Assembly (NCBI GenBank): GCA_945271295.1 | Contig: CALYPG010000004.1 | Location: 1 to 64,000, forward strand | DNA: 64,000 nucleotides | Direction of reading: 5' to 3' | Origin: an uncultured Gilliamella sp. | GTDB taxonomy: Bacteria; Pseudomonadota; Gammaproteobacteria; Enterobacterales; Orbaceae | Shown here: positions 1-64,000 of the stretch, piece by piece | Numbering within the stretch: the first letter of the stretch is position 1 | Layout: every line of letters begins with the position of its first letter | The notes under the pieces: generated by a model | The model's input: only the letters and a program-made list of their open reading frames with translations | Databases searched by the model: none | What the model was told of the DNA's origin: nothing | Translations under genes and position numbers: made by a program

Positions 1-112
1 CACCTTATGAAGCCTTTTACTGACTGGATTCGCACTTAGATGTTGAATGTAGGGTATGTTTTATACTCAAACGTATGCCATTCCTGAAACATCTTTACAA
101 AGTCGCTAGATT
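1..112. other. Window edge, no gene recognised
   Basis: These bases follow the yigZ stop codon (yigZ is on the minus strand). I see no reading frame with recognisable content. The neighbouring gene to the left lies outside the window. Confidence 0.5.
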
Positions 113-694
113 TTATAAACTTATCAATACTCGTCCGCGAGTAATATCACTGATATTTTTTTTAAGTAATAGTGATTTATCTTGAGTAATGGCAATATTA
201 ACCGTTACCCCTTCAGCGTCAAAATCCTGCTTCTCAATTACTGCATCTAACTCTTTAAGGCGATTTTCAATGATGGGCCATTCATTGTAATAACAATGAA
301 ATTGCAGTTGAATACGAGCAATAAGTTCGATTAATTCAGCTTGTTGTAAACAATGACTTGCCGAACCTCCGTAGGCGCGGATTAAGCCTCCGGTACCTAA
401 TTTTATACCACCAAAATAACGGGTGACAACCACGACAACTTGATCGCAGTCTTGTCCTTCAATTGCTGATAGAATGGGGCGACCAGCAGTACTGGTTGGC
501 TCTCCATCATCATTAAAGCGATATTGTTGACCAATCTTCCAAGCCCAACAATTATGTGTAGCACCAACATCACTCACTTGGGTAATAAAAGCTGTTGCTT
601 GTTCAGCAGTGTTAATTGGTGCTGCATTGACAACAAAACGGCTTTTTTTTATTTCTTCAGTAAGATCAATTGGATTTACTAATGTATATGGCAT
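113..694 (-). CDS. yigZ: YigZ/IMPACT family protein
   Basis: The 193-residue product has the two-domain layout of the bacterial IMPACT (UPF0029) family: an N-terminal IMPACT domain (about residues 1-110) and a C-terminal DUF1949-type domain. Family hallmarks are visible: DDGEPTSTAG at 62-71 and RYFGGIKLGTGGLIRAYG at 92-109. Length is close to E. coli YigZ. Eukaryotic IMPACT acts on translational control; the bacterial role is not well defined, so only the family is claimed. The gene is divergent from nfi with about 50 bp between the start codons, so both promoters must lie in that short gap. Confidence 0.9.
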   Translation of the reverse strand: MPYTLVNPIDLTEEIKKSRFVVNAAPINTAEQATAFITQVSDVGATHNCWAWKIGQQYRFNDDGEPTSTAGRPILSAIEGQDCDQVVVVVTRYFGGIKLGTGGLIRAYGGSASHCLQQAELIELIARIQLQFHCYYNEWPIIENRLKELDAVIEKQDFDAEGVTVNIAITQDKSLLLKKNISDITRGRVLISL

Positions 695-747
695 GCTAAT
701 TCTGTTAAAATCAATTATTGAAAATAATAATACTAAACAGAATCGAA

Positions 748-1419
748 ATGTCTATCAATTTAGCACAATTAAAACAAACGCAATTATCGCTATCCCAACA
801 GGTCAAATTAACCGATGATTTTAGTCAATCGATTCGCTTAATTGGGGGGACGGATGTTGGTTTTGAACAAGATGGTACCATCACACGAGCTGCAATAGTT
901 ATACTCAGCTATCCAGAGTTTAAAGTCGTTGACTATCAAATCGCCCGGATTGCTACCGAGTTCCCCTATATTCCTGGTTATTTATCATTTCGGGAATATC
1001 CAGCACTACTTGCTGCATGGCAACAAATTAAACAAAAGCCTGATTTATTATTGGTGGATGGGCAAGGCTTTGCACACCCAAGGCGATTAGGTATTGCTAG
1101 CCATCTAGGTTTGTTGCTAAATATGCCAACTATTGGGGTAGCGAAAAAACGACTTTGTGGCCAATATGCTCCTTTGGTTAAAGTAGCAGGCGAAGTTACG
1201 CCATTAGTTGATAAACAAGATCAAATTGGTTGGGTATTACAAAGCAAAAATAACTGTAATCCTTTATTTGTCTCAGCAGGGCATCGCGTTAGTCAAGATA
1301 GTGCTTTGCAATGGGTAAAGCAATGTTTACGCGGTTATCGTTTGCCTGAACCAACTCGTTGGGCTGATGCTATCGCCTCTAACAAGCCATTATTTAAGAA
1401 GTTTCTTAATGCCCAATAA
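748..1419 (+). CDS. nfi: Endonuclease V
   Basis: The product is a 223-residue deoxyinosine 3' endonuclease that nicks DNA near deaminated purines. Alignment from memory with E. coli Nfi is nearly collinear. Putative metal-binding acids are D36 (in GTDVGF), E83 (FREYP) and D104 (VDGQG), and the [13 protein letters not shown] segment is intact. The frame is open upstream to a TTG at 718, but the ATG at 748 gives the family N-terminus, so it is chosen. The end overlaps the start of trmN by 11 bp, indicating translational coupling. Confidence 0.93.
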
Positions 1420-2155
1420 GTCGACCGATCTAAAAAAAGGTGGCTTTACCTTTAAACGTTTTTTTGTGGCGCATGATAAAAGTCCCATGCAGGTAACCAC
1501 CGATAGTTGTTTGCTAGGGGCATGGACACCACTAAATTCGGCACCTAAACGCATATTAGATATTGGCAGCGGATGTGGTGTTATTGCGTTAATGTTAGCG
1601 CAGCGATTGGAAAATAAAGATAGTTATATTGATGCTATTGATATTGATCCACATGCAGTCCTACAAAGTCAGCAAAATATTACTCACGCTCCTTTTGCTA
1701 GGGTGCATGCTTACCATGCAGATATTAATCAATTTGGTATTAATGAAGCCATGCATTACAATCTTATTGTCACCAATCCCCCTTATTTTGATGTAGCGGT
1801 GGATTGCCGCAGTTCGCAACGGCAATTGGCTCGTTACACTGAAAGTTTGAACTACCAACAATTAATTGATGCCGTTAAACGTTTATTAACACCAACAGGG
1901 TTATTTTGTTTAGTTTTACCTTATCATTTATCAGATCAATTTCAGTTACTATGTCAAGCTAATCAACTTTATTTACAGCAAATAATGAATGTTAGGTACA
2001 ATGCCAATAAAGATTTTTCATTAACTTTAATGGCTTTTTCACTGCAAGCCAATAATAGTCCTTTTGAACAGCAACTTTGCATGCGTGATGATGATGGGCG
2101 TTATTCGCAAGATTTTAGAGAACTTTTAACGGATTTTTATCTTTTTCGCAAATAA
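1409..2155 (+). CDS. trmN: tRNA1(Val) adenine-37 N6-methyltransferase (TrmN6/YfiC)
   Basis: This is a class I SAM-dependent methyltransferase that adds the N6-methyl group to A37 of tRNA-Val. The SAM-binding motif I reads [10 protein letters not shown] and the catalytic motif IV reads TNPPY, as in N6-adenine methyltransferases. The N-terminal [12 protein letters not shown] segment is diagnostic of YfiC. The frame is open further upstream (to 1367), but the ATG at 1409 fits the family and overlaps the nfi stop by 11 bp. Product length from this start is 248 residues, normal for the family. Confidence 0.92.
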
Positions 2156-2170
2156 CGCCTAGTTGATAAA

Positions 2171-3580
2171 CTATTGTGGGATAACATAAAAATATAAAAC
2201 AGCCATAATTGCTAATCCAATGATAATTACAGCATAAATTTTGTCATGCAAATAGCTAAAAGCAGACAACGATCTTTGTTTTCTAGCATAAAGATAAAAT
2301 ATTAGCCCAACACTATAGAGAATCATTGACAGTAATAAATAGGACATTCCACCAGCATAAATCAGCCATAAACCATAAATGGAACCACAAGCCCCAATCA
2401 TGATTAAATAGGCTTTTCCTCGCTGTATAGCTAATTTCAGAACAAATAGAGCCGATAATAAATAAGGTATAAGCACCATGGAAGTAGACAATTGTATTAG
2501 GGTGTTATAACCAGATTGGTAAAAATGTGCCAGAATAATTAATACACTAATTAAACCTGAAGTTAACCAAAGTGCGTTAGCTGGTGTGCTAGCTTTATTG
2601 AGCTTACCAAAGCAACGAGGCACAGTATGTTGCTTTCCTTGACCGCTTAAAAATAGCATTTCAGCCGCTAGCATTAACCATGACAATAATCCACCACTGA
2701 CAGAGACAATTAAGCCAATATTAATCAATATTGCTCCCCATCGACCAACAACATGTTCAATTACTAAAGCCATAGAGGGATTTTTCATCGCAGCTAGTTC
2801 TTGTTGGGGCACAATGCCCAATGATAAAACAGAAACACAAATTAATAATAGACTGCTGATTGCAAAGCCAAAAAACGTTGCGCGGCTAATACTAAGAATA
2901 TTCTTGGCTCTAGCCGCATAAACTGTGGCACTTTCAATACCTAAGTATACCCAAACAGTGTAAAGCATAGTGTGTTTTACTTGATCAATGATTGAACCTA
3001 ATTGTGGTGTTCCCCAAAAATCAGTTTTAAAAGTTGAAACTTTAAAGGCTAGAATAATACAAACAATAAATAATCCAATGGGAACAATTTTGGCTAGGGT
3101 CACTAGACAATTTAATAAAAAAGCACGATAGATCCCTTTTAAAACAATAATATGTACTAGCCATAAAAAAATAAGCCCACCAATTACTGATTCAAAAGTC
3201 GTACCATCACCAAAAAAACTCAAACAATCAAATGAACCTAAGGCACTAAATAGGATGACTAAATAACTTGCACATGACATCCAGGCCGATATCCAATAGC
3301 CCCATGCCGCATTAAAGCCAATATAATCGCCAAAACCAGCACGGACATAACCATATAATCCATCATTAATTTTATAAAAACGAATTGATAAATATTGGAA
3401 TATTCGGGTTAGCATTAACATGCCAAATAGGGTAATGATCCAGGCAATAATAATGGCGCCGGCCCCAGAACCTTCGGCCATGTTTTGTGGCAAACTGAAA
3501 ATACCACTGCCAACAATGCTGCCCATGACTAAAAGTGTCAAAGGGAGTATGCCTAGTTTTTTTTTCATCGGTATATTCAT
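2171..3580 (-). CDS. APC-family basic amino acid antiporter (ArcD/YdgI-like)
   Basis: This is a 469-residue integral membrane protein with about 12 hydrophobic segments. The N-terminal SIVGSGIFSLPQNMA motif is typical of the arginine/ornithine antiporter branch of the APC superfamily. Similarity to E. coli YdgI extends along the whole length (for example IGFNAAWGYWISAW and the NPSMA segment). It lies about 50 bp downstream of the dimethylargininase-like gene in the same orientation, so the two very likely share a transcript. Arginine, ornithine, citrulline or methylated arginine are plausible substrates; the exact pair cannot be read from sequence. Confidence 0.85.
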   Translation of the reverse strand: MNIPMKKKLGILPLTLLVMGSIVGSGIFSLPQNMAEGSGAGAIIIAWIITLFGMLMLTRIFQYLSIRFYKINDGLYGYVRAGFGDYIGFNAAWGYWISAWMSCASYLVILFSALGSFDCLSFFGDGTTFESVIGGLIFLWLVHIIVLKGIYRAFLLNCLVTLAKIVPIGLFIVCIILAFKVSTFKTDFWGTPQLGSIIDQVKHTMLYTVWVYLGIESATVYAARAKNILSISRATFFGFAISSLLLICVSVLSLGIVPQQELAAMKNPSMALVIEHVVGRWGAILINIGLIVSVSGGLLSWLMLAAEMLFLSGQGKQHTVPRCFGKLNKASTPANALWLTSGLISVLIILAHFYQSGYNTLIQLSTSMVLIPYLLSALFVLKLAIQRGKAYLIMIGACGSIYGLWLIYAGGMSYLLLSMILYSVGLIFYLYARKQRSLSAFSYLHDKIYAVIIIGLAIMAVLYFYVIPQ

Positions 3581-3632
3581 AGTCGTTTCTTATTCTTTGA
3601 TTTAGCGGTTATTAGGGTAAATTTACAACTAA

Positions 3633-4403
3633 TTAAAATCGCAATGACATACAACTTACGCCACCATCAATTTTTCGATATTCTGAAGTATCGACCTCAA
3701 TCACTTGATAACCTAATGCAGCAATTTTGGTTTTAGTGATAGGGTAACCAGATGGCATAATGACTCGATCATTGACCCAAATACAATTAGCCGCATAACT
3801 TTCTTGCTCGGGAATTTCAATAATATTAAGGTGTTGGAATTCAGGTTTAGTAATAAATTCACCCGCAGCCAGTAAATTATTATTTTCTAAATAAGCCAGT
3901 CCAGTTTTAAGATGCAATACCTTTTCCAACGTTACCACAGAACCTGTTAATCCATATTTTTCTAAAATGGCAATCATTTGCTTAGCACCCGCTTGATTGG
4001 TGCGCGCAGATAAGCCAATGTAATAATGGTTTTCAACCATCATAATATCACCGGCTTCGACTGTACCTGGAGCTGTGATCTTTTCGACTTTATTGGGGTA
4101 AAATCTTTCAATAGTATCACTAATGATTTCGGTTTCTGCTCGACGGCTTTCTGCCCCCGGTCTGGTGATAATGGCACAATGAGGGGTGCATAGCACCGCA
4201 TCTTCAACAAAAACTGAATCAGGGAATCGTTCATCTGCAGGTAAAATAGTAATATCTACATCACATTGCTGTAGTGCCCGAATATAGTTGTTATGCTGAT
4301 CTAATGCGGTGTGATAATTTGGTTTACCTAAGTTAGCAGAAGTTAATCCATTAATAAGTGATTTAGCTGGCGTTCTGGTAATAATGTGACTAAATTTTTT
4401 CAT
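3633..4403 (-). CDS. ddaH: Dimethylargininase-like amidinohydrolase (DDAH)
   Basis: The product is a 256-residue guanidino-group hydrolase of the pentein fold, expected to convert methylated arginine to citrulline and an amine. From the ATG start the likely catalytic residues are E116 (TVEAGD), H164 (KVLHLKTGL) and C251 (GGVSCMSLRF), with spacings equal to those of Pseudomonas DDAH. The NxxxPDSVFVED substrate-binding segment is also present. A TTG lies two codons upstream, but an AAGGG motif is placed for the ATG at 4403. It is first in a two-gene unit with the antiporter. A perfect ArgR half-box pair sits about 40 bp upstream. Arginine deiminase-like activity on other guanidines is an alternative. 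Confidence 0.8.
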   Translation of the reverse strand: MKKFSHIITRTPAKSLINGLTSANLGKPNYHTALDQHNNYIRALQQCDVDITILPADERFPDSVFVEDAVLCTPHCAIITRPGAESRRAETEIISDTIERFYPNKVEKITAPGTVEAGDIMMVENHYYIGLSARTNQAGAKQMIAILEKYGLTGSVVTLEKVLHLKTGLAYLENNNLLAAGEFITKPEFQHLNIIEIPEQESYAANCIWVNDRVIMPSGYPITKTKIAALGYQVIEVDTSEYRKIDGGVSCMSLRF

Positions 4404-4441
4404 TTTCAAACCCTTTTAAATTAATAAATATGCGTTATTAA

Positions 4442-4455
4442 TGAATAATAATTCA
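4442..4455. promoter_or_regulatory. ArgR box upstream of ddaH-antiporter unit
   Basis: The sequence TGAATAATAATTCA is a perfect match to the symmetric ARG-box core TGAAT-N4-ATTCA. It lies 39-52 bp upstream of the ddaH start codon. A poorly conserved second half-match lies 21 bp nearer the gene (4421-4434), the spacing used by paired E. coli boxes. This implies ArgR control by arginine; whether it represses or activates cannot be judged. Confidence 0.75.
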
Positions 4456-4670
4456 CTTTATTGACTTAATCAAGTGTTAAAATGATTTTTTATGCATGTA
4501 AATGCTGTTGTTAATTCATAACGTTAGTTTAGTAATTTTAAAAAAGGACTAAAGGGCTTTAAACAAATGCGAAAAGGAAGTGAATATTAATGGTTATCTA
4601 TAATAGAAGTAAGTTTGTGATGATTAAAAATCCAGAAAAAGGGATATATTGCTAATAGTGGAATGAAATA

Positions 4671-4700
4671 GGGCATAGATAGATTATGCCCCACATGAAT
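4671..4700 (-). terminator. Intrinsic terminator of apt
   Basis: An inverted repeat GGGCATA/TATGCCC (4671-4677 and 4685-4691) with a 7-nt loop lies just past the apt stop codon. On the minus strand it is followed by a T/A-rich tract (TATTTCATT). Confidence 0.6.
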
Positions 4701-4702
4701 GA

Positions 4703-5254
4703 TTATTCGCCTTCGAAATCAACCAATGTAAAACAATCAATTCCCATATTAGTCAATTTTGTTTTACCTTGTAAATCAGGCAAATTGATAACAAATGCGG
4801 CATCTTTTGCTATACCACCTGCTTTATGTACTAGGTTCACTGTCGCGGCAACGGTACCGCCAGTAGCCAGTAAATCATCAATAATAAGAACGCGTTCTCC
4901 TGACTTAATTGCATCAGTATGAATCTCAAGACTATCAGTACCATATTCTAGTTGATATTCTTCTTTATATACGTTACGCGGTAACTTTTTCGGTTTGCGC
5001 ACTGGTACAAAACCAACCCCTAAAGCGAGTGCTATTGGGGCTGCGAAGATAAAACCACGCGCTTCAGTACCAACAACTTTATCAATTTTTTTATCACGAT
5101 AGTGCTCAATTAGCAGATCAACAGCGGTTTTAAATGCAATAGGATCTTCAAGTAAACTGGTTATGTCCCGAAACAAAATCCCTTCTTTTGGATAATTAGG
5201 GATGGTAACGATACTATTTTTTATTAACGTGAGTTTTTCTTGTAATTGATTCAT
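4703..5254 (-). CDS. apt: Adenine phosphoribosyltransferase
   Basis: The enzyme salvages adenine to AMP using PRPP. The PRPP-binding signature [13 protein letters not shown] and the [12 protein letters not shown] purine-side loop are both present. From the ATG at 5254 the protein is 183 residues, the usual size. A TTG five codons upstream is open but lacks any sign of use. The gene stands alone between the ddaH unit and the VWA operon and ends in its own terminator. Confidence 0.95.
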
Positions 5255-5562
5255 TTTCAATAGTCTCAACTTATTTACTATAAGAGTGGCAATCTTTCAT
5301 TATATACTGCTGCTATTTGCTGTTGCAATATGCAAACCAAAACATGGCGATAAAAGCAGCTAATTACTGGTATTTTGAGCATTAGGATTGTTAACCGCTA
5401 AATTGGTATTTGCTAAAATAGGTAAGGTGCTAGTTTAATTTTAACCATCATCTAGAGTATAATTCAGTTTTTTACAAACTTTTACAAATAAATACAATAA
5501 TTAGACAGTTAAATTGGCAGAAAGAAGATAATTGAATAAACTTCATAACAAAGGATAATGCC

Positions 5563-6906
5563 ATGAAATTTATAAAAACCTTAGCCATAGTCGGGCTATC
5601 TTTATTCAGTTTCTTTAGTCATGCCAAACCATCAGGACAAATTCAAATTCGATCTGAATTAGCTTCACCAATTATTCTTGAAAATAGTCAAGATAAAAAC
5701 TATCTAAAAGTATCTTTAACTGGTGTTAAGTTTGAGTCAGACAAACGCATACCAATTAATCTAGCACTAGTTATTGACCGTTCCGGCTCAATGTCCGGTA
5801 ATCGGATTGAAAAAGCTCGTGAAGCAGCCATCCTAGCCATTAATATGCTTAATGAAGATGATACTATCTCAGTAGTGGCTTTTGATAGTGATGCGGAAAT
5901 CATTATTCCAGCAACTAAAGTGACCAACAAACAAAGACTAATTAATCAAATCAATAATAACGTAACAGCCAGAGGGGGAACGGCATTATTTGCTGGCTTA
6001 AGTAAAGGGATTAATCAAGTCAAAAAACAACTCTCTAAAGATAAAGTCAACCGCATTATTTTACTCTCTGATGGTCAAGCTAATGTTGGCCCATCCTCAG
6101 TTGGAGAACTGTCAGAACTAGCGGTCATAGCCGCAAAAAAAAATATTGCCATTACTACCTTCGGTATTGGTGCTGATTATAATGAAGTATTAATGTCAAC
6201 CATTGCCAGTTATAGTGATGGTAATCATGTGTTTGTTGATAATACCTATGATCTGGAAAACGTGTTCGTACGAGAATTTAAAGATGTTATGTCTGTGGTT
6301 GCTCAAGATGTAGTAATTAATATTCAATTAAAAGATGGTGTTAAACCAGTACGTTTATTAGGTCGTGATGGTTCAATAAAAGATAATCAAGTTACTGTTA
6401 AAATGAATCAACTATACTCCAATCAAGAAAAATACCTTTTATTAGAAGTGATCCCAAGTAAAGGTAATACTGGAGAAGATAAAACCTTAGCGCAAATAGA
6501 ATTAAAATATGATAATTTATTGACTAATGAAACCGAAAATGAAACGCAACAGGTTAAAATTGGCTACACCAATAAGCCAGAAGTAGTAAAAGACTCAGTT
6601 ATTGAGGATGTGGTGGCAGAAACTGAAATCCAAAAAGTAACACTAGAGAACGAAAAAGCATTAGAAATGTATAATGCTGGTGATAAGGCAGCTGCGCAAA
6701 AAATGTTGGAAGATAATCGCAATAGACTCATGAGTATAGGTGCATCAATGAGTTCAGATTCATCAGAGGCAAAAGCTAGATTAAGTCAACAAGCTAGCAA
6801 AAATAAAGCCATGGCGGCTGCAATTGAAACAACTGATGAAAAAGTGTATCGTAAACAATCAACAGAAATGCAATATGATTCAAAACAAAGTAAAATACTA
6901 AAATAA
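5563..6906 (+). CDS. Secreted von Willebrand factor A domain protein
   Basis: A 447-residue protein with an N-terminal signal peptide (about residues 1-21, ending SHA). The VWA domain spans about residues 64-245 and has a complete metal-ion-dependent adhesion site: D72-x-S74-x-S76, T140 and D170 (LLSDG). A beta-rich middle and a charged, helical, Ala/Lys/Glu-rich C-terminus follow (about 335-447). It therefore can bind a divalent metal and a partner ligand in the periplasm. The stop codon is only 3 bp from the downstream histidine kinase start, so the protein is probably a sensory or effector partner of that two-component system. No close named homologue is recognised. Confidence 0.8.
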   Translation: MKFIKTLAIVGLSLFSFFSHAKPSGQIQIRSELASPIILENSQDKNYLKVSLTGVKFESDKRIPINLALVIDRSGSMSGNRIEKAREAAILAINMLNEDDTISVVAFDSDAEIIIPATKVTNKQRLINQINNNVTARGGTALFAGLSKGINQVKKQLSKDKVNRIILLSDGQANVGPSSVGELSELAVIAAKKNIAITTFGIGADYNEVLMSTIASYSDGNHVFVDNTYDLENVFVREFKDVMSVVAQDVVINIQLKDGVKPVRLLGRDGSIKDNQVTVKMNQLYSNQEKYLLLEVIPSKGNTGEDKTLAQIELKYDNLLTNETENETQQVKIGYTNKPEVVKDSVIEDVVAETEIQKVTLENEKALEMYNAGDKAAAQKMLEDNRNRLMSIGASMSSDSSEAKARLSQQASKNKAMAAAIETTDEKVYRKQSTEMQYDSKQSKILK

Positions 6907-6909
6907 ACG

Positions 6910-8355
6910 ATGAAAAAATTAGCAGCGATTTTCACGATTTTTATATTAATTTCCGTATTTAGCTATTTAGGTTGGCGCACCATTGAACATGAGGTAGTAA
7001 TGCGTCAAACTCATGTCAAAATGTTAGCCGAAAGTCGGGGTAATAATATAAAATCAATGATTGAATCGCTGTTAAACCAGCGTAGTGTTTACCTTAATAA
7101 ATTAGCGCAATTTATTAATGCCGATCAAGCTAAAGCAGATAATCTACAGCGAACGGAAAGCGATATAAAAAATATATTTATTATCAAAAACCATAAGCTT
7201 GCTTACCTTACTAATAACAGTGATTCACAATGGTCTAAAATCATTGATTCAATTCAATATGATAATTCTATTTTAATTAACAATAATACCCAATCGGAAC
7301 AATATCGCCCCGAGTCGGGGTGGTATCAAGTTTATGATCATTTGATTTATTGGTCGACATTTTCCGGTACCATAGTTGGTTTTGAGATTTCTCAGATCAA
7401 TTTTGCCTTAGAGGTGGTTAATTTATTCGATGATCAGTCACTAACCGATGATTTTACCTTATTTAATAATGACAAATTAATTTATACCCATGGCGATCAA
7501 AATGCCGATAATGTCATGTTTGTGCTTGACTACCCGTTACAAAATTGGCAATTAACCTATTATTATCAACAACCTAGTTTAGTTAACTTATATTTATTGG
7601 GTTGCGCGATTATTGTATTTTTGGTTATTGTGATTATTAGCCTCATCAGCTATTGGTACCGTGAATATACCAGGGCGTTACGGTTAGCTCGGCAACAAGT
7701 TAGCTTTGTGGGTCAGGTTTCGCATGAATTTAAAACCCCTTTAACTAACATCTCATTGTATTCGGAAATGCTAAAAGAGCATTTAAAAGACGAGCCGCCG
7801 CCCGTTGCTGATTATATCGAGGTGATTAGCAGTGAAAGTAAACGCTTAACGCGGTTAGTGCAAAATATACTCAGTTTTAATAAATCAGCTAAACTCAACA
7901 TTAAACCGGTTAATTTAACTGAGTTAATCCAACAAATATATACTACCTTTAAACCGGTGTTAGCAACTAAGTCATTACAACTTAATTTGCTTTTAGATCA
8001 GCATAATCCATGCATTATTAATACTGATGCCGATAGTGTTATGCAAATTGTTAATAATTTCCTGAGTAATGCTGAAAAATATGCCGCACAGGGTAAGCAA
8101 GTTGATTTGTCACTTAATCACAAGGATTGTCAAGTCACCATTAGTGTGCGTGACTATGGTAATGGCATTGCCGATCACTTATTGAAACAAATTTTCAAAC
8201 CATTTTACCGGATTAAATCATCAATAACTGAAGGGGTGTCCGGCACTGGCATTGGCTTAACTATCGCCAATCAATTAGCTGAACAATTACATGGCACCAT
8301 TCAAGTGACCAATTGTCAGCCGGGTGTGGCTTTCACACTAGTTTTAACGGAGTAA
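6910..8355 (+). CDS. Membrane sensor histidine kinase
   Basis: A 481-residue kinase with one transmembrane helix near residues 4-21, a periplasmic sensor region (about 22-225) of no recognised family, and a second helix near 227-248. The phospho-accepting H272 lies in SHEFKTPLTN, N387 marks the N box (NNFLSNAEKY), D415-x-G-x-G the G1 box, and GTGIGL at 445-450 the G2 box. There is no clear HAMP domain between the second helix and the dimerisation region. The gene sits 3 bp after the VWA gene and 3 bp before the response regulator, a strictly coupled operon. Confidence 0.9.
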   Translation: MKKLAAIFTIFILISVFSYLGWRTIEHEVVMRQTHVKMLAESRGNNIKSMIESLLNQRSVYLNKLAQFINADQAKADNLQRTESDIKNIFIIKNHKLAYLTNNSDSQWSKIIDSIQYDNSILINNNTQSEQYRPESGWYQVYDHLIYWSTFSGTIVGFEISQINFALEVVNLFDDQSLTDDFTLFNNDKLIYTHGDQNADNVMFVLDYPLQNWQLTYYYQQPSLVNLYLLGCAIIVFLVIVIISLISYWYREYTRALRLARQQVSFVGQVSHEFKTPLTNISLYSEMLKEHLKDEPPPVADYIEVISSESKRLTRLVQNILSFNKSAKLNIKPVNLTELIQQIYTTFKPVLATKSLQLNLLLDQHNPCIINTDADSVMQIVNNFLSNAEKYAAQGKQVDLSLNHKDCQVTISVRDYGNGIADHLLKQIFKPFYRIKSSITEGVSGTGIGLTIANQLAEQLHGTIQVTNCQPGVAFTLVLTE

Positions 8356-8358
8356 ACG

Positions 8359-9042
8359 ATGAAAATTTTAATTGCCGAAGATGATCAACATATTCGTAAA
8401 GGCATGGCAATTTTGCTAGAACAAGAGGGTTACGCCATTATTGAGGCTGAAAATGGCCACATAGCCTTAGAACTATTTGCGCAACATCAGCCCGATTTTA
8501 TTATCTTAGATATTATGATGCCGGAACTTGATGGCTATAGTGTTTGTCGTGAAATTCGTAAATTAAATGATGATGTACCTATCTTATTTTTATCAGCCAA
8601 AGATGAAGAAATTGATCGCGTAGTCGGGCTCGAACTGGGTGCTGATGATTTTATGAGTAAACCCTTTGGCGTGCACGAACTGCGAGCTCGAATTAAAGCC
8701 ATTGCTAAGCGCTATTTAAAATCTCAAAGAGCAAATAAAACGGTGGATGAGTTTTTTGATTTTGGTGATCTAACAATTTACCCAATCGAACTATGTGCCA
8801 AACGCCACGATCAAGTCATCGAACTATCACTGCGTGAAATAAAAATCTTGGAGTGTTTGTACCAAAATAAAAACCAAGTGGTAACTCGCGACATGTTATT
8901 CGATTATGTGTGGGGCTATGATTATTCCCCCAATAGTCGTACCCTTGATCAACACATTTCTAAATTACGCAAACAAATTGAAATCGATCCTCTCAATCCG
9001 GTGTTGATCAAAACCATTCATGGAGTAGGGTATCGTTATTAA
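8359..9042 (+). CDS. OmpR/PhoB-family response regulator
   Basis: A 227-residue regulator. The receiver domain (about 1-120) has the acidic pair at E7/D8-D9, the phospho-acceptor D51 (FIILDIMMPELDG) and the conserved lysine in DDFMSKPFG. The C-terminal winged helix (about 130-227) ends with the typical TIHGVGYRY. It is the cognate partner of the kinase 3 bp upstream; its target genes are unknown but the operon itself is a likely target. Confidence 0.92.
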   Translation: MKILIAEDDQHIRKGMAILLEQEGYAIIEAENGHIALELFAQHQPDFIILDIMMPELDGYSVCREIRKLNDDVPILFLSAKDEEIDRVVGLELGADDFMSKPFGVHELRARIKAIAKRYLKSQRANKTVDEFFDFGDLTIYPIELCAKRHDQVIELSLREIKILECLYQNKNQVVTRDMLFDYVWGYDYSPNSRTLDQHISKLRKQIEIDPLNPVLIKTIHGVGYRY

Positions 9043-9066
9043 ATTTCGATGCTTATGCAGCTAATT

Positions 9067-9103
9067 TACCCTAACCAAGATTTTTGGGGATTAGGTTATT
9101 TTA
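9067..9103. terminator. Bidirectional terminator between regulator and ada
   Basis: A stem formed by CCCTAACC and the downstream GG(GGA)TTAGG lies between two convergent genes and is followed by TTATTTTATT on the plus strand. Confidence 0.5.
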
Positions 9104-9119
9104 TTCTATGTCAATACCA

Positions 9120-10199
9120 TTACTTTTTAACTGCATATTGTTGTTCATGTTCAATTAACCAACGTTTACGTTCAAGCCCTCCACCATAGCCAATTAACTC
9201 ACCATTAGAGCCAATTACACGGTGACAAGGTATTATAATGGCAACTCTATTAAAACCATTGGCACTAGCAACCGCACGCACTGCCAGTGGCTTATTTATT
9301 TTTTGTGCTTGTTGCTTATAGGTGGACAATTCACCAAAAGGAATTTGTCGTAAAGCCTGCCAAACTTGTTGTTGAAAATCGGTGCCGGGGGTGTGTAATT
9401 TAACTTGGAAAATGTGTCTTTTACCTTGAAAATATTCATTAATTTCTTGCTTGGCTTGCAAAATATGCTGGTTTTCGCCATAAATTATCTGCATATTAAG
9501 TAATTTTTGTAATTGTTGAAATTCAGTTTCCAACATGCGGCGATCAACAAATTCTAATAAACAGATCCCTTCATCAGTAGCAGCAATAAACATAGGTCCT
9601 AATGGCGTTGTTAATCGATTAATCACTATTACTGCTTTAGTAACACTGATGGAAGGTGCTGACTGCATGAGTTTTTTATAAGTATAGCCAAAACCACTTA
9701 AGGATGCATAACCACTATCAAAAGCCGTATCCATTATATTTTTACCGATCTTCAATTCTTGAAAGGCGTTATTTATGCGATACATTCGTTGATAGGCATG
9801 GAATGTAATGCCATAGTGTTTTTGAAACCAGCGGCGAATATTCTCTGGATTGATTTGTTGTTCTCGCAAATAACTATCAGATATTTTGGTTTTAGGATTT
9901 TGGTTAATAATGGTTATGGCCTTTATCACCTCTTTGGGGGCTTCATTGGAATTTTCGGTTGGTTTACATATTTTGCAAGGACGATAACCAGCATCAAGTG
10001 CCGCCTTAAAGGTGGTAAAAAATTCAACGTTTTCCAATTTGGGCTTTCTTGCTCGACAAGTAGCAATACAAAAAACCGAGGTAGTTTTAACGCCAACATA
10101 AAAAATACCAATATAGCGAGAATCTTTATCCAGTAAAGCTTGATAATAACGTTTAATTTTTTTGGGATCGTTAATTTGCATTGTTTTAATTTTATTCAT
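9120..10199 (-). CDS. ada: Ada-type methyl-accepting repair protein/regulator
   Basis: A 359-residue bifunctional protein. The N-terminal zinc domain has C44, C48 (FCIATC), C75 and C78 (RPCKIC); C44 would be the methylphosphotriester acceptor. An AraC-type helix-turn-helix follows (about 90-185). The C-terminal O6-methylguanine methyltransferase domain has the acceptor C325 in IIIPCHRVIG. All elements for adaptive-response sensing and repair are intact. It is monocistronic and convergent with the response-regulator gene. Confidence 0.93.
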   Translation of the reverse strand: MNKIKTMQINDPKKIKRYYQALLDKDSRYIGIFYVGVKTTSVFCIATCRARKPKLENVEFFTTFKAALDAGYRPCKICKPTENSNEAPKEVIKAITIINQNPKTKISDSYLREQQINPENIRRWFQKHYGITFHAYQRMYRINNAFQELKIGKNIMDTAFDSGYASLSGFGYTYKKLMQSAPSISVTKAVIVINRLTTPLGPMFIAATDEGICLLEFVDRRMLETEFQQLQKLLNMQIIYGENQHILQAKQEINEYFQGKRHIFQVKLHTPGTDFQQQVWQALRQIPFGELSTYKQQAQKINKPLAVRAVASANGFNRVAIIIPCHRVIGSNGELIGYGGGLERKRWLIEHEQQYAVKK

Positions 10200-10768
10200 G
10201 ATTTTTTACTTTGAAAAATGTGACTATTAATTGAATTTAAACCGAGTTAAGGTTTTAACCATAAATACTAATTGCATATTAAACAAACCATAGTAACCAT
10301 GCCAACCGAAAAATTGACAACTATTTAGGTTAATTATTTTTTTTAATTCGCTCCACGTATTTAAAAAATAGATGACTAAATCGAGCGATATAAAATTTCA
10401 TATTAACTCATTTAAGTAACAAAAGTAGATTTGTTGAGATAGGTAATCCAAAATTAATTAATATAATTTTTCGGCACCAACTGATAGGGAGAAGGGAATA
10501 GTAAACTAATAAATTAGCAGTATTGGTAGTATTACTTTATTTCCTAAACAATTTAAATTAACACCAGTACCAAAGTAATTTTAGATCGGACCATAAAACG
10601 ATTTTATGTATGTACGCTCTGCTTGTTAAAGCGAATTTAGATTGAGATACAATATAAACAGCTCTTGAAACAGTAGTAATTAAAATAGATTTAACCTGAC
10701 AGATACTTAATAAAAACTGATAACTGTCAGATTAGATTATACAAAATATATTACCAATTTAAGGTTAT
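10200..10768. other. Gene-free stretch of 570 bp
   Basis: No coding signal is visible on either strand. It holds the ada promoter region and the 3' end of the ABC importer transcript. Near 10697-10732 a short inverted repeat (CTGACAG ... CTGTCAG) could fold downstream of the importer operon. Confidence 0.4.
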
Positions 10769-11530
10769 TTATCTATGATATTCTCGGCTAGAATTTACTA
10801 ACATTGTGGTATATTCATCTTTTTTACTATCAGATATAAGATCACTAACTGCTAGTGTCTCTATTATTTTTCCATATTGCATAACCGAAACTTTATGACA
10901 TATATGAGAAACAACACCTAAATCATGGGTGACCATTAAATAAGTAAGTTTTTCTTGTTTTTGTAAATCGGATAATAAATTTAGAATTTCAGCTTGAACT
11001 GAAACATCTAATGCAGAAGTAGGTTCATCTAGTAGTAATACTCTAGGTTTTAATATTAATGATCTCGCAATAGCTATACGTTGTCGTTGACCTCCTGATA
11101 ATTGGTGAGGATAACGATTGCGAAATGAAGTATCGAGTCCAACTTTTAATAATATTTCCTCGACACGATCATTACGGTTATTGATGTTGTGAATTTTTAA
11201 TGGCTCGGTTAATATTGTATCAATTCGATGCCTTGGATGTAACGAACCATAAGGATCTTGAAAAACCATTTGCACTTTTTTACAATTTTCTTGATCTATT
11301 TTATGATTAAGTGGCTTTCCATCAAGGGATATTTCACCAGTCCAGTGGTTGAATAGGCCTGCGAGGCATTTTAAAACAGTTGTTTTTCCCGAACCTGACT
11401 CACCAACCAATCCATAAATTTCACCGTCACTTACCGATAAATTAATATCATGTAAAACTTGATTTTTTTTATTATCATGACCAAAAGTTAAGTTAAGATT
11501 TTTTATTTCAATCATATTTGACTTTGACAT
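10769..11530 (-). CDS. ABC importer ATPase (DppF/NikE-like)
   Basis: A 253-residue ATPase of the peptide/opine/nickel importer family. Walker A is GESGSGKTT, the signature is LSGGQRQRIAIARSL and Walker B is VLLLDEPTSALD. It is the last gene of a six-gene minus-strand operon, 9 bp after the partner ATPase. It lacks the long C-terminal zinc-binding extension found in many DppF/OppF proteins, which fits the shorter Nik/Phn-like type. Confidence 0.9.
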   Translation of the reverse strand: MSKSNMIEIKNLNLTFGHDNKKNQVLHDINLSVSDGEIYGLVGESGSGKTTVLKCLAGLFNHWTGEISLDGKPLNHKIDQENCKKVQMVFQDPYGSLHPRHRIDTILTEPLKIHNINNRNDRVEEILLKVGLDTSFRNRYPHQLSGGQRQRIAIARSLILKPRVLLLDEPTSALDVSVQAEILNLLSDLQKQEKLTYLMVTHDLGVVSHICHKVSVMQYGKIIETLAVSDLISDSKKDEYTTMLVNSSREYHR

Positions 11531-11539
11531 ACTAACTCC

Positions 11540-12412
11540 TTAACTTACAAGCCAATTGGGATCTCTAACCAGTACAGGTAGCCTTTCCCTTTTGTTATCA
11601 ATATCGGGGAGTGAATCTAATAATCCTTTAGTATAAGGATGTTGAGCATTTTCAAGCTCTCTTGCTGGAATTGATTCAACTATTCGGCCAGAATACATTA
11701 CTAGAACTCTATCACAGAAGCTTCGTACCAAATTAATATCATGACTAATAAAAATCAGTCCTAGTCCTCGTTCTTTTACTAAATCATCCAACATATTTAG
11801 AACCTGTAATCTAACTGACACATCGAGTGCTGATGTAGGTTCATCGGCAATGATAATTTCAGGTTCAGTAATTAACATCATTGCTATCATAATTCTTTGA
11901 CCTTGTCCTCCAGAAACTTCATGGGGGTACAAATGATAAACTCGTTGTGGATCACGAATTCTTACTTCATCTAAAATATCTAGTACTTTGCGTTTGGCTT
12001 CAGATTTAGATATTTTATTATGCTGTCGGTAAGATTCTGCAATCTGGTCACCCACTCGCATAAGTGGGTTGAGTGAATATTTAGGATCTTGCATAATCAT
12101 AGAAATTCGCCGACCTCTAATTTTATGCATCATCTTATCGTTGGCATTGAGTAGGTCTACCTCTTTAAACTGAAGTTTATCGGCGGTGATAATGGCACTA
12201 CTCGGGTGAAGTTTTAAAATAGCTCTTCCAATTGTTGATTTACCTGAACCAGATTCTCCCACGATGGCAAGTTTTTCTTTTTGCAAATTAAATGAGACAC
12301 CTTTTACTGCATTGGTAATTTTTTTACCATTGATGAAATCAACCTTTAAGTTATCAACTTCCAATAGATTGGAATTATTCTGTTCTTGGGTCAAGTATGT
12401 CACGTAATCCAT
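11540..12412 (-). CDS. ABC importer ATPase (DppD/NikD-like)
   Basis: A 290-residue ATPase partner. Walker A is GESGSGKST, the signature motif is the variant VSGGQGQRI and Walker B is IIIADEPTSALD. The C-terminus has the oligopeptide-transporter motif HPYTKGLLDSLP. The ATG start lies 38 bp inside the end of the upstream permease gene, so the two are translationally coupled or the true start is a few codons later. Confidence 0.9.
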   Translation of the reverse strand: MDYVTYLTQEQNNSNLLEVDNLKVDFINGKKITNAVKGVSFNLQKEKLAIVGESGSGKSTIGRAILKLHPSSAIITADKLQFKEVDLLNANDKMMHKIRGRRISMIMQDPKYSLNPLMRVGDQIAESYRQHNKISKSEAKRKVLDILDEVRIRDPQRVYHLYPHEVSGGQGQRIMIAMMLITEPEIIIADEPTSALDVSVRLQVLNMLDDLVKERGLGLIFISHDINLVRSFCDRVLVMYSGRIVESIPARELENAQHPYTKGLLDSLPDIDNKRERLPVLVRDPNWLVS

Positions 12413-13289
12413 CTCCTAAAAAGTTAAATGCCAAACTATTGATAAATATAGCCATTCCTGGAAATGCAACTAACCACCAGCATTCGAGCATATATTTTCT
12501 TCCACTTGAAATCATTGCTCCCCACTCAGGTGTTGGAGGTTGAGAACCTAAACCAAGAAAACCAAGTGCTGCAGCAGTTAAGATAATGCTAGCCATATTC
12601 ATCGTGATTCGAATTACAACTGAAGGTAAACACAATGGAATTATATGAAAAATTAGAATCCTTAATGAGGATGCGCCTTGCAACCTAACAGCTGAAATAA
12701 AATCTGCGTTCCTTATTGATAATGTTTCTGCTCTAGCTAAACGAGCGATAGGTGGCCAGGCGGTTAAAGTAATGGCAATAACAACATGCTCTAGGCCAGG
12801 CCCTAAGGCTGCAACAAAAGCTAATGCGAGCACAAGACTAGGAAAAGAAATGAATATATCAGTAATACGCATTAATATAGTATCGACCTTACCACCGAAG
12901 TAACCTGCAGTTACCCCTAAAATGAGCCCAATTGGACCAACAGTGATAGATACAAGCGTTACAATATAAAGAGTAATTCGCGAGCCATAAACTATGCAAC
13001 TAAATTCATCTCTTCCGTATTCATCAGTACCAAACCAATGTAGGAAATTAGGTGCTTGTAAAGCATTGGCAAGATCTTGTTTTATAGGATCATGAGTGGC
13101 AATTAAAGGTGCAAAGATTGCCACAACGATTAAAAAAAGAATGATAAATAAGCCTATCGCAGTTAATGGGTTTTTTAAAAGTTGACTATAAATTGCATAT
13201 AAGTTGCTAATAAGGTTGTTTGCTTTAGACCTAATTTTACCTGGAGTTATAGATACTTTTTTGGTTAATGATTGTGATTGAATATTCAT
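12375..13289 (-). CDS. ABC importer permease (DppC-like)
   Basis: A 304-residue permease with about six membrane helices. The N-terminal HDPIKQDLANALQAP region and the EAA-type loop (LQGASSLRILIFHIIP) are typical of the DppC/OppC half. The C-terminus ends LGDGLRDILDPR, the family's usual end. The gene overlaps the DppB-like gene by 4 bp. Confidence 0.9.
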   Translation of the reverse strand: MNIQSQSLTKKVSITPGKIRSKANNLISNLYAIYSQLLKNPLTAIGLFIILFLIVVAIFAPLIATHDPIKQDLANALQAPNFLHWFGTDEYGRDEFSCIVYGSRITLYIVTLVSITVGPIGLILGVTAGYFGGKVDTILMRITDIFISFPSLVLALAFVAALGPGLEHVVIAITLTAWPPIARLARAETLSIRNADFISAVRLQGASSLRILIFHIIPLCLPSVVIRITMNMASIILTAAALGFLGLGSQPPTPEWGAMISSGRKYMLECWWLVAFPGMAIFINSLAFNFLGDGLRDILDPRTE

Positions 13290-14335
13290 GATGTTTTGGT
13301 CCTTGGGTCAAAGATTTGATAAAGCATATCTGATAGAATGTTAAGGACTAAAAAAATTAAACCTACTAATAATACACATCCCATAACAGCATTCAAATCC
13401 CCGAGTAATAAACTGCCTGTTAGAAATGAACCAAATCCAGGCCACGAAAATACTGTTTCAATTAATACCGCACCTTCTAATAAAGTTCCGTATGCTAATG
13501 CTATTATTGTAAGTAATTGAACCAAAATATTACGAAAAGCATGTTTCCATAGAATTTTAAATTCAGATAATCCTTTGACTTTGGCTGTAATAATATATTC
13601 TTGGGATAATTGTGCTAACATAAAGCTTCTAGTCATTCGGCTAATGTAGGCTAGAGAATGAAAACCAAGAATAGTAGCGGGTAATATTAAATGGCTAAAT
13701 GCATTCTTAAAAATTTCTATATCACCTGCTAGTAATGAATCTATCAGTAGAAAACCTGTACGTTCTTCAACCATGCCGTCATAGGCTAAATCAATCCGAC
13801 CAACGCCTCCAACCCAATCAAGCCATGAGTAAAATATCAATAACCCCATCATGCCGACCCAAAAGATAGGTGTTGAATATCCAACAAGACTAATGAAACG
13901 GACAACATAATCGGCAACTTTTCCTCTTCTTGCCGCGGCTAATACCCCTAAAGGCACGCCAATGCCTGCACCAACAATAATTGCTATAGTTGCTAATTCA
14001 AGTGTTGCAGGAAATACTCTGGCAATCTCAGATGATACGGCTCTACCGGTTAATAACGATAATCCAAGATCACCATGTAATAACGAAGTAAGATAATTAA
14101 AGAATTGTATCCATAGGGGCTTATCTAGTCCTAATTGTTGGTATACACGATCATAAGTACTTTGATCTGCTTCTGGACCAACAATAGATAGAACAGGGTC
14201 AATAGGCATGACTCTGCCTATAATAAATGTTAATAACAATAATCCAAATAAAGTTAAAATAATTTGAACTAACCGTTTTAATAACTTGGAGGCTTTGCCA
14301 TTAGTATTCATCCAATTTGATATATGCATGCCCAC
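13286..14335 (-). CDS. ABC importer permease (DppB-like)
   Basis: A 349-residue permease with about six membrane helices and the DppB landmarks (GLDKPLWIQF, LHGDLGLSL, VFSWPGFGSF). It pairs with the DppC-like protein, overlapping it by 4 bp, and follows the substrate-binding protein gene by about 45 bp. Confidence 0.9.
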   Translation of the reverse strand: MGMHISNWMNTNGKASKLLKRLVQIILTLFGLLLLTFIIGRVMPIDPVLSIVGPEADQSTYDRVYQQLGLDKPLWIQFFNYLTSLLHGDLGLSLLTGRAVSSEIARVFPATLELATIAIIVGAGIGVPLGVLAAARRGKVADYVVRFISLVGYSTPIFWVGMMGLLIFYSWLDWVGGVGRIDLAYDGMVEERTGFLLIDSLLAGDIEIFKNAFSHLILPATILGFHSLAYISRMTRSFMLAQLSQEYIITAKVKGLSEFKILWKHAFRNILVQLLTIIALAYGTLLEGAVLIETVFSWPGFGSFLTGSLLLGDLNAVMGCVLLVGLIFLVLNILSDMLYQIFDPRTKTS

Positions 14336-14379
14336 TCCTATTTATATTGAATCACTAACATGAAATGATTTCTAAATAT

Positions 14380-15981
14380 TTATCTCTTTTTTTCAACAAG
14401 ATAATATCGTGTTGTTGCTGAAGGATGAGATTTATAATTTAGAATATCTTTTTGAACAGCTACAGAATCAATCATTTGTGAGATAGTAATTACTGCAGGA
14501 AAAAGTTCATCATAGTAGTTTTGAATATCTTTATATAATTGAGTTTGTTTGGTTTCATTGCGTTCAATCAAAGCAGTTTCAATCATTTTATTTAACTTAT
14601 CATCATAAAATGATGACCGCCAACCAATGTAAGGAGTTAATTTTGCTTCATCACTATTATCTGGATTGTAGACCATTGAGCGTAAATTTGCATGAGGATG
14701 CGGTTCGACACCACCTCCGCCTCTACCAACAACAATATCAAAATTACGTTCTCTCATTGCTCCATAGATCTGATTGCCTGTTCCGGCAATCACTTTAGCC
14801 TTGATTCCTGCTTGTACTAAAGTTGCTTGAATAGTTGTAGCAATATCAATGAATGGAGTGTCAGATAACACTCTTATTGTCGTGTCGAAACCATCAGGAT
14901 AACCCGCTTCAGAAAGCAATTTTTTGGCTTTTTCGACGTTTAATGTATAGCCTTGGTCGGGTAAGGTTGCTGGCATTCCTTTTTGAATAGGTCGTTGATG
15001 TAAGATACCAAATCCAGGCATAATAGTTGCATTAATACCTTGATAATCAATTAAATAGCGAATGGCTTCTCTAACTTTTGGATTGGCAAAATATTTATTT
15101 TTGTTGCTCAGTGCAACATAATACAAAGTTCCGCGTTGAACACTTTCAATGGTAATGTTAGGATTGTTCGACAAGGCTTTAATATCTGGAACTGACATAC
15201 CAGAAGCTATATCAATATCACCTTTTTCCATCATTAAGCGTAATGATTGTGACTCAGTCATATGACGCATTATAATACGCTTCATTTTGGGTGTGCCTTT
15301 CCAATAATGCTCATTTCGAGCCATTATTAGCATATTTTTAGCTTCCCATTTAGTTAAATAGTACGCACCAGAACCTGCAGCATTCGTAGTCAACCATTTA
15401 TTACCTAAATCATTATCTTGTTCATGTTTTAGGATCTCGTTTTTGTCCAAAATAGACATACTACCTAAAGCACCTATTGAATACATAACTAATTTAGGAT
15501 CTGTAGCTTGGGGAAGGGTAATTTCAATAGTAAAATTATCAATAGATTTGACTAATTCAGATATATTTTTAGCTGAAAAACCATAGGTTTTCCAGAAAGT
15601 TGATTGAGATAAATTTAGTTTGAGTAGTCGTTCAATTGACCACACAACATCTTCAGCTGTTAATGGGTTTCCTGAATTAAATTTAACGTCATCACGAAGA
15701 TGAAATGTGATTTTGCTGCTATCCTCACTAATATCCCAACTTTTTGCAATGGCCGGCAAAATTTTAGTTCTATCGGTAGCATCTAATTCAATCAAGGAAT
15801 CGTATAAATTGGAAATAATACTTACTGTATCATTACTCGCCATTGCAGCGGGATCTATGGTGAATATATTATTCATACTCATCCCGATAATTAATTGATC
15901 TTTGGGGGTTTTTGAATAACTATTAGAGCTAAAAAGTATTAAAAAAATGAATAAAAACTTCAATAAATATTTTGATTCCAT
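14380..15981 (-). CDS. Family 5 periplasmic substrate-binding protein
   Basis: The 533-residue protein belongs to the DppA/OppA/NikA family (SBP_bac_5). A signal peptide covers about residues 1-23. Landmarks include VSIISNLYDSLIELDA, the conserved TFHLRDDVKFNSGNPLTAEDVVWS (split here by family convention) and the YNP segment near the C-terminus. A GTG two codons upstream is open, but a GAGGTG ribosome site fits the ATG at 15981. Substrate may be a peptide, an opine or a sugar-acid conjugate; the co-transcribed enolase-family enzyme argues for a non-trivial organic acid or peptide substrate. Confidence 0.88.
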   Translation of the reverse strand: MESKYLLKFLFIFLILFSSNSYSKTPKDQLIIGMSMNNIFTIDPAAMASNDTVSIISNLYDSLIELDATDRTKILPAIAKSWDISEDSSKITFHLRDDVKFNSGNPLTAEDVVWSIERLLKLNLSQSTFWKTYGFSAKNISELVKSIDNFTIEITLPQATDPKLVMYSIGALGSMSILDKNEILKHEQDNDLGNKWLTTNAAGSGAYYLTKWEAKNMLIMARNEHYWKGTPKMKRIIMRHMTESQSLRLMMEKGDIDIASGMSVPDIKALSNNPNITIESVQRGTLYYVALSNKNKYFANPKVREAIRYLIDYQGINATIMPGFGILHQRPIQKGMPATLPDQGYTLNVEKAKKLLSEAGYPDGFDTTIRVLSDTPFIDIATTIQATLVQAGIKAKVIAGTGNQIYGAMRERNFDIVVGRGGGGVEPHPHANLRSMVYNPDNSDEAKLTPYIGWRSSFYDDKLNKMIETALIERNETKQTQLYKDIQNYYDELFPAVITISQMIDSVAVQKDILNYKSHPSATTRYYLVEKKR

Positions 15982-16018
15982 TGCCACACCTCATCCATAA
16001 AATAAAAAAATCATAAAA

Positions 16019-17173
16019 CTATTCAACAGTAAGTGTATTTGTTGCAATATAGTTAAAATTAATATCTTCGCCTAAACCTGGAAGTGTTGGTAAGTGAACA
16101 AATCCATCTTCATCCATAGGGTCAACGATATTATTTAAGTAAGCAGGCGGTTCATCATAATTTAAAAACGGGTGTAGTAGGCCTCTTTCATACCATCGGC
16201 AATTTTTTATAGCTCCGATAACATTCAAGTTTGGTGCACCATTTCCATGTATTTCACAATCCATTCCAAAAGATTCAGCTAAAGCGGCAACTTTTAAACA
16301 AGGGGTAAGGCCGCCTGCACTATTTACTCCCGCCCGTAAAATATCACATGCTCCATGCTTGACCCAATCGGCTCTACTTAAATATTTACCTGATAAACTT
16401 TCCGGGCCAACAATATCTATATCCAAATTTTTGGATAACCATATATAAGAGTCCATACTTTGTTCTTCCATTGGTTCTTCAAACCATGTGAAGTTCAATT
16501 TTTGTAGTTCACGACCTATATAAATAGCATCACTTCTACTATACCAGTGGTATCCATCAATCATTAATGCTATATCAGGCCCTACAGCTTCTCTCACAGC
16601 TGCACAAGCTTTTACATCCATTATTGGACTCGGAGCGAAAGAAACTGGAGGCATCCATGTATGAATTTTGATTGCTTTATATCCTTTTAAAACTAGTTTT
16701 TCGGCAAAATCGCCATATTCATCTGGGGTTGATAAACCACCTTTTAATTCATCTCCACACATGGTACTTCCGTATGCGGGGACTTTTTCACGATAACCAC
16801 CCAGTAACTTATGTACAGGCATATTTAGTTTTCGACCAATCAAATCCCAAATAGCTTGCTCTACAATTGCAATTGCTCTATCAGTTAATTGTTGTGCACT
16901 TCCTCTTTGCCAATGAACTAATTCATGCCATATTTTTTCACGATTAAATGGATTTTGGCCAATGAGGACCTTTTTAAAAAAGGAATCAACAATGTAAGGT
17001 CTAATAATTTCGGGAGCGACAAAAGCATAGCCTTGGGAATTATCATCAGCGGTTATTGTCAACATTGCCATTTTTGCTAATGATTCGTCCCCCGGATGAG
17101 AGTGACCTGCACTATCAGAACAACGTCTAGTTGGGTAAGTAAATGTAGTAACTTTTATTGACTCAATTCTCAT
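16019..17173 (-). CDS. Enolase-superfamily enzyme (mandelate racemase/muconate lactonizing family)
   Basis: A 384-residue enzyme with an N-terminal capping domain and a TIM-barrel. Likely active-site residues are K169-x-H171 at the end of strand 2, metal ligands D206, E232 (FEEP) and E258 (GPESL), and D277 with H309 (EIHGN) as a possible His-Asp dyad. A K-x-H motif instead of K-x-K points to the sugar-acid dehydratase/racemase side of the superfamily rather than dipeptide epimerases. It is the first gene of the importer operon (about 37 bp before the binding-protein start), so it probably acts on the imported compound. Reaction and substrate cannot be assigned. Confidence 0.8.
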   Translation of the reverse strand: MRIESIKVTTFTYPTRRCSDSAGHSHPGDESLAKMAMLTITADDNSQGYAFVAPEIIRPYIVDSFFKKVLIGQNPFNREKIWHELVHWQRGSAQQLTDRAIAIVEQAIWDLIGRKLNMPVHKLLGGYREKVPAYGSTMCGDELKGGLSTPDEYGDFAEKLVLKGYKAIKIHTWMPPVSFAPSPIMDVKACAAVREAVGPDIALMIDGYHWYSRSDAIYIGRELQKLNFTWFEEPMEEQSMDSYIWLSKNLDIDIVGPESLSGKYLSRADWVKHGACDILRAGVNSAGGLTPCLKVAALAESFGMDCEIHGNGAPNLNVIGAIKNCRWYERGLLHPFLNYDEPPAYLNNIVDPMDEDGFVHLPTLPGLGEDINFNYIATNTLTVE

Positions 17174-17742
17174 TTATAATCACCTTTATTAATTAAATTT
17201 GCTTTAATATCACATTAAAGAAGGTGTTGTTACAATATTAAATCGTACATATTTTTGCCCATTTTTATTCAAAAATTAGGGCAGTTACACATTATTGAAA
17301 GATATAGATCACACTTTAATAAATAATTGAGCAGGAGGTGTTCATCATTATGATATTTAATTAGTATTACAAAGCGAGGCTTTCCATTTTGGAAGTTCAA
17401 TCAAACCTTTTTACCTAACCAGTATATTTGGCAATTAAGGATTTAATTGAGAAATTATTCTATTAATCATTATGGTAGAGTCTGGCAGTGAGCGATTAAT
17501 TAATATAATCAATAAATGCCTGCCAACTTCAAATAAAGAACAAATCACGGTGAGATGGGGGGTATTATGAGCCACTAAAATTAAGCAACAAATCAGACAT
17601 TTTTTGGCGATTAAATCAGGTATTTTTTATATAACAAGACAAACTATTTACAAACAGGTATGATTACTTCCTATTATGTAAATTCCCATTTCCTCCTTTT
17701 TTAACAATTAAGTATCAATAATATTATTGGAGTAATACTAAA
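17174..17742. other. Gene-poor stretch of 570 bp
   Basis: It holds the importer operon promoter region and a CRP-like site. On the plus strand an AGGAGGTG motif (17333-17340) precedes a four-codon ORF (ATG at 17352), and a 32-codon ORF (17472-17570) may be a relic; neither has recognisable similarity. Confidence 0.4.
17296..17317 (-). promoter_or_regulatory. CRP-like site upstream of the importer operon
   Basis: On the minus strand the sequence contains TGTGATCTATATC, which matches the left half and centre of the CRP consensus TGTGATCTAGATCACA while the right half is degenerate. It lies about 125-145 bp upstream of the enolase-family gene. Catabolite control of the operon would fit a scavenging role. 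Confidence 0.4.
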
Positions 17743-18390
17743 ATGAATTATTACGATTTTTTGGTTATTGCGTTGAAATTATTGGTTGTATTTATTTGTA
17801 TTATTTTATTTTTGAAAATAACAGGAAAAACCTCATTATCACAGATGTCCAGCATTGATTTTATTGGTAATATGATTTTAGGTGGTATAGCTGGAGGCAT
17901 AATTTATAATCCTAAATTGACGGTATTGGATTTTTTAGTGGTAATAGTGATATGGACCATTATTATGTATACCTCAAATTATTTAAAACAAAAAAGTCAA
18001 AATGCCAAGGCATTTATTGTTGGTAATCCGATTATACTAATGGATAAAGGGAAATTAAAATTAGATGCTTTTGCCTCTATTAATATGGATATTTCAAGTT
18101 TTGCTGTATTACTAAGAATGAAAAATATTTTTACCATCAATACCGTTGACAAAGCCATACTTGAGCCTAATGGACAATTAACCGTAGTTAAGAAAGGGGA
18201 TAAAGATATCTCAGTAATAGTGCTAGAAGATGAAAAACCGTTAACTGATGTTTTAGAAAATATGGGTAAAGATGAGGTCTGGTTGAAGTCTGAATTGTCA
18301 GCACAAGGTTATCATTCTTATGAAGGTTTATATTGTGTGGAATACTATGATCAGCGTTTATTTGTTATACCCAGTGAATCAGTCAATTAA
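17743..18390 (+). CDS. DUF421 (YetF-like) membrane protein
   Basis: A 215-residue protein with three N-terminal membrane helices (about residues 7-26, 36-56, 60-77) followed by a cytoplasmic alpha/beta domain, the architecture of DUF421/YetF. The family signatures (KITGKTSLSQMSSIDF and GNPIILMDKGKL) are clear. The molecular function of this family in Gram-negatives is uncertain. It is monocistronic with a spaced ribosome site (TTGGAGTAAT) upstream. Confidence 0.85.
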   Translation: MNYYDFLVIALKLLVVFICIILFLKITGKTSLSQMSSIDFIGNMILGGIAGGIIYNPKLTVLDFLVVIVIWTIIMYTSNYLKQKSQNAKAFIVGNPIILMDKGKLKLDAFASINMDISSFAVLLRMKNIFTINTVDKAILEPNGQLTVVKKGDKDISVIVLEDEKPLTDVLENMGKDEVWLKSELSAQGYHSYEGLYCVEYYDQRLFVIPSESVN

Positions 18391-18491
18391 TTAATTGATT
18401 AGATTTTAGTATGATTGCCTGCGGTTATTATTCTCAATTATGAGTTTACCTAACCCAAAGCAAGGCCGGTAAACTCAAAACAACCATCTAT

Positions 18492-19331
18492 TTAACTGGT
18501 ATAAAGTGGCGATTTATTTAGCGATTTGGCAATAATGCTCGGTATCGACATCGCAGCAAGTTGGGCTTGCATGGCTTGGGCTTGTTGTTGCGATTCACAT
18601 TGGCTAAACACACACGCCCCAGTTCCGGTTAAGCGAGTTGGAGCAAATTGTGAAAGCTGGCTAATGATTTTATCAATTTCAGGATAACGTTTGCGCACCA
18701 CACTTTCACAATCATTGTAGTGCTCATTAAACGGTATCGCCATTAAATCATCGACAGTTCGAACTGCTGAGTTGCGGTTAAGTTCAGAATCATTAAAAAC
18801 TATTGCCGTTGAAATTTCGATATTAGGGCAGGTGACTAAGTACCAATGTTCTGGCAGCGTTAATGCTTGAAATTGATCACCAATACCTTGCGCGAAAGAT
18901 GCATGTCCGTAAATAAAAATAGGTACATCAGCACCGATTTCTCTGCCTATATCCATTAATTCTTGAGTTGGCAGATTAAGTTGCCATAGCTGGTTAAGCG
19001 CAACTAATACTGTTGCGGCATTGGATGATGCTCCGCCAAGCCCTCCACCCATCGGGATTTTTTTTTCAATAGTGATATCAACACCCAAATCTTGTCTACC
19101 GGTATAGCCTTTCAATTTCTCTGCAGCAATAACCATCAAATTTTTGGATGGAGGAATATTTTTAAATGTCGTTAATAAGTGGATTTGATTATCCTGACGA
19201 ACGTTAAATTTCAACTCATCGCAATAATTGATGAATTGAAACAACGTTTGTAAATTATGATAATTATCGGCACGGCGACCGGTAATATATAAAAATAAAT
19301 TCAATTTAGCCGGTGCAAACCATTGTTTCAT
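18492..19331 (-). CDS. ispE: 4-diphosphocytidyl-2-C-methyl-D-erythritol kinase
   Basis: This GHMP kinase phosphorylates CDP-ME in the MEP isoprenoid pathway. The N-terminal APAKLNLFL with K10, the ATP loop PMGGGLGGASSNAAT (93-107) and the IGADVPIF catalytic Asp region are intact. Length (279) is typical. It is 12 bp downstream of lolB's stop, the classical lolB-ispE pair. Confidence 0.95.
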   Translation of the reverse strand: MKQWFAPAKLNLFLYITGRRADNYHNLQTLFQFINYCDELKFNVRQDNQIHLLTTFKNIPPSKNLMVIAAEKLKGYTGRQDLGVDITIEKKIPMGGGLGGASSNAATVLVALNQLWQLNLPTQELMDIGREIGADVPIFIYGHASFAQGIGDQFQALTLPEHWYLVTCPNIEISTAIVFNDSELNRNSAVRTVDDLMAIPFNEHYNDCESVVRKRYPEIDKIISQLSQFAPTRLTGTGACVFSQCESQQQAQAMQAQLAAMSIPSIIAKSLNKSPLYTS

Positions 19332-19343
19332 GACTGATTCCTA

Positions 19344-19964
19344 TTACCGCAATACCCAGTTATCAATCTTCAACCGTATGCGTTGGTCACCATGCGTTAG
19401 TTCAATTATAGACGGTAAATCAATATTTTTATGTTTATAATTACGCGTCAGGTAATTGTTAATTTTTAAATTCCATTTATTATTGTTTTGCATAAATTCT
19501 GAAGCCACTAATCTGCCTGAACTATCCAATTTGTCGGCATTAACATCATCTGAAAATCCTTTTAACCAATTATGTAACGAATCCAGAGGAATATTAATGT
19601 TTGAGATCTTACTCATTAAACTTTCAACATTGGTGTCAGTATAACTTTTGCCGTTTTTATCAATAAGTTCAGCATAATTATTACTAGCTTTTAGCGTTAA
19701 GATGTTGGTTCCCACTGGGGTGCTCAATTTAATTTCGTAGTTATCAGCCGATTGTTGAATAATTAAAAAGCGACCATAATTACGCGAGTTATCACTAAAA
19801 TAAGCTATACTACCATTAACTTGGAATACATTAACTTGTTTGAGATCTTGTTGGTGAATTAGCCATTGTTGTTGAATTGAGTTGGTGTTTTTTATTTTAT
19901 CTGTTTGACAGGCAACTAGTAAGAGTGGCAAGGTTACTAATAAAATGTATTTGATTTTAGACAT
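19344..19964 (-). CDS. lolB: Outer-membrane lipoprotein receptor LolB
   Basis: A 206-residue lipoprotein with lipobox LLVAC (acylated C19) that accepts lipoproteins from LolA and inserts them in the outer membrane. The NYGRFLIIQQ and VGTNILTLKA strands match the LolB fold. The ATG at 19964 places the signal peptide correctly, while the frame is open 14 codons further. It is divergent from hemA and upstream of ispE, the conserved gammaproteobacterial arrangement. Confidence 0.9.
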   Translation of the reverse strand: MSKIKYILLVTLPLLLVACQTDKIKNTNSIQQQWLIHQQDLKQVNVFQVNGSIAYFSDNSRNYGRFLIIQQSADNYEIKLSTPVGTNILTLKASNNYAELIDKNGKSYTDTNVESLMSKISNINIPLDSLHNWLKGFSDDVNADKLDSSGRLVASEFMQNNNKWNLKINNYLTRNYKHKNIDLPSIIELTHGDQRIRLKIDNWVLR

Positions 19965-20046
19965 ATAATGACTCTTAATTTGTTCAAGAACAATTGAATA
20001 CGGCATTATAACTGATAATTAACAGAATAGAAAAAGTTACTGTAAA

Positions 20047-20075
20047 TTAACCTTACATTATTTTTTATGTATAAT
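20047..20075 (+). promoter_or_regulatory. Predicted sigma-70 promoter of hemA
   Basis: A perfect -10 hexamer TATAAT (20070-20075) is preceded, with a 17-bp spacer, by TTAACC as a -35 element. It lies about 65 bp upstream of the hemA start. Confidence 0.55.
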
Positions 20076-20139
20076 ATTGGCACTTGGACGCTTAATAAAA
20101 TAGTTATATTAAACAAAATTCTTAATAAGAAGTAATACA

Positions 20140-21408
20140 ATGTCAATCTCAATATTAGGTGTTAATTACAAAACAGCGCCAGTTGCTATCAGGGAGAAAA
20201 TTGCTTTCCCTAACGAAATTGTTGCTAAGGCACTCTATAGTTTATACCAACATCCTCTAGTTGATGGTTGTGTTATTTTGTCTACCTGTAACCGAACAGA
20301 GATCTATGTAAGTTACCAACACGCAACTGATTACCTACGGTTAAAACAATCGGTCAAAAATTGGTTAGCCCAGTATCATCATTTTGATCTACAGTTTTAT
20401 CAAGATTGTTTTTATTGGTATGAGGGGCAAGAGGCAGTCGAACATCTTATGTCTGTTGCCAGTGGCATAGATTCAATGATTATAGGTGAACCGCAAATTT
20501 TAGGTCAAGTTAAACAAGCATATCAATTTGCTCAAAAAAATGCTTGTTTATCAATTGAATTAGCCAAATTATTTCAAAAAATATTTCATGTTGCTAAACT
20601 CGTCCGAACTAAAACCAACATAGGTGAAAATACAGCTTCAGTTGCTTATGCTACATGCTTAACTGCTAGACAACTATTTACTGATACTAAACAATTAAAT
20701 GTAATGTTAGTCGGCGCAGGGGAGATGATTGAATTAATTTCACGGTACCTAAAACCACACGGCTTTAATCATGTAATTGTTGCTAATCGTACTCGAGAAA
20801 AGGCATTAAAATTGGCATCATTAAATAATGCTGAAATCATTTCGTTACCAGATATTGCTAATCGGCTTAATGAAGTTGATATTGTTATCAGTTCAACCGC
20901 AAGTCCATTACCGATTATTGGCAAAGGGTTGGTTGAACGAACTATGCAAGCTAGAAATAATAAGAAAATGTTATTTATTGATTTAGCCGTACCGCGTGAT
21001 GTTGAAGCGGAAATTGATAAATTAGATAACGTTTACCTGTATACTATTGATGATTTACACAAAACGGTGGCTAAAAATCTCGAACAACGAGCAATAGCAG
21101 CTAGTCAGGCACAATATATCATTCAGGAACAAGCTGAACATTTTATTGATTGGCTCAAATCTCGTAATGCAGTGGCTTTTATTAAACAATATCGTAGTAA
21201 TGCTGAAACTATTAAACATCAATTAGAACTTAAAGCTTTAAATGCCATCAATCAAGGTGCGAATATAAATGAAGTTTTTGCCGAATTTTCACATAAGCTA
21301 ACTCATAAATTAATTCATGCTCCGACTCAAACACTACTGCAAGCTGCAACGCACAATTGTGATGATTGTTTTGAAATATTAAGTAAAGGATTAGGTTTAA
21401 AAAAATAA
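20140..21408 (+). CDS. hemA: Glutamyl-tRNA reductase
   Basis: The enzyme reduces glutamyl-tRNA to glutamate-1-semialdehyde, the first committed step of C5 haem synthesis. The nucleophile C50 lies in STCNRTEIY, and the GEPQILGQVK loop and the NADPH-binding GAGEM segment are present. Length (422) is normal. An AAGAAG ribosome site precedes the ATG. Unlike in E. coli, prfA does not follow. Confidence 0.95.
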   Translation: MSISILGVNYKTAPVAIREKIAFPNEIVAKALYSLYQHPLVDGCVILSTCNRTEIYVSYQHATDYLRLKQSVKNWLAQYHHFDLQFYQDCFYWYEGQEAVEHLMSVASGIDSMIIGEPQILGQVKQAYQFAQKNACLSIELAKLFQKIFHVAKLVRTKTNIGENTASVAYATCLTARQLFTDTKQLNVMLVGAGEMIELISRYLKPHGFNHVIVANRTREKALKLASLNNAEIISLPDIANRLNEVDIVISSTASPLPIIGKGLVERTMQARNNKKMLFIDLAVPRDVEAEIDKLDNVYLYTIDDLHKTVAKNLEQRAIAASQAQYIIQEQAEHFIDWLKSRNAVAFIKQYRSNAETIKHQLELKALNAINQGANINEVFAEFSHKLTHKLIHAPTQTLLQAATHNCDDCFEILSKGLGLKK

Positions 21409-21448
21409 AAACGAATAAGTTATGCGTTCATTAAAAGGAAAGTAACGA

Positions 21449-21697
21449 TTGGATCAGATGGAGCTTTTTGATATTCAAAGTCCTTGTCAACGTGTTTGTG
21501 AAACAGATAAACGAGGATACTGTTGTAAGTGTTATCGCTCACGAGAAGAGAGATTTAATTGGTTAACATTTTCTGATGCTCAAAAACGCAGAATATTATA
21601 TTTATGTAAACTACGAATGTTAAGGCGTGGCTATTTGCAAAAACAAAAAAAGCAACAATCCAATCAAGTAGCAATGCAAATTGATTTAAACTTCTAA
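21449..21697 (+). CDS. DUF1289 small cysteine-rich protein
   Basis: An 82-residue protein with the DUF1289 pattern: SPCQRVCETD, GYCCKCYRSREER and a C-terminal basic helix. Four to five Cys suggest metal binding. Start choice is notable: an AAAGGAAAG ribosome site is spaced for the TTG at 21449, and the resulting MDQMELF N-terminus matches related proteins, so TTG is preferred over the ATG at 21458. It follows hemA by 40 bp and may be co-transcribed. Confidence 0.8.
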   Translation: MDQMELFDIQSPCQRVCETDKRGYCCKCYRSREERFNWLTFSDAQKRRILYLCKLRMLRRGYLQKQKKQQSNQVAMQIDLNF

Positions 21698-21813
21698 TTT
21701 AATCTTCCAGCTTTACAAGGATACTTGTAATCAAACTTAACACGGAGTAGCATTTTCCATATTAGTTGTGACACATAATTAATTGTCTATATTAATTAAA
21801 TGAGATTAAAACT

Positions 21814-22056
21814 ATGAAAATGTGCATCGCATGTGGTATGCCTATGACCGCTATTGGTGATTATCCATTACATGATATATCTAAGAATTATTGTAAGCAT
21901 TGTGCTCATAAAGATGGCACAATGAAAACATTTGAAGAAAAATGGCAAGAATTAACCTTGCATTATGTTAATCATCATAATATTGATTATGCTATAGCTA
22001 AAGAAACAGCTTGTACTATTCTCAAAAAATTACCGGCTTGGAAACGTAAATGGTAG
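21814..22056 (+). CDS. Small zinc-ribbon protein
   Basis: An 80-residue protein with two CxxC pairs (C4/C7 and C27/C30), the putative zinc-ribbon family seen alone or fused to GyrI-like/AraC effector-binding modules. A helical C-terminal half (about 38-80) follows. It lies about 500 bp before a GyrI-like gene, with a tRNA between them. Confidence 0.7.
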   Translation: MKMCIACGMPMTAIGDYPLHDISKNYCKHCAHKDGTMKTFEEKWQELTLHYVNHHNIDYAIAKETACTILKKLPAWKRKW

Positions 22057-22154
22057 TGGAATTTTTAGGCAACTAAAGCAATTTATTATAATATCAGTTG
22101 CAGATATTTTAGAGCTTAGTATAATGCCAACGTTTACTTATTTACACTTCAAAT

Positions 22155-22241
22155 GCCAGTGTGGCGAAATTGGTAGACGCAGCGGATTCAAAATCCGCCG
22201 CCCTTAAAAGCGTGTCGGTTCGAGTCCGACCACTGGCACCA
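22155..22241 (+). tRNA. tRNA-Leu(CAA)
   Basis: An 87-nt class II tRNA with a 7-bp acceptor stem (GCCAGTG/CACTGGC), anticodon loop TTCAAAA giving anticodon CAA (reads UUG), a long variable arm, TTCGAGTCC T-loop and encoded CCA. tRNA-Leu genes are common integration sites and the 5 kb that follow are accessory in character, but no integrase or direct repeat is seen here. Confidence 0.97.
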
Positions 22242-22590
22242 CATAAATATCAATTAATTCAATGAAATAGATTGTTCGTTTGTTATTGAACCGCATGCTC
22301 GGCGATTGGTAGAAGATTCTGAGACGTTAGCTTAACCCTTTTTTTAGTGACTTTTTTATAATATTGATTATTATTAATTAATTTTGATGTAATAAAAAAG
22401 GGTTATTTTTGGATAATTGATTAATTTTCATTTATAACAATGTGTTATGTTTGATATAATCTAGATTACCGCCGCATAGGCTGATATACCACCTTCGAGT
22501 GGTTTTTATTGTGTAAATTATCTAAGTAGTATAATCTTATTTAATAATGAAAGAATGATATAAACAATTATTTAATATTAAGGGTGTTTT
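22242..22590. other. Intergenic region with inverted repeats
   Basis: No gene is visible. It holds a 12-bp perfect inverted repeat (22334-22345 with 22393-22404, AACCCTTTTTTA arms, 47-nt spacer) and a terminator-like hairpin at 22486-22510. Confidence 0.5.
22486..22512 (+). terminator. Terminator-like hairpin
   Basis: ACCAC-CTTCGA-GTGGT followed by TTTTATT forms a short stem with a T-rich tail. It may end the tRNA-Leu transcript. Confidence 0.55.
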
Positions 22591-23148
22591 ATGGATGAAA
22601 TTAATATGCATGAAGGATTAGATTATAAGATAAAGGAAGGAATACCAACAATCGGTAATATGCCAACACAAAAAGTGGTTTCTATTAATGTTGTTGGAGA
22701 TCCAAATACAGAAACTAGCAAACTCATGAAGCCGTTATATACAGCCGCATATGGAGTGAGGAAGATATACAAAGCAAACGGACGTGTTTTTAAAGTAGAC
22801 AAATTAAGAGGTCGTTGGCCACAAATTAACATAACCAAAAGCAAAAGCGATTGGATCGGAACTTATGCATTACCGTTACCAAATGATGTTGCTAAACTAC
22901 CTACTAGCGATCAAGATATAAATAATTTAAGACTAGAAGAATGGAAATATGGGAAAGTTGCCTATATTCTGCATGTTGGATCTTATACAAATGAAGACAA
23001 AACAATAAAAATTTTATTGGATTATATTTCTTCAAATGGAATGAAAATAATTGAAAATAGTCATGAGGAAATATATCTATCTGATCCAACCAAAACAGAT
23101 ATAAACAAATTAAAGACAATTATTTTATATCGTATTGATCCAGCCTAA
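22591..23148 (+). CDS. GyrI-like small-molecule-binding domain protein
   Basis: A 185-residue protein related to the GyrI-like/AraC effector-binding fold: the central GTYALPLPNDV and the closing YILHVGSYTNEDKTIKILLDY with LSDP near the end are typical. No DNA-binding domain is present, so it is a stand-alone ligand-binding module. Good ribosome site (AAGGGTG) upstream. A strong terminator follows. Confidence 0.7.
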   Translation: MDEINMHEGLDYKIKEGIPTIGNMPTQKVVSINVVGDPNTETSKLMKPLYTAAYGVRKIYKANGRVFKVDKLRGRWPQINITKSKSDWIGTYALPLPNDVAKLPTSDQDINNLRLEEWKYGKVAYILHVGSYTNEDKTIKILLDYISSNGMKIIENSHEEIYLSDPTKTDINKLKTIILYRIDPA

Positions 23149-23189
23149 ATTTTATATTGACTATTTATTTTTTATCGAATCACATAACA

Positions 23190-23213
23190 ACCCGCCAAAT
23201 GCGGGTTTTTTAT
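23190..23213. terminator. Intrinsic terminator after the GyrI-like gene
   Basis: CCCGC-CAAAT-GCGGG followed by TTTTTTATT. The stem would also act on the minus strand for the small ORF ending at 23216. Confidence 0.8.
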
Positions 23214-23215
23214 TA

Positions 23216-23329
23216 TCAGTTATCTTCATTATGAATATCTTTAATATCATAATCACCTGATTCAATCATATCTTGAACAGTTAACAAAATAGCTTCAGTA
23301 TTGAATTTGGCTACTAGATACCACATCAT
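23216..23329 (-). CDS. Small ORF of unknown function, possibly a relic
   Basis: A 37-codon frame beginning ATG ATG encodes MMWYLVAKFNTEAILLTVQD followed by an acidic tail. The amphipathic, coding-like composition suggests a real small protein or the remaining end of a decayed gene. No family is recognised and there is no clear ribosome site. Confidence 0.3.
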   Translation of the reverse strand: MMWYLVAKFNTEAILLTVQDMIESGDYDIKDIHNEDN

Positions 23330-23614
23330 ATAACCAGTAGTTGTTTAGCACTTTAGTTAGTATTAGCATGATATTTTCACCAAGAGTAATTGCACGCTAA
23401 ATAATCAGCGTAAGAATATTCGTAAAATTAATAGGATAGGGTGGATATCAAACGAGTTATTAACAGGTTTGGGGGATAAAAAATTGATTCAATAAACGCT
23501 CTATTTTGTACTCTGAGATAGTGAAATTTATTTCATTTTTAATTTTTTAACTTTCAGAAATAATATTAAAAATGTATTATTAATAAAAACCTACAACCAA
23601 GAGAGGGAATTCTT
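23330..23614. other. Gene-free stretch
   Basis: I see no coding signal or strong structure here apart from the promoter region and the GAGAGGGAA ribosome site of the downstream secreted protein. Confidence 0.4.
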
Positions 23615-23977
23615 ATGTTGAAAAAAATAATAGTAGTCTCGATGTTATTTTCTACTGCTGCACACGCTAAATTTATTCATCCTATGGACTTTGACGGTTC
23701 AGAAGCTCAAAAGCAAGAAGTTATTGAATATATTAAAGCTAATGTAAAAAAAGATTATTGTGATCAATTAGGTATATGCCAAGCATACGATTTAAGAATG
23801 ATGGAGCAAGAAAATTTAAATGCTTTTAAAAAAGCTACTAAGGCCAAAAATAGAAAAATAATGGATCAGGTCATTAACGATTATTGTAATAGTGTTTTAG
23901 ATATCTGTGATTATAGCGACATACAAATGATGTATGAAGAAAACATTAAAGCTGACAATGAGGAATTGTCTTGGTAG
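23615..23977 (+). CDS. Small secreted protein with duplicated Cys motif
   Basis: A 120-residue protein with a signal peptide (residues 1-18, ending AHA). The mature part contains two copies of a motif: YC-x5-IC-x2-YDLRMMEQEN (48-66) and YC-x6-IC-x2-SDIQMMYEEN (90-110). The four cysteines C49, C55, C91 and C98 could form one disulfide per repeat in the periplasm. The family is not recognised. It is preceded by a strong ribosome site (GAGAGGGAA). Confidence 0.7.
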   Translation: MLKKIIVVSMLFSTAAHAKFIHPMDFDGSEAQKQEVIEYIKANVKKDYCDQLGICQAYDLRMMEQENLNAFKKATKAKNRKIMDQVINDYCNSVLDICDYSDIQMMYEENIKADNEELSW

Positions 23978-24005
23978 ATGTTTCATAATATAACTTGCAA
24001 TGAAA

Positions 24006-24034
24006 CCTGCTACATAAGCGGGTATGTTTATAAT
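24006..24034 (+). terminator. Terminator-like hairpin
   Basis: ACCTGCT-ACATA-AGCGGGT (one G-U pair) followed by ATGTTTATAATT lies just past the secreted-protein gene. Confidence 0.45.
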
Positions 24035-24125
24035 TAATTGAATTTTAAAAATGAATATCGTCATCTATAAAATCTTTGGACTTAGTTTGTGTTGATGGTT
24101 TAACTTAGTTCGATTGTGGCTCTCT

Positions 24126-24255
24126 TTACTTCCCATTAACTAATATTTGAAAATCATCACCATTTAACGGCTTAACTACGATATCGGTAGTGTAATGTTT
24201 TGTGCGGTTTGTAACTATCCCCCCTAAAATAGTACAGCAAACAACAGATAATTGT
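24126..24255 (-). pseudogene. Possible C-terminal relic of an unknown gene
   Basis: Read on the minus strand, about 40 codons without a stop end at TAA (24126) and encode a coding-like peptide containing TNRTKHYTTDIVVKPLNGDD. No start codon is present and a stop lies just upstream, so it is probably the remnant of a deleted gene. No family is recognised. Confidence 0.3.
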
Positions 24256-24458
24256 TAGTGAAAGTATTCACATTGATATTTGCTAAAATATTATGACGTC
24301 AATATTCTAAGGGTATGAAAGCCATTAAATTACACTAGAGTGAATAGTATTTTTACCCCTCACTAAAAAAACAAAATCTAATTAAATCAATAAATAATAA
24401 TTTAAGCATTTAACAAAAAGTGATACAATTTTAACTCTTTTAATTTTTATATATATAA

Positions 24459-25388
24459 ATGAATGTGATGAAACAAATAAAATTTTTTCTTATTATTCTA
24501 ATTAGTATACTAACTTTAGTTGCTTGTTCTAAACCTGATTCAGTTGAACATTGGATCGATAACCCGACCGATAAAGAGATAACGTTAAACATTGATGATA
24601 ATCCATTAACTATACCCGCCAAATCAGGTATTAAATATAAAATTGGGTATGGTAAACATACGTTATCGTACAATAATGAATCAATTAACTTTGTAGTTAA
24701 ACCTTCAAAACGAGAAGGCTTTATTAATCCCACTCAAAGTAATTATGTTTTTTACAAATTAATCTATATTGATAAATCCAATAAGATAGCCACCGACAGT
24801 TTTATTGATGGACTAGAAAAAGATATTCAATACAAAACACAAGTAATTGTAAATGGTGAATTGCAAGTAATAGAAGTTCCTTTTAAGGTAGTTAATGATT
24901 TATTTATTGAAAAAGATACCTATGCTTGGGATTATTTTCTTGATGAAGATTTGCCAACAACTATAACATTACGAGATAATGTTAAAGATATAAAAGCCAA
25001 ATTATTTCGCGAAAGTGATTTCCTTAAATACATAAAGAAAGATGGTATTGATCAGCAAATTAGTTTTCCATCTAATCGCAAAAAATTCAATGAATTCCCG
25101 AAAACTATTATTCCTACAATTGATTTAGATACTATTAAGTGTCCTGAAGGCCGAGTCGATGTTGAAAAGAAAATAGCTGCTTGGAATAAGATATTTAATT
25201 TATCTGGTAGTGATTTTGCTGAAGAATATGATAATTTGACTTCAATAAAAAGTGCTGTAGCCGAAAGAGATTTAGAAAATAAATGTTATCAAGATTATAA
25301 TGAAGATAAGAGTTATAAAGAAGCTATAGAGAAAATTCAGGAAACCTATACGCATAAATCATATTTGAATTTTTTTGTTATTGAATAA
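24459..25388 (+). CDS. Lipoprotein of unknown function
   Basis: A 309-residue lipoprotein with lipobox LVAC (C23). The mature part begins with a small beta domain (about 28-75: WIDNPTDKEITLNIDDNPL) resembling peptidase-regulatory or DUF-type beta sandwiches, followed by an acidic, mostly helical region. The family is not recognised. The start has no clear ribosome site; an ATG at 24468 is an equally good alternative. Confidence 0.65.
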   Translation: MNVMKQIKFFLIILISILTLVACSKPDSVEHWIDNPTDKEITLNIDDNPLTIPAKSGIKYKIGYGKHTLSYNNESINFVVKPSKREGFINPTQSNYVFYKLIYIDKSNKIATDSFIDGLEKDIQYKTQVIVNGELQVIEVPFKVVNDLFIEKDTYAWDYFLDEDLPTTITLRDNVKDIKAKLFRESDFLKYIKKDGIDQQISFPSNRKKFNEFPKTIIPTIDLDTIKCPEGRVDVEKKIAAWNKIFNLSGSDFAEEYDNLTSIKSAVAERDLENKCYQDYNEDKSYKEAIEKIQETYTHKSYLNFFVIE

Positions 25389-25749
25389 TAAAATATTTAT
25401 TTTTATATTTAGCTTATAGTATTTATTTTAAACTAATCTTGTAAAGGGCATAGTATCATTTAAATGATATTATGCCTTAATCATTGGAATACCAGTTATT
25501 AACCATTTAAGCTGCATCCATTTAATACAGTTGGCTATTTAACCAAATCACATAATTACAACCCCTCTAAATTTGTTTATTAATTAGGCGTTAAATTATA
25601 TTTTTTAAATTATAAATTTTTTCCTACAGCACAGTATGTCAATAATATTCTTGACCCAAATCACATAAAAGCTAAAAAAATCTTTCCCAGAATTTAAATC
25701 AAGATAATACTTATTACAATGATATTAAAAATAACGAGAGGGAAATTTT
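25389..25749. other. Gene-free stretch with a long hairpin
   Basis: A near-perfect ~17-bp inverted repeat with almost no loop is centred at about 25461 (GGGCATAGTATCATTT / AAATGATATTATGCC). No gene is visible in the rest; the last 100 bp hold the promoter and GAGAGGGAA ribosome site of the next gene. Confidence 0.45.
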
Positions 25750-26649
25750 ATGAATAAAACAAAGCTAAAAATAGCAGCGGTTTTATGTGGTATGCTCTTA
25801 AGTACTTCCGCTTCTTTTGCATCAGTTGAAGATGCGAAAGATTTAAAAATTATTAGCTATAATGTTTATAATGGCATGAAATTAGATGAGTCAGAAGGGA
25901 AACAAAAATTTATTGAGTGGGCTAAAATGCAAGATGCCGATATTATTGCATGGCAAGAAATGAATTTTTTTACCCGAGAAAAACTTGAAAAATTTGCAGC
26001 AAGTTATGGCCATAAATTTGCTGTTTTATTAAAAGAGTCACCAGAAGATGCTGCTTTTTTCCCGGTTGCTATTACTTCTAAATACCCAATTGTCAATGTT
26101 AATAAAGTGGTCGACAATTTATGGCATGGTGCTTTATATGCAGATATTGGCAACTATCATTTTATTGTTACACATATGAATCCGTTTTGGACAGCCAAAA
26201 GAATTGATGAGATTAATTTACTCATTGATTCGATAAAATATAGTCGCGATCCAGCTGGTAAATGGATTATCGCTGGTGATTTAAATTCATTCTCACCAGC
26301 AGATAAAAATGATTATGATAAAAGTAATCTTCTTAATGATATAAAAGAAAAAGAGAAAAAAAGACCAATTCTGGAAAATTTGGTTGACGGTAAATTAAGT
26401 TACACGGTTCAACAAAACCTTATTGATGCGGGTTTTATTGATGCGTTAAAATTTAAACACCAACAATTCATCGCGACAGCACCAACCAAAGTGTTTTATG
26501 ATCAAGCTTCTACACCGTTACGTTATGATTATATTTATGTTTCACCTATGCTTAAAAATAACATAATTGATGTAACAGTATTAAAAGATGATTTTACGGA
26601 TAAATATTCAGATCATTATCCAGTTCAGATGATAATAAAAAATCAGTAA
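25750..26649 (+). CDS. Secreted endonuclease/exonuclease/phosphatase-fold enzyme
   Basis: A 299-residue protein with a signal peptide (about 1-25, ending SFA). All EEP catalytic motifs are present: N38 (ISYNVYN), E70 (WQEM), H142 (THMNP), D177/N179 (GDLNSF), DYIYVS and D288/H289 (SDHYPV). It is therefore likely an active Mg-dependent phosphodiesterase acting in the periplasm or outside, on nucleic acid, phosphoinositide or sphingomyelin-like substrates. Substrate cannot be chosen from sequence. The gene is monocistronic. Confidence 0.8.
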   Translation: MNKTKLKIAAVLCGMLLSTSASFASVEDAKDLKIISYNVYNGMKLDESEGKQKFIEWAKMQDADIIAWQEMNFFTREKLEKFAASYGHKFAVLLKESPEDAAFFPVAITSKYPIVNVNKVVDNLWHGALYADIGNYHFIVTHMNPFWTAKRIDEINLLIDSIKYSRDPAGKWIIAGDLNSFSPADKNDYDKSNLLNDIKEKEKKRPILENLVDGKLSYTVQQNLIDAGFIDALKFKHQQFIATAPTKVFYDQASTPLRYDYIYVSPMLKNNIIDVTVLKDDFTDKYSDHYPVQMIIKNQ

Positions 26650-26922
26650 TGAGTTAAAATTTCAAGCCTGTTGTCAGAACATGGTTTGAAATTTTCATCA
26701 TTTTAAAAATCTATGGACTATAAATAATATTAATTATGATATATATCGCAATTAATAGTCATTATTTATTTTAGCATTTATTAGATTGATAAAAGTTTGT
26801 CATTTATCAACATTTTGTAAGTAATGTTATTTAATACGGAAATTCATTGTTTAAATTAAGTTATCATGATTAAAATCAAATCGTTGAGCCACTAATTCAA
26901 TTCAATTATAGTAGAATTTATT

Positions 26923-27114
26923 ATGAGCTATTTTAATTATCATGCTAAAGCAAAAAAATTAATTAAAGATGGTTTACTCCTTAGATATGAATTTGTGGAT
27001 AATTGGAATGGTATTAAGCCAGCATTGGTTTTATATTTTAAAGATGCTAAGCCGATGCCAATTAGAGAATATCGTTGGGATGAATATTTGTCGTTAATTA
27101 ATAATGAAAATTAA
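26923..27114 (+). CDS. Small conserved-looking protein of unknown function
   Basis: A 63-residue basic/aromatic protein. Its pattern (KLIKDGLLLRYEFVDNWNG, then PALVLYFKDAKPMPIREYRW) looks like a compact alpha/beta domain and I recall similar short enterobacterial proteins, but cannot name one. The start ATG follows an AT-rich leader with no strong ribosome site. Confidence 0.6.
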   Translation: MSYFNYHAKAKKLIKDGLLLRYEFVDNWNGIKPALVLYFKDAKPMPIREYRWDEYLSLINNEN

Positions 27115-27273
27115 TTTTCAATGGAATTTTTATAATATTACTAAAAAGTATTATGTGATGGCTTAAGTTTAAAATTAATTTATTTTAAGCTTAAGATATT
27201 AATCACAGTACCGAATAAATTTGCCAACACTTACGCTAAAGCGTAAAATGCCCATCCTATTTTTGCTTAATCT

Positions 27274-27289
27274 ATTACCTATAGGTAAT
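27274..27289. promoter_or_regulatory. 16-bp perfect palindrome upstream of trhP
   Basis: ATTACCTATAGGTAAT is fully self-complementary and ends 28 bp before the trhP start. A second palindromic stretch (TTACGCT-AA-AGCGTAA) lies about 40 bp further upstream. It may be an operator; no regulator is identified. Confidence 0.4.
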
Positions 27290-27317
27290 ACTGACTTGAA
27301 ATCAGAGGCATTTTTAA

Positions 27318-28661
27318 ATGACAATGTTATATCAAAAACCAGAGTTACTTTCCCCTGCTGGTTCTCTTAAAAATATGCGTTATGCGTTTGCTTATGGCGC
27401 CGATGCCGTTTATGCCGGTCAACCACGTTATAGTTTACGTGTTCGAAATAATGAATTTAATCATGAAAACTTAGCCATTGGTATTAATGAAGCTCATGCG
27501 CAAGGCAAAAAATTCTATGTCGTGGTAAATATTGCACCTCATAACTCTAAATTAAAAACCTTTATTCGTGATTTAGAACCGATTGTCAATATGAAACCTG
27601 ATGCATTTATCATGTCCGATCCAGGATTAATTATGTTAGTACGCGAACATTTTCCTGAAATGGAAATTCATTTATCAGTACAATCTAATGCAGTCAATTG
27701 GGCTACTGTTGAATTTTGGCATAAAGTAGGATTAACTCGGGTTGTGCTATCTCGTGAATTGTCATTGGAAGAAATTGCTGAAATTCGTGAAAAAGTACCG
27801 CAAATGGAATTAGAAGTATTTATTCATGGTGCACTTTGTATGGCTTATTCGGGAAGATGTTTACTTTCTGGTTACATTAATAAGCGAGACTCAAATCAAG
27901 GAACTTGCACTAATGCTTGCCGGTGGGAGTATAAAGTGTCTGAAGGAAAGGAAGACGAAGTAGGGCAAATTGTTCATAAATGTGAACCCATCCCAGTACA
28001 ACAAGTTGAACCAACATTAGGGATTGGCCAAACTACTGATAAGTTATTTATGCTAGAAGAGTCTGGACGACCAGGCGAATACATGCAAGCTTTTGAAGAT
28101 GAACATGGTACTTATATTATGAATTCAAAAGATTTAAGGGCTGTTGAGCTAGTTGGGGATTTAACCAAAATAGGGGTTCATTCTTTAAAAATTGAAGGTC
28201 GAACTAAATCATTTTATTATTGTGCGAGAACTGCACAAGTATATCGCCAAGCTATTGATGCTGCTAGTGAAGGTAAACCATTTGATCCTAATTTACTTGC
28301 AGAACTTGATTCGTTAGCTCACCGTGGTTATACCGAAGGTTTTTTGCGTCGCCATAAACATGAAGATATGCAAAACTATGTGCATAGTCATTCGGTATCA
28401 GATCGACAGCAGTTTGTCGGTGAGTTCAGTGGTGAACGATTAAATGGACTAGCTGAAATAATTGTTAAAAATAAATTTTCAGTCGGTGATAATGTAGAAA
28501 TGATGACACCAAAAGGAAATAAAACGTTTATAATTGATCGAATGGAAAATAAAAAAGGTCAACCTGTACCTGCAGGGTTAGGGGATGGACATATTGTCTA
28601 TATTCCAATACCTGAAAATATTGACTTGAATTATGCATTACTTATGCGTAATTTTGAGTAA
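27318..28661 (+). CDS. trhP: tRNA 5-hydroxyuridine synthesis protein TrhP (YegQ, U32 family)
   Basis: A 447-residue member of the peptidase U32 family, required for 5-hydroxyuridine formation at position 34 of several tRNAs. The U32 signature EVFIHGALCMAYSGRCLLS is intact, with further family cysteines in GTCTNACRWEY and YYCARTAQ. It is nearly collinear with E. coli YegQ. It is a single gene, convergent with proA. Confidence 0.93.
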   Translation: MTMLYQKPELLSPAGSLKNMRYAFAYGADAVYAGQPRYSLRVRNNEFNHENLAIGINEAHAQGKKFYVVVNIAPHNSKLKTFIRDLEPIVNMKPDAFIMSDPGLIMLVREHFPEMEIHLSVQSNAVNWATVEFWHKVGLTRVVLSRELSLEEIAEIREKVPQMELEVFIHGALCMAYSGRCLLSGYINKRDSNQGTCTNACRWEYKVSEGKEDEVGQIVHKCEPIPVQQVEPTLGIGQTTDKLFMLEESGRPGEYMQAFEDEHGTYIMNSKDLRAVELVGDLTKIGVHSLKIEGRTKSFYYCARTAQVYRQAIDAASEGKPFDPNLLAELDSLAHRGYTEGFLRRHKHEDMQNYVHSHSVSDRQQFVGEFSGERLNGLAEIIVKNKFSVGDNVEMMTPKGNKTFIIDRMENKKGQPVPAGLGDGHIVYIPIPENIDLNYALLMRNFE

Positions 28662-28673
28662 TTATTTATTCCT

Positions 28674-28705
28674 AACTGTTCGTAATTTGCGAACAGTTAA
28701 TTTAG
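28674..28705. terminator. Hairpin between trhP and proA
   Basis: A perfect 9-bp stem AACTGTTCG/CGAACAGTT (28674-28682 and 28690-28698) followed by AATTT lies between convergent genes and probably terminates both. Confidence 0.65.
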
Positions 28706-28710
28706 AACAT

Positions 28711-29964
28711 TTATTTGCGAATTAAATCATCACCAAAACCAACCCATTTATAGGTGGTTAAAGCCTCTAATCCCATTGGCCCTCGAACATGTAATTTTTG
28801 AGTACTCACTGCAACTTCTGCTCCTAAGCCAAATTGCCCTCCATCGGTAAAACGTGTTGAAGCATTAACATAAACAGCCGCTGAATCGACTAAATTAACG
28901 AATTTTTCAGCATTAGCAAGACTTCTTGTTAAAATTGCTTCTGAATGATTACTACCATATTCACGAATATGATCAACGGCATGCTCGAGTGAATCAACAA
29001 TGACTACATTCAAATCTTTCGAAAGCCATTCTTGACGAAGTTCATCATCTTCCACGCGAAAAACATTAGCTGCACTTGATTCTAAGATTGCAAATGATCG
29101 TTGATCAGCATGCAGAATAACACCACTATCAGCCATTATTTGACTTAATTTGGGTAAAAAAGTGTTGGCAATTTTTGTATGTACGAGTAAGGTTTCCACC
29201 GTATTACAGGTACTTGGGCGCTGTGTTTTAGCGTTGACAATAATTGGAAAAGCACTATCAAAATCCATGCTTTCATCCATAAAAATATGACAGACGCCAA
29301 TTCCACCTGTTATTACAGGAATGGTTGAGTGTTCGCGGCATAGTTTATGTAAAGCCGAACCACCACGTGGAATAATCATATCAACATATTTATCAAGCTT
29401 GAGTAATTCATTAATATATTTTCGGTCTGGATTATCAATATATTGTATAGCAAATTCTGGTAATCCTACTTGTGCCAATGCTTGTTGAATAATAGCAATC
29501 ATGGCTGCATTGGTGTGAATAGTTTCTTTACCTCCTCGTAAAATTGCTACATTACCAGTTTTTAAACAAAGTGCAGCAATATCAATGGTGACATTTGGGC
29601 GAGCTTCATAAATTACGCCAATTACGCCTAATGGTATTCTGTGACGTTGTAACTTTAAACCATTATCTAAAATAGCACCATCGATAATTTTACCAATAGG
29701 ATCGGTTAAATTAACGACTTTACGCACATCATTAGCAATATCTGTAAGTCTATCAGATGTAAGTAATAGGCGATCTAAAATAGCTGCACTTAAACCTTGT
29801 GCTTTAGCTGCTATAATATCTTTTTCATTGGCTGTTAATATTAATGAGCATTGCTTTTCCAGTAAATCGGCGATAACTGTTAAAACCTGATTTTTGGTTG
29901 AAGTAGGGCAGTGGGCTAATTGATATGAGGCTTGTTTTGCTGCTTTACCCATTTGTTCTAACAT
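28711..29964 (-). CDS. proA: Glutamate-5-semialdehyde dehydrogenase
   Basis: The enzyme reduces gamma-glutamyl phosphate to glutamate semialdehyde in proline synthesis. The catalytic Cys lies in [14 protein letters not shown], and the [14 protein letters not shown] and [14 protein letters not shown] segments are present. ATG at 29964 gives the standard MLEQMG N-terminus (417 residues); a GTG three codons upstream is open. It is the last gene of the gpt-frsA-proB-proA unit, 27 bp after proB. Confidence 0.96.
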
Positions 29965-29991
29965 AATAGTCACCGTTAAATTATATTTTAG

Positions 29992-31101
29992 CTAATTAAC
30001 AATCATATCATTACGATGAACGGCTACCGAGCCATATTCGTAACCAATAATCTGACTAATCTCTTGTGAGTGGTGTCCAGCAATTTGCCTTAAAGCATCA
30101 CTATTATAACGGCTTACACCACGAGCAATTTTCTTCCCGGATTTATCATAAATATCGATGACTTCTCCTCGGCAAAAATTCAGCTCAACTTTGATAATCC
30201 CTTTTGGTAATAATGAACTTCCGTTATTTAAAATAGCATTAACTGCTCCATCATCTAAATATACCTTGCCAGCATTTGGTGCACCAAATAACCAATGTTT
30301 ACGATGTTCTAAAGGCGTTTTTTGTGGTAAAAAACGGGTACCAATAGGTTGGTTATTGACTATATCAATAAGAACATTTGCTTTATTTCCAGCAGCAATA
30401 ATAACTTCAATGCCTGCGCTACCAGCCACCTCGGCTGCTTGCAGTTTGGTACTCATACCACCAGTACCAAGTCCAGAAACACTATCACCAGCAATATTTC
30501 GCAAATTATCATCAATATGGTCGATTTGTTGAATTAACTTAGCATTAGGTTCTTTTTTGGGATCAGCGGTATAAAGTCCATCTAAATCAGTTAATAAAAT
30601 TAATTTATCTGCCTCAGCTAAAATTGCTGTAAGTGCTGATAAATTATCATTGTCACCCACTTTAATTTCTGCGGTAGCAACTGCATCATTTTCATTTATA
30701 ACTGGAACAATATTATTATCTAACATTGCTTTAAGTACATCTTGGGCATTTAAGAATCTTTCTCGATCTTCGAGATCTGCTCGGGTTAATAACATTTGTC
30801 CAATGTAGATTTTATAAATTGAAAAAAGTTGTTCCCACAGTTGTATCAATTTGCTTTGCCCAACAGATGCTAGCAATTGTTTGGAAGCAACTGTTTTAGG
30901 AAGAATGGGAAAATTAAGATATTCACGCCCAGCAGCTATTGCACCGGACGTGACAATAATAATTTTGTGTCCATTTTGATGTAACACAGAGCATTGTCGA
31001 ATAAGTTCAACTATTTGCGCACGATCTAACTGTTTTGTCCCACTAGTTAAAACGCTGGTACCTAATTTAACAACGACAATTTGTTGTTTTTTATTAGTCA
31101 T
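29992..31101 (-). CDS. proB: Glutamate 5-kinase
   Basis: A 369-residue kinase with an amino-acid kinase domain ([46 protein letters not shown]) and a C-terminal PUA domain (about 275-360). It carries out the first, proline-feedback-controlled step of proline synthesis. It follows frsA by 9 bp. Confidence 0.96.
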
Positions 31102-31110
31102 AACATCTTC

Positions 31111-32376
31111 TTATAAAATCGAAATCATCCATTTTACCGATTGTTCTAAGGCATTTTGCAAGTTAACTTGTAATGGTGATTTTGGTATAATAATAAGTTT
31201 ATTTTGTTTTAAAGAATGGATTAATTTGGCTTCATTAAATGTGCTTAGTCTATCATCTTCAAAAATTACATTCATTACCGGAACAACACAAGAATGAGTT
31301 AGAATACCTTGATTTTTCAATGAAAAATAATTTAACTCAGCAATTAATTGTTGATTGGAGATAGCAGGTAATCCCAAACGACTAGCAAATATATCCTTAT
31401 AAACATTAGGTAAATATTTTTGTCGTATTTGGTCAATAAAAATATAATGAATTAGCGGCATAAAATTAAACAAGCCTTTTACTTTATTTGGCATTAATTG
31501 CGCTAAACGTGTTGCAATATGTGAGCCAAATCGGAAGCCAGCTAAAATTACACGACTATCATCAACCCAAGGAATTGTTGGCAGTTGTTCTAGTATTGCT
31601 TGGTGAATTAAGCTACTATTTTGTGTCAGATCAAAACCTCGACTGTAACCTACAGAAGGTATATCAACAGTTAGCATTGCTATACCATTTTGTGCCAAAT
31701 ATTCACTAAAATAACGATAAAAATCAATTTGCAAATTACTAAGTCCACAGCACATTATAACTACTGGGCAAGCACCTTCAGTTTGTGGTAAATGTAAGAT
31801 TGATTTCACATTTTGATTTTGAACTTTAAACTCAAGCTCTTTAATTGTGAAAGGTGAATAACTAAGTGCTTTAAAATAATTTTGATATGCACAAGTTTGT
31901 GCATATAAAGCTAATTCATCATTTTTGAAATGAGGATAGCTAGCAATACTACAATATTCACTAGCAATCAAATAATAGTTACAGACTTTTTTTTTGTCTT
32001 CGTCAGTAATATCAGCTTTGTCTATTGATTCCGCTTTAGCTTGCCACTCGGCGGCTTGATTTAAAAACTCATAAATCCAATTACCAGGTTGGTAACCTGC
32101 TACTGAATCTAACCACTTATTATTTGAATGTTGTTTAATTGATACAGCAATTTTGGATAATACCGCTTCAACTTCTAATGTTGGCAATCCACGCCAATAC
32201 CACAAAATTGGTGTAACTATACGGTACCAACAAGAGTCAAAATCACTGTCATAATTGTTTATATTACTATCTGTTTTATTATTTTCAGCATCAATACGAT
32301 TAATTAATGTTGATGTCTCCGGATAATCATATTGTGGTTTGAATATTTGTTCAGACAGATTTTCAGTGGATGTCAT
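31111..32376 (-). CDS. frsA: Esterase FrsA (alpha/beta hydrolase)
   Basis: A 421-residue alpha/beta hydrolase of the FrsA family. The C-terminal hydrolase domain shows VVIMCCGLSNLQIDFYRYF, LTVDIPSVGYSRG and the GFRFGSHIATRL elbow region. The N-terminal half has the FrsA-specific WRGLPTLEVEAVLSKI segment. FrsA was named as a fermentation-respiration switch protein, but its physiological role is debated. It lies between gpt (26 bp) and proB (9 bp). Confidence 0.88.
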   Translation of the reverse strand: MTSTENLSEQIFKPQYDYPETSTLINRIDAENNKTDSNINNYDSDFDSCWYRIVTPILWYWRGLPTLEVEAVLSKIAVSIKQHSNNKWLDSVAGYQPGNWIYEFLNQAAEWQAKAESIDKADITDEDKKKVCNYYLIASEYCSIASYPHFKNDELALYAQTCAYQNYFKALSYSPFTIKELEFKVQNQNVKSILHLPQTEGACPVVIMCCGLSNLQIDFYRYFSEYLAQNGIAMLTVDIPSVGYSRGFDLTQNSSLIHQAILEQLPTIPWVDDSRVILAGFRFGSHIATRLAQLMPNKVKGLFNFMPLIHYIFIDQIRQKYLPNVYKDIFASRLGLPAISNQQLIAELNYFSLKNQGILTHSCVVPVMNVIFEDDRLSTFNEAKLIHSLKQNKLIIIPKSPLQVNLQNALEQSVKWMISIL

Positions 32377-32402
32377 AGAAACCTTTCTTTCCTTAAAATT
32401 TC

Positions 32403-32936
32403 TTATTTATAATCACTTACAGGTTTAACAAAAACTACTCCTGTATCCCATGGTTGTTCAATCCAAGTGTCTTGTGCGATATCAATAATATAATCATCAA
32501 CCAATGGTTTTCCTGCTGGTTTAGCAAAAATAGTCACAAAATGTGCTTTAGGATACATATCACGAATAGTATGCGCAGTACTACCTGTATCAACTAAATC
32601 ATCTATGACTATAAAACCTTCACCATCACCATTTGCTTGTTTTAATACTATTTTTTCACGTTGATGATCATGATCATAACTTGAGATACAAACTGTATCG
32701 ACATAACGTATACTTAACTCACGAGCTAAAATGGCAGCCGGAACTAATCCACCACGACTTACAGCTATAATACCTTTCCATTGATTGGCGGGTAATAAGC
32801 GTTTTGAAAGTTCCCGTCCATAAGCTTGTAACATTTCCCAAGTGACAGTAAATTTTTTCTTTTCTGCAATAAGTTCTGCTTTATGTTGTTTTTTGGCTTT
32901 AATTTCTTGTTCAGATAATGTTTGTTCTATTGACAT
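32403..32936 (-). CDS. gpt: Xanthine-guanine phosphoribosyltransferase
   Basis: This enzyme salvages guanine and xanthine with PRPP. The PRPP loop [15 protein letters not shown], the [10 protein letters not shown] segment and the C-terminal [14 protein letters not shown] match E. coli Gpt closely. At 177 residues it carries about 25 extra N-terminal residues that are very rich in Glu, Lys and Gln (2-28), absent from E. coli Gpt. The ATG has an AGGTC ribosome-site-like motif, but no internal Met exists to give the short form before residue 34. Confidence 0.93.
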
Positions 32937-33086
32937 GTGTGACCTGCAATTTTAATCGAATGTGCTAATATAATAAAGTAATATTAATGGACTAAAAATA
33001 GATGTAAAATTGCACCTTATTATAAACTGATTAGACAAAAAAAACTACTCATTAATTGATAACGCACTTAATATTGAGGTTATATT

Positions 33087-34550
33087 ATGCTTTCAACACT
33101 AAAACCAAAATTTGTTTGGCAGATTTTTAACGATATTTGTAAAATTCCACATCCTTCGCATCATGAACAAATGATAACTAAATATATCGTTGATTTTGCA
33201 AATTCTCATAGTATTGATTGCAAAATTGACAAAGTTGGTAATATTTTATTATCTAAATCTGCAACTAAAGAGATGGATGATTGTCCATCCATTGCTTTAC
33301 AAGCTCACATGGATATGGTTCCTCAAAAAAATGAAGGAACGGAACATGATTTTTTATTTGATCCTATTCAAGCCTATGTGGATGGTGAATGGGTGAAAGC
33401 CAAAGGTACAACACTTGGTGCAGATAATGGCATCGGCTTAGCATCAGCGTTAGCGATACTTGTTGATCCAGCAGTAGAACATGGACCGATTGAAGTTTTA
33501 GTTACTGTTTCAGAAGAGACAGGTATGTTAGGTGCTTTTGGTTTGCAACCAAATTGGCTGACAAGTAAATATTTGATCAATACCGACTCTGAAGATGAAG
33601 GTGAAATTTTTACTGGTTGTGCTGGTGGGGTTGATTTTAGCTCCTCATTTCCTGTTACTTATACAGTAATGCCAGAAAAGCATGACTGCTATTTGAAAAT
33701 TTCGCTTAAGGGTTTAAAAGGTGGGCATTCTGGTTGTGACATCCATCTTGGTCGTGGTAATGCGATTAAACTAATGACTCGACTTTTAGCTGAATATCTA
33801 CAAGATATTTCATTTAGATTAGCTAATATTAATGGTGGATCGTTAAGAAATGCGATTCCTCGAGAAGCTTTTGCTGAAATCTCATTAAATAAAGAAGATT
33901 TACCTAAATTAAAATCTATTATTAATCAGTATAAAGATATATTAAACAATGAATTGAAACATGTAGAACCGAATATAGATATCACTTTATCTGAAGTTGA
34001 ACCTAATAAAATTAAACGTGTATTAACGGCCGAAAACCAAAATAAAATCATCAATTGGCTACACACAGCTCCAAATGGTGTAGTTCGTATGAGTGATCAG
34101 ATCCATGGCGTGGTTGAAACATCACTTAATTTAGGAATTGTAAATATTAAAGAAAACCAAATAATTGCTAATTTTTTGATTCGCTCACAAATTGATAGTG
34201 CCAAAGATGCGGTTGTTTCTTCACTTATTTCACACAGTCAGTTAATCAATGCTAATTACGAAATAAGTGGTGGTTATTCGGGTTGGGAACCTAATTTAGC
34301 ATCAAATCTTTTAGAACTAGCTAAAGATAAATATTACGAAATATTTTCAGAACATCCCAAAATTATGGTGATTCATGCTGGTCTTGAATGTGGAATATTT
34401 AAAAAAGCTTATCCAGAAATGGATATGATTTCAATCGGACCAACTATTGTTTCTCCTCATTCACCGGATGAAAAAGTAAATATCACAAGTGTATATCGTT
34501 ATTGGGAGCTACTTATTGCAATACTAAAATCAGCGAAACATCTGAAATAA
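33087..34550 (+). CDS. pepD: Cytosol non-specific dipeptidase (aminoacyl-histidine dipeptidase)
   Basis: A 487-residue M20-family metallodipeptidase. Zinc-ligand motifs are visible: LQAHMDMVP, LGADNGIG, the catalytic EET (VSEETGMLG) and NTDSEDEG. The lid domain segment KGGHSGCDIH is typical of PepD. It is divergent from gpt, the same neighbourhood as in E. coli (pepD-gpt-frsA), but crl and phoE are absent. Confidence 0.95.
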   Translation: MLSTLKPKFVWQIFNDICKIPHPSHHEQMITKYIVDFANSHSIDCKIDKVGNILLSKSATKEMDDCPSIALQAHMDMVPQKNEGTEHDFLFDPIQAYVDGEWVKAKGTTLGADNGIGLASALAILVDPAVEHGPIEVLVTVSEETGMLGAFGLQPNWLTSKYLINTDSEDEGEIFTGCAGGVDFSSSFPVTYTVMPEKHDCYLKISLKGLKGGHSGCDIHLGRGNAIKLMTRLLAEYLQDISFRLANINGGSLRNAIPREAFAEISLNKEDLPKLKSIINQYKDILNNELKHVEPNIDITLSEVEPNKIKRVLTAENQNKIINWLHTAPNGVVRMSDQIHGVVETSLNLGIVNIKENQIIANFLIRSQIDSAKDAVVSSLISHSQLINANYEISGGYSGWEPNLASNLLELAKDKYYEIFSEHPKIMVIHAGLECGIFKKAYPEMDMISIGPTIVSPHSPDEKVNITSVYRYWELLIAILKSAKHLK

Positions 34551-34678
34551 ATGCTTTTGAAAATTATCTTTCAATTTACTCCGAAAGAAGAAAAGCGCTT
34601 TTGGAAAGATTAACAATATCAAAATCAGATATAGGAAAGGGAGCAAGTAAGTACCCAAAATCTGTAGGTCGCTATTAA
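34550..34678 (+). pseudogene. Possible gene remnant after pepD
   Basis: A 42-codon frame with coding-like content (NAFENYLSIYSERRKALLER, then a basic tail) ends at TAA 34676 and overlaps the pepD stop region by one base in another frame. It has no own start codon. It may be the end of a gene joined to pepD by a deletion. Confidence 0.3.
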
Positions 34679-35107
34679 GTTCGGATAAAATTAAACGGTA
34701 TAGACTCCTGAATTATTTTTACATAAAAAGCACACCTACAGAAAAACTAAACATTTCTTTAGGAATAGATTGAAAGTAATTGGATAAATAGCGCTCTGAT
34801 GGGTGAATCATCAGAGCAAATGAATTTATAAAATAGGTTTATTATGAGCATTGAAGATGTTAAGGAAACTAAAATAGATCTTGAACAATCTTATAAAAGA
34901 GTTTCAAATTGAGCAGTCAAATTAATTATTATCATTAGATAAATTAATTGAGATGTTTTTACCTAAGAGCTAATTATATAAAACAAATCAAAATTAAAAT
35001 GAAAATAAATTCAAAAAAAGTGAATAAAAATTCATTTTGATATTGAATTAATCAAATAAATCACCTACTATATACCTATTATTCTATAAAAATATACGGA
35101 AATAGTT
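34679..35107. other. Intergenic debris and argC control region
   Basis: It contains inverted repeats 34661-34669/34734-34742 (TCTGTAGGT arms), a perfect 9-bp hairpin 34793-34817 (GCTCTGATG/CATCAGAGC), a 22-codon ORF (34844-34912) that looks like the start of a lost gene, and the ArgR boxes of argC. Confidence 0.45.
35000..35034. promoter_or_regulatory. Tandem ArgR boxes upstream of argC
   Basis: Two boxes, TGAAAATAAATTCA (35000-35013, one mismatch) and TGAATAAAAATTCA (35021-35034, perfect core), are centred exactly 21 bp apart, the helical phasing of paired E. coli ARG boxes. They lie 75-110 bp upstream of argC and imply arginine-ArgR repression of the arg cluster. Confidence 0.88.
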
Positions 35108-36118
35108 ATGTTAAAAGCAATGGTTGTTGGAGCGAGTGGTTATGCGGGCGCTAAATTAGCTTATTATTTACAAAAACATCCACATATCGAACTTACCACT
35201 TTAACAGTATCCGCAAATAGCCAAGATGCGGGTAAACTAATATCAGATTATGATTTATATCCACAATTGAAAGGCGTTGTTGATTTACCACTTATTGCAA
35301 CCAACGATTATTCAGATCTTGTTAAGAATACAGATATTGTTTTTTTAGCAACCGAACATTCAGTTAGTCATAATATTGCGCCATATTTTTTAGAGCATGG
35401 TTGTACTGTTTTTGATTTGTCTGGCGCTTTTCGAGTTAATTCTCCTTCATTTTATACAGATTTTTATGATTTTACTCATCAACATCAACAATGGTTAGAT
35501 AAAGCTGTTTATGGTCTAGCTGAATGGAATTTTAATCAAATTAAGCAAGCACAACTTATCGCCGTTCCTGGTTGTTATCCAACTGCCTCACAATTACCAT
35601 TGAAACCATTAATTGCAGAAGGGTTATTAGATACCACTCAATGGCCGGTTATTAATGCCATAAGTGGAGTTAGTGGTGCAGGGCGTAAGGCTTCACTTAA
35701 AAATCATTTTTGTGAGGTTAGTGTGCATGCATATGGTTTATTTACTCACAGACATCAACCTGAGATAGCCAATCATTTAGGACAAGAAGTTATTTTCACG
35801 CCTCATTTAGGTAGTTTTAAACAAGGTATTCATGCCACGATTACTTGTCGGGTTAAAGAGGGCGTCAAGGCAGATGATATTGTTGATGCATTGAATAAAT
35901 ATTACCAAAATAAACCTTTAGTCAGAGTTTATCAAAAAGATTGGCCAGCATTAAAATCTGTCATAGGTTTACCTTATTGTGATATAGGTTATGTGCTTAA
36001 AGGGCGACATTTAATACTAATTTCAGTTATAGATAATTTATTAAAAGGTGCAGCAGCACAAGCCGTACAATGTATGAACATCCGATTTGGTTACGATGAA
36101 ACGACAGCATTACTGTAA
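35108..36118 (+). CDS. argC: N-acetyl-gamma-glutamyl-phosphate reductase
   Basis: A 336-residue NADPH-dependent reductase, third step of arginine synthesis. The nucleotide-binding [12 protein letters not shown] and the active-site C156 in VPGCYPTAS are present, as is the HRHQPEI segment. It opens the argC-argB-argG-argH cluster; no argE lies on the divergent side. Confidence 0.96.
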
Positions 36119-36129
36119 AGGAAATAAAG

Positions 36130-36909
36130 ATGAGACCATTAATTATTAAACTTGGCGGTGCATTACTCGATAATAAAGAAGATTTAACAAAGTTGTTTGT
36201 TGTTATTAGTAAATATAAAAAGAACTATCAACGGCCTCTAGTTATTGTTCATGGTGGGGGTAGCATGGTTGATGCTTTAATGGATCGATTATCATTACCA
36301 GTAGTAAGACGAAATGGATTGAGAGTGACTCCTGCCGATCAAATAGATGTAATTGTTGGTAGTCTTGCAGGTAGTTCAAACACTAAATTATTATCCGAAA
36401 CCAAAAAACAAAATATAGCCAGTGTTGGACTTTGTTTAGCTGATGGCAATAGTGTGAAAGTTAAACAAATTTCTGAAGAATTAGGATATGTTGGAGAAGC
36501 TAAAGTTGGCGATCCAACCTTAATCAACTTATTGCTTAACGCCAATTATTTGCCAATTATAAGTTCAATCGGTATTACCGAGGAAGGACAAATGATGAAC
36601 GTTAATGCTGATCATGCTGCTGTTGCATTAGCAAAAACGTTAGATGCTGATCTAATTTTATTATCAGATGTTATTGGTGTATTAAATGCCGATAAACAAT
36701 TGATAGAATCTTTGACTGAATCGCAAGCAGATCAACTAATTGCTGACGGTATCATTACTGATGGCATGATAGTTAAAGTAAAATCAGCTTTTGAAGCCGC
36801 AACAACACTAGGACATTCTATAGATATTGCTAGTTGGAAAGCGGCAGATAAACTACCTGATTTATTTAATGGGAAATCAGGAATAACAGGTACAAGAATT
36901 ATTGCTTAA
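36130..36909 (+). CDS. argB: Acetylglutamate kinase
   Basis: A 259-residue amino-acid kinase catalysing the second step of arginine synthesis. [27 protein letters not shown] and the NVNADHAA loop are all present. The short, N-terminal-helix-lacking form corresponds to the E. coli type that is not arginine-inhibited hexamer. It follows argC by 11 bp with an AAAGGAAATAAAG ribosome site. Confidence 0.96.
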
Positions 36910-37013
36910 TGACAAGTCCGTTAGTATAGTAAACTGGCTATTTTATTTACTTTAGTTAATAAAACGTCTTTAACACATTTATATATAATAAGTTAATTAA
37001 GAAAGGGTATAAC

Positions 37014-38246
37014 ATGAAAAAGAGTGGAACAAAAAAAGTGGTTTTAGCTTATTCAGGTGGCTTAGATACATCAGCTATTATTCCTTGGTTAAAAGAAAAT
37101 TATGGTGGATGTGAAGTTTATGCTTTAGTGGCGAATGTAGGGCAAGATCCTAATGAATTAAAAGATGTAGAGAAAAAAGCCAAAGCATCCGGCGCTGTTG
37201 CATGCAAAGTTGTTGATTTACGAGAAGAATTTGTTAAAGATTATGTATACCCTGTTTTAAGAACTGGCGCTTTATATGAAGGAACATATTATCTTGGAAC
37301 GTCTATGGCTCGTCCAATTATTGCCAAAGCACAAGTTGAATATGCTTTAGAAGTAGGAGCAGATACACTTTGTCATGGTGCAACCGGTAAAGGAAATGAC
37401 CAAGTTCGTTTCGAAACTACCTACACCGCACTTGCCCCACAACTTAAAGTTATTGCCCCATGGCGGGAATGGGATTTACGTTCACGTGAAGCCTTAATTG
37501 ATTACTTAAAAGTTCGTAACATTCCAACTACAGCAACTGTGGAAAAAATTTATAGTCGTGATGAAAATGCATGGCACATTTCAACTGAAGGTGGTGTACT
37601 TGAAAGTACCTGGAACCAAGCTAATGCTGATTGTTGGGCTTGGACTGTTTCACCTGAAGATGCACCTAATGAACCTGAGCTAGTAACTATTGGCATCGAA
37701 AAAGGTGAAGTAGTTTCCGTTAATGGCAAACAATTATCACCCTATAACTGCGTTGCTACCTTGAACAAAATTGGTGCTAAACATGGTGTTGGTCGGGTCG
37801 ATATTATTGAAAACCGTCTTGTGGGTATCAAATCACGTGGTTGTTATGAAACGCCGGGTGGTACTATTATGATGACGGCTTTACGTGGTTTAGAACAATT
37901 AATTTTAGATCGTGACAGCTTCAAATGGCGTGAACAACTTGGCTTAGAGATGGCTTATGTTGTTTATGATGGACGTTGGTTTGCTCCATATCGTCGCTCA
38001 TTACAAGCAGCAGCAGACGTATTAGCTGAAGATATGACCGGTGAAGTGGTGGTTAAACTTTATAAAGGCAATGCAACAGCAATACAGAAAAAATCACCTA
38101 ATAGTCTATATAATGAAGAGTTTGCCACATTTGGCGAAGATGAAGTCTATGATCATAGCCATGCTGGTGGATTTATCCGATTATTCTCATTATCGTCACG
38201 TATTCGTGCATTAAATGAAGAAAAGAAAAAAAATCCAACTAAATAA
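37014..38246 (+). CDS. argG: Argininosuccinate synthase
   Basis: A 410-residue ATP-dependent ligase joining citrulline and aspartate. The N-type ATP-pyrophosphatase loop SGGLDTS (14-20), [14 protein letters not shown] and the [10 protein letters not shown] region are intact. This is the short ~400-residue class rather than the ~447-residue E. coli class. The C-terminus is lysine-rich (EEKKKNPTK), and the same frame continues beyond the stop for 16 more Lys-rich codons. It lies 104 bp after argB without its own visible ARG box. Confidence 0.95.
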
Positions 38247-38332
38247 GCTGACTCAAAAGCTAAAATAACAAAAACGGCAACTAAAAAGAAAAAATAGTGG
38301 TTAATATCGTTTTTTCAATAAAATAAAACAAA

Positions 38333-38372
38333 CAATATATACAGGTAAAACTTGTATATATTGCTTTTACAA
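38333..38372. terminator. Hairpin between argG and argH
   Basis: A perfect 11-bp inverted repeat CAATATATACA/TGTATATATTG (38333-38343 and 38353-38363), 9-nt loop, followed by CTTTTAC. It may be a weak terminator or an mRNA-stabilising stem separating argH expression from the upstream genes. Confidence 0.45.
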
Positions 38373-38460
38373 TTATGGATTTAATTTAAATTACAATTAT
38401 TTAAAACAATTTAATTAAATCACAAGCGTCTAATATAAGTTAAAAGTATTTGAGGTAGTT

Positions 38461-39837
38461 ATGGCATTATGGGGTGGGCGTTTTAGTCAAGCAGCAGATC
38501 AACGATTTAAGCATTTTAATGATTCATTGTGCTTCGACTACCGTCTTGCTGAGCAAGATATCATCGGTTCTATTGCTTGGTCTAAAGCATTAGTCACTGT
38601 AAATGTGTTATCTCACGATGAACAGCAAAAATTAGAGCATGCTCTAAATGAATTATTAATTGCTGTTCAACAAGATCCAAAACAAATTTTGTTAAGTGAT
38701 GCAGAAGATATTCATAGTTGGGTTGAGCAAAAACTGATTGAAAAAGTTGGTGATTTAGGTAAAAAATTGCACACCGGACGTAGTCGTAATGATCAATCAA
38801 CAACAGATCTCAAATTATGGTGTAAAGATGAAATTACACAATTGATTAATATTATTCGTCATTTACGTCAAACTTTAGTTATTACCGCCGAACACCATCA
38901 AGATAGTATTATGCCTGGTTATACGCATTTACAAAGAGCTCAACCAATAACTTTTGCTCATTGGTGTCTTGCATATTATGAGATGTTAACCCGCGATGAA
39001 AACCGTTTACAAGATACGCTAAAACGTTTAGATGTTTGTCCTTTAGGTAGTGGAGCTCTAGCTGGTACGGCATATCCAATGGATCGAGACTTATTAGCAA
39101 ATTGGCTTGATTTTTCATCAGCAACCAATAATAGTTTAGATGCGGTATCCGATCGTGATCACGTACTTGAACTCTTGAATAATGCTTCAATAGGTATGAT
39201 TCATTTATCGCGTTTTGCTGAAGATTTGATTATCTTCAATAGTGGTGAAGCTAATTTTGTGGAACTATCTGATCGGGTTACTTCGGGTTCATCATTAATG
39301 CCACAAAAAAAGAATCCCGATGCTTTAGAACTTATTCGTGGTAAAGCAGGGCGGGTTATAGGCGCATTAACTGGCGCGCTTATTACTTTCAAGGGTTTGC
39401 CACTGGCTTATAATAAAGATTTGCAAGAAGATAAAGAGCATTTATTTGATGCGCTTGATACTTGGTCCGAATGTTTAGCGATGGCAGCATTAGTACTTGA
39501 AGATATCAAACTTAATAAAGATTCTTGTCAAGAAGCTGCCAAACAAGGTTATTCCAATGCAACTGAGTTAGCTGATTATTTAGTTGCCAAAGGGGTTCCA
39601 TTTAGAGAAGCTCATCATATTGTGGGTGAAGTTGTTGTTAATGCAATTGCCAAACAAAAAGCGTTAGAAGAGCTAACTTTAGAAGAATTAAAAGTATTTA
39701 GTTCAGTTATTGATGATGATGTTTATTCAATTTTATCGTTAACTTCTTGTTTATCAAAGCGTTCAGCTAAAGGTGGTGTATCACCAGAGCAAGTAAAATC
39801 AGCTATAATAAAAGCTAAACAACAATTATCAATGTAA
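38461..39837 (+). CDS. argH: Argininosuccinate lyase
   Basis: A 458-residue fumarase/aspartase-superfamily lyase giving arginine and fumarate. The family signature [12 protein letters not shown] is present, with the catalytic serine at 277, and the HTGRSRNDQ and [10 protein letters not shown] motifs are intact. It lies 214 bp after argG and has its own ribosome site (TTGAGGTAG). Confidence 0.96.
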
Positions 39838-39849
39838 TTCAATCTTTTT

Positions 39850-39872
39850 GCCGACAATAGTCGGCATTTTAT
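39850..39872 (+). terminator. Intrinsic terminator of argH
   Basis: GCCGAC-AATA-GTCGGC followed by ATTTTAT, 12 bp past the argH stop. Confidence 0.75.
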
Positions 39873-39981
39873 GCTGAAACATATAGTTAACCTGAAACAT
39901 TTTTACAAAAATGTGATTGTATATCTCATCAGACAGTGTAAAAATACAACATAATTTTTAAATGAATTAAAGAGAATTTTG

Positions 39982-41067
39982 ATGAATAAATGTTACAACT
40001 TTAGTGCCGGTCCAGCTAAGTTACCTGCTGATGTATTAAAACAAGCGCAAGCTGAACTATTAGATTGGCAAAACACTGGTGCATCAGTTATGGAGTTAAG
40101 TCATAGAGGGAAAAATTTTGATGCCTGTGCCGTTGAAGCAACTAATAATCTTCGAGATATTCTTAACATACCCAACAATTACAAAATTCTATTTTGCCAG
40201 GGTGGGGCTAGAGCTCAATTTGCCGCTATTCCACTAAACATTTTAGGTGACAAAACAACTGCTGACTATATTAATAGTGGTTATTGGAGTTTATGCGCGG
40301 CAAAAGAAGCATCAAAATATTGTCACGTCACCCAGCAAGATGTAGTCGTTAAAAAGGATGGTTTGTCAGCAGTTAAACCTATGTCTGAATGGAATTTAAG
40401 TGAAGATAGTGCTTATGTTCATTATTGTCCAAATGAAACTATTGATGGTATTGAGATATTTGAACAACCCAATTTTGGTGATAAAACAGTGGTTGCTGAT
40501 TTATCTTCATGTATTTTGTCACAACCTATAGATGTTAGTCTTTACGGAATTATTTATGCCGGTGCGCAAAAAAATATTGGACCGTCAGGTATTACCATTG
40601 TTATTGTTCGAGAAGATCTTATTGGTTATGCACAAAAAATATTACCTTCAGTTTTAGACTATAAAATCCTAATGGATCACGATTCTATGTTTAATACGCC
40701 ACCTACATTTGCATGGTATATGTCAGGGTTAGTTTTTAAATGGATTAAAAATTTAGGCGGATTAGCTGCGATGCAACAACGCAATCAAGCTAAAGCTCAA
40801 CGCTTGTATCAATACATCGATCAATCTGATTTTTATCATAATTCTGTTGCTAAAGTTAATCGCTCAATTATGAATGTCACTTTCCTTTCACCAAATGAAA
40901 ATCTAGATAAACTATTTGTTAGTGAAGCAACTAAAGCTAATATAATAGGTATTAAAGGGCACCGAATTGCAGGTGGGATGAGGGCATCAATTTATAATGC
41001 AATGGATCTTGATGGTGTAAATTATTTAATTGATTTTATGAAACAATTTGAAAAACAAAATGGTTAA
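39982..41067 (+). CDS. serC: Phosphoserine aminotransferase
   Basis: A 361-residue PLP enzyme of serine (and pyridoxine) synthesis. The N-terminal [10 protein letters not shown] and the PLP-lysine K197 in [11 protein letters not shown] are present, as is the C-terminal [16 protein letters not shown]. The ATG at 39982 is chosen over a TTG one codon earlier. It stands alone here; aroA does not follow as it does in E. coli. Confidence 0.96.
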
Positions 41068-41080
41068 TTAGGATAAATCT

Positions 41081-41110
41081 AAAAAAAGGGAAAATAATTT
41101 TCCCTTTTTA
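41081..41110. terminator. Bidirectional terminator between serC and the DUF4156 gene
   Basis: AAAAAGGGAAAA-TAA-TTTTCCCTTTTTA forms a stem with a T run on both strands between two convergent genes. Confidence 0.8.
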
Positions 41111-41122
41111 TATAGCTAAAAC

Positions 41123-41482
41123 TTATTTACAACGATAAACTTCACCAACCATAACTGCATCAGTTGGAGCCACATCAGAGAGGTATTTCACTGAAGCATC
41201 TTGTGCATCATAAATTACATTACCACCCATTGCTGCAGCGTTATTCAATAAATCATTTGCCGCATCACGAATGAGTTCACTATGGGTTTTTAACCCTGAA
41301 AATAAAGTACTGCGACGGCCTTCAGCTTTACCTAAAAGTTGGCAAGTCGCTGATGGTTTTGTATCAACAAATTGCACTTGTCGACCTGCTGATGTAAGTT
41401 CATACTTAGAGTTACTACAAGCATTCAAGAGTAGCGAAGTGGAGATGGCGACACTAATAAATAACAATTTTTTGATAGACAT
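41123..41482 (-). CDS. DUF4156 lipoprotein (YjeI-like)
   Basis: A 119-residue lipoprotein with lipobox LLNAC (C22). The mature part has the DUF4156 pattern: CQLLGKAEG, RDAANDLLNNAAAMGGN and a C-terminal GEVYRC. It is related to E. coli YjeI. The two remaining cysteines (in CQLLG and YRCK) could pair. Function is unknown for the family. Confidence 0.85.
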   Translation of the reverse strand: MSIKKLLFISVAISTSLLLNACSNSKYELTSAGRQVQFVDTKPSATCQLLGKAEGRRSTLFSGLKTHSELIRDAANDLLNNAAAMGGNVIYDAQDASVKYLSDVAPTDAVMVGEVYRCK

Positions 41483-41702
41483 AATATTTCCTCAACCAAT
41501 AAAACAACGAATAATTATTTAACTTAATCTATTGTAACAGGTTAATTCATTAAAAAATATCAGTTCTTAATAGAGATTAAAAACTAATTAATTCCAGTTT
41601 AATAAATAATCAAACCAACCTATTTTATTAATTAAGTATAGCAAATTCTAAATAACTCTATTATAATCGCAACCCTAGTAACACAGTAGCACTTCTCATA
41701 AA

Positions 41703-41779
41703 GGCCCCTTAGCTCAGTTGGTCAGAGCAGTCGACTCATAATCGATTGGTCACTGGTTCAAGTCCAGTAGGGGCCACCA
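41703..41779 (+). tRNA. tRNA-Ile2 (CAU anticodon, lysidine-modified)
   Basis: A 77-nt tRNA with acceptor stem GGCCCCT/AGGGGCC, anticodon loop CTCATAA and encoded CCA. Its body matches E. coli ileX-type tRNA rather than initiator or elongator Met, so the CAU anticodon should be modified to lysidine and read AUA. A truncated integrase begins 189 bp downstream, so this is the probable attachment site of a past integrative element. Confidence 0.95.
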
Positions 41780-41967
41780 TTAAATGTTTTATCACCTTTC
41801 ATCACTTTTCATTTTAGTAAATAAAATCATTTATTTATATAAAATAAAGCATGTTTATTGTTCATTTCCATTCGTGTTAATTTGGCTGTTATTACCGATT
41901 TTAGTAATATATTTAGTAATACAAATCATAGGTAATAAAAAATGTATTACTAAAAATGAGGTGATGC

Positions 41968-42204
41968 ATGGCTAGAGTAGTAAAACCATTAACTGATAAA
42001 CAAATTCAGTCATCTAAACCTCAAGTGAAACAATACCAATTGTCTGATGGTAAAGGTCTTTTTTTATTAATAAAGCCAACTGGTGCTAAATTATGGCGTT
42101 TTAATTATATAAATCCTAATTCTCAAAAAAGGACTGCGTTAGGTATTGGATCTTATCCTGAATTATCTTTAGCTATGGCAAGAAAGATTAAAGAAAGTTT
42201 ATAG
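41968..42204 (+). pseudogene. Truncated P4-type tyrosine integrase
   Basis: Only the N-terminal arm-binding domain (DUF4102 type) remains: 78 residues with LTDKQIQSSKP, YQLSDGKGLFLLI, KLWRFNY and LGIGSYPELSLAMARK, then a stop. The catalytic domain is missing altogether. Its position and direction next to a tRNA 3' end are those of a mobile-island integrase. The element can no longer excise by itself. Confidence 0.88.
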
Positions 42205-42268
42205 CTATCTGTATTATATGGCTATATTATGATGAATTATTCTTACTTTAACCTTTCGATAACAGATC

Positions 42269-42889
42269 ATGACTTATAGAAATATCATTCATACATTGAC
42301 AGAAACAAGAACATACCGGCATGCATTGTTCTATCAATTTCCTGGTGGGCTTCGATTCGAGTTGTCGAAAGACGGTAGTTCGCTTACTCAAATACTGACA
42401 GCCTTACGTAAAGCAACTATGATCTGTGAAGATGCCTTAGGTAAAGGGAACCCTTTCTTAGTTCATATGCAACAGTTTATATTCTCATCAGGTTTTGAAC
42501 TACGCGACACTATACGTGAGCTTCGTCTTGCTGGAATTGAAATCCCAAAAATACGCGATGTTTGGTATGAAGAAGTTTATGAAAGCGACGAGTATGAGGA
42601 TGGATTCTGGATAAATTGTGTATTTGAAATGCAGGCATTCTGTATGGAAAACCTGCTTTGGTGTGCTCTGGTGACAGACTTTCCATCCTTCCACCCGAAT
42701 CCACATTGTCTGATTTATCTTGTGAATCCAGAGAAGAGCATTCTTATTCACCCATACGATGATAGAGGGCTAGATGTGATCTGCCGTAATTCCATGGAGC
42801 TAACAATACTTTATGAGAAATATAATGCCTGGTTACTTGATTACGACAAGGAAGTGATGGTTCAAACTTTCGAACAAAATAAATCTTAA
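42269..42889 (+). CDS. DUF3885-type protein, possible immunity protein
   Basis: A 206-residue soluble protein. YQFPGGLRFELS near the N-terminus and the middle RDVWYEEVYESDEYEDGF followed by LIYLVNPEKSILIHPYDDRG resemble DUF3885 proteins, many of which sit in polymorphic-toxin loci as immunity proteins. Its base composition is visibly less AT-rich than that of the neighbours, a sign of transfer. No toxin gene remains beside it. Confidence 0.6.
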   Translation: MTYRNIIHTLTETRTYRHALFYQFPGGLRFELSKDGSSLTQILTALRKATMICEDALGKGNPFLVHMQQFIFSSGFELRDTIRELRLAGIEIPKIRDVWYEEVYESDEYEDGFWINCVFEMQAFCMENLLWCALVTDFPSFHPNPHCLIYLVNPEKSILIHPYDDRGLDVICRNSMELTILYEKYNAWLLDYDKEVMVQTFEQNKS

Positions 42890-43097
42890 AATATTTGGAC
42901 TTTATTGCTCGTGTTAAGTTAATTCATCCTTTAGAAAAAGTGTTTCTGATTTAATTAAATCCCCATGCTGTAAATATGTATAAGGGGTTGTTAATAATGA
43001 ATCATATGAGTATTATGATTGTAATGCAAATAAAAAAAGATATTTTCCCGGATAATCCAATGCAAGTTATAATGATTATAACTCCAGATAATTAATT
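42890..43097. other. Short intergenic stretch with coding-like fragment
   Basis: Around 43000-43060 one frame gives NNESYEYYDCNANKKRYFPG before a stop, which looks like a toxin or wall-protein C-terminal scrap, but it is too short to assign. Confidence 0.2.
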
Positions 43098-43394
43098 ATG
43101 ATATTTCATTTAGTTTATATTATATGTTCTACCTTAGTTTATCTGGTTGCTTTATTTATTTGTAAACGGTATAAAGCGAAATTTATTCTGTTAATAACTC
43201 TCTTTATGCTATTTATTGCAGGAGCAATACAGGCTGGTATTTGGAAATATGGGACAATCTTTCTTCACTATTCAAAGATTATATTAAAAGATGAGTATGT
43301 AATTTTATACGCATCTATTATTTTTACTTTTGCATACATATATATTTTTTGGAAGATTGTAGATAAACTATTAAAAAATAATACATTATATTAA
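43098..43394 (+). CDS. Small membrane protein of unknown function
   Basis: A 98-residue, very hydrophobic protein with three predicted helices (about 3-22, 29-49, 68-91). No family is recognised. It lies between an immunity-like gene and an EndA fragment in the tRNA-Ile island. Confidence 0.45.
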   Translation: MIFHLVYIICSTLVYLVALFICKRYKAKFILLITLFMLFIAGAIQAGIWKYGTIFLHYSKIILKDEYVILYASIIFTFAYIYIFWKIVDKLLKNNTLY

Positions 43395-43440
43395 TTCTTA
43401 AGTTAAAATATACAGAAATAGATGATGCTTATATTTGATT

Positions 43441-43707
43441 ATTTTTACTCTTGAACACAATCAATATGGATCATGTAGTATTGCAGTTGATTTCAAGAAC
43501 AGAAAATTTCAACCATCTATAGAAATTGAAGGTACAATAGCTCGTACCTATCTTTATATGGCTGATAAATATGGCATTACTTTATTAGAATCAGAAAAAA
43601 AATTAATGAAAGAATGGAATCAGCTTATTCTTCCAACCCAAAGAGAGTGCCGCCGTCACGGGCCGATAGAAAGACTTCAAGGTAATGAGAGAGAGGTGAT
43701 TTTATAA
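43441..43707 (+). pseudogene. C-terminal fragment of EndA-like endonuclease I
   Basis: About 88 residues match the C-terminal third of endonuclease I: QYGSCSIAVDFKNRKF, IEGTIARTYLYMADKYG and the RECRRHGPIERLQGNE segment. The N-terminal two thirds, including the catalytic His of the beta-beta-alpha-metal site, are missing. The only start is a TTG. The 3' end overlaps the end of the next minus-strand pseudogene. Confidence 0.75.
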
Positions 43708-43965
43708 TTTGCAATCAGGAACAGTTTTTACTAATTCGTCACCAGATTCTTCTGAGACATGGGATTTGCTATTTTCTCTTATTATATTTTCATTTAACTT
43801 ATAAATATTATTATCTTTAGTGATTTCCATTACGACTAAACTATTAGCAGAGTCTAATTTCCAATAACCAATGTATTTTTCATGGGATTTAGACTAAGAC
43901 ACTTGAAAAAATAGAGTAAATATTAGTATTAGCGTTGATTTTGTTAAATTGATTTTATTTATCAT
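43702..43965 (-). pseudogene. Small exported protein/lipoprotein gene interrupted by an amber codon
   Basis: Read on the minus strand from an ATG at 43965, with AAGGAAATT as ribosome site, the frame gives a signal sequence (LTKSTLILIFTLFFQVS), then TAG at 43894-43896, then 64 further open codons (SKSHEKYIGYWKLDSANSLV...) to TAA at 43702. The TAG falls where a lipobox cysteine would be expected. The gene was not called as one frame because of this stop. It is probably a recent pseudogene. Confidence 0.65.
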
Positions 43966-44244
43966 AATAATTTCCTTATAGATTTCTTATTATTAACAAC
44001 AAAATTATCGTAATAGCGTATCATAAATTCCTGATATGTGAAATTTAGGGAAATACTAGCTTTAATCTTTTCAATTTACGAAGATTTTTCACCGTAAATA
44101 CGGTTTTATTGTTCTATTATATAAACAGGTTCGAATTATTAATAGAAGGGGATGTGCATCCCACAATTAAATGTAAGATGTTAATATTAAATCGCAGTCC
44201 AACCGCCATCAAGTTAAAAGATGCTTAAATAACAGAAAAAATGA
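43966..44244. other. Gene-free stretch
   Basis: Very AT-rich sequence with no reading frame of note. It probably contains the promoter of the interrupted lipoprotein gene. Confidence 0.35.
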
Positions 44245-44400
44245 TTTTTGTTCTGGAGATTCCAGAAAGTTGCAGAAAAGGCATGAATAATTCCTACAAG
44301 CTGTTCTTGTTGGATGTGTGGTAATCCAAGACGATACCTTAACGAATTAACTCCTCAAGAACATCGTGATATATTGAATTTTCAAAAAAGTCTAAATTAA
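44245..44400 (+). pseudogene. Relic of a small CSCWMCGNPR-motif protein
   Basis: The frame reads FLFWRFQKVAEKA, stop (TGA at 44284-44286), then IIPTSCSCWMCGNPRRYLNE and LTPQEHRDILNFQKSLN to TAA. The CSCxMCGNPRR...LTxQE pattern is a recurring motif of short basic proteins in bacteria that I recall but cannot name. The start is lost and a nonsense codon breaks the frame. Confidence 0.5.
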
Positions 44401-44470
44401 AAAACTATTTGGTCAAGATAAAACTTAACAGCATTAATAATTAATGCGGAATATCTATCTAAAGGTAAAT

Positions 44471-44794
44471 TTATGTTCTCCAGCCCAAAATAATAACTAA
44501 AGTCCCGAGTAGAATAATTATGGCACCGATTAAATCAAAAGTTGATAGTTTGACATGATCAACTAACCTAAGCCAAATAAGAGATGTAACAACATAAATA
44601 CCACCATAAGTTGCATAGATCCTACCACTAGCTTCAGGGTGTAAAGTAAGCAGCCAAGCAAATAACATGAGGCATAATGCAGCCGGTATCAAAAAACACG
44701 CAGAAACTACTTTTTTAGCCCAGATATATACAAAATAACAACCCGAAATTTCAGCTAAAGCTGTAAGTATAAATAATCCAATGATTTTTATCAT
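44471..44794 (-). CDS. ynfA: YnfA family (UPF0060) membrane protein
   Basis: A 107-residue protein with four helices, related to small multidrug resistance transporters. The diagnostic [16 protein letters not shown] and [23 protein letters not shown] segments are present and the C-terminus [14 protein letters not shown] is typical. Function in bacteria is unsettled; some homologues affect drug efflux. Confidence 0.9.
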
Positions 44795-45083
44795 AATTAA
44801 ATTAGGCTACCATTATTATTAATCTAAGATAGTTTACCATAAGCCATTCCTGTTCGGTTTGAACATTTATATAATAAACCAATTAATAATTTAGCTCTTG
44901 TGCATTTATCATAAAATTGAATAGATAATAAAAATGATATAATTAACTCGATTTCAGTGTAGACGAAAATCCTTTAACTGTATTGCATCTGTTATATTTC
45001 TATAAGGTATTTATATTTAACATGAAAATTTTTTATGATCCTATGTTAATATGAAATTAGTGAATTAAAAGGAAAATTAATTT
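44795..45083. other. Gene-free stretch
   Basis: AT-rich, no frame or strong structure seen; holds the promoters of two divergent genes. Confidence 0.35.
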
Positions 45084-45563
45084 ATGTCAGCAAAAAAATA
45101 TTCTGAAAAAGAAATAATTAATTTTATATTCAAAGATCGACATTTACTTTATGCGCACGGTTTTTTTTATGTATTTATGTTCATAATTTTTAGGATTTCC
45201 ATGGGATTCGGCAGAGGCAGTTTTCAAAGCTATTCTGAAAATTTCGATCCTTTTATTATTATTTTTTTAGTTGCTACTCTATCCGTGCAAGTTATTTTAT
45301 TTTTGTCGATGCTAATAAAACTGTTCACTAAACCAAATACTCACCAATTAACTTCTTTTCTTGGATTATTTATTGGTATTTTTATATGCTTTATTTGGTT
45401 TGGTATCTTGATGGCTTATTTTAATTACAATAGTTGGGGCTTAAAAGGGCTTGGTTTTATGTTATTATCATTTTTGCCATGTGTTTCAAGTATTGCTGGC
45501 TATATACTATTGCTCTTTATTAAAGTAATTAGAAGTAGTATTTATCTGTTAATCAACAAGTAG
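45084..45563 (+). CDS. Membrane protein of unknown function
   Basis: A 159-residue protein with a short basic N-terminus and four predicted helices (about 22-42, 53-80, 88-112, 125-150). No family is recognised. AAAAGGAAAA precedes the ATG as ribosome site. Confidence 0.55.
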   Translation: MSAKKYSEKEIINFIFKDRHLLYAHGFFYVFMFIIFRISMGFGRGSFQSYSENFDPFIIIFLVATLSVQVILFLSMLIKLFTKPNTHQLTSFLGLFIGIFICFIWFGILMAYFNYNSWGLKGLGFMLLSFLPCVSSIAGYILLLFIKVIRSSIYLLINK

Positions 45564-45831
45564 AATTGTATATCCATTCCTTGAATATATGTTGAGTCGC
45601 ATTTTATTATACAAGCTATTTAAATTTATGCGGTTGGATTGTATAATTTATTAAAAAAATACATTAATAAATAGAGATATGTGCAAATTAAAGACCACAT
45701 CTAATCATTGAGTGCATATGTTCCAAAAGTGATAAATTATAAACTCGAATTAATATTATATTTCGAGCTTTAGGAATTTATTAAAATCACCTTATAGACC
45801 TTTATTTTTTGTTGGTCTTACATTTAAGGAA

Positions 45832-46662
45832 ATGTTTCAAGTGAAGTCACGTTTAACTCTGTTTTTTATAAAAATATCGCTAAACAAATCTAACTATTCA
45901 GATTTTAAGAAAAAATGTAAATTAAGTGCTTACCCATTAGCCTATGATAAGTTGGATATGCCTTATCCTATGGCTCAAAAATTATTTCATAAATATCTCA
46001 ATGAAAAAATTTCATATAATAAAAAATTATCTATTCTAAATTCCCATATTGATTTTATTGATCAGAAAATAAATTCAAATGCAATTGACAAACTTTACTC
46101 TCCCATTCATCGTGGAGTTCTTCTGGCAGAAGTTGAAGGAAAAAACGAAACAAAAATATCGTTATATTTGACTTCTGCATTATACCCTAGGGAAGGTGAT
46201 TTAAGAATCACTATGTATTTTGATGAACAACTTGTTTTTTCAGTTCATTTTACTATAACACTTTCTGGTGAGATTTATATTGCAGGGGTGCAAGGTCATA
46301 CTAGTAATGAAGTTTTTAAAAAGTTAACCAAAGATTTTTTTGGTTTTAGGCCTAAAAATCTCATAATGGCTTTTATTTATGAAATAGCGTATTTTTTTAA
46401 AGTCGGAAATATATATGCTGTTAAAAATAAGGCTCATGTTAAATTAGGTAAGTTCGATTTTGACTATGATAACTTTTGGCAAGAACTTAATGGTGTATCT
46501 TACAATAAAGCATGGTTTAAATTACCATATAATCAACCATCAAAATCTATTGAAAATATTAAAAGCAGTAAAAGAAGTGAATTTAAGAAAAGAGAAACAA
46601 TTCGTGAAAATATTAGTATTCAATGTCAAAAAAATCTTTCAAAAATAGTAAATCATCATTAA
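45832..46662 (+). CDS. VirK/YbjX family (DUF535) protein
   Basis: A 276-residue cytoplasmic protein. The DUF535 pattern is clear: YPLAYDKLDMPYP, HFTITLSGEIYIAGVQG, the FGFRPKNLIMAFIYEIA segment, and FWQELNG near the end. VirK/YbjX proteins are linked to envelope stress and virulence in enterics. It is slightly shorter than usual (~300) and carries a basic, Lys/Arg/Ser tail after residue 240. Confidence 0.85.
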   Translation: MFQVKSRLTLFFIKISLNKSNYSDFKKKCKLSAYPLAYDKLDMPYPMAQKLFHKYLNEKISYNKKLSILNSHIDFIDQKINSNAIDKLYSPIHRGVLLAEVEGKNETKISLYLTSALYPREGDLRITMYFDEQLVFSVHFTITLSGEIYIAGVQGHTSNEVFKKLTKDFFGFRPKNLIMAFIYEIAYFFKVGNIYAVKNKAHVKLGKFDFDYDNFWQELNGVSYNKAWFKLPYNQPSKSIENIKSSKRSEFKKRETIRENISIQCQKNLSKIVNHH

Positions 46663-47609
46663 TGTTGCAATATATTTAGTTGTATTTGCCTTCTTTTTTG
46701 TGGTGAGAATAAATCAGGTAATTAAATTTTAATACTAATTTAATTACTGCTTGCGTTAAATGAATTTGCTATAAGTTTTCATTACTTTTAATTTTTACAA
46801 ACATTGGAAACTTTATCAGCAAATCTATCTAATTTTAAAGCAATTAAGTCTATTTAATCTAATGTCAGAAAAAATCGATCTATTTCAATTATTAATTTAT
46901 TGATTAAATTTGCATTGTCACTCCTGGTATATTACTTGTGTTAGAAACTGACACTAAGGATACTACCAATATATTTTACGGTAGAAGTTACAAAAATAAC
47001 CTGTGTTTTTGTATTCTATCTATTCACTTTATACCAATTCGCGCTGCTTTTCCTATTTTATTTTGATTATTGCTAAAATCATTAAAAGTGTTTTTCATTT
47101 TAATATAACGACAACAATCTAACCATCTATAAAATTACGTTTATTACTTTAATGATAACTTTATAAAGTGATTGGGTAGATAATAATTATTGCCAAATGT
47201 AGTTATAGTATTTTTTTAAAAGATCCGGTAAACCGTTATCACATATTTATCAGAAGAGGCTGGATTATGAGCAACAAAACATATATTAAAAAAAATGAAA
47301 TGATTAAATATGAGGTATATATTATGATATTGTGACAATGTCACATATCAATCAATATCGTAACCACATTCTTGCTATTTTGTTAAACAACTTCACTTTC
47401 ATTTCAGCTGCTACTAAAATTTTCTTAACTACTTAAATTTGTTGTGTTATTGCTTAATTGCTTATTTTTCAGGTTTAATCTAAAGGTTTATACATTTTTT
47501 TATATTGTAGACAAGAAAATGAGGTTTGTAATAGAGCATTGTTTTTATAATTGTTTATTTAAATTTTTGATATAAAAAAGCCGCTTTATGGGCGGCTGGG
47601 TATGTTTTT
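46663..47609. other. Long stretch of ~950 bp without a convincing gene
   Basis: Very AT-rich. It has a 22-codon ORF with a ribosome-site-like AGAGGC (47267-47335), a 15-bp palindrome TGTGACAATGTCACA (47331-47345) and the terminator of the minus-strand lipoprotein gene. Nothing else is supported; it may be decayed mobile DNA. Confidence 0.4.
47573..47597 (-). terminator. Intrinsic terminator of the DUF7424-like lipoprotein gene
   Basis: On the minus strand AGCCGC-CCATAAA-GCGGCT is followed by TTTTTTATA. Confidence 0.8.
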
Positions 47610-48272
47610 TTATTTAAAACCTACTATTTCAGTTACACCTTTTTCATCATTACTATTTACTGTTGGGCTTAATAATATTTGTGTAGAAACATCACTAAGT
47701 GTTACAGTGATTTTATCATTTTTAGATAAAGAAAAATTTACATTATCATATGGTTCGTCATTTAAATAAGCTTTTGTTAAAGTAAAGTTATCAATTTCTT
47801 TATCTGTGTCATTAACTATTGATACCGTTACTTTAAAATTCATATTTGATACATTATTTTTCTTAAATTGGTTCAATTTTTGTCTGAAATCTTGTTTAGC
47901 AATAGCAACTATTCCCGTGTCATATTTAGCTGCAACAATATCTACTTGTTTTAATAGTTCTGATTTGGATACATCTTTACCAACCAAAATAGGTATTTCA
48001 AATGAAGCCAATGATTTCATTTTCTTGCTATAACATTCTTTGTATTCAACCTTTTTAAAAAGGTTAGTAATTTCTTTTTTTGTTTTAATTAATGTTGATG
48101 ACTCTTTTGTTGAGTCTTGACGATCAGAACAAATAGGTACTTCTATTAATAAATTACCAGTAACAAGTGATGGTTCAGCATCTAGCTGTGACATTGTCAC
48201 AGTTGTTTCTAAATCGGCATCACAACCTAATAAAACAAAAGAAATTATTGAAGTTAGTAAGATTTTTTTCAT
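47610..48272 (-). CDS. Lipoprotein resembling phage/plasmid-borne lipoproteins (DUF7424-like)
   Basis: A 220-residue lipoprotein with lipobox VLLGC (C17). The mature protein has LLIEVPICSDRQDST, a KEITNLF..YKECYSKKM segment and a C-terminal beta-rich half. This arrangement (VEVPxCSDYQDS ... ECY) matches lipoproteins I recall from temperate phages and plasmids of enterics. It supports a mobile origin of the region. It is monocistronic with a GGAA ribosome site and a strong terminator. Confidence 0.6.
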   Translation of the reverse strand: MKKILLTSIISFVLLGCDADLETTVTMSQLDAEPSLVTGNLLIEVPICSDRQDSTKESSTLIKTKKEITNLFKKVEYKECYSKKMKSLASFEIPILVGKDVSKSELLKQVDIVAAKYDTGIVAIAKQDFRQKLNQFKKNNVSNMNFKVTVSIVNDTDKEIDNFTLTKAYLNDEPYDNVNFSLSKNDKITVTLSDVSTQILLSPTVNSNDEKGVTEIVGFK

Positions 48273-48680
48273 TGAGTGTTCCTTTTATTTGCGTATTTCG
48301 TTATCTAGTCAATATTATTCTTGGATTCAAATAATAAGTAGAATTCTAAAAATAATAGTGACATTAAAAAAGGTAAGTCATTGATAATTGATTTATCTGT
48401 CATCGGTTAAAGGTGAGATAACATTATGAAATATTAACAACTTATCTTAAAAGAAAGATACCAGATTTCTTACCTGAAGAATATAATTTTTAAGAAAAAA
48501 GCTATGGATTAAACACTCAATGAGAAGGGCTATTTAACGAATATAAAATTTATTACAAAGCGAAATATATAATCAATGAAATAGGTAAACTCAACTTGCT
48601 TTTTATTGAATCTAAGTTTATATCTATAATAGATAAGTACTATACTTATCACAAATATAATTTAACTTGAGGAGCTTATA
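48273..48680. other. Intergenic region with coding scraps
   Basis: A frame ending at 48492 encodes YEILTTYLKRKIPDFLPEEY and looks like the end of a lost gene. No start or family can be given. The rest holds the promoter of the zinc-finger protein gene. Confidence 0.3.
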
Positions 48681-48887
48681 ATGGTACAGAAATTTGCTTC
48701 ATATGGTAGTGATGTTTCAGCAGGCACATATAAATGTGCAGATTGCGGATATATTTATTCAAACCAAAGTAAAAAGTCCTTACCACCATGTCCAGAGCAC
48801 AATAAAAAACCACACACCAAAAATGGTTGGTATATTATGACGGGGCAAGGTGATTCAGCAAAAGATCCTCATCCAAATAAAAAATAG
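48681..48887 (+). CDS. Small zinc-ribbon protein
   Basis: A 68-residue protein with a CxxC pair (C19, C22) and a second PPCPEH site (C37, H40) that together can hold one zinc. The YKCADCGYIY...LPPCP pattern is that of rubredoxin/zinc-ribbon-like short proteins. A strong GAGGAG ribosome site precedes it. It is followed by a terminator and closes the accessory region. Confidence 0.7.
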   Translation: MVQKFASYGSDVSAGTYKCADCGYIYSNQSKKSLPPCPEHNKKPHTKNGWYIMTGQGDSAKDPHPNKK

Positions 48888-48911
48888 TTAAATCTTTATT
48901 ATTTGATACTA

Positions 48912-48940
48912 AAAGGTAACCGTCAGTGTTACCTTTTTTT
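48912..48940 (+). terminator. Intrinsic terminator
   Basis: AAAGGTAAC-CGTCAGT-GTTACCTTT with T run, just past the zinc-ribbon gene. Confidence 0.85.
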
Positions 48941-49093
48941 GATCTTGTTTAAAATGTAAATAGGTAATATTTAACTTGTTATCTTATATTGAAATTATTA
49001 TAAAACCTACATTCACCATTTAAATATAAATCAAGTTAGTAAAAGGATTGATGGTTTGATGAAGTGTTTTTTATATAAAACAATTATTAAAAT

Positions 49094-49119
49094 AAAAAAA
49101 CGGGCTGTTTCGCCCGTTT
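49094..49119 (-). terminator. Intrinsic terminator of the alpha-2-macroglobulin gene
   Basis: On the minus strand ACGGGC-GAAACA-GCCCGT is followed by seven T. Confidence 0.85.
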
Positions 49120-49146
49120 AATATTAATTATATTAAAAAATAGCTA

Positions 49147-52100
49147 TTATTGTTGTGGTTCAATAACTATTTTTTGTCCTCCTTTTGAAACAGCATGGAT
49201 ATCTCTATCATACATAGCTTCACCATATGCTGGTGGAATAATGTAGGTTCCAACATTAGTTGCTTTAATTTGATAAGTAAACTTCTGAATTTGCTTATTA
49301 CTGGTAGAACCATAAATTATCACGCGATCTTCACGAACATCTGTATATTCAGGGTACCAAGTATTATTACCTATTTGAAAGGCTATAGGTGAAATCCATT
49401 CTGAATAATCATCATCACCATAATATTCATCTTCCTCATCATATTCTTCATCACCTTGTACATATTCATCATTTTCTTGATCTGTAGGTGGGGTTACAGG
49501 TTGTTGAACAACTTCAAAGCCCCCAGGTAATAGATCAACAATTGCAATATTATTAGCACCTTCTTCAGAAAGAGTACGAATTTGCACGGTAACATTAATT
49601 TTATCACCTAATTTTACATGATCGACCTGTTTACCTTTATCATCTGTAAATTCACGATAAATTTCAAGTCCACGTTTAATTGGCTCTTTTGGCATTTTTA
49701 CATCAAACCCTTGTTCTGAAAGCATATACCAAGCAGGTAAATCAGTATTATTAACAAAATTCACATTTGTATTTTGAGCGGTAAGTTGACCTTTAGCCAA
49801 AATGTCTTTTAATTTAGCAATAATTATTGGTGTTTTTTCATCTTGTGCTACAGTTTTAATTTGTAATGAATCTTCTGTGAGATTCGATTTATCAATACCA
49901 CTTGAATAACTATCTAAAGCTAAAATAGTCATGGCAGCAGATTGAGTGGTGTATTTTTGTTTATTCAACATAATAACCATATTTTCAAGAGCCTGTGCCG
50001 GAATATTTTTTGCTTTTTCTGGAAAATGCTTACTTATTAAATAAATATTACCAGCATTCACAACAAGTGGGTCATAGTAATAATTGGTCCACCATGCCTT
50101 ATCATAAACAGATTCTAATTGTTGCCAGATTGGTTTTAATAACTTATTGGCTTCTTTATTCATTTTTAGCATCTGATAGGATGAAGCAAGATACATGGCC
50201 GTAATATCTGTTTTCCAGGATTTGTTATTAAGATTATTAAGATCACTTATTAGTGTAGCTAAATAGCTAGTCGTTACTTGATTTTGACGAGTCAATAAGT
50301 AGATCGCATAGGCGCGTAATCGTAAACCGTAAAAATCAGTTCGTTCCGATTCAGCAATTGTTTTTAAATATTTATTGGCATTATTTAGCATTTTTTGCGG
50401 AATAGGTTGTCCTGCATCTTTAGCTTCAAGTAAAAAGTTGACAGTATAGAGTGTGATGAAAGGATTAACATTATAAGTTGAATACCACAAACCAATTGCG
50501 CCTTCACTATTTTGACGTGATTGTAATACTTGGTAAAGATCAGATAATGATGTTGCGCCTTTTTTAGAAACTAAATTAAATTCATTATATTTAGTTGCAA
50601 ATAAAATCGGTATAGCACGACTAACTATTTGTTCTGAACAATAATGTGGATAATCTTGTAAATAAGTTGCTAATCCTTTGCTTAGTACAAATGGTGAATA
50701 TGAAGTTGCTACATCTCGTTTACTGAAAGGTAAATACATATCTCTTAAGTTTGTTAAGGTTTGCTTGTGACCATCAATTCTCCCCATTTGAGTTTTTAAA
50801 CGATATTCAGAAGCAGGGCGCACTGAAGTACTAATATTACGTGTTATGATGATATCTTTATAACTTGCCGTAAAATAAATAGTAGCATTTCCAAGCTTAT
50901 CATTTGCTTTGAAATTAAACTTCACTACACCATCTTTTGTTTTTGCCAGTTCCACATTTTTTTTGTTTTCACCAATTATAGTTAGGTGCGGAGAGGCTGA
51001 AACATCAATATTTATTGAAACAGGGTCATCACCAATATTTTCAATTAAATTTGTTACCTTAACAGGAATTTCAAATTCATCAGTTGGAGCAACAAAATAA
51101 GGGGCGTTAGGTTGTAACACTATATCATTATGGACTGTTGTTGACATTTGGGTGTGCCCCATGGTCTTGTCACCGACTGAAACGGCCATAATACGAATTT
51201 TTCCATTAAAATACTCTGGAACTTTATATTCAACAGTTTGTTCGCCATCAACATCTATAATGCCAGACCAATAAGCAACAGGGTCATCAACTTTACGTTT
51301 GAATGGATTTAAATGTCCGGATAAAGCATCATCCTCATCACCATCGCCACCTGGGGCAGAGAGTGTAAGTATGTGACGATATTCTGGCAATATAAGATCT
51401 AGTATTTGAGATGTTCTAACCGACAGTGCTTTTTTGCGCAAAAAGCTAGTTAAAGGATCTTTTAGTTTATAGTTGGAAACTTGTAATATACCTTCATCTA
51501 CAGCAAAAATAACTGCTTTTTGTGGTGTATTTGTATATAAAGTAATTGGTAATGTTTCTCCTGGTTTGATTAATGTTGGCGCTTGTAATTCGATATTATC
51601 ATTAAACTGTTTATTAGAAATTTTAAATGGTATTACGCCATAACTTAATGGGCTCATGAAAATTTCATCTGAATTGGGATCTCTCACAAATTGAACATTG
51701 ATGTATCCATTACCACTGATATTTGTAGGTAAAGTTATTTTTTGCACTGAACTGGTAGTTGTGGTATGGAACCATTGCCATGCATAAACTTTATCTCGCT
51801 CAATTGTAATAAGACCACTTCCAGCATAAGGAGCGGTTATTGCTACTTCAATTTCATCACCTGGATTGTATTGATTGTCGTTGATCTTAAGTGACAATTC
51901 AGCATTTCTATCGAGATCTCGTGTTATATTTGCAGTTCCGACAACAGAATAATTGCTTTGATAGAGTAGTTCATCATCTTTATTTTTAATTTGTACTATA
52001 TAGTTGCCAGGATTTTTGCTATCTAATTGATAGGTTGTCTTATCTTGATCGATTGAAAAAGGTTGTTCTGATATTAATAATTCTTTTCGACGTGACTCAT

Positions 52101-55100
52101 ACTTATAAACGCCTGATGGTTGTTTTACCAGTACTGAAAGATATTTTTCTTCTAGTGTGATCAGTTTTAAATCAGTTAATGCTATTTTTTCCAGTGATGG
52201 ATTAATTGCAATAAAATCTAAATGACGAATTGAATCCCGATTAATATAGTTTAAGTTGCCGTCGGCTTTAGCACCAATGAGATAGTCATTAGGTGATACA
52301 AATGTGGTTGCTGTTGCTGCAACGCTTCGACCACTGTCGGGTTCGAAAACCTCTGTAAGCATTCTAAGTGTATAATTACCTTCAAAACTTTCCATATTAT
52401 CATGAAGATTAATATTAACTATGCCATTATCATCAGTTTTTTCTTCATCTAACTCTACTTTGAAACTATTTCGTTTGAGTGTTGTACGTTGATAAAAATA
52501 GTAATCATTATATTTTTGGAAGTAAGGAGCTGACGGTTCAAGAATTAAAGTATTAGTAACACGGCGATCAGCGGCTACAGTACCAATTAAATTCTTAGCT
52601 TGAATTTCAGCTTGCACTTGTTCTGGTTTTAGCCAACCATCTTTTATTTGAGGTAGTATTTTTAAAGATACCGTGGTTTTGTCTGGTTCAAATTCACGAA
52701 TAACAACAGAACTAGTGCCTAATAATATTCTAGATTCTTCTTTATCATCATTTTTCAAATAAAGATTGATATACCAATCCCCAGTTGGTGATGCATAATT
52801 AGTCTTATAACTAATTTCATTAAATCCTGATTTATCTAATATAATTGACTTTTTAAATACTAAATTTGATTTAGGATCGTATATTTCAGCTTCTAAAGTA
52901 ATACCAGCTAAAGAATGAGCCCAATTTTGCGCTCTGACAATAGTTCCAATATGAAATGTGTCACCTGGTCGATATATGCCTCGATCTGAAAAAATATGTG
53001 AACGTAATTCTCCACCTTCAACTGTTTCACGAATTCCACCAATATCAAAACGTGACAAATTTAAGTTTCTATCATAACTTTTGATTGGTAAAAATGATAA
53101 ATCATTATCTTTCTCAACAACATATAAAAGAGGTTTAATCCCTTGATAATATTCAGATAATGGGGCAAAGTGAACATGACCGGAATTATCAGTATTTCTG
53201 GAGATAATTTCAATACCATTCATTCCCATTACAGTAACTTTAGCATTGTTGATTGGTTGGCCAGAACTAATTGATTGAATAAATAGATCATTTGATTGAT
53301 CAAGAGATTTTTTAGCAATGATTCCTAAATCAGTCACTACAATAAAACGTGAACTCATAAAATTGTATTGACTATTATTTTCATTTTGTCCATATAATCT
53401 CAATAAAAACACACCCCGGTTTTTATTACCGTCAGTATTGGCAGTTAAATAACGAGTAAGATCTATGTCTGAATATTTAACATCTTCAAGTGGTTCAGTG
53501 AATTCTTTTGTATAAGTATATTTTTCGACAAAATGATCACCATCAATTTCACCAAAGTCCATATTTTGAAATTCATCACTTTCATTGAATGAGACTAAAT
53601 GCTGAAGTTGAGATGGTATAACACGATCTATTTCAAGCTTCATTTTTTTTATATTACGCGAAACAATTGGTAATTTCTTTTCGCCTGATAAAGTTAATAA
53701 GGAGCCTTGCGCAGCAAAATCTAAATGGGTTGGGTAACTAGGAACTTTAAGTATATTTTGGTAAGTATTTTTTAATAAAAAACCATTTTGAGATGATAAG
53801 GGTTGATTTACTTCTATATATAGTTCTGAATTTTGAGCAACTTTAAGTTCAAAACTGATTTGAGTTTGGTAAGTGAGTTCTGTATCAATTGATTTTAGTG
53901 ATATAGGTTTAGATTTTGATAATACATCTGGTGTAATATTGTATTTGAATTTATAGTTACGTGTTAGTTCGTCATAATATTTGACTTTATAATCTTCATC
54001 ATTCTGATTTTTTTTAGGTAATTGCCAAACCTTAATTGTTTTTGCAAGATCCTCTGATTTAACCGAATGAGTTAATGAAAGAATTAAAACTTGTTGGATT
54101 TTATTATCACTTTGATCTACAAGAGTCAATTCAGAATTGGTTACACTTAAATTATATTTGTCTGGTACTGAAACAGCATTACTTATGGATACACTACTAG
54201 GATTTCCGCCTACAGTTGATTCAACACCTTTATCTATAGTCATGTTTAAATAGCCAGCTTTTTCTAGTAGTGGAATAGGGCTACTTTTTACATAAGCAAT
54301 AGTATCATTATTAGTATAGGTAACAGTAAAATCAATATTGTCAATAAATTTGTCTTTATCTTTTTGTTTATCAGGTACACTTTCATAAAGTTTTAAGGTT
54401 ATATTTTTTTCGAAGCTTTTCTTATCTACAGGATTAGTGAAAGTAATTGTATTGATAACATTTCTAATATTGGATTCATTTGGATCTGAATAAAGTTCAC
54501 CATAATTTTTGAAACTATATCTAAAATCAGGTGTAATAAATGAATAATTAGTTGATGGAGTTTGTAAAAAATTATTGTCTGCAAATAATTTGGAATCATC
54601 CAAAGTTATTTTATACTCCATACCCAGTGGCCAACTATTATTTAATGGTGTGAAACGAATGGTTTTATCATTATACCAAATCCATTTTCCCTCAATATGC
54701 GGTGTAATGTTAATACCTTCTTTTATCTCTTTATTTATTAGTTCAAGCGGAGCAGGGGAACGATTATTTCCGGAAAAATTAATTAATAATGTATCATTAT
54801 TTTTTTTAGGCGGGTAAAATTTAGCATAATAGGATGTAGTAATTATAGGAGCAGGATCAATTGGTTTTGGACGATTAAGGTACCAATGGTAAGCATAGTT
54901 GCCAGTAAAAAAAGCTATTACACCAAAAATGATAAACGAACCAATAAATGTTTTTGCTTTATTGAGTATTGCACCAATTGAATGATAGATAGTTTTTACA
55001 GTAGGCCACCAATTGGGGGTTGACCATTTTATGTCACCAATAATAGGACCAAATAACCAAATAATTCCTTTTACTAAACTTAATAGGAAAATAACAAAAT

Positions 55101-55170
55101 AACTTATTATTTCCCATATTATTTGCAAAATATTAAACGGTAATTGCAAAATAAATTTAAGTAATTCCAT
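49147..55170 (-). CDS. Bacterial alpha-2-macroglobulin with thioester
   Basis: A 2007-residue protein, longer than E. coli YfhM (~1650). The N-terminus has two hydrophobic stretches (about 5-43 and 75-93) and no lipobox, so it looks anchored by helices in the inner membrane. MG-type beta domains follow, with the bait/MG2 region near GIYRPGDTFHIGT and YKVPEYFNGKIRIMAVS. The thioester motif C1511-SEQ (YPHYCSEQ) is intact, and an alpha-helical thioester domain follows. A very acidic patch (DEEYDEEDEYYGDDDY) lies in the receptor-like C-terminal domain. It probably traps proteases in the periplasm. No pbpC neighbours it. AGAGGAAG is the ribosome site. Confidence 0.88.
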   Translation of the reverse strand: MELLKFILQLPFNILQIIWEIISYFVIFLLSLVKGIIWLFGPIIGDIKWSTPNWWPTVKTIYHSIGAILNKAKTFIGSFIIFGVIAFFTGNYAYHWYLNRPKPIDPAPIITTSYYAKFYPPKKNNDTLLINFSGNNRSPAPLELINKEIKEGINITPHIEGKWIWYNDKTIRFTPLNNSWPLGMEYKITLDDSKLFADNNFLQTPSTNYSFITPDFRYSFKNYGELYSDPNESNIRNVINTITFTNPVDKKSFEKNITLKLYESVPDKQKDKDKFIDNIDFTVTYTNNDTIAYVKSSPIPLLEKAGYLNMTIDKGVESTVGGNPSSVSISNAVSVPDKYNLSVTNSELTLVDQSDNKIQQVLILSLTHSVKSEDLAKTIKVWQLPKKNQNDEDYKVKYYDELTRNYKFKYNITPDVLSKSKPISLKSIDTELTYQTQISFELKVAQNSELYIEVNQPLSSQNGFLLKNTYQNILKVPSYPTHLDFAAQGSLLTLSGEKKLPIVSRNIKKMKLEIDRVIPSQLQHLVSFNESDEFQNMDFGEIDGDHFVEKYTYTKEFTEPLEDVKYSDIDLTRYLTANTDGNKNRGVFLLRLYGQNENNSQYNFMSSRFIVVTDLGIIAKKSLDQSNDLFIQSISSGQPINNAKVTVMGMNGIEIISRNTDNSGHVHFAPLSEYYQGIKPLLYVVEKDNDLSFLPIKSYDRNLNLSRFDIGGIRETVEGGELRSHIFSDRGIYRPGDTFHIGTIVRAQNWAHSLAGITLEAEIYDPKSNLVFKKSIILDKSGFNEISYKTNYASPTGDWYINLYLKNDDKEESRILLGTSSVVIREFEPDKTTVSLKILPQIKDGWLKPEQVQAEIQAKNLIGTVAADRRVTNTLILEPSAPYFQKYNDYYFYQRTTLKRNSFKVELDEEKTDDNGIVNINLHDNMESFEGNYTLRMLTEVFEPDSGRSVAATATTFVSPNDYLIGAKADGNLNYINRDSIRHLDFIAINPSLEKIALTDLKLITLEEKYLSVLVKQPSGVYKYESRRKELLISEQPFSIDQDKTTYQLDSKNPGNYIVQIKNKDDELLYQSNYSVVGTANITRDLDRNAELSLKINDNQYNPGDEIEVAITAPYAGSGLITIERDKVYAWQWFHTTTTSSVQKITLPTNISGNGYINVQFVRDPNSDEIFMSPLSYGVIPFKISNKQFNDNIELQAPTLIKPGETLPITLYTNTPQKAVIFAVDEGILQVSNYKLKDPLTSFLRKKALSVRTSQILDLILPEYRHILTLSAPGGDGDEDDALSGHLNPFKRKVDDPVAYWSGIIDVDGEQTVEYKVPEYFNGKIRIMAVSVGDKTMGHTQMSTTVHNDIVLQPNAPYFVAPTDEFEIPVKVTNLIENIGDDPVSINIDVSASPHLTIIGENKKNVELAKTKDGVVKFNFKANDKLGNATIYFTASYKDIIITRNISTSVRPASEYRLKTQMGRIDGHKQTLTNLRDMYLPFSKRDVATSYSPFVLSKGLATYLQDYPHYCSEQIVSRAIPILFATKYNEFNLVSKKGATSLSDLYQVLQSRQNSEGAIGLWYSTYNVNPFITLYTVNFLLEAKDAGQPIPQKMLNNANKYLKTIAESERTDFYGLRLRAYAIYLLTRQNQVTTSYLATLISDLNNLNNKSWKTDITAMYLASSYQMLKMNKEANKLLKPIWQQLESVYDKAWWTNYYYDPLVVNAGNIYLISKHFPEKAKNIPAQALENMVIMLNKQKYTTQSAAMTILALDSYSSGIDKSNLTEDSLQIKTVAQDEKTPIIIAKLKDILAKGQLTAQNTNVNFVNNTDLPAWYMLSEQGFDVKMPKEPIKRGLEIYREFTDDKGKQVDHVKLGDKINVTVQIRTLSEEGANNIAIVDLLPGGFEVVQQPVTPPTDQENDEYVQGDEEYDEEDEYYGDDDYSEWISPIAFQIGNNTWYPEYTDVREDRVIIYGSTSNKQIQKFTYQIKATNVGTYIIPPAYGEAMYDRDIHAVSKGGQKIVIEPQQ

Positions 55171-55365
55171 TACGCTTCCTCTTTTCCTAATATCAAGACA
55201 TGGTTTGAAACTATTTATAATTATATTTTTATAGTAAAAAATGTAAGTATATCCGAAGCATTTTTATATTTTTTAATATTATTAGCCTATGTTAGAAAAG
55301 GTTAATGTCAAATATTTCAGATACCAGATACTTACCATTAAAAGTAACTTTTTAATGGAAAAAAT

Positions 55366-55466
55366 AATGTTATGTAGATGATATAACACACACGCCAAAA
55401 ACGCTATATATAAAAATAAGCCGAGTAGCTAAATAACACATGCAATTTAACATAATATACATTATG
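55366..55466 (-). repeat. Left arm of ~100-bp inverted duplicate flanking the porin locus
   Basis: This segment is the reverse complement of 57717-57815. The 74 bp 55389-55462 are identical to 57721-57794; the remainder differs by a 2-bp indel and a few substitutions. On the minus strand it points toward the alpha-2-macroglobulin gene, whose start is about 195 bp away. It includes AT-rich promoter-like sequence and an internal CCGAGTAGCT segment. Confidence 0.95.
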
Positions 55467-55495
55467 CGCACCTATGTAGATTTACGAAGATTCTA

Positions 55496-55621
55496 TTAAG
55501 GTAACCAATAAAATCCTGACGCTAATTTAAAAATTTCTAGCATTTCATAACTCAGGATCGGACAATCTGATTGAACTAAACAACTTGTTTCGCCAGTATT
55601 TAAAAATATGCGTACCAACAT
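55496..55621 (-). CDS. Small ORF between porin and left repeat
   Basis: A 41-codon frame starts at ATG 55619-55621 and encodes MLVRIFLNTGETSCLVQSDC and then PILSYEMLEIFKLASGFYWL. Composition is coding-like, but no ribosome site or family is recognised. It is downstream of the porin on the same strand. It could be a small protein or a remnant. Confidence 0.3.
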   Translation of the reverse strand: MLVRIFLNTGETSCLVQSDCPILSYEMLEIFKLASGFYWLP

Positions 55622-55694
55622 AAACTTTTAAAATTTACCATAGTGTTAAAATTCGGATGCCGTAGCACCCGAACTTAATGTTTTATGAAAGATT

Positions 55695-57449
<1,755 letters not shown>

Positions 57450-57497
57450 TTAATTAATTTATAAATGACTAAAAAGCTGCTAAAACTGAGACAAAAA

Positions 57498-57539
57498 AAA
57501 ACCTAAAAAATAGATATAATTATCTATTTTTTAGGTTTT
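57498..57539 (-). terminator. Leader terminator (attenuator) of the porin mRNA
   Basis: Perfect 19-bp arms (57498-57516 and 57521-57539) enclose a 4-nt loop. On the minus strand the stem is followed by an uninterrupted T run, so it should stop transcription about 70 nt before the porin start codon. Its upstream arm contains the AAAACC end of the antiterminator RNA, making the two structures mutually exclusive. Confidence 0.9.
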
Positions 57540-57563
57540 GCCCGAATAACTCGGTAACAATCC
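57534..57563 (-). promoter_or_regulatory. Ribonucleic antiterminator (BglG/LicT/SacY type)
   Basis: On the minus strand the 30 nt read GGATTGTTACCGAG, then TTATTCGGGCAAAACC. This is close to the RAT consensus GGATTGTTACTG...GCAGGCAAAACC. A CCGA/TCGG stem can form in its centre. It overlaps the first arm of the leader terminator as known RATs do. A BglG-family antiterminator protein bound here should allow transcription into the porin gene. No such protein gene is in the window. Confidence 0.88.
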
Positions 57564-57592
57564 ACTACTTTAAATAAACAAGTAGTTCATTT

Positions 57593-57653
57593 AATATAAC
57601 GAATATAATTTGTAATTCAAAAATTAAATATTTGTATTGTGATTTATGTCACA
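57593..57653 (-). promoter_or_regulatory. CRP-dependent promoter of the porin gene
   Basis: On the minus strand TTGAAT (57615-57620) and TATATT (57593-57598) with a 16-bp spacer form a sigma-70-like promoter. The perfect CRP site TGTGA-TTTATG-TCACA occupies 57638-57653. Its centre is about 60 bp upstream of the expected start point, the class I CRP position. The RAT begins about 25 nt into the transcript. Confidence 0.8.
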
Positions 57654-57716
57654 GTAATTATAAAAAATAAATAAATCATCAAAAAATAATATATATAATT
57701 CAAATAGTTAACTTCA

Positions 57717-57815
57717 TAATATGTATATTATGTTAAATTGCATGTGTTATTTAGCTACTCGGCTTATTTTTATATATAGCGTTTTTGGCGTGTGTTATAT
57801 CATCTACATAACATT
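57717..57815 (+). repeat. Right arm of ~100-bp inverted duplicate flanking the porin locus
   Basis: This is the inverted copy of 55366-55466. On the plus strand it points toward fnr, whose start is about 125 bp away, just as the left arm points toward the alpha-2-macroglobulin gene. The arms are about 2.25 kb apart and enclose the porin with its complete control region. Confidence 0.95.
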
Positions 57816-57891
57816 CAATAATATCCCCTTTACTTTATTACATTCTTCGCCACTACCTTCTTTTTTTTATACAATTGTTGTTTTTTCTTAA

Positions 57892-57911
57892 AAATGATAT
57901 TCTTATCATTT
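57892..57911. promoter_or_regulatory. Fur-like/palindromic element before fnr
   Basis: AAATGATATTCTTATCATTT is an almost perfect palindrome (8 of 9 pairs) similar to GATAATGATAATCATTATC-type Fur boxes. It lies 28-47 bp upstream of the fnr start. Confidence 0.35.
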
Positions 57912-57938
57912 CTCTTGTATTAATATATATATAAACAT

Positions 57939-58652
57939 ATGCCAAACTTTTATAAGCCATTACGTTCAAATAGCTACTCGGTCCCCTGCCAGTTGTGTAG
58001 TATCGGATCATTATGTCTTCCTATGTTATACAATAATACCTTAGGTACCGTTTTAGAACGGAAAAAATCTTACTTAAAAGATGTAATTTTAGTAAAGAAA
58101 AATACTGAATTTACTCAATTTTATATTATACATTCTGGCGCTTTAAAGACTTATGATATAACTCCAGATAATAAAGAACAGATAAATGGTTTCTATTTAC
58201 CTGGAGATATCGTTGGATTAGATTCGATATCGACCAAGGTTTATAACAATAATATAAAAGCTCTTTCTAATACTTTGGTTTGTGAACTAAATTATGAAGA
58301 ATTAATGTCATTAGTTGAGACCAATAAAAATGTTAGAGATATGATTTTTAAGCTTTTAAGTAGCGATATTTATAATTATCAGAAATTAGTGCTTTGTTAC
58401 TCACAAAAAAAGGCTGATGAGCGCTTAGCTGCTTTTATATACTCTCTTTATTCACGTTATGAACAACGAGGGCATACTTCATTAAATATAAAATTAACAA
58501 TGTGTAGAGCTGATATAGCTAATTATTTGGGCTTGACTATTGAAACAGTCAGTCGAAGTTTATCTAAATTTCAAGAAAAACAAATATTATCAGCTCGAGG
58601 AAAATATATAGTTATTAGAAATCTAAATGCATTGATCGATTTATGTAATTGA
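57939..58652 (+). CDS. fnr: FNR-type oxygen-responsive regulator
   Basis: A 237-residue CRP/FNR-family regulator. The iron-sulfur ligands of E. coli FNR are matched in order and spacing: C17, C20, C26 (PCQLCSIGSLC) and C115 (LVCEL). The effector domain shows LPGDIVGLDSI, and the helix-turn-helix has the FNR specificity residues E-x-x-S-R in TIETVSRSL. It should be a [4Fe-4S] regulator of anaerobic metabolism. It is shorter at the N-terminus than E. coli FNR and divergent from the porin. Confidence 0.88.
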   Translation: MPNFYKPLRSNSYSVPCQLCSIGSLCLPMLYNNTLGTVLERKKSYLKDVILVKKNTEFTQFYIIHSGALKTYDITPDNKEQINGFYLPGDIVGLDSISTKVYNNNIKALSNTLVCELNYEELMSLVETNKNVRDMIFKLLSSDIYNYQKLVLCYSQKKADERLAAFIYSLYSRYEQRGHTSLNIKLTMCRADIANYLGLTIETVSRSLSKFQEKQILSARGKYIVIRNLNALIDLCN

Positions 58653-58702
58653 ATTTATTATGTGTTATAATCATGTGAAATTTATTATAAGGTCTATCAA
58701 AT

Positions 58703-59740
58703 ATGAGAAGTATAAAGAAAACTATCATTGCTACAGCTATAGCAATTATTCCTATGTGTTCTTTTGCCGCACAACAATTGAATGAAGAACAAGCAACGAG
58801 CTTACAGTCTTTTAAAGAAATTTCTGTGCGTGGAGCGTTTTATACCAATAATGACTATATAATGGCAATGTCCAAAGCAGCTGATAAAGAAGGAGCAGCC
58901 GCTTTTTACATCACTACCACTAATATAAGTCCTTCAAATGATACTTTACGTATAGTCTACGCTAAATTATATAAAGCTGATGCGCCAAAAGCAGCTGAGA
59001 AAGTTGAAAATATTCGTCGATTTGAAGGTGTATTTGAATACCCAAAAACTAAAGCTATTCGACTTGAACCTTTTGATATTGTTCGTATCCGAGGTTACTT
59101 TACAAATGAACTTGAAATAAATCAAGCTATAGCCAAAGAAGCATCAGCAAAAGGTGCATATGCATTTTATATTGATAGCCGTTCACAACTAGGAAGTAAT
59201 TTACAAATTGCAGCTTATCTATTCAAAAAAGATGCACCTGAACGTAAATTACAACCTGAAAATGCTATTCCATATGATTCTGAAGCGGGTCAACTAGCTC
59301 TAGCTCAAGGTGGTGAAGCCGCAATGCAAGTTGAAAGACCTGGCTATTATTCACCATCAGCTTTTAATGAAAAATTCTATGCTGATAAATTTAATAATAA
59401 AGTTATTGATAAAACCACGACTAGTGATACTAAAACAGCAACTACTGCAAGTTCAGAATCTACAACATCAACTGTTGCTGCTGAACCACAACGGATTACT
59501 CGTTACACTGTCACACTTCCTGATGGTAGAAAGATTCAAGAATTAAATGATGCAACTGCAGCTAAAATGGTAGCCTTTGATACTATCAAATTCCGTGGTT
59601 ATTATGTAACAGATCAAGAAATTTCCTATCAAGCAGGGAAACGTGCTATAGATAATGGGGCTAAGTATTATCATATTGCACGAATAGCTCAAGATACCAA
59701 TGGTCCAAATATCACTGTTTTTGTCGATTTGTATCGTTAA
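58703..59740 (+). CDS. ydgH: YdgH-like triple DUF1471 protein
   Basis: A 345-residue periplasmic protein with a signal peptide (about 1-22, ending SFA) and three DUF1471 (YdgH/BhsA/McbA) domains at about 37-90, 117-175 and 290-345. Each shows the pattern of a charged strand, RG, and A(Y/F)(Y/H)I. A Thr/Ser/Ala-rich linker (about 235-260) separates the second and third domains. DUF1471 proteins are linked to stress and biofilm responses. It starts 50 bp after fnr. Confidence 0.88.
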   Translation: MRSIKKTIIATAIAIIPMCSFAAQQLNEEQATSLQSFKEISVRGAFYTNNDYIMAMSKAADKEGAAAFYITTTNISPSNDTLRIVYAKLYKADAPKAAEKVENIRRFEGVFEYPKTKAIRLEPFDIVRIRGYFTNELEINQAIAKEASAKGAYAFYIDSRSQLGSNLQIAAYLFKKDAPERKLQPENAIPYDSEAGQLALAQGGEAAMQVERPGYYSPSAFNEKFYADKFNNKVIDKTTTSDTKTATTASSESTTSTVAAEPQRITRYTVTLPDGRKIQELNDATAAKMVAFDTIKFRGYYVTDQEISYQAGKRAIDNGAKYYHIARIAQDTNGPNITVFVDLYR

Positions 59741-59763
59741 TATACTTTTTTGAAATTTTATAA

Positions 59764-59792
59764 TTGGGGCGCTTAGCGCCCTTCTTTATTAT
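59764..59792. terminator. Bidirectional terminator between ydgH and hrpA
   Basis: GGGCGC-TTA-GCGCCC followed by TTCTTTATT, located between convergent genes. Confidence 0.8.
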
Positions 59793-59813
59793 TAATTTAA
59801 ATATAAATTTAAT

Positions 59814-62800
59814 TTAAAATTCTGACTTCACATTTTCAATGTACTGCTTTATGCGTTTAGCTGAAATTGGGTACGGTGTTCCTAATTGTTGTGCGAATAA
59901 ATTTACTCTTAATTCTTCAATCATCCAACGAATATTACTTACACCTTCTCTTAACCTTTGATTTTCGGGTAAACTAATTATCCAATTTTGATATTGGTTT
60001 TCAATATCTTCAATTATTGCCATTGATTGTCTATCTTTGTTTGTATTTGACATTAATTTTTCAATGCGTTTTTCAATACCTAATAGATAGCGTTGAATAT
60101 CATGTAGTCTTAAATATCCTGTGTTAGCTACAAAGCCCTTATATACCAAATTATTGAGTTGTTTCTTTATATCAGATAAAGCAAAAGCTAATGACAAATC
60201 CACTCGCCCTTTCAATTTTTTATTAATATTAAAATGTAACGTTAAAATTGATTCTACTTGTTTGGCAATATCAACAACGGTTTCGTTAATATGAGCTTTG
60301 GTATAATTTAGTAGTTCTTGATATTGTGTTGAATTTTGTATGGGTTGATTATATATTTCAATCAAATGATCAACACCACAAGCAATGCAATCATCAATCA
60401 GCATTAACACAGAACCAAACGAATTAAAATATAACCCTAATTTAGATTTGTTAGGTAATTTTTCATGTAAATATTTTATAGGGGAAGGAATATTAAGCAT
60501 GAGCAAGCGTCTTATTCCAAGTTTGCTAAGCCGTTGTTGATCGTGGGGATTATCCATTAATTTAATACTGACTGAATTTTGATTATCAATGATTGTGGGA
60601 TAAGCCTTAATCGTATAATTTTTTTGTTTTTTTTCATAAATAGTTGGTAATGAACCAAAATTCCAATCAGTTAGATTAGTTTGTTCTAGATTATTTGTTG
60701 ACTTGTTTTTTAATGATGATAAGGCTTGTTGTACTTGAACTTTAAGCTGCTCTTTAAGTATATCTAAATCCTTACCTGCAGCAATTTCTTTATTATTGTT
60801 ATCAATGATCGCAAAAGTCATTTTTAAATAATCGGGTACTTGCTCTATTTGCCAATCATTATCATCAATTTTCACTCCTGTCATTTTCCTAAATTCATTT
60901 GTTAACGTTTCTAATAAAGGTTTATCAGTTGTATTTACCCTACTTATAAATGCTTCAGCATAATTAGGCGCCGGAACAAGGCTTCGGCGTAATGATTTTG
61001 GTAATGACTTTATTAGCGCTATGATTAAATCCCTTCTAAATCCTGGTACTTGCCAATCAAATCCATTATTTTTAATTTGATTTAAAAGATCTATTGGGAT
61101 ATTAATCGTGACACCGTCACGGTTATGTCCAATATCAAATTGATATGTTAACGGTAATTTAATATTATCTTGATACCAAAAGTCAGGAAAATCTGAAGTT
61201 GTGATTAATTGAGCTGAAGGTTTTATTAACTCTCTTTTTTCAATATTAAGAAAATCAGGTGCCGTTTTTTGCTTCTGTTTCCACCATGAATCAAAATGTT
61301 TTACTGAAATAACTGTTTTATCAATCCGATGATCATAAAAATCATATAATTCATCGTCATCAATTAATATATCTTGCCGGCGAGATTTATGTTCTAGATC
61401 TTCAACTTCATGAATCAATCTTTGATTATGTTTATAAAACTGATGATTCGTTACCCAGTCACCTTCTACAAGTGCGTGACGGATAAACAGAGAACGGCTT
61501 AAAACTGGATCAATTTTACTATAATTGATTAACCGGTTGGTGACAATTGGTAAGCCAAATAAAGTCACTTTTTCATCAGCCATAGTGGTACCATGCTTTT
61601 TAGACCATCTTGGTTCGCTGTAACTATATTTAACTAAATGTTTAGCAATGGGTTCAAGCCAGTCTGCTTCAATTTTGGCTGCCGTTCTACCCCATAATCG
61701 ACGAGTTTCAACTAACTCACTAACTACACACCATTTAGGTTGACTTTTGAAAAGAGCTGAATTAGGAAAAATAGAAAATTTGATATTTCGAGCACCAATA
61801 TATTCATGTTTTTCAATTTCTTTCATACCCACATGGGATAATAAACCACTGAGCAAAGCCATATGTATTGATCGATAATCAGCTGCTTTACTATTAATTG
61901 GAAAAGCTAATTGCTTAATGGTCTGTCTTATTTGTGTGTAGACATCTTGCCATTCTCTAATACGCAAATAATTTAAAAACTCTTTATGACACAAACGACG
62001 AAATTGATTACCTGATAATGTATTTTGTTGTTCTTGTATATAATTCCAAAGGTTAATAAATGCAATAAAATCAGACTCTTTGTCGGCAAATCGACGATGT
62101 TTTTCATCTGATGCTTGTTGTTTGTTAAAAGGTCTTTCTCTTGGATCTTGAATTGACAATGCTGCAGTAATAATCATAATTTCTTTACTACAACCTAAAC
62201 GTCTTGCATCAACAAGCATTCGCGCTAATCGTGGATCGATCGGCAGTTGAGCTAAAATTTTTCCGATTTCGGTTAAATGATATTGATGATTTTTGGTGTA
62301 AATTGCACCTAGTTCTTCTAATAATCGAATTCCATCGCGAATGTATTTAGAATCAGGTGATTCAACAAAAGGAAATGCCGCAATATCCCCTAGTCCCAAT
62401 GAAGTCATTTGCAATATTACTGATGCAAGATTGGTACGTAATATTTCCGGTTCGGTAAACTCGGGACGTGATAAAAAATCTTGTTCATCATATAAACGAA
62501 TACAAATACCATCAGAAGTCCGACCACATCTTCCTTTACGCTGATTAGCTGAGGCTTGTGATATAGGTTCAATGGGTAGTCGTTGTACTTTTGTTCTATA
62601 ACTATAGCGACTGATTCTGGCTAAGCCCGGATCAATAACATATTTAATTCCTGGAACAGTTAATGAGGTTTCAGCAACATTAGTGGCCAGTACTATGCGT
62701 CTTTTAGAGTGTAATTGGAATATACGATTTTGTTCAGAAGCCGACAATCTTGCATATAATGGTAAAATTTCAGTATTACGTAGCTCAAATTTATTGAGAA

Positions 62801-63689
62801 TATCAGCTAAGTCACGAATTTCACGTTCCCCTGTCAAAAAAACTAATATATCTCCATCACTTTCCTGTGAAAGTTCATCAATAGCATTAACAATAGGTTG
62901 AAAATCACTATTTTTTTCATCTTCACTATCGTTTTCTTCATTAAGCCAAGGTCGATACCTAACTTCAACAGGATAAGTTCGTCCTGAAACCTCAATAATA
63001 GGAGCTTGATTAAAATGTTTTGAAAAACGTTCAACATCGATTGTAGCTGAGGTAATGATAACTTTTAGGTCTGGTCGTTTAGGTAATAATTGTTTTAAAT
63101 AACCTAAGATAAAATCAATATTTAAACTACGTTCATGCGCTTCATCAATAATAATAGTATCATATTGTAATAATAGTTTATCTTTTTGAATTTCAGCAAG
63201 TAAGATGCCATCTGTCATTAATTTGATTAATGTTGTATCGCTTACATGATCAGAAAATCTAACTTTAAAACCAACCAGATCCCCTATTTCCGTTTTCAGC
63301 TCTTCAGCAATCCGATTAGCAACAGAACGTGCCGCTAATCGCCGTGGTTGAGTATGTCCTATATAACCTTTAACACCTAAACCTAACTCCAAGCAAATTT
63401 TTGGAATTTGAGTGGTTTTACCGGAACCTGTTTCACCGGCAATGATTACCACTTGATGATTTTTGATAGCAGCATAAATATCCTCTTTTTTTTCAACTAC
63501 CGGTAAATTACTGGGGAAATCAATTTGTTTGGGTAACGATTGTACTCGAGCTTCATAATGAATAATCGCCTGCTGTATGGCTGAATCGACTTCATCTATG
63601 TTTTGAGTTTTTCGAATCAATTTACTTATTTTCTGCTTATCAAGGTAAGTCATCGATTCGAGTAGTTTTAATTGTGGTTGAGTTAACAT
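59814..63689 (-). CDS. hrpA: ATP-dependent RNA helicase HrpA
   Basis: A 1291-residue DEAH-box helicase. Walker A GETGSGKTT (85-93), DEAH (183-186), SAT and the QRKGRCGR motif VI are all present. The helicase core is followed by HA2/OB-type domains and the long HrpA-specific C-terminal DUF3418 region. The protein is implicated in rescue of stalled ribosomes and mRNA processing. Its length matches E. coli HrpA (~1300). Confidence 0.95.
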   Translation of the reverse strand: MLTQPQLKLLESMTYLDKQKISKLIRKTQNIDEVDSAIQQAIIHYEARVQSLPKQIDFPSNLPVVEKKEDIYAAIKNHQVVIIAGETGSGKTTQIPKICLELGLGVKGYIGHTQPRRLAARSVANRIAEELKTEIGDLVGFKVRFSDHVSDTTLIKLMTDGILLAEIQKDKLLLQYDTIIIDEAHERSLNIDFILGYLKQLLPKRPDLKVIITSATIDVERFSKHFNQAPIIEVSGRTYPVEVRYRPWLNEENDSEDEKNSDFQPIVNAIDELSQESDGDILVFLTGEREIRDLADILNKFELRNTEILPLYARLSASEQNRIFQLHSKRRIVLATNVAETSLTVPGIKYVIDPGLARISRYSYRTKVQRLPIEPISQASANQRKGRCGRTSDGICIRLYDEQDFLSRPEFTEPEILRTNLASVILQMTSLGLGDIAAFPFVESPDSKYIRDGIRLLEELGAIYTKNHQYHLTEIGKILAQLPIDPRLARMLVDARRLGCSKEIMIITAALSIQDPRERPFNKQQASDEKHRRFADKESDFIAFINLWNYIQEQQNTLSGNQFRRLCHKEFLNYLRIREWQDVYTQIRQTIKQLAFPINSKAADYRSIHMALLSGLLSHVGMKEIEKHEYIGARNIKFSIFPNSALFKSQPKWCVVSELVETRRLWGRTAAKIEADWLEPIAKHLVKYSYSEPRWSKKHGTTMADEKVTLFGLPIVTNRLINYSKIDPVLSRSLFIRHALVEGDWVTNHQFYKHNQRLIHEVEDLEHKSRRQDILIDDDELYDFYDHRIDKTVISVKHFDSWWKQKQKTAPDFLNIEKRELIKPSAQLITTSDFPDFWYQDNIKLPLTYQFDIGHNRDGVTINIPIDLLNQIKNNGFDWQVPGFRRDLIIALIKSLPKSLRRSLVPAPNYAEAFISRVNTTDKPLLETLTNEFRKMTGVKIDDNDWQIEQVPDYLKMTFAIIDNNNKEIAAGKDLDILKEQLKVQVQQALSSLKNKSTNNLEQTNLTDWNFGSLPTIYEKKQKNYTIKAYPTIIDNQNSVSIKLMDNPHDQQRLSKLGIRRLLMLNIPSPIKYLHEKLPNKSKLGLYFNSFGSVLMLIDDCIACGVDHLIEIYNQPIQNSTQYQELLNYTKAHINETVVDIAKQVESILTLHFNINKKLKGRVDLSLAFALSDIKKQLNNLVYKGFVANTGYLRLHDIQRYLLGIEKRIEKLMSNTNKDRQSMAIIEDIENQYQNWIISLPENQRLREGVSNIRWMIEELRVNLFAQQLGTPYPISAKRIKQYIENVKSEF

Positions 63690-63766
63690 AAAGAATTAAA
63701 TATATTAGTTTTATAATAATTACTTTTAATTATAACAAATCTTACCTTTCTTAGGAGTGTGCTTAT

Positions 63767-64000
63767 ATGAAAAAAAACGGTCTTGCGGTTGCATTAGTTG
63801 TCGGTATAACTGTTTTATCAGGATGTAATAAATCTAATATAATATCTGAGACAGATCTTTTGCATCATCGTTTTGTGTTAATCAAAGCTAATAACCATAA
63901 TATTTCATCAGAAAATCAGCTTGAACTAGTTTTTGGAGAAAATATGCATATAACCGGTAAAATGTGTAATCATTTCAGCAGTCAAGTAAGTCTTAAAGAT
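63767..64000 (+). CDS. hslJ: META-domain lipoprotein HslJ-like, partial
   Basis: The first 78 codons are in the window; the gene runs off the right edge. The lipobox VLSGC (C20) is followed by a META domain start (HHRFVLIKANN, LELVFGENMHITGKMCN), as in HslJ, an outer-membrane heat-shock/novobiocin-related lipoprotein. A TAGGAG ribosome site lies 10 bp upstream. It is divergent from hrpA. Confidence 0.75.
   Translation, partial: MKKNGLAVALVVGITVLSGCNKSNIISETDLLHHRFVLIKANNHNISSENQLELVFGENMHITGKMCNHFSSQVSLKD

Follow-up and report, generated by a model that had tools for sequence, protein, structure and literature searches.

Antitermination at RATs, the antiterminator hairpins of the BglG/LicT type, is mainly known from PTS operons that are controlled locally by their own first gene. 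In Escherichia coli, the porin gene bglH is the fourth gene of the bgl operon, bglG-bglF-bglB-bglH (PMC2646131). The porin leader described here, from a relative of Gilliamella (family Orbaceae), resembles that operon in the RAT sequence, in the overlap of RAT and terminator (two E. coli RATs were read, L223), in the BglG, BglF and BglB homologues of its genome and in having a porin under the same control. However, whereas the E. coli porin lies downstream of bglG within the operon, here it stands by itself on another contig, with a promoter-like region, a RAT and a terminator of its own. The closest precedent is Klebsiella, where bglH lies apart from bglGFB in a stand-alone yieC-yieL-yieK unit (PMC2646131); the text on Klebsiella in that source notes the separate position and states no RAT for bglH. 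In K. pneumoniae CP125156.1 (L221:2877-2999), we found two tandem RAT/terminators before a porin frame absent from the gene table, and the same two RATs precede an annotated carbohydrate porin in a plasmid record. The Klebsiella porin, too, is therefore apart from bglGFB and behind RATs, but in contrast to Orbaceae the RATs are two in tandem, the unit comes after phoU (which also precedes the E. coli bgl operon), and a hydrolase and a deaminase follow.

In Bacillus subtilis, SacY targets sacXY and the sacB operon (PMC6148471) and LicT acts on bglPH (PMC1489936). These regulons are similar in that PRD antiterminators serve more than one unit, but they belong to Gram-positive cells, without an outer membrane and without porin targets. 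The Pectobacterium arb/bgl operon reads RAT-bglG-RAT-bglF-bglB-porin; its porin is 46% identical to ours over the matched part and, unlike that of Orbaceae, has no RAT pattern match directly before it. For Clostridium, the RAT form GGATTGTTACTG-N6/7-CAGGCGAGACC was given and RAT-dependent read-through shown (PMC12628678). The components are thus known (bgl operon, Klebsiella bglH, SacY, LicT) and the arrangement seems to be a new variation on them. None of the titles and abstracts listed by a limited literature search described a porin under RAT control that lies outside a bgl operon; the search gave no literature on Gilliamella with an antiterminator and, among the papers listed for Gilliamella with beta-glucosides, nothing on such regulation.

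The window (the whole stretch of DNA analysed, 64,000 nucleotides of contig C4) belongs to a 2.80-Mb genome, 99.96% complete (G000). On its minus strand the porin leader runs, 5' to 3', from a CRP-like palindrome through a promoter-like pair, the RAT and the terminator with its T run to AGGA and ATG:

57638-57653, minus strand: CRP-like site TGTGACATAAATCACA, read from the sequence, centred about 59.5 nt upstream of the putative transcription start.
57593-57620, minus strand: promoter-like pair TTGAAT-16-TATATT, with the putative transcription start near 57586.
57534-57563, minus strand: RAT GGATTGTTACCGAGTTATTCGGGCAAAACC, a BglG/LicT-type antiterminator hairpin in which 9 of 9 expected pairs are possible.
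57493-57539, minus strand: intrinsic terminator (stem search, shuffles) with a 19-bp stem at 57498-57539, a 4-nt loop and a T run to 57493.
57437-57440, minus strand: Shine-Dalgarno-like AGGA before the porin ATG, read from the sequence.
55695-57428, minus strand: porin gene, 577 aa, with a full LamB barrel domain (PF02264 search).

The RAT is an element of approximately 29 nt with the conserved GGATTG...CAAAACC lower stem and two internal loops. When searched with 18 fixed bases and up to three mismatches, the window gave one match, at zero mismatches, and a relaxed pattern matched exactly twice over the whole genome (reversed control, 0). The RAT covariance model scored the porin element at E 6.2e-13 (44.9 bits); it was built from 29 sequences, of which 10 are porin RATs, so that its matches on porin leaders are not independent. 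A single terminator was found in the region versus 0.0 (sd 0.2) in shuffles, and the leader folds into it (z = -3.0). Its 19 pairs (57539-57498) begin with AAAACC (57534-57539), which is also the 3' end of the RAT, and the two structures are mutually exclusive. An earlier note on this DNA had read here a near-consensus RAT whose AAAACC end is part of a 19-bp terminator stem with a T tail, and both elements stand. We rejected the possibility that the terminator ends a neighbouring transcript, since the adjoining upstream genes (57939-59740) run in the opposite direction and the first minus-strand gene beyond them ends at 59814. Promoter-like pairs as such are not enriched in the region (4 versus 5.9 expected in shuffles). 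The centre of the CRP-like site, about 60 nt before the putative start, would place it near a class I position.

Mutually exclusive hairpins are common in leaders. At gathering cut-offs, Rfam detected two tRNAs in the whole window and nothing else; its bglG-cis-reg family (RF03530) matched the porin leader only at a loose limit (23.4 versus a cut-off of 80 bits). The same family was not matched at E 0.5 in four other RAT-bearing loci (L004, L020, L203, L161), a search which covered 100 times more sequence, so that a match as weak as 23.4 bits would not show. Both the commonness of such hairpins and the missed Rfam cut-off would fit a plain intrinsic terminator or attenuator under other control (translation, or another RNA-binding protein) with a coincidental RAT match. 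Against this stand the 0.08 matches expected by chance at three mismatches, a RAT lower stem that is invariant among 28 orthologous leaders, and the placing of all 99 strong RAT matches of the family in four slots (see below), and we consider such an explanation very improbable.

The porin matches PF02264 (LamB) at E 3.9e-73 over the entire profile (1-378 of 378) and is the only LamB-family match in its genome. Judged by eye, it begins with a signal-peptide-like start followed by a coiled-coil-like N-terminal extension. It misses the NCBIfam maltoporin cut-off of NF006860 (subfamily; 184.8 versus 394 bits) and that of the equivalog NF009061, which we take to be BglH (107.5 versus 765 bits). 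Its identity of 45-48% with the porin of the Pectobacterium bgl operon suggests a BglH-type channel, for which aryl-beta-glucoside specificity is predicted. The neighbours are genes for an Fnr-type regulator, an alpha-2-macroglobulin and a helicase (presumably hrpA), with no bgl genes and no antiterminator gene among them.

The genome contains one CAT_RBD match, at G000:C1:244121-244987, in a bgl locus with the order bglG-RAT-bglF-bglB. This BglG passes the NCBIfam LicT equivalog (386 versus 300 bits) and scores under the cut-off of the E. coli BglG equivalog (294 versus 322). It aligns to the CAT domain and both PRDs of the solved LicT structures and carries K5, N8-N10, G26-R27-G28, F31 and histidines at 100, 159, 207 and 269, which we assume to be the RNA-contact and phosphorylation positions of LicT. 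The EIIABC protein (BglF) of the locus is above the beta-glucoside subfamily cut-off TIGR01995 and below the BglF equivalog NF007335 (809 versus 894); the 6-phospho-beta-glucosidase (BglB) is above the subfamily cut-off NF007356. As the sole CAT-domain antiterminator match lies on another contig than the porin, control in trans is the best reading. The earlier note had arrived at the same view from the missing antiterminator gene beside the porin, and the unlinked LicT equivalog, together with a RAT and terminator before every orthologous porin, supports it.

A porin orthologue was found in 28 of 44 Orbaceae genomes. All 28 have an upstream RAT-model match, 30-35 nt long, and a terminator stem of 16-22 pairs. 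The pattern used at the outset is matched exactly by 16 of these leaders; in 11, the T of position 7, which falls within an internal loop of the assumed structure, is replaced by C, and the remaining one has a diverged core. The latter belongs to the most diverged porin (G040, 63% identical), whose RAT has GGATTGTGATTGCGTTTAGCAAGCAAAACC, with a C-G pair swapped to U-A. The second K. pneumoniae RAT (CP125156.1) is likewise of the C7 form. The palindrome TGTGA-N6-TCACA is exact in 25 of the 28 leaders, or in 27 if A is allowed as the first base; in these 27 the distance from the start of the site to the RAT is 79-90 nt, and 25 of the 27 fall within 84-86 nt. In an alignment of 14 leaders, 13 show TTATATT and one TTATAGT. 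The 13 nearest named porin relatives (of 16 loci found) belong to Gilliamella and Frischella and are 72-75% identical, which assigns the window to Orbaceae. In none of the 13 do the fetched flanks (up to 6 kb) hold bgl genes; one has a weak YdgH match. The porin unit of the window lies at another genomic location than in these 13 relatives, with its control region retained.

The two hairpins were also examined for compensatory change. Among 29 RATs of mixed origin, all four upper-stem pairs change on both sides, with 27 cells so changed (shuffles, 8.4; none of 500 as high). Neither the count of double-change pairs (47 of 500 shuffles as high) nor that of further pair types (480 of 500) exceeded shuffles. 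Within the 28 porin leaders, the RAT signal is weak, with 6 cells versus 2.9 (24 of 500 shuffles as high) in 3 double-change pairs (2 of 500 as high), and 17 of the 28 leave pair 13 unpaired. The 28 porin terminators, in an alignment in which the G040 row is poorly placed, gave 8 double-change pairs and 24 cells versus 3.1 and 5.9 in shuffles (0 of 500). These data bear on the idea that the porin left an ancestral bgl operon together with a RAT and terminator that no longer function, and is now expressed otherwise. Decay of this kind does occur in the genome of the window, where a damaged RAT (G000:C1:239783-239811) remains and the OprD-type porin is absent. However, RAT and terminator are retained in 28 of 28 porin leaders while the sequence farther upstream diverges, and the terminator stem shows compensatory changes; we hold such a relic to be very improbable. 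The switch is very likely in use, with its reader acting in trans.

Of the 39 genomes with a completeness of at least 90%, 24 contain both porin and BglG, none the porin only, 11 BglG only and 4 neither (Fisher p 0.017, without correction for relatedness); one of the latter four holds a fragment under the cut-off. The porin also occurs, with no BglG match, in two less complete genomes (59 and 67%). In nine genomes with both genes on one contig, the distance from porin to nearest bglG ranges from 22 kb to 1.0 Mb. Additional CAT-domain proteins, a second or a third, are encoded in several relatives (e.g. G005:C1:336627, G011:C1:2964268, G042:C1:2491904), and for 17 of 54 CAT-domain matches over the cut-off the usual place after the gene holds no strong RAT. 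Such proteins may read a different RNA element. They would also allow another PRD antiterminator, and not the BglG of the bgl locus, to act on the porin RAT, but the window's genome, and likewise many relatives with a porin RAT, has a single CAT_RBD match, which makes this the least probable of the alternatives considered.

Over the 44 Orbaceae genomes, the RAT model gave 115 matches, of which 99 were strong (E 3.3e-7 or lower); its search filters may lose weak matches. A narrow pattern (short loop, only C at position 10) misses most RATs of bglF leaders, which wider patterns and the model recover. The strong matches occupy four slots: 36 precede bglF, 28 the porin, 14 a GH3 glucosidase, and 21 lie at the point in the bgl cluster that an OprD-type porin usually occupies. 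BLAST confirmed bglF behind 36 of 36. An OprD-like match follows the RAT in 19 of the 21 OprD slots (a broken gene in G043); of the other two, G008 has only a gene of fitting length and the window's genome has none. Pfam supported OprD in 3 of 4 proteins scanned and GH3 in the one scanned. The GH3 beta-glucosidase has a signal-peptide-like start; two of the 16 GH3 matches, one of them a fragment, lack a RAT match. The 16 weak matches (E 6e-4 to 0.05) include one in the OprD slot of G012. The porin is not an isolated case but one of four kinds of RAT target, and with RATs at four kinds of locus its leader belongs to a multi-locus, RNA-controlled beta-glucoside regulon.

In the window's genome, the model added a third, decayed RAT to the two found by the relaxed pattern, before the porin and before bglF. 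It lies at L004:5784-5812 (the damaged element mentioned above), on the minus strand, reads GGATTGTTACTGAATTTACAGGTAAAACC with a GTAAAACC end, and precedes a histidine-phosphatase-family gene in the OprD-type porin slot; no T-tract stem or terminator was seen after it. It is likely the footprint of the loss of an OprD-type porin gene. The RAT-linked kind of GH3 match was not found in this genome.

We consider it highly likely, on the sequence evidence assembled here, that the porin belongs, without linkage to the bgl locus, to a BglG/LicT antitermination regulon. In the proposed mechanism, cAMP-CRP would activate the porin promoter and RNA polymerase would normally halt at the terminator, after some 90 nt of leader. 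Uptake of a beta-glucoside by BglF would lead to dephosphorylation and dimerisation of BglG, whose dimer would bind the emerging RAT, block the terminator and allow the porin to be transcribed. The porin would thus be induced by a beta-glucoside, and outer-membrane permeability would require both low glucose (through CRP) and a beta-glucoside (through BglG), as in an AND gate. It would change together with the inner-membrane PTS and, in relatives, also with the OprD-type porin and the GH3 beta-glucosidase. Since close relatives keep the switch, it is probable that both membranes, outer and inner, are opened together by a single sugar-sensing protein encoded elsewhere. A broader reading, which we favour with less assurance, is that one BglG in trans opens up to four envelope-spanning units (LamB-type porin, OprD-type porin, GH3 and PTS) and that the block of CRP site, promoter, RAT, terminator and porin moves as a self-contained, re-wirable cassette; the porin block of the window having other neighbours than its relatives, yet keeping its control, points to such a cassette. 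The RAT, kept across a family of bee-gut-type bacteria, would be a scattered regulon tag that links outer-membrane channels to a sugar sensed at the inner membrane, and a simple, testable case of a cis RNA switch becoming a trans regulon. With four kinds of co-regulated gene named, dietary beta-glucosides are predicted to be a controlled food source for these symbionts.

Among 394 genomes of the order, 29 match the Pectobacterium porin at E <=1e-60, 22 from Orbaceae and 7 from elsewhere. Of these seven, G359 and G069 have a RAT directly before the porin. In G275 and G198, a bglF-like gene follows the RAT and the porin lies downstream of that gene, G164 has a whole bgl operon with no RAT directly before the porin, and no RAT was found within the 16 kb examined in G284. 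G230 shares an identical porin with Pectobacterium L020, where the operon is complete. Given the RAT-porin pairs of Klebsiella, G359 and G069, the unlinked arrangement is, as judged from these loci, present in more than one lineage. The premise of the earlier note that known RATs lie before PTS or beta-glucosidase genes was therefore too narrow; E. coli bglH already lies in a RAT-controlled operon, and the RATs directly before these three porins contradict it as well.

Some further features of the bgl loci were observed. The palindrome TGTGA-N6-TCACA also occurs before bglF RATs in the bglG-bglF gaps of L137, L128 and L136, and CRP with RAT may be a shared control logic of the regulon. RAT length varies: many bglF RATs of Gilliamella are long (42-47 nt), those of the window's genome and G015 have 34 and 33 nt, and the GH3 RAT of G032 (L162:2801-2855, G032:C5:542800-542854) reaches 55 nt. 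A shrunken bgl cluster at L227:7731-10671 (G043:C1) consists of bglG, a shortened pgm2-like frame, a RAT, the broken OprD-type gene and pgm1; neither bglF nor bglB was matched in this stretch. Downstream of the bgl cluster of the window's genome lies a CRISPR-like array (L004:16-1363, G000:C1) of 28-nt repeats at 60-nt spacing, for which Rfam CRISPR-DR4 scores slightly under its cut-off.
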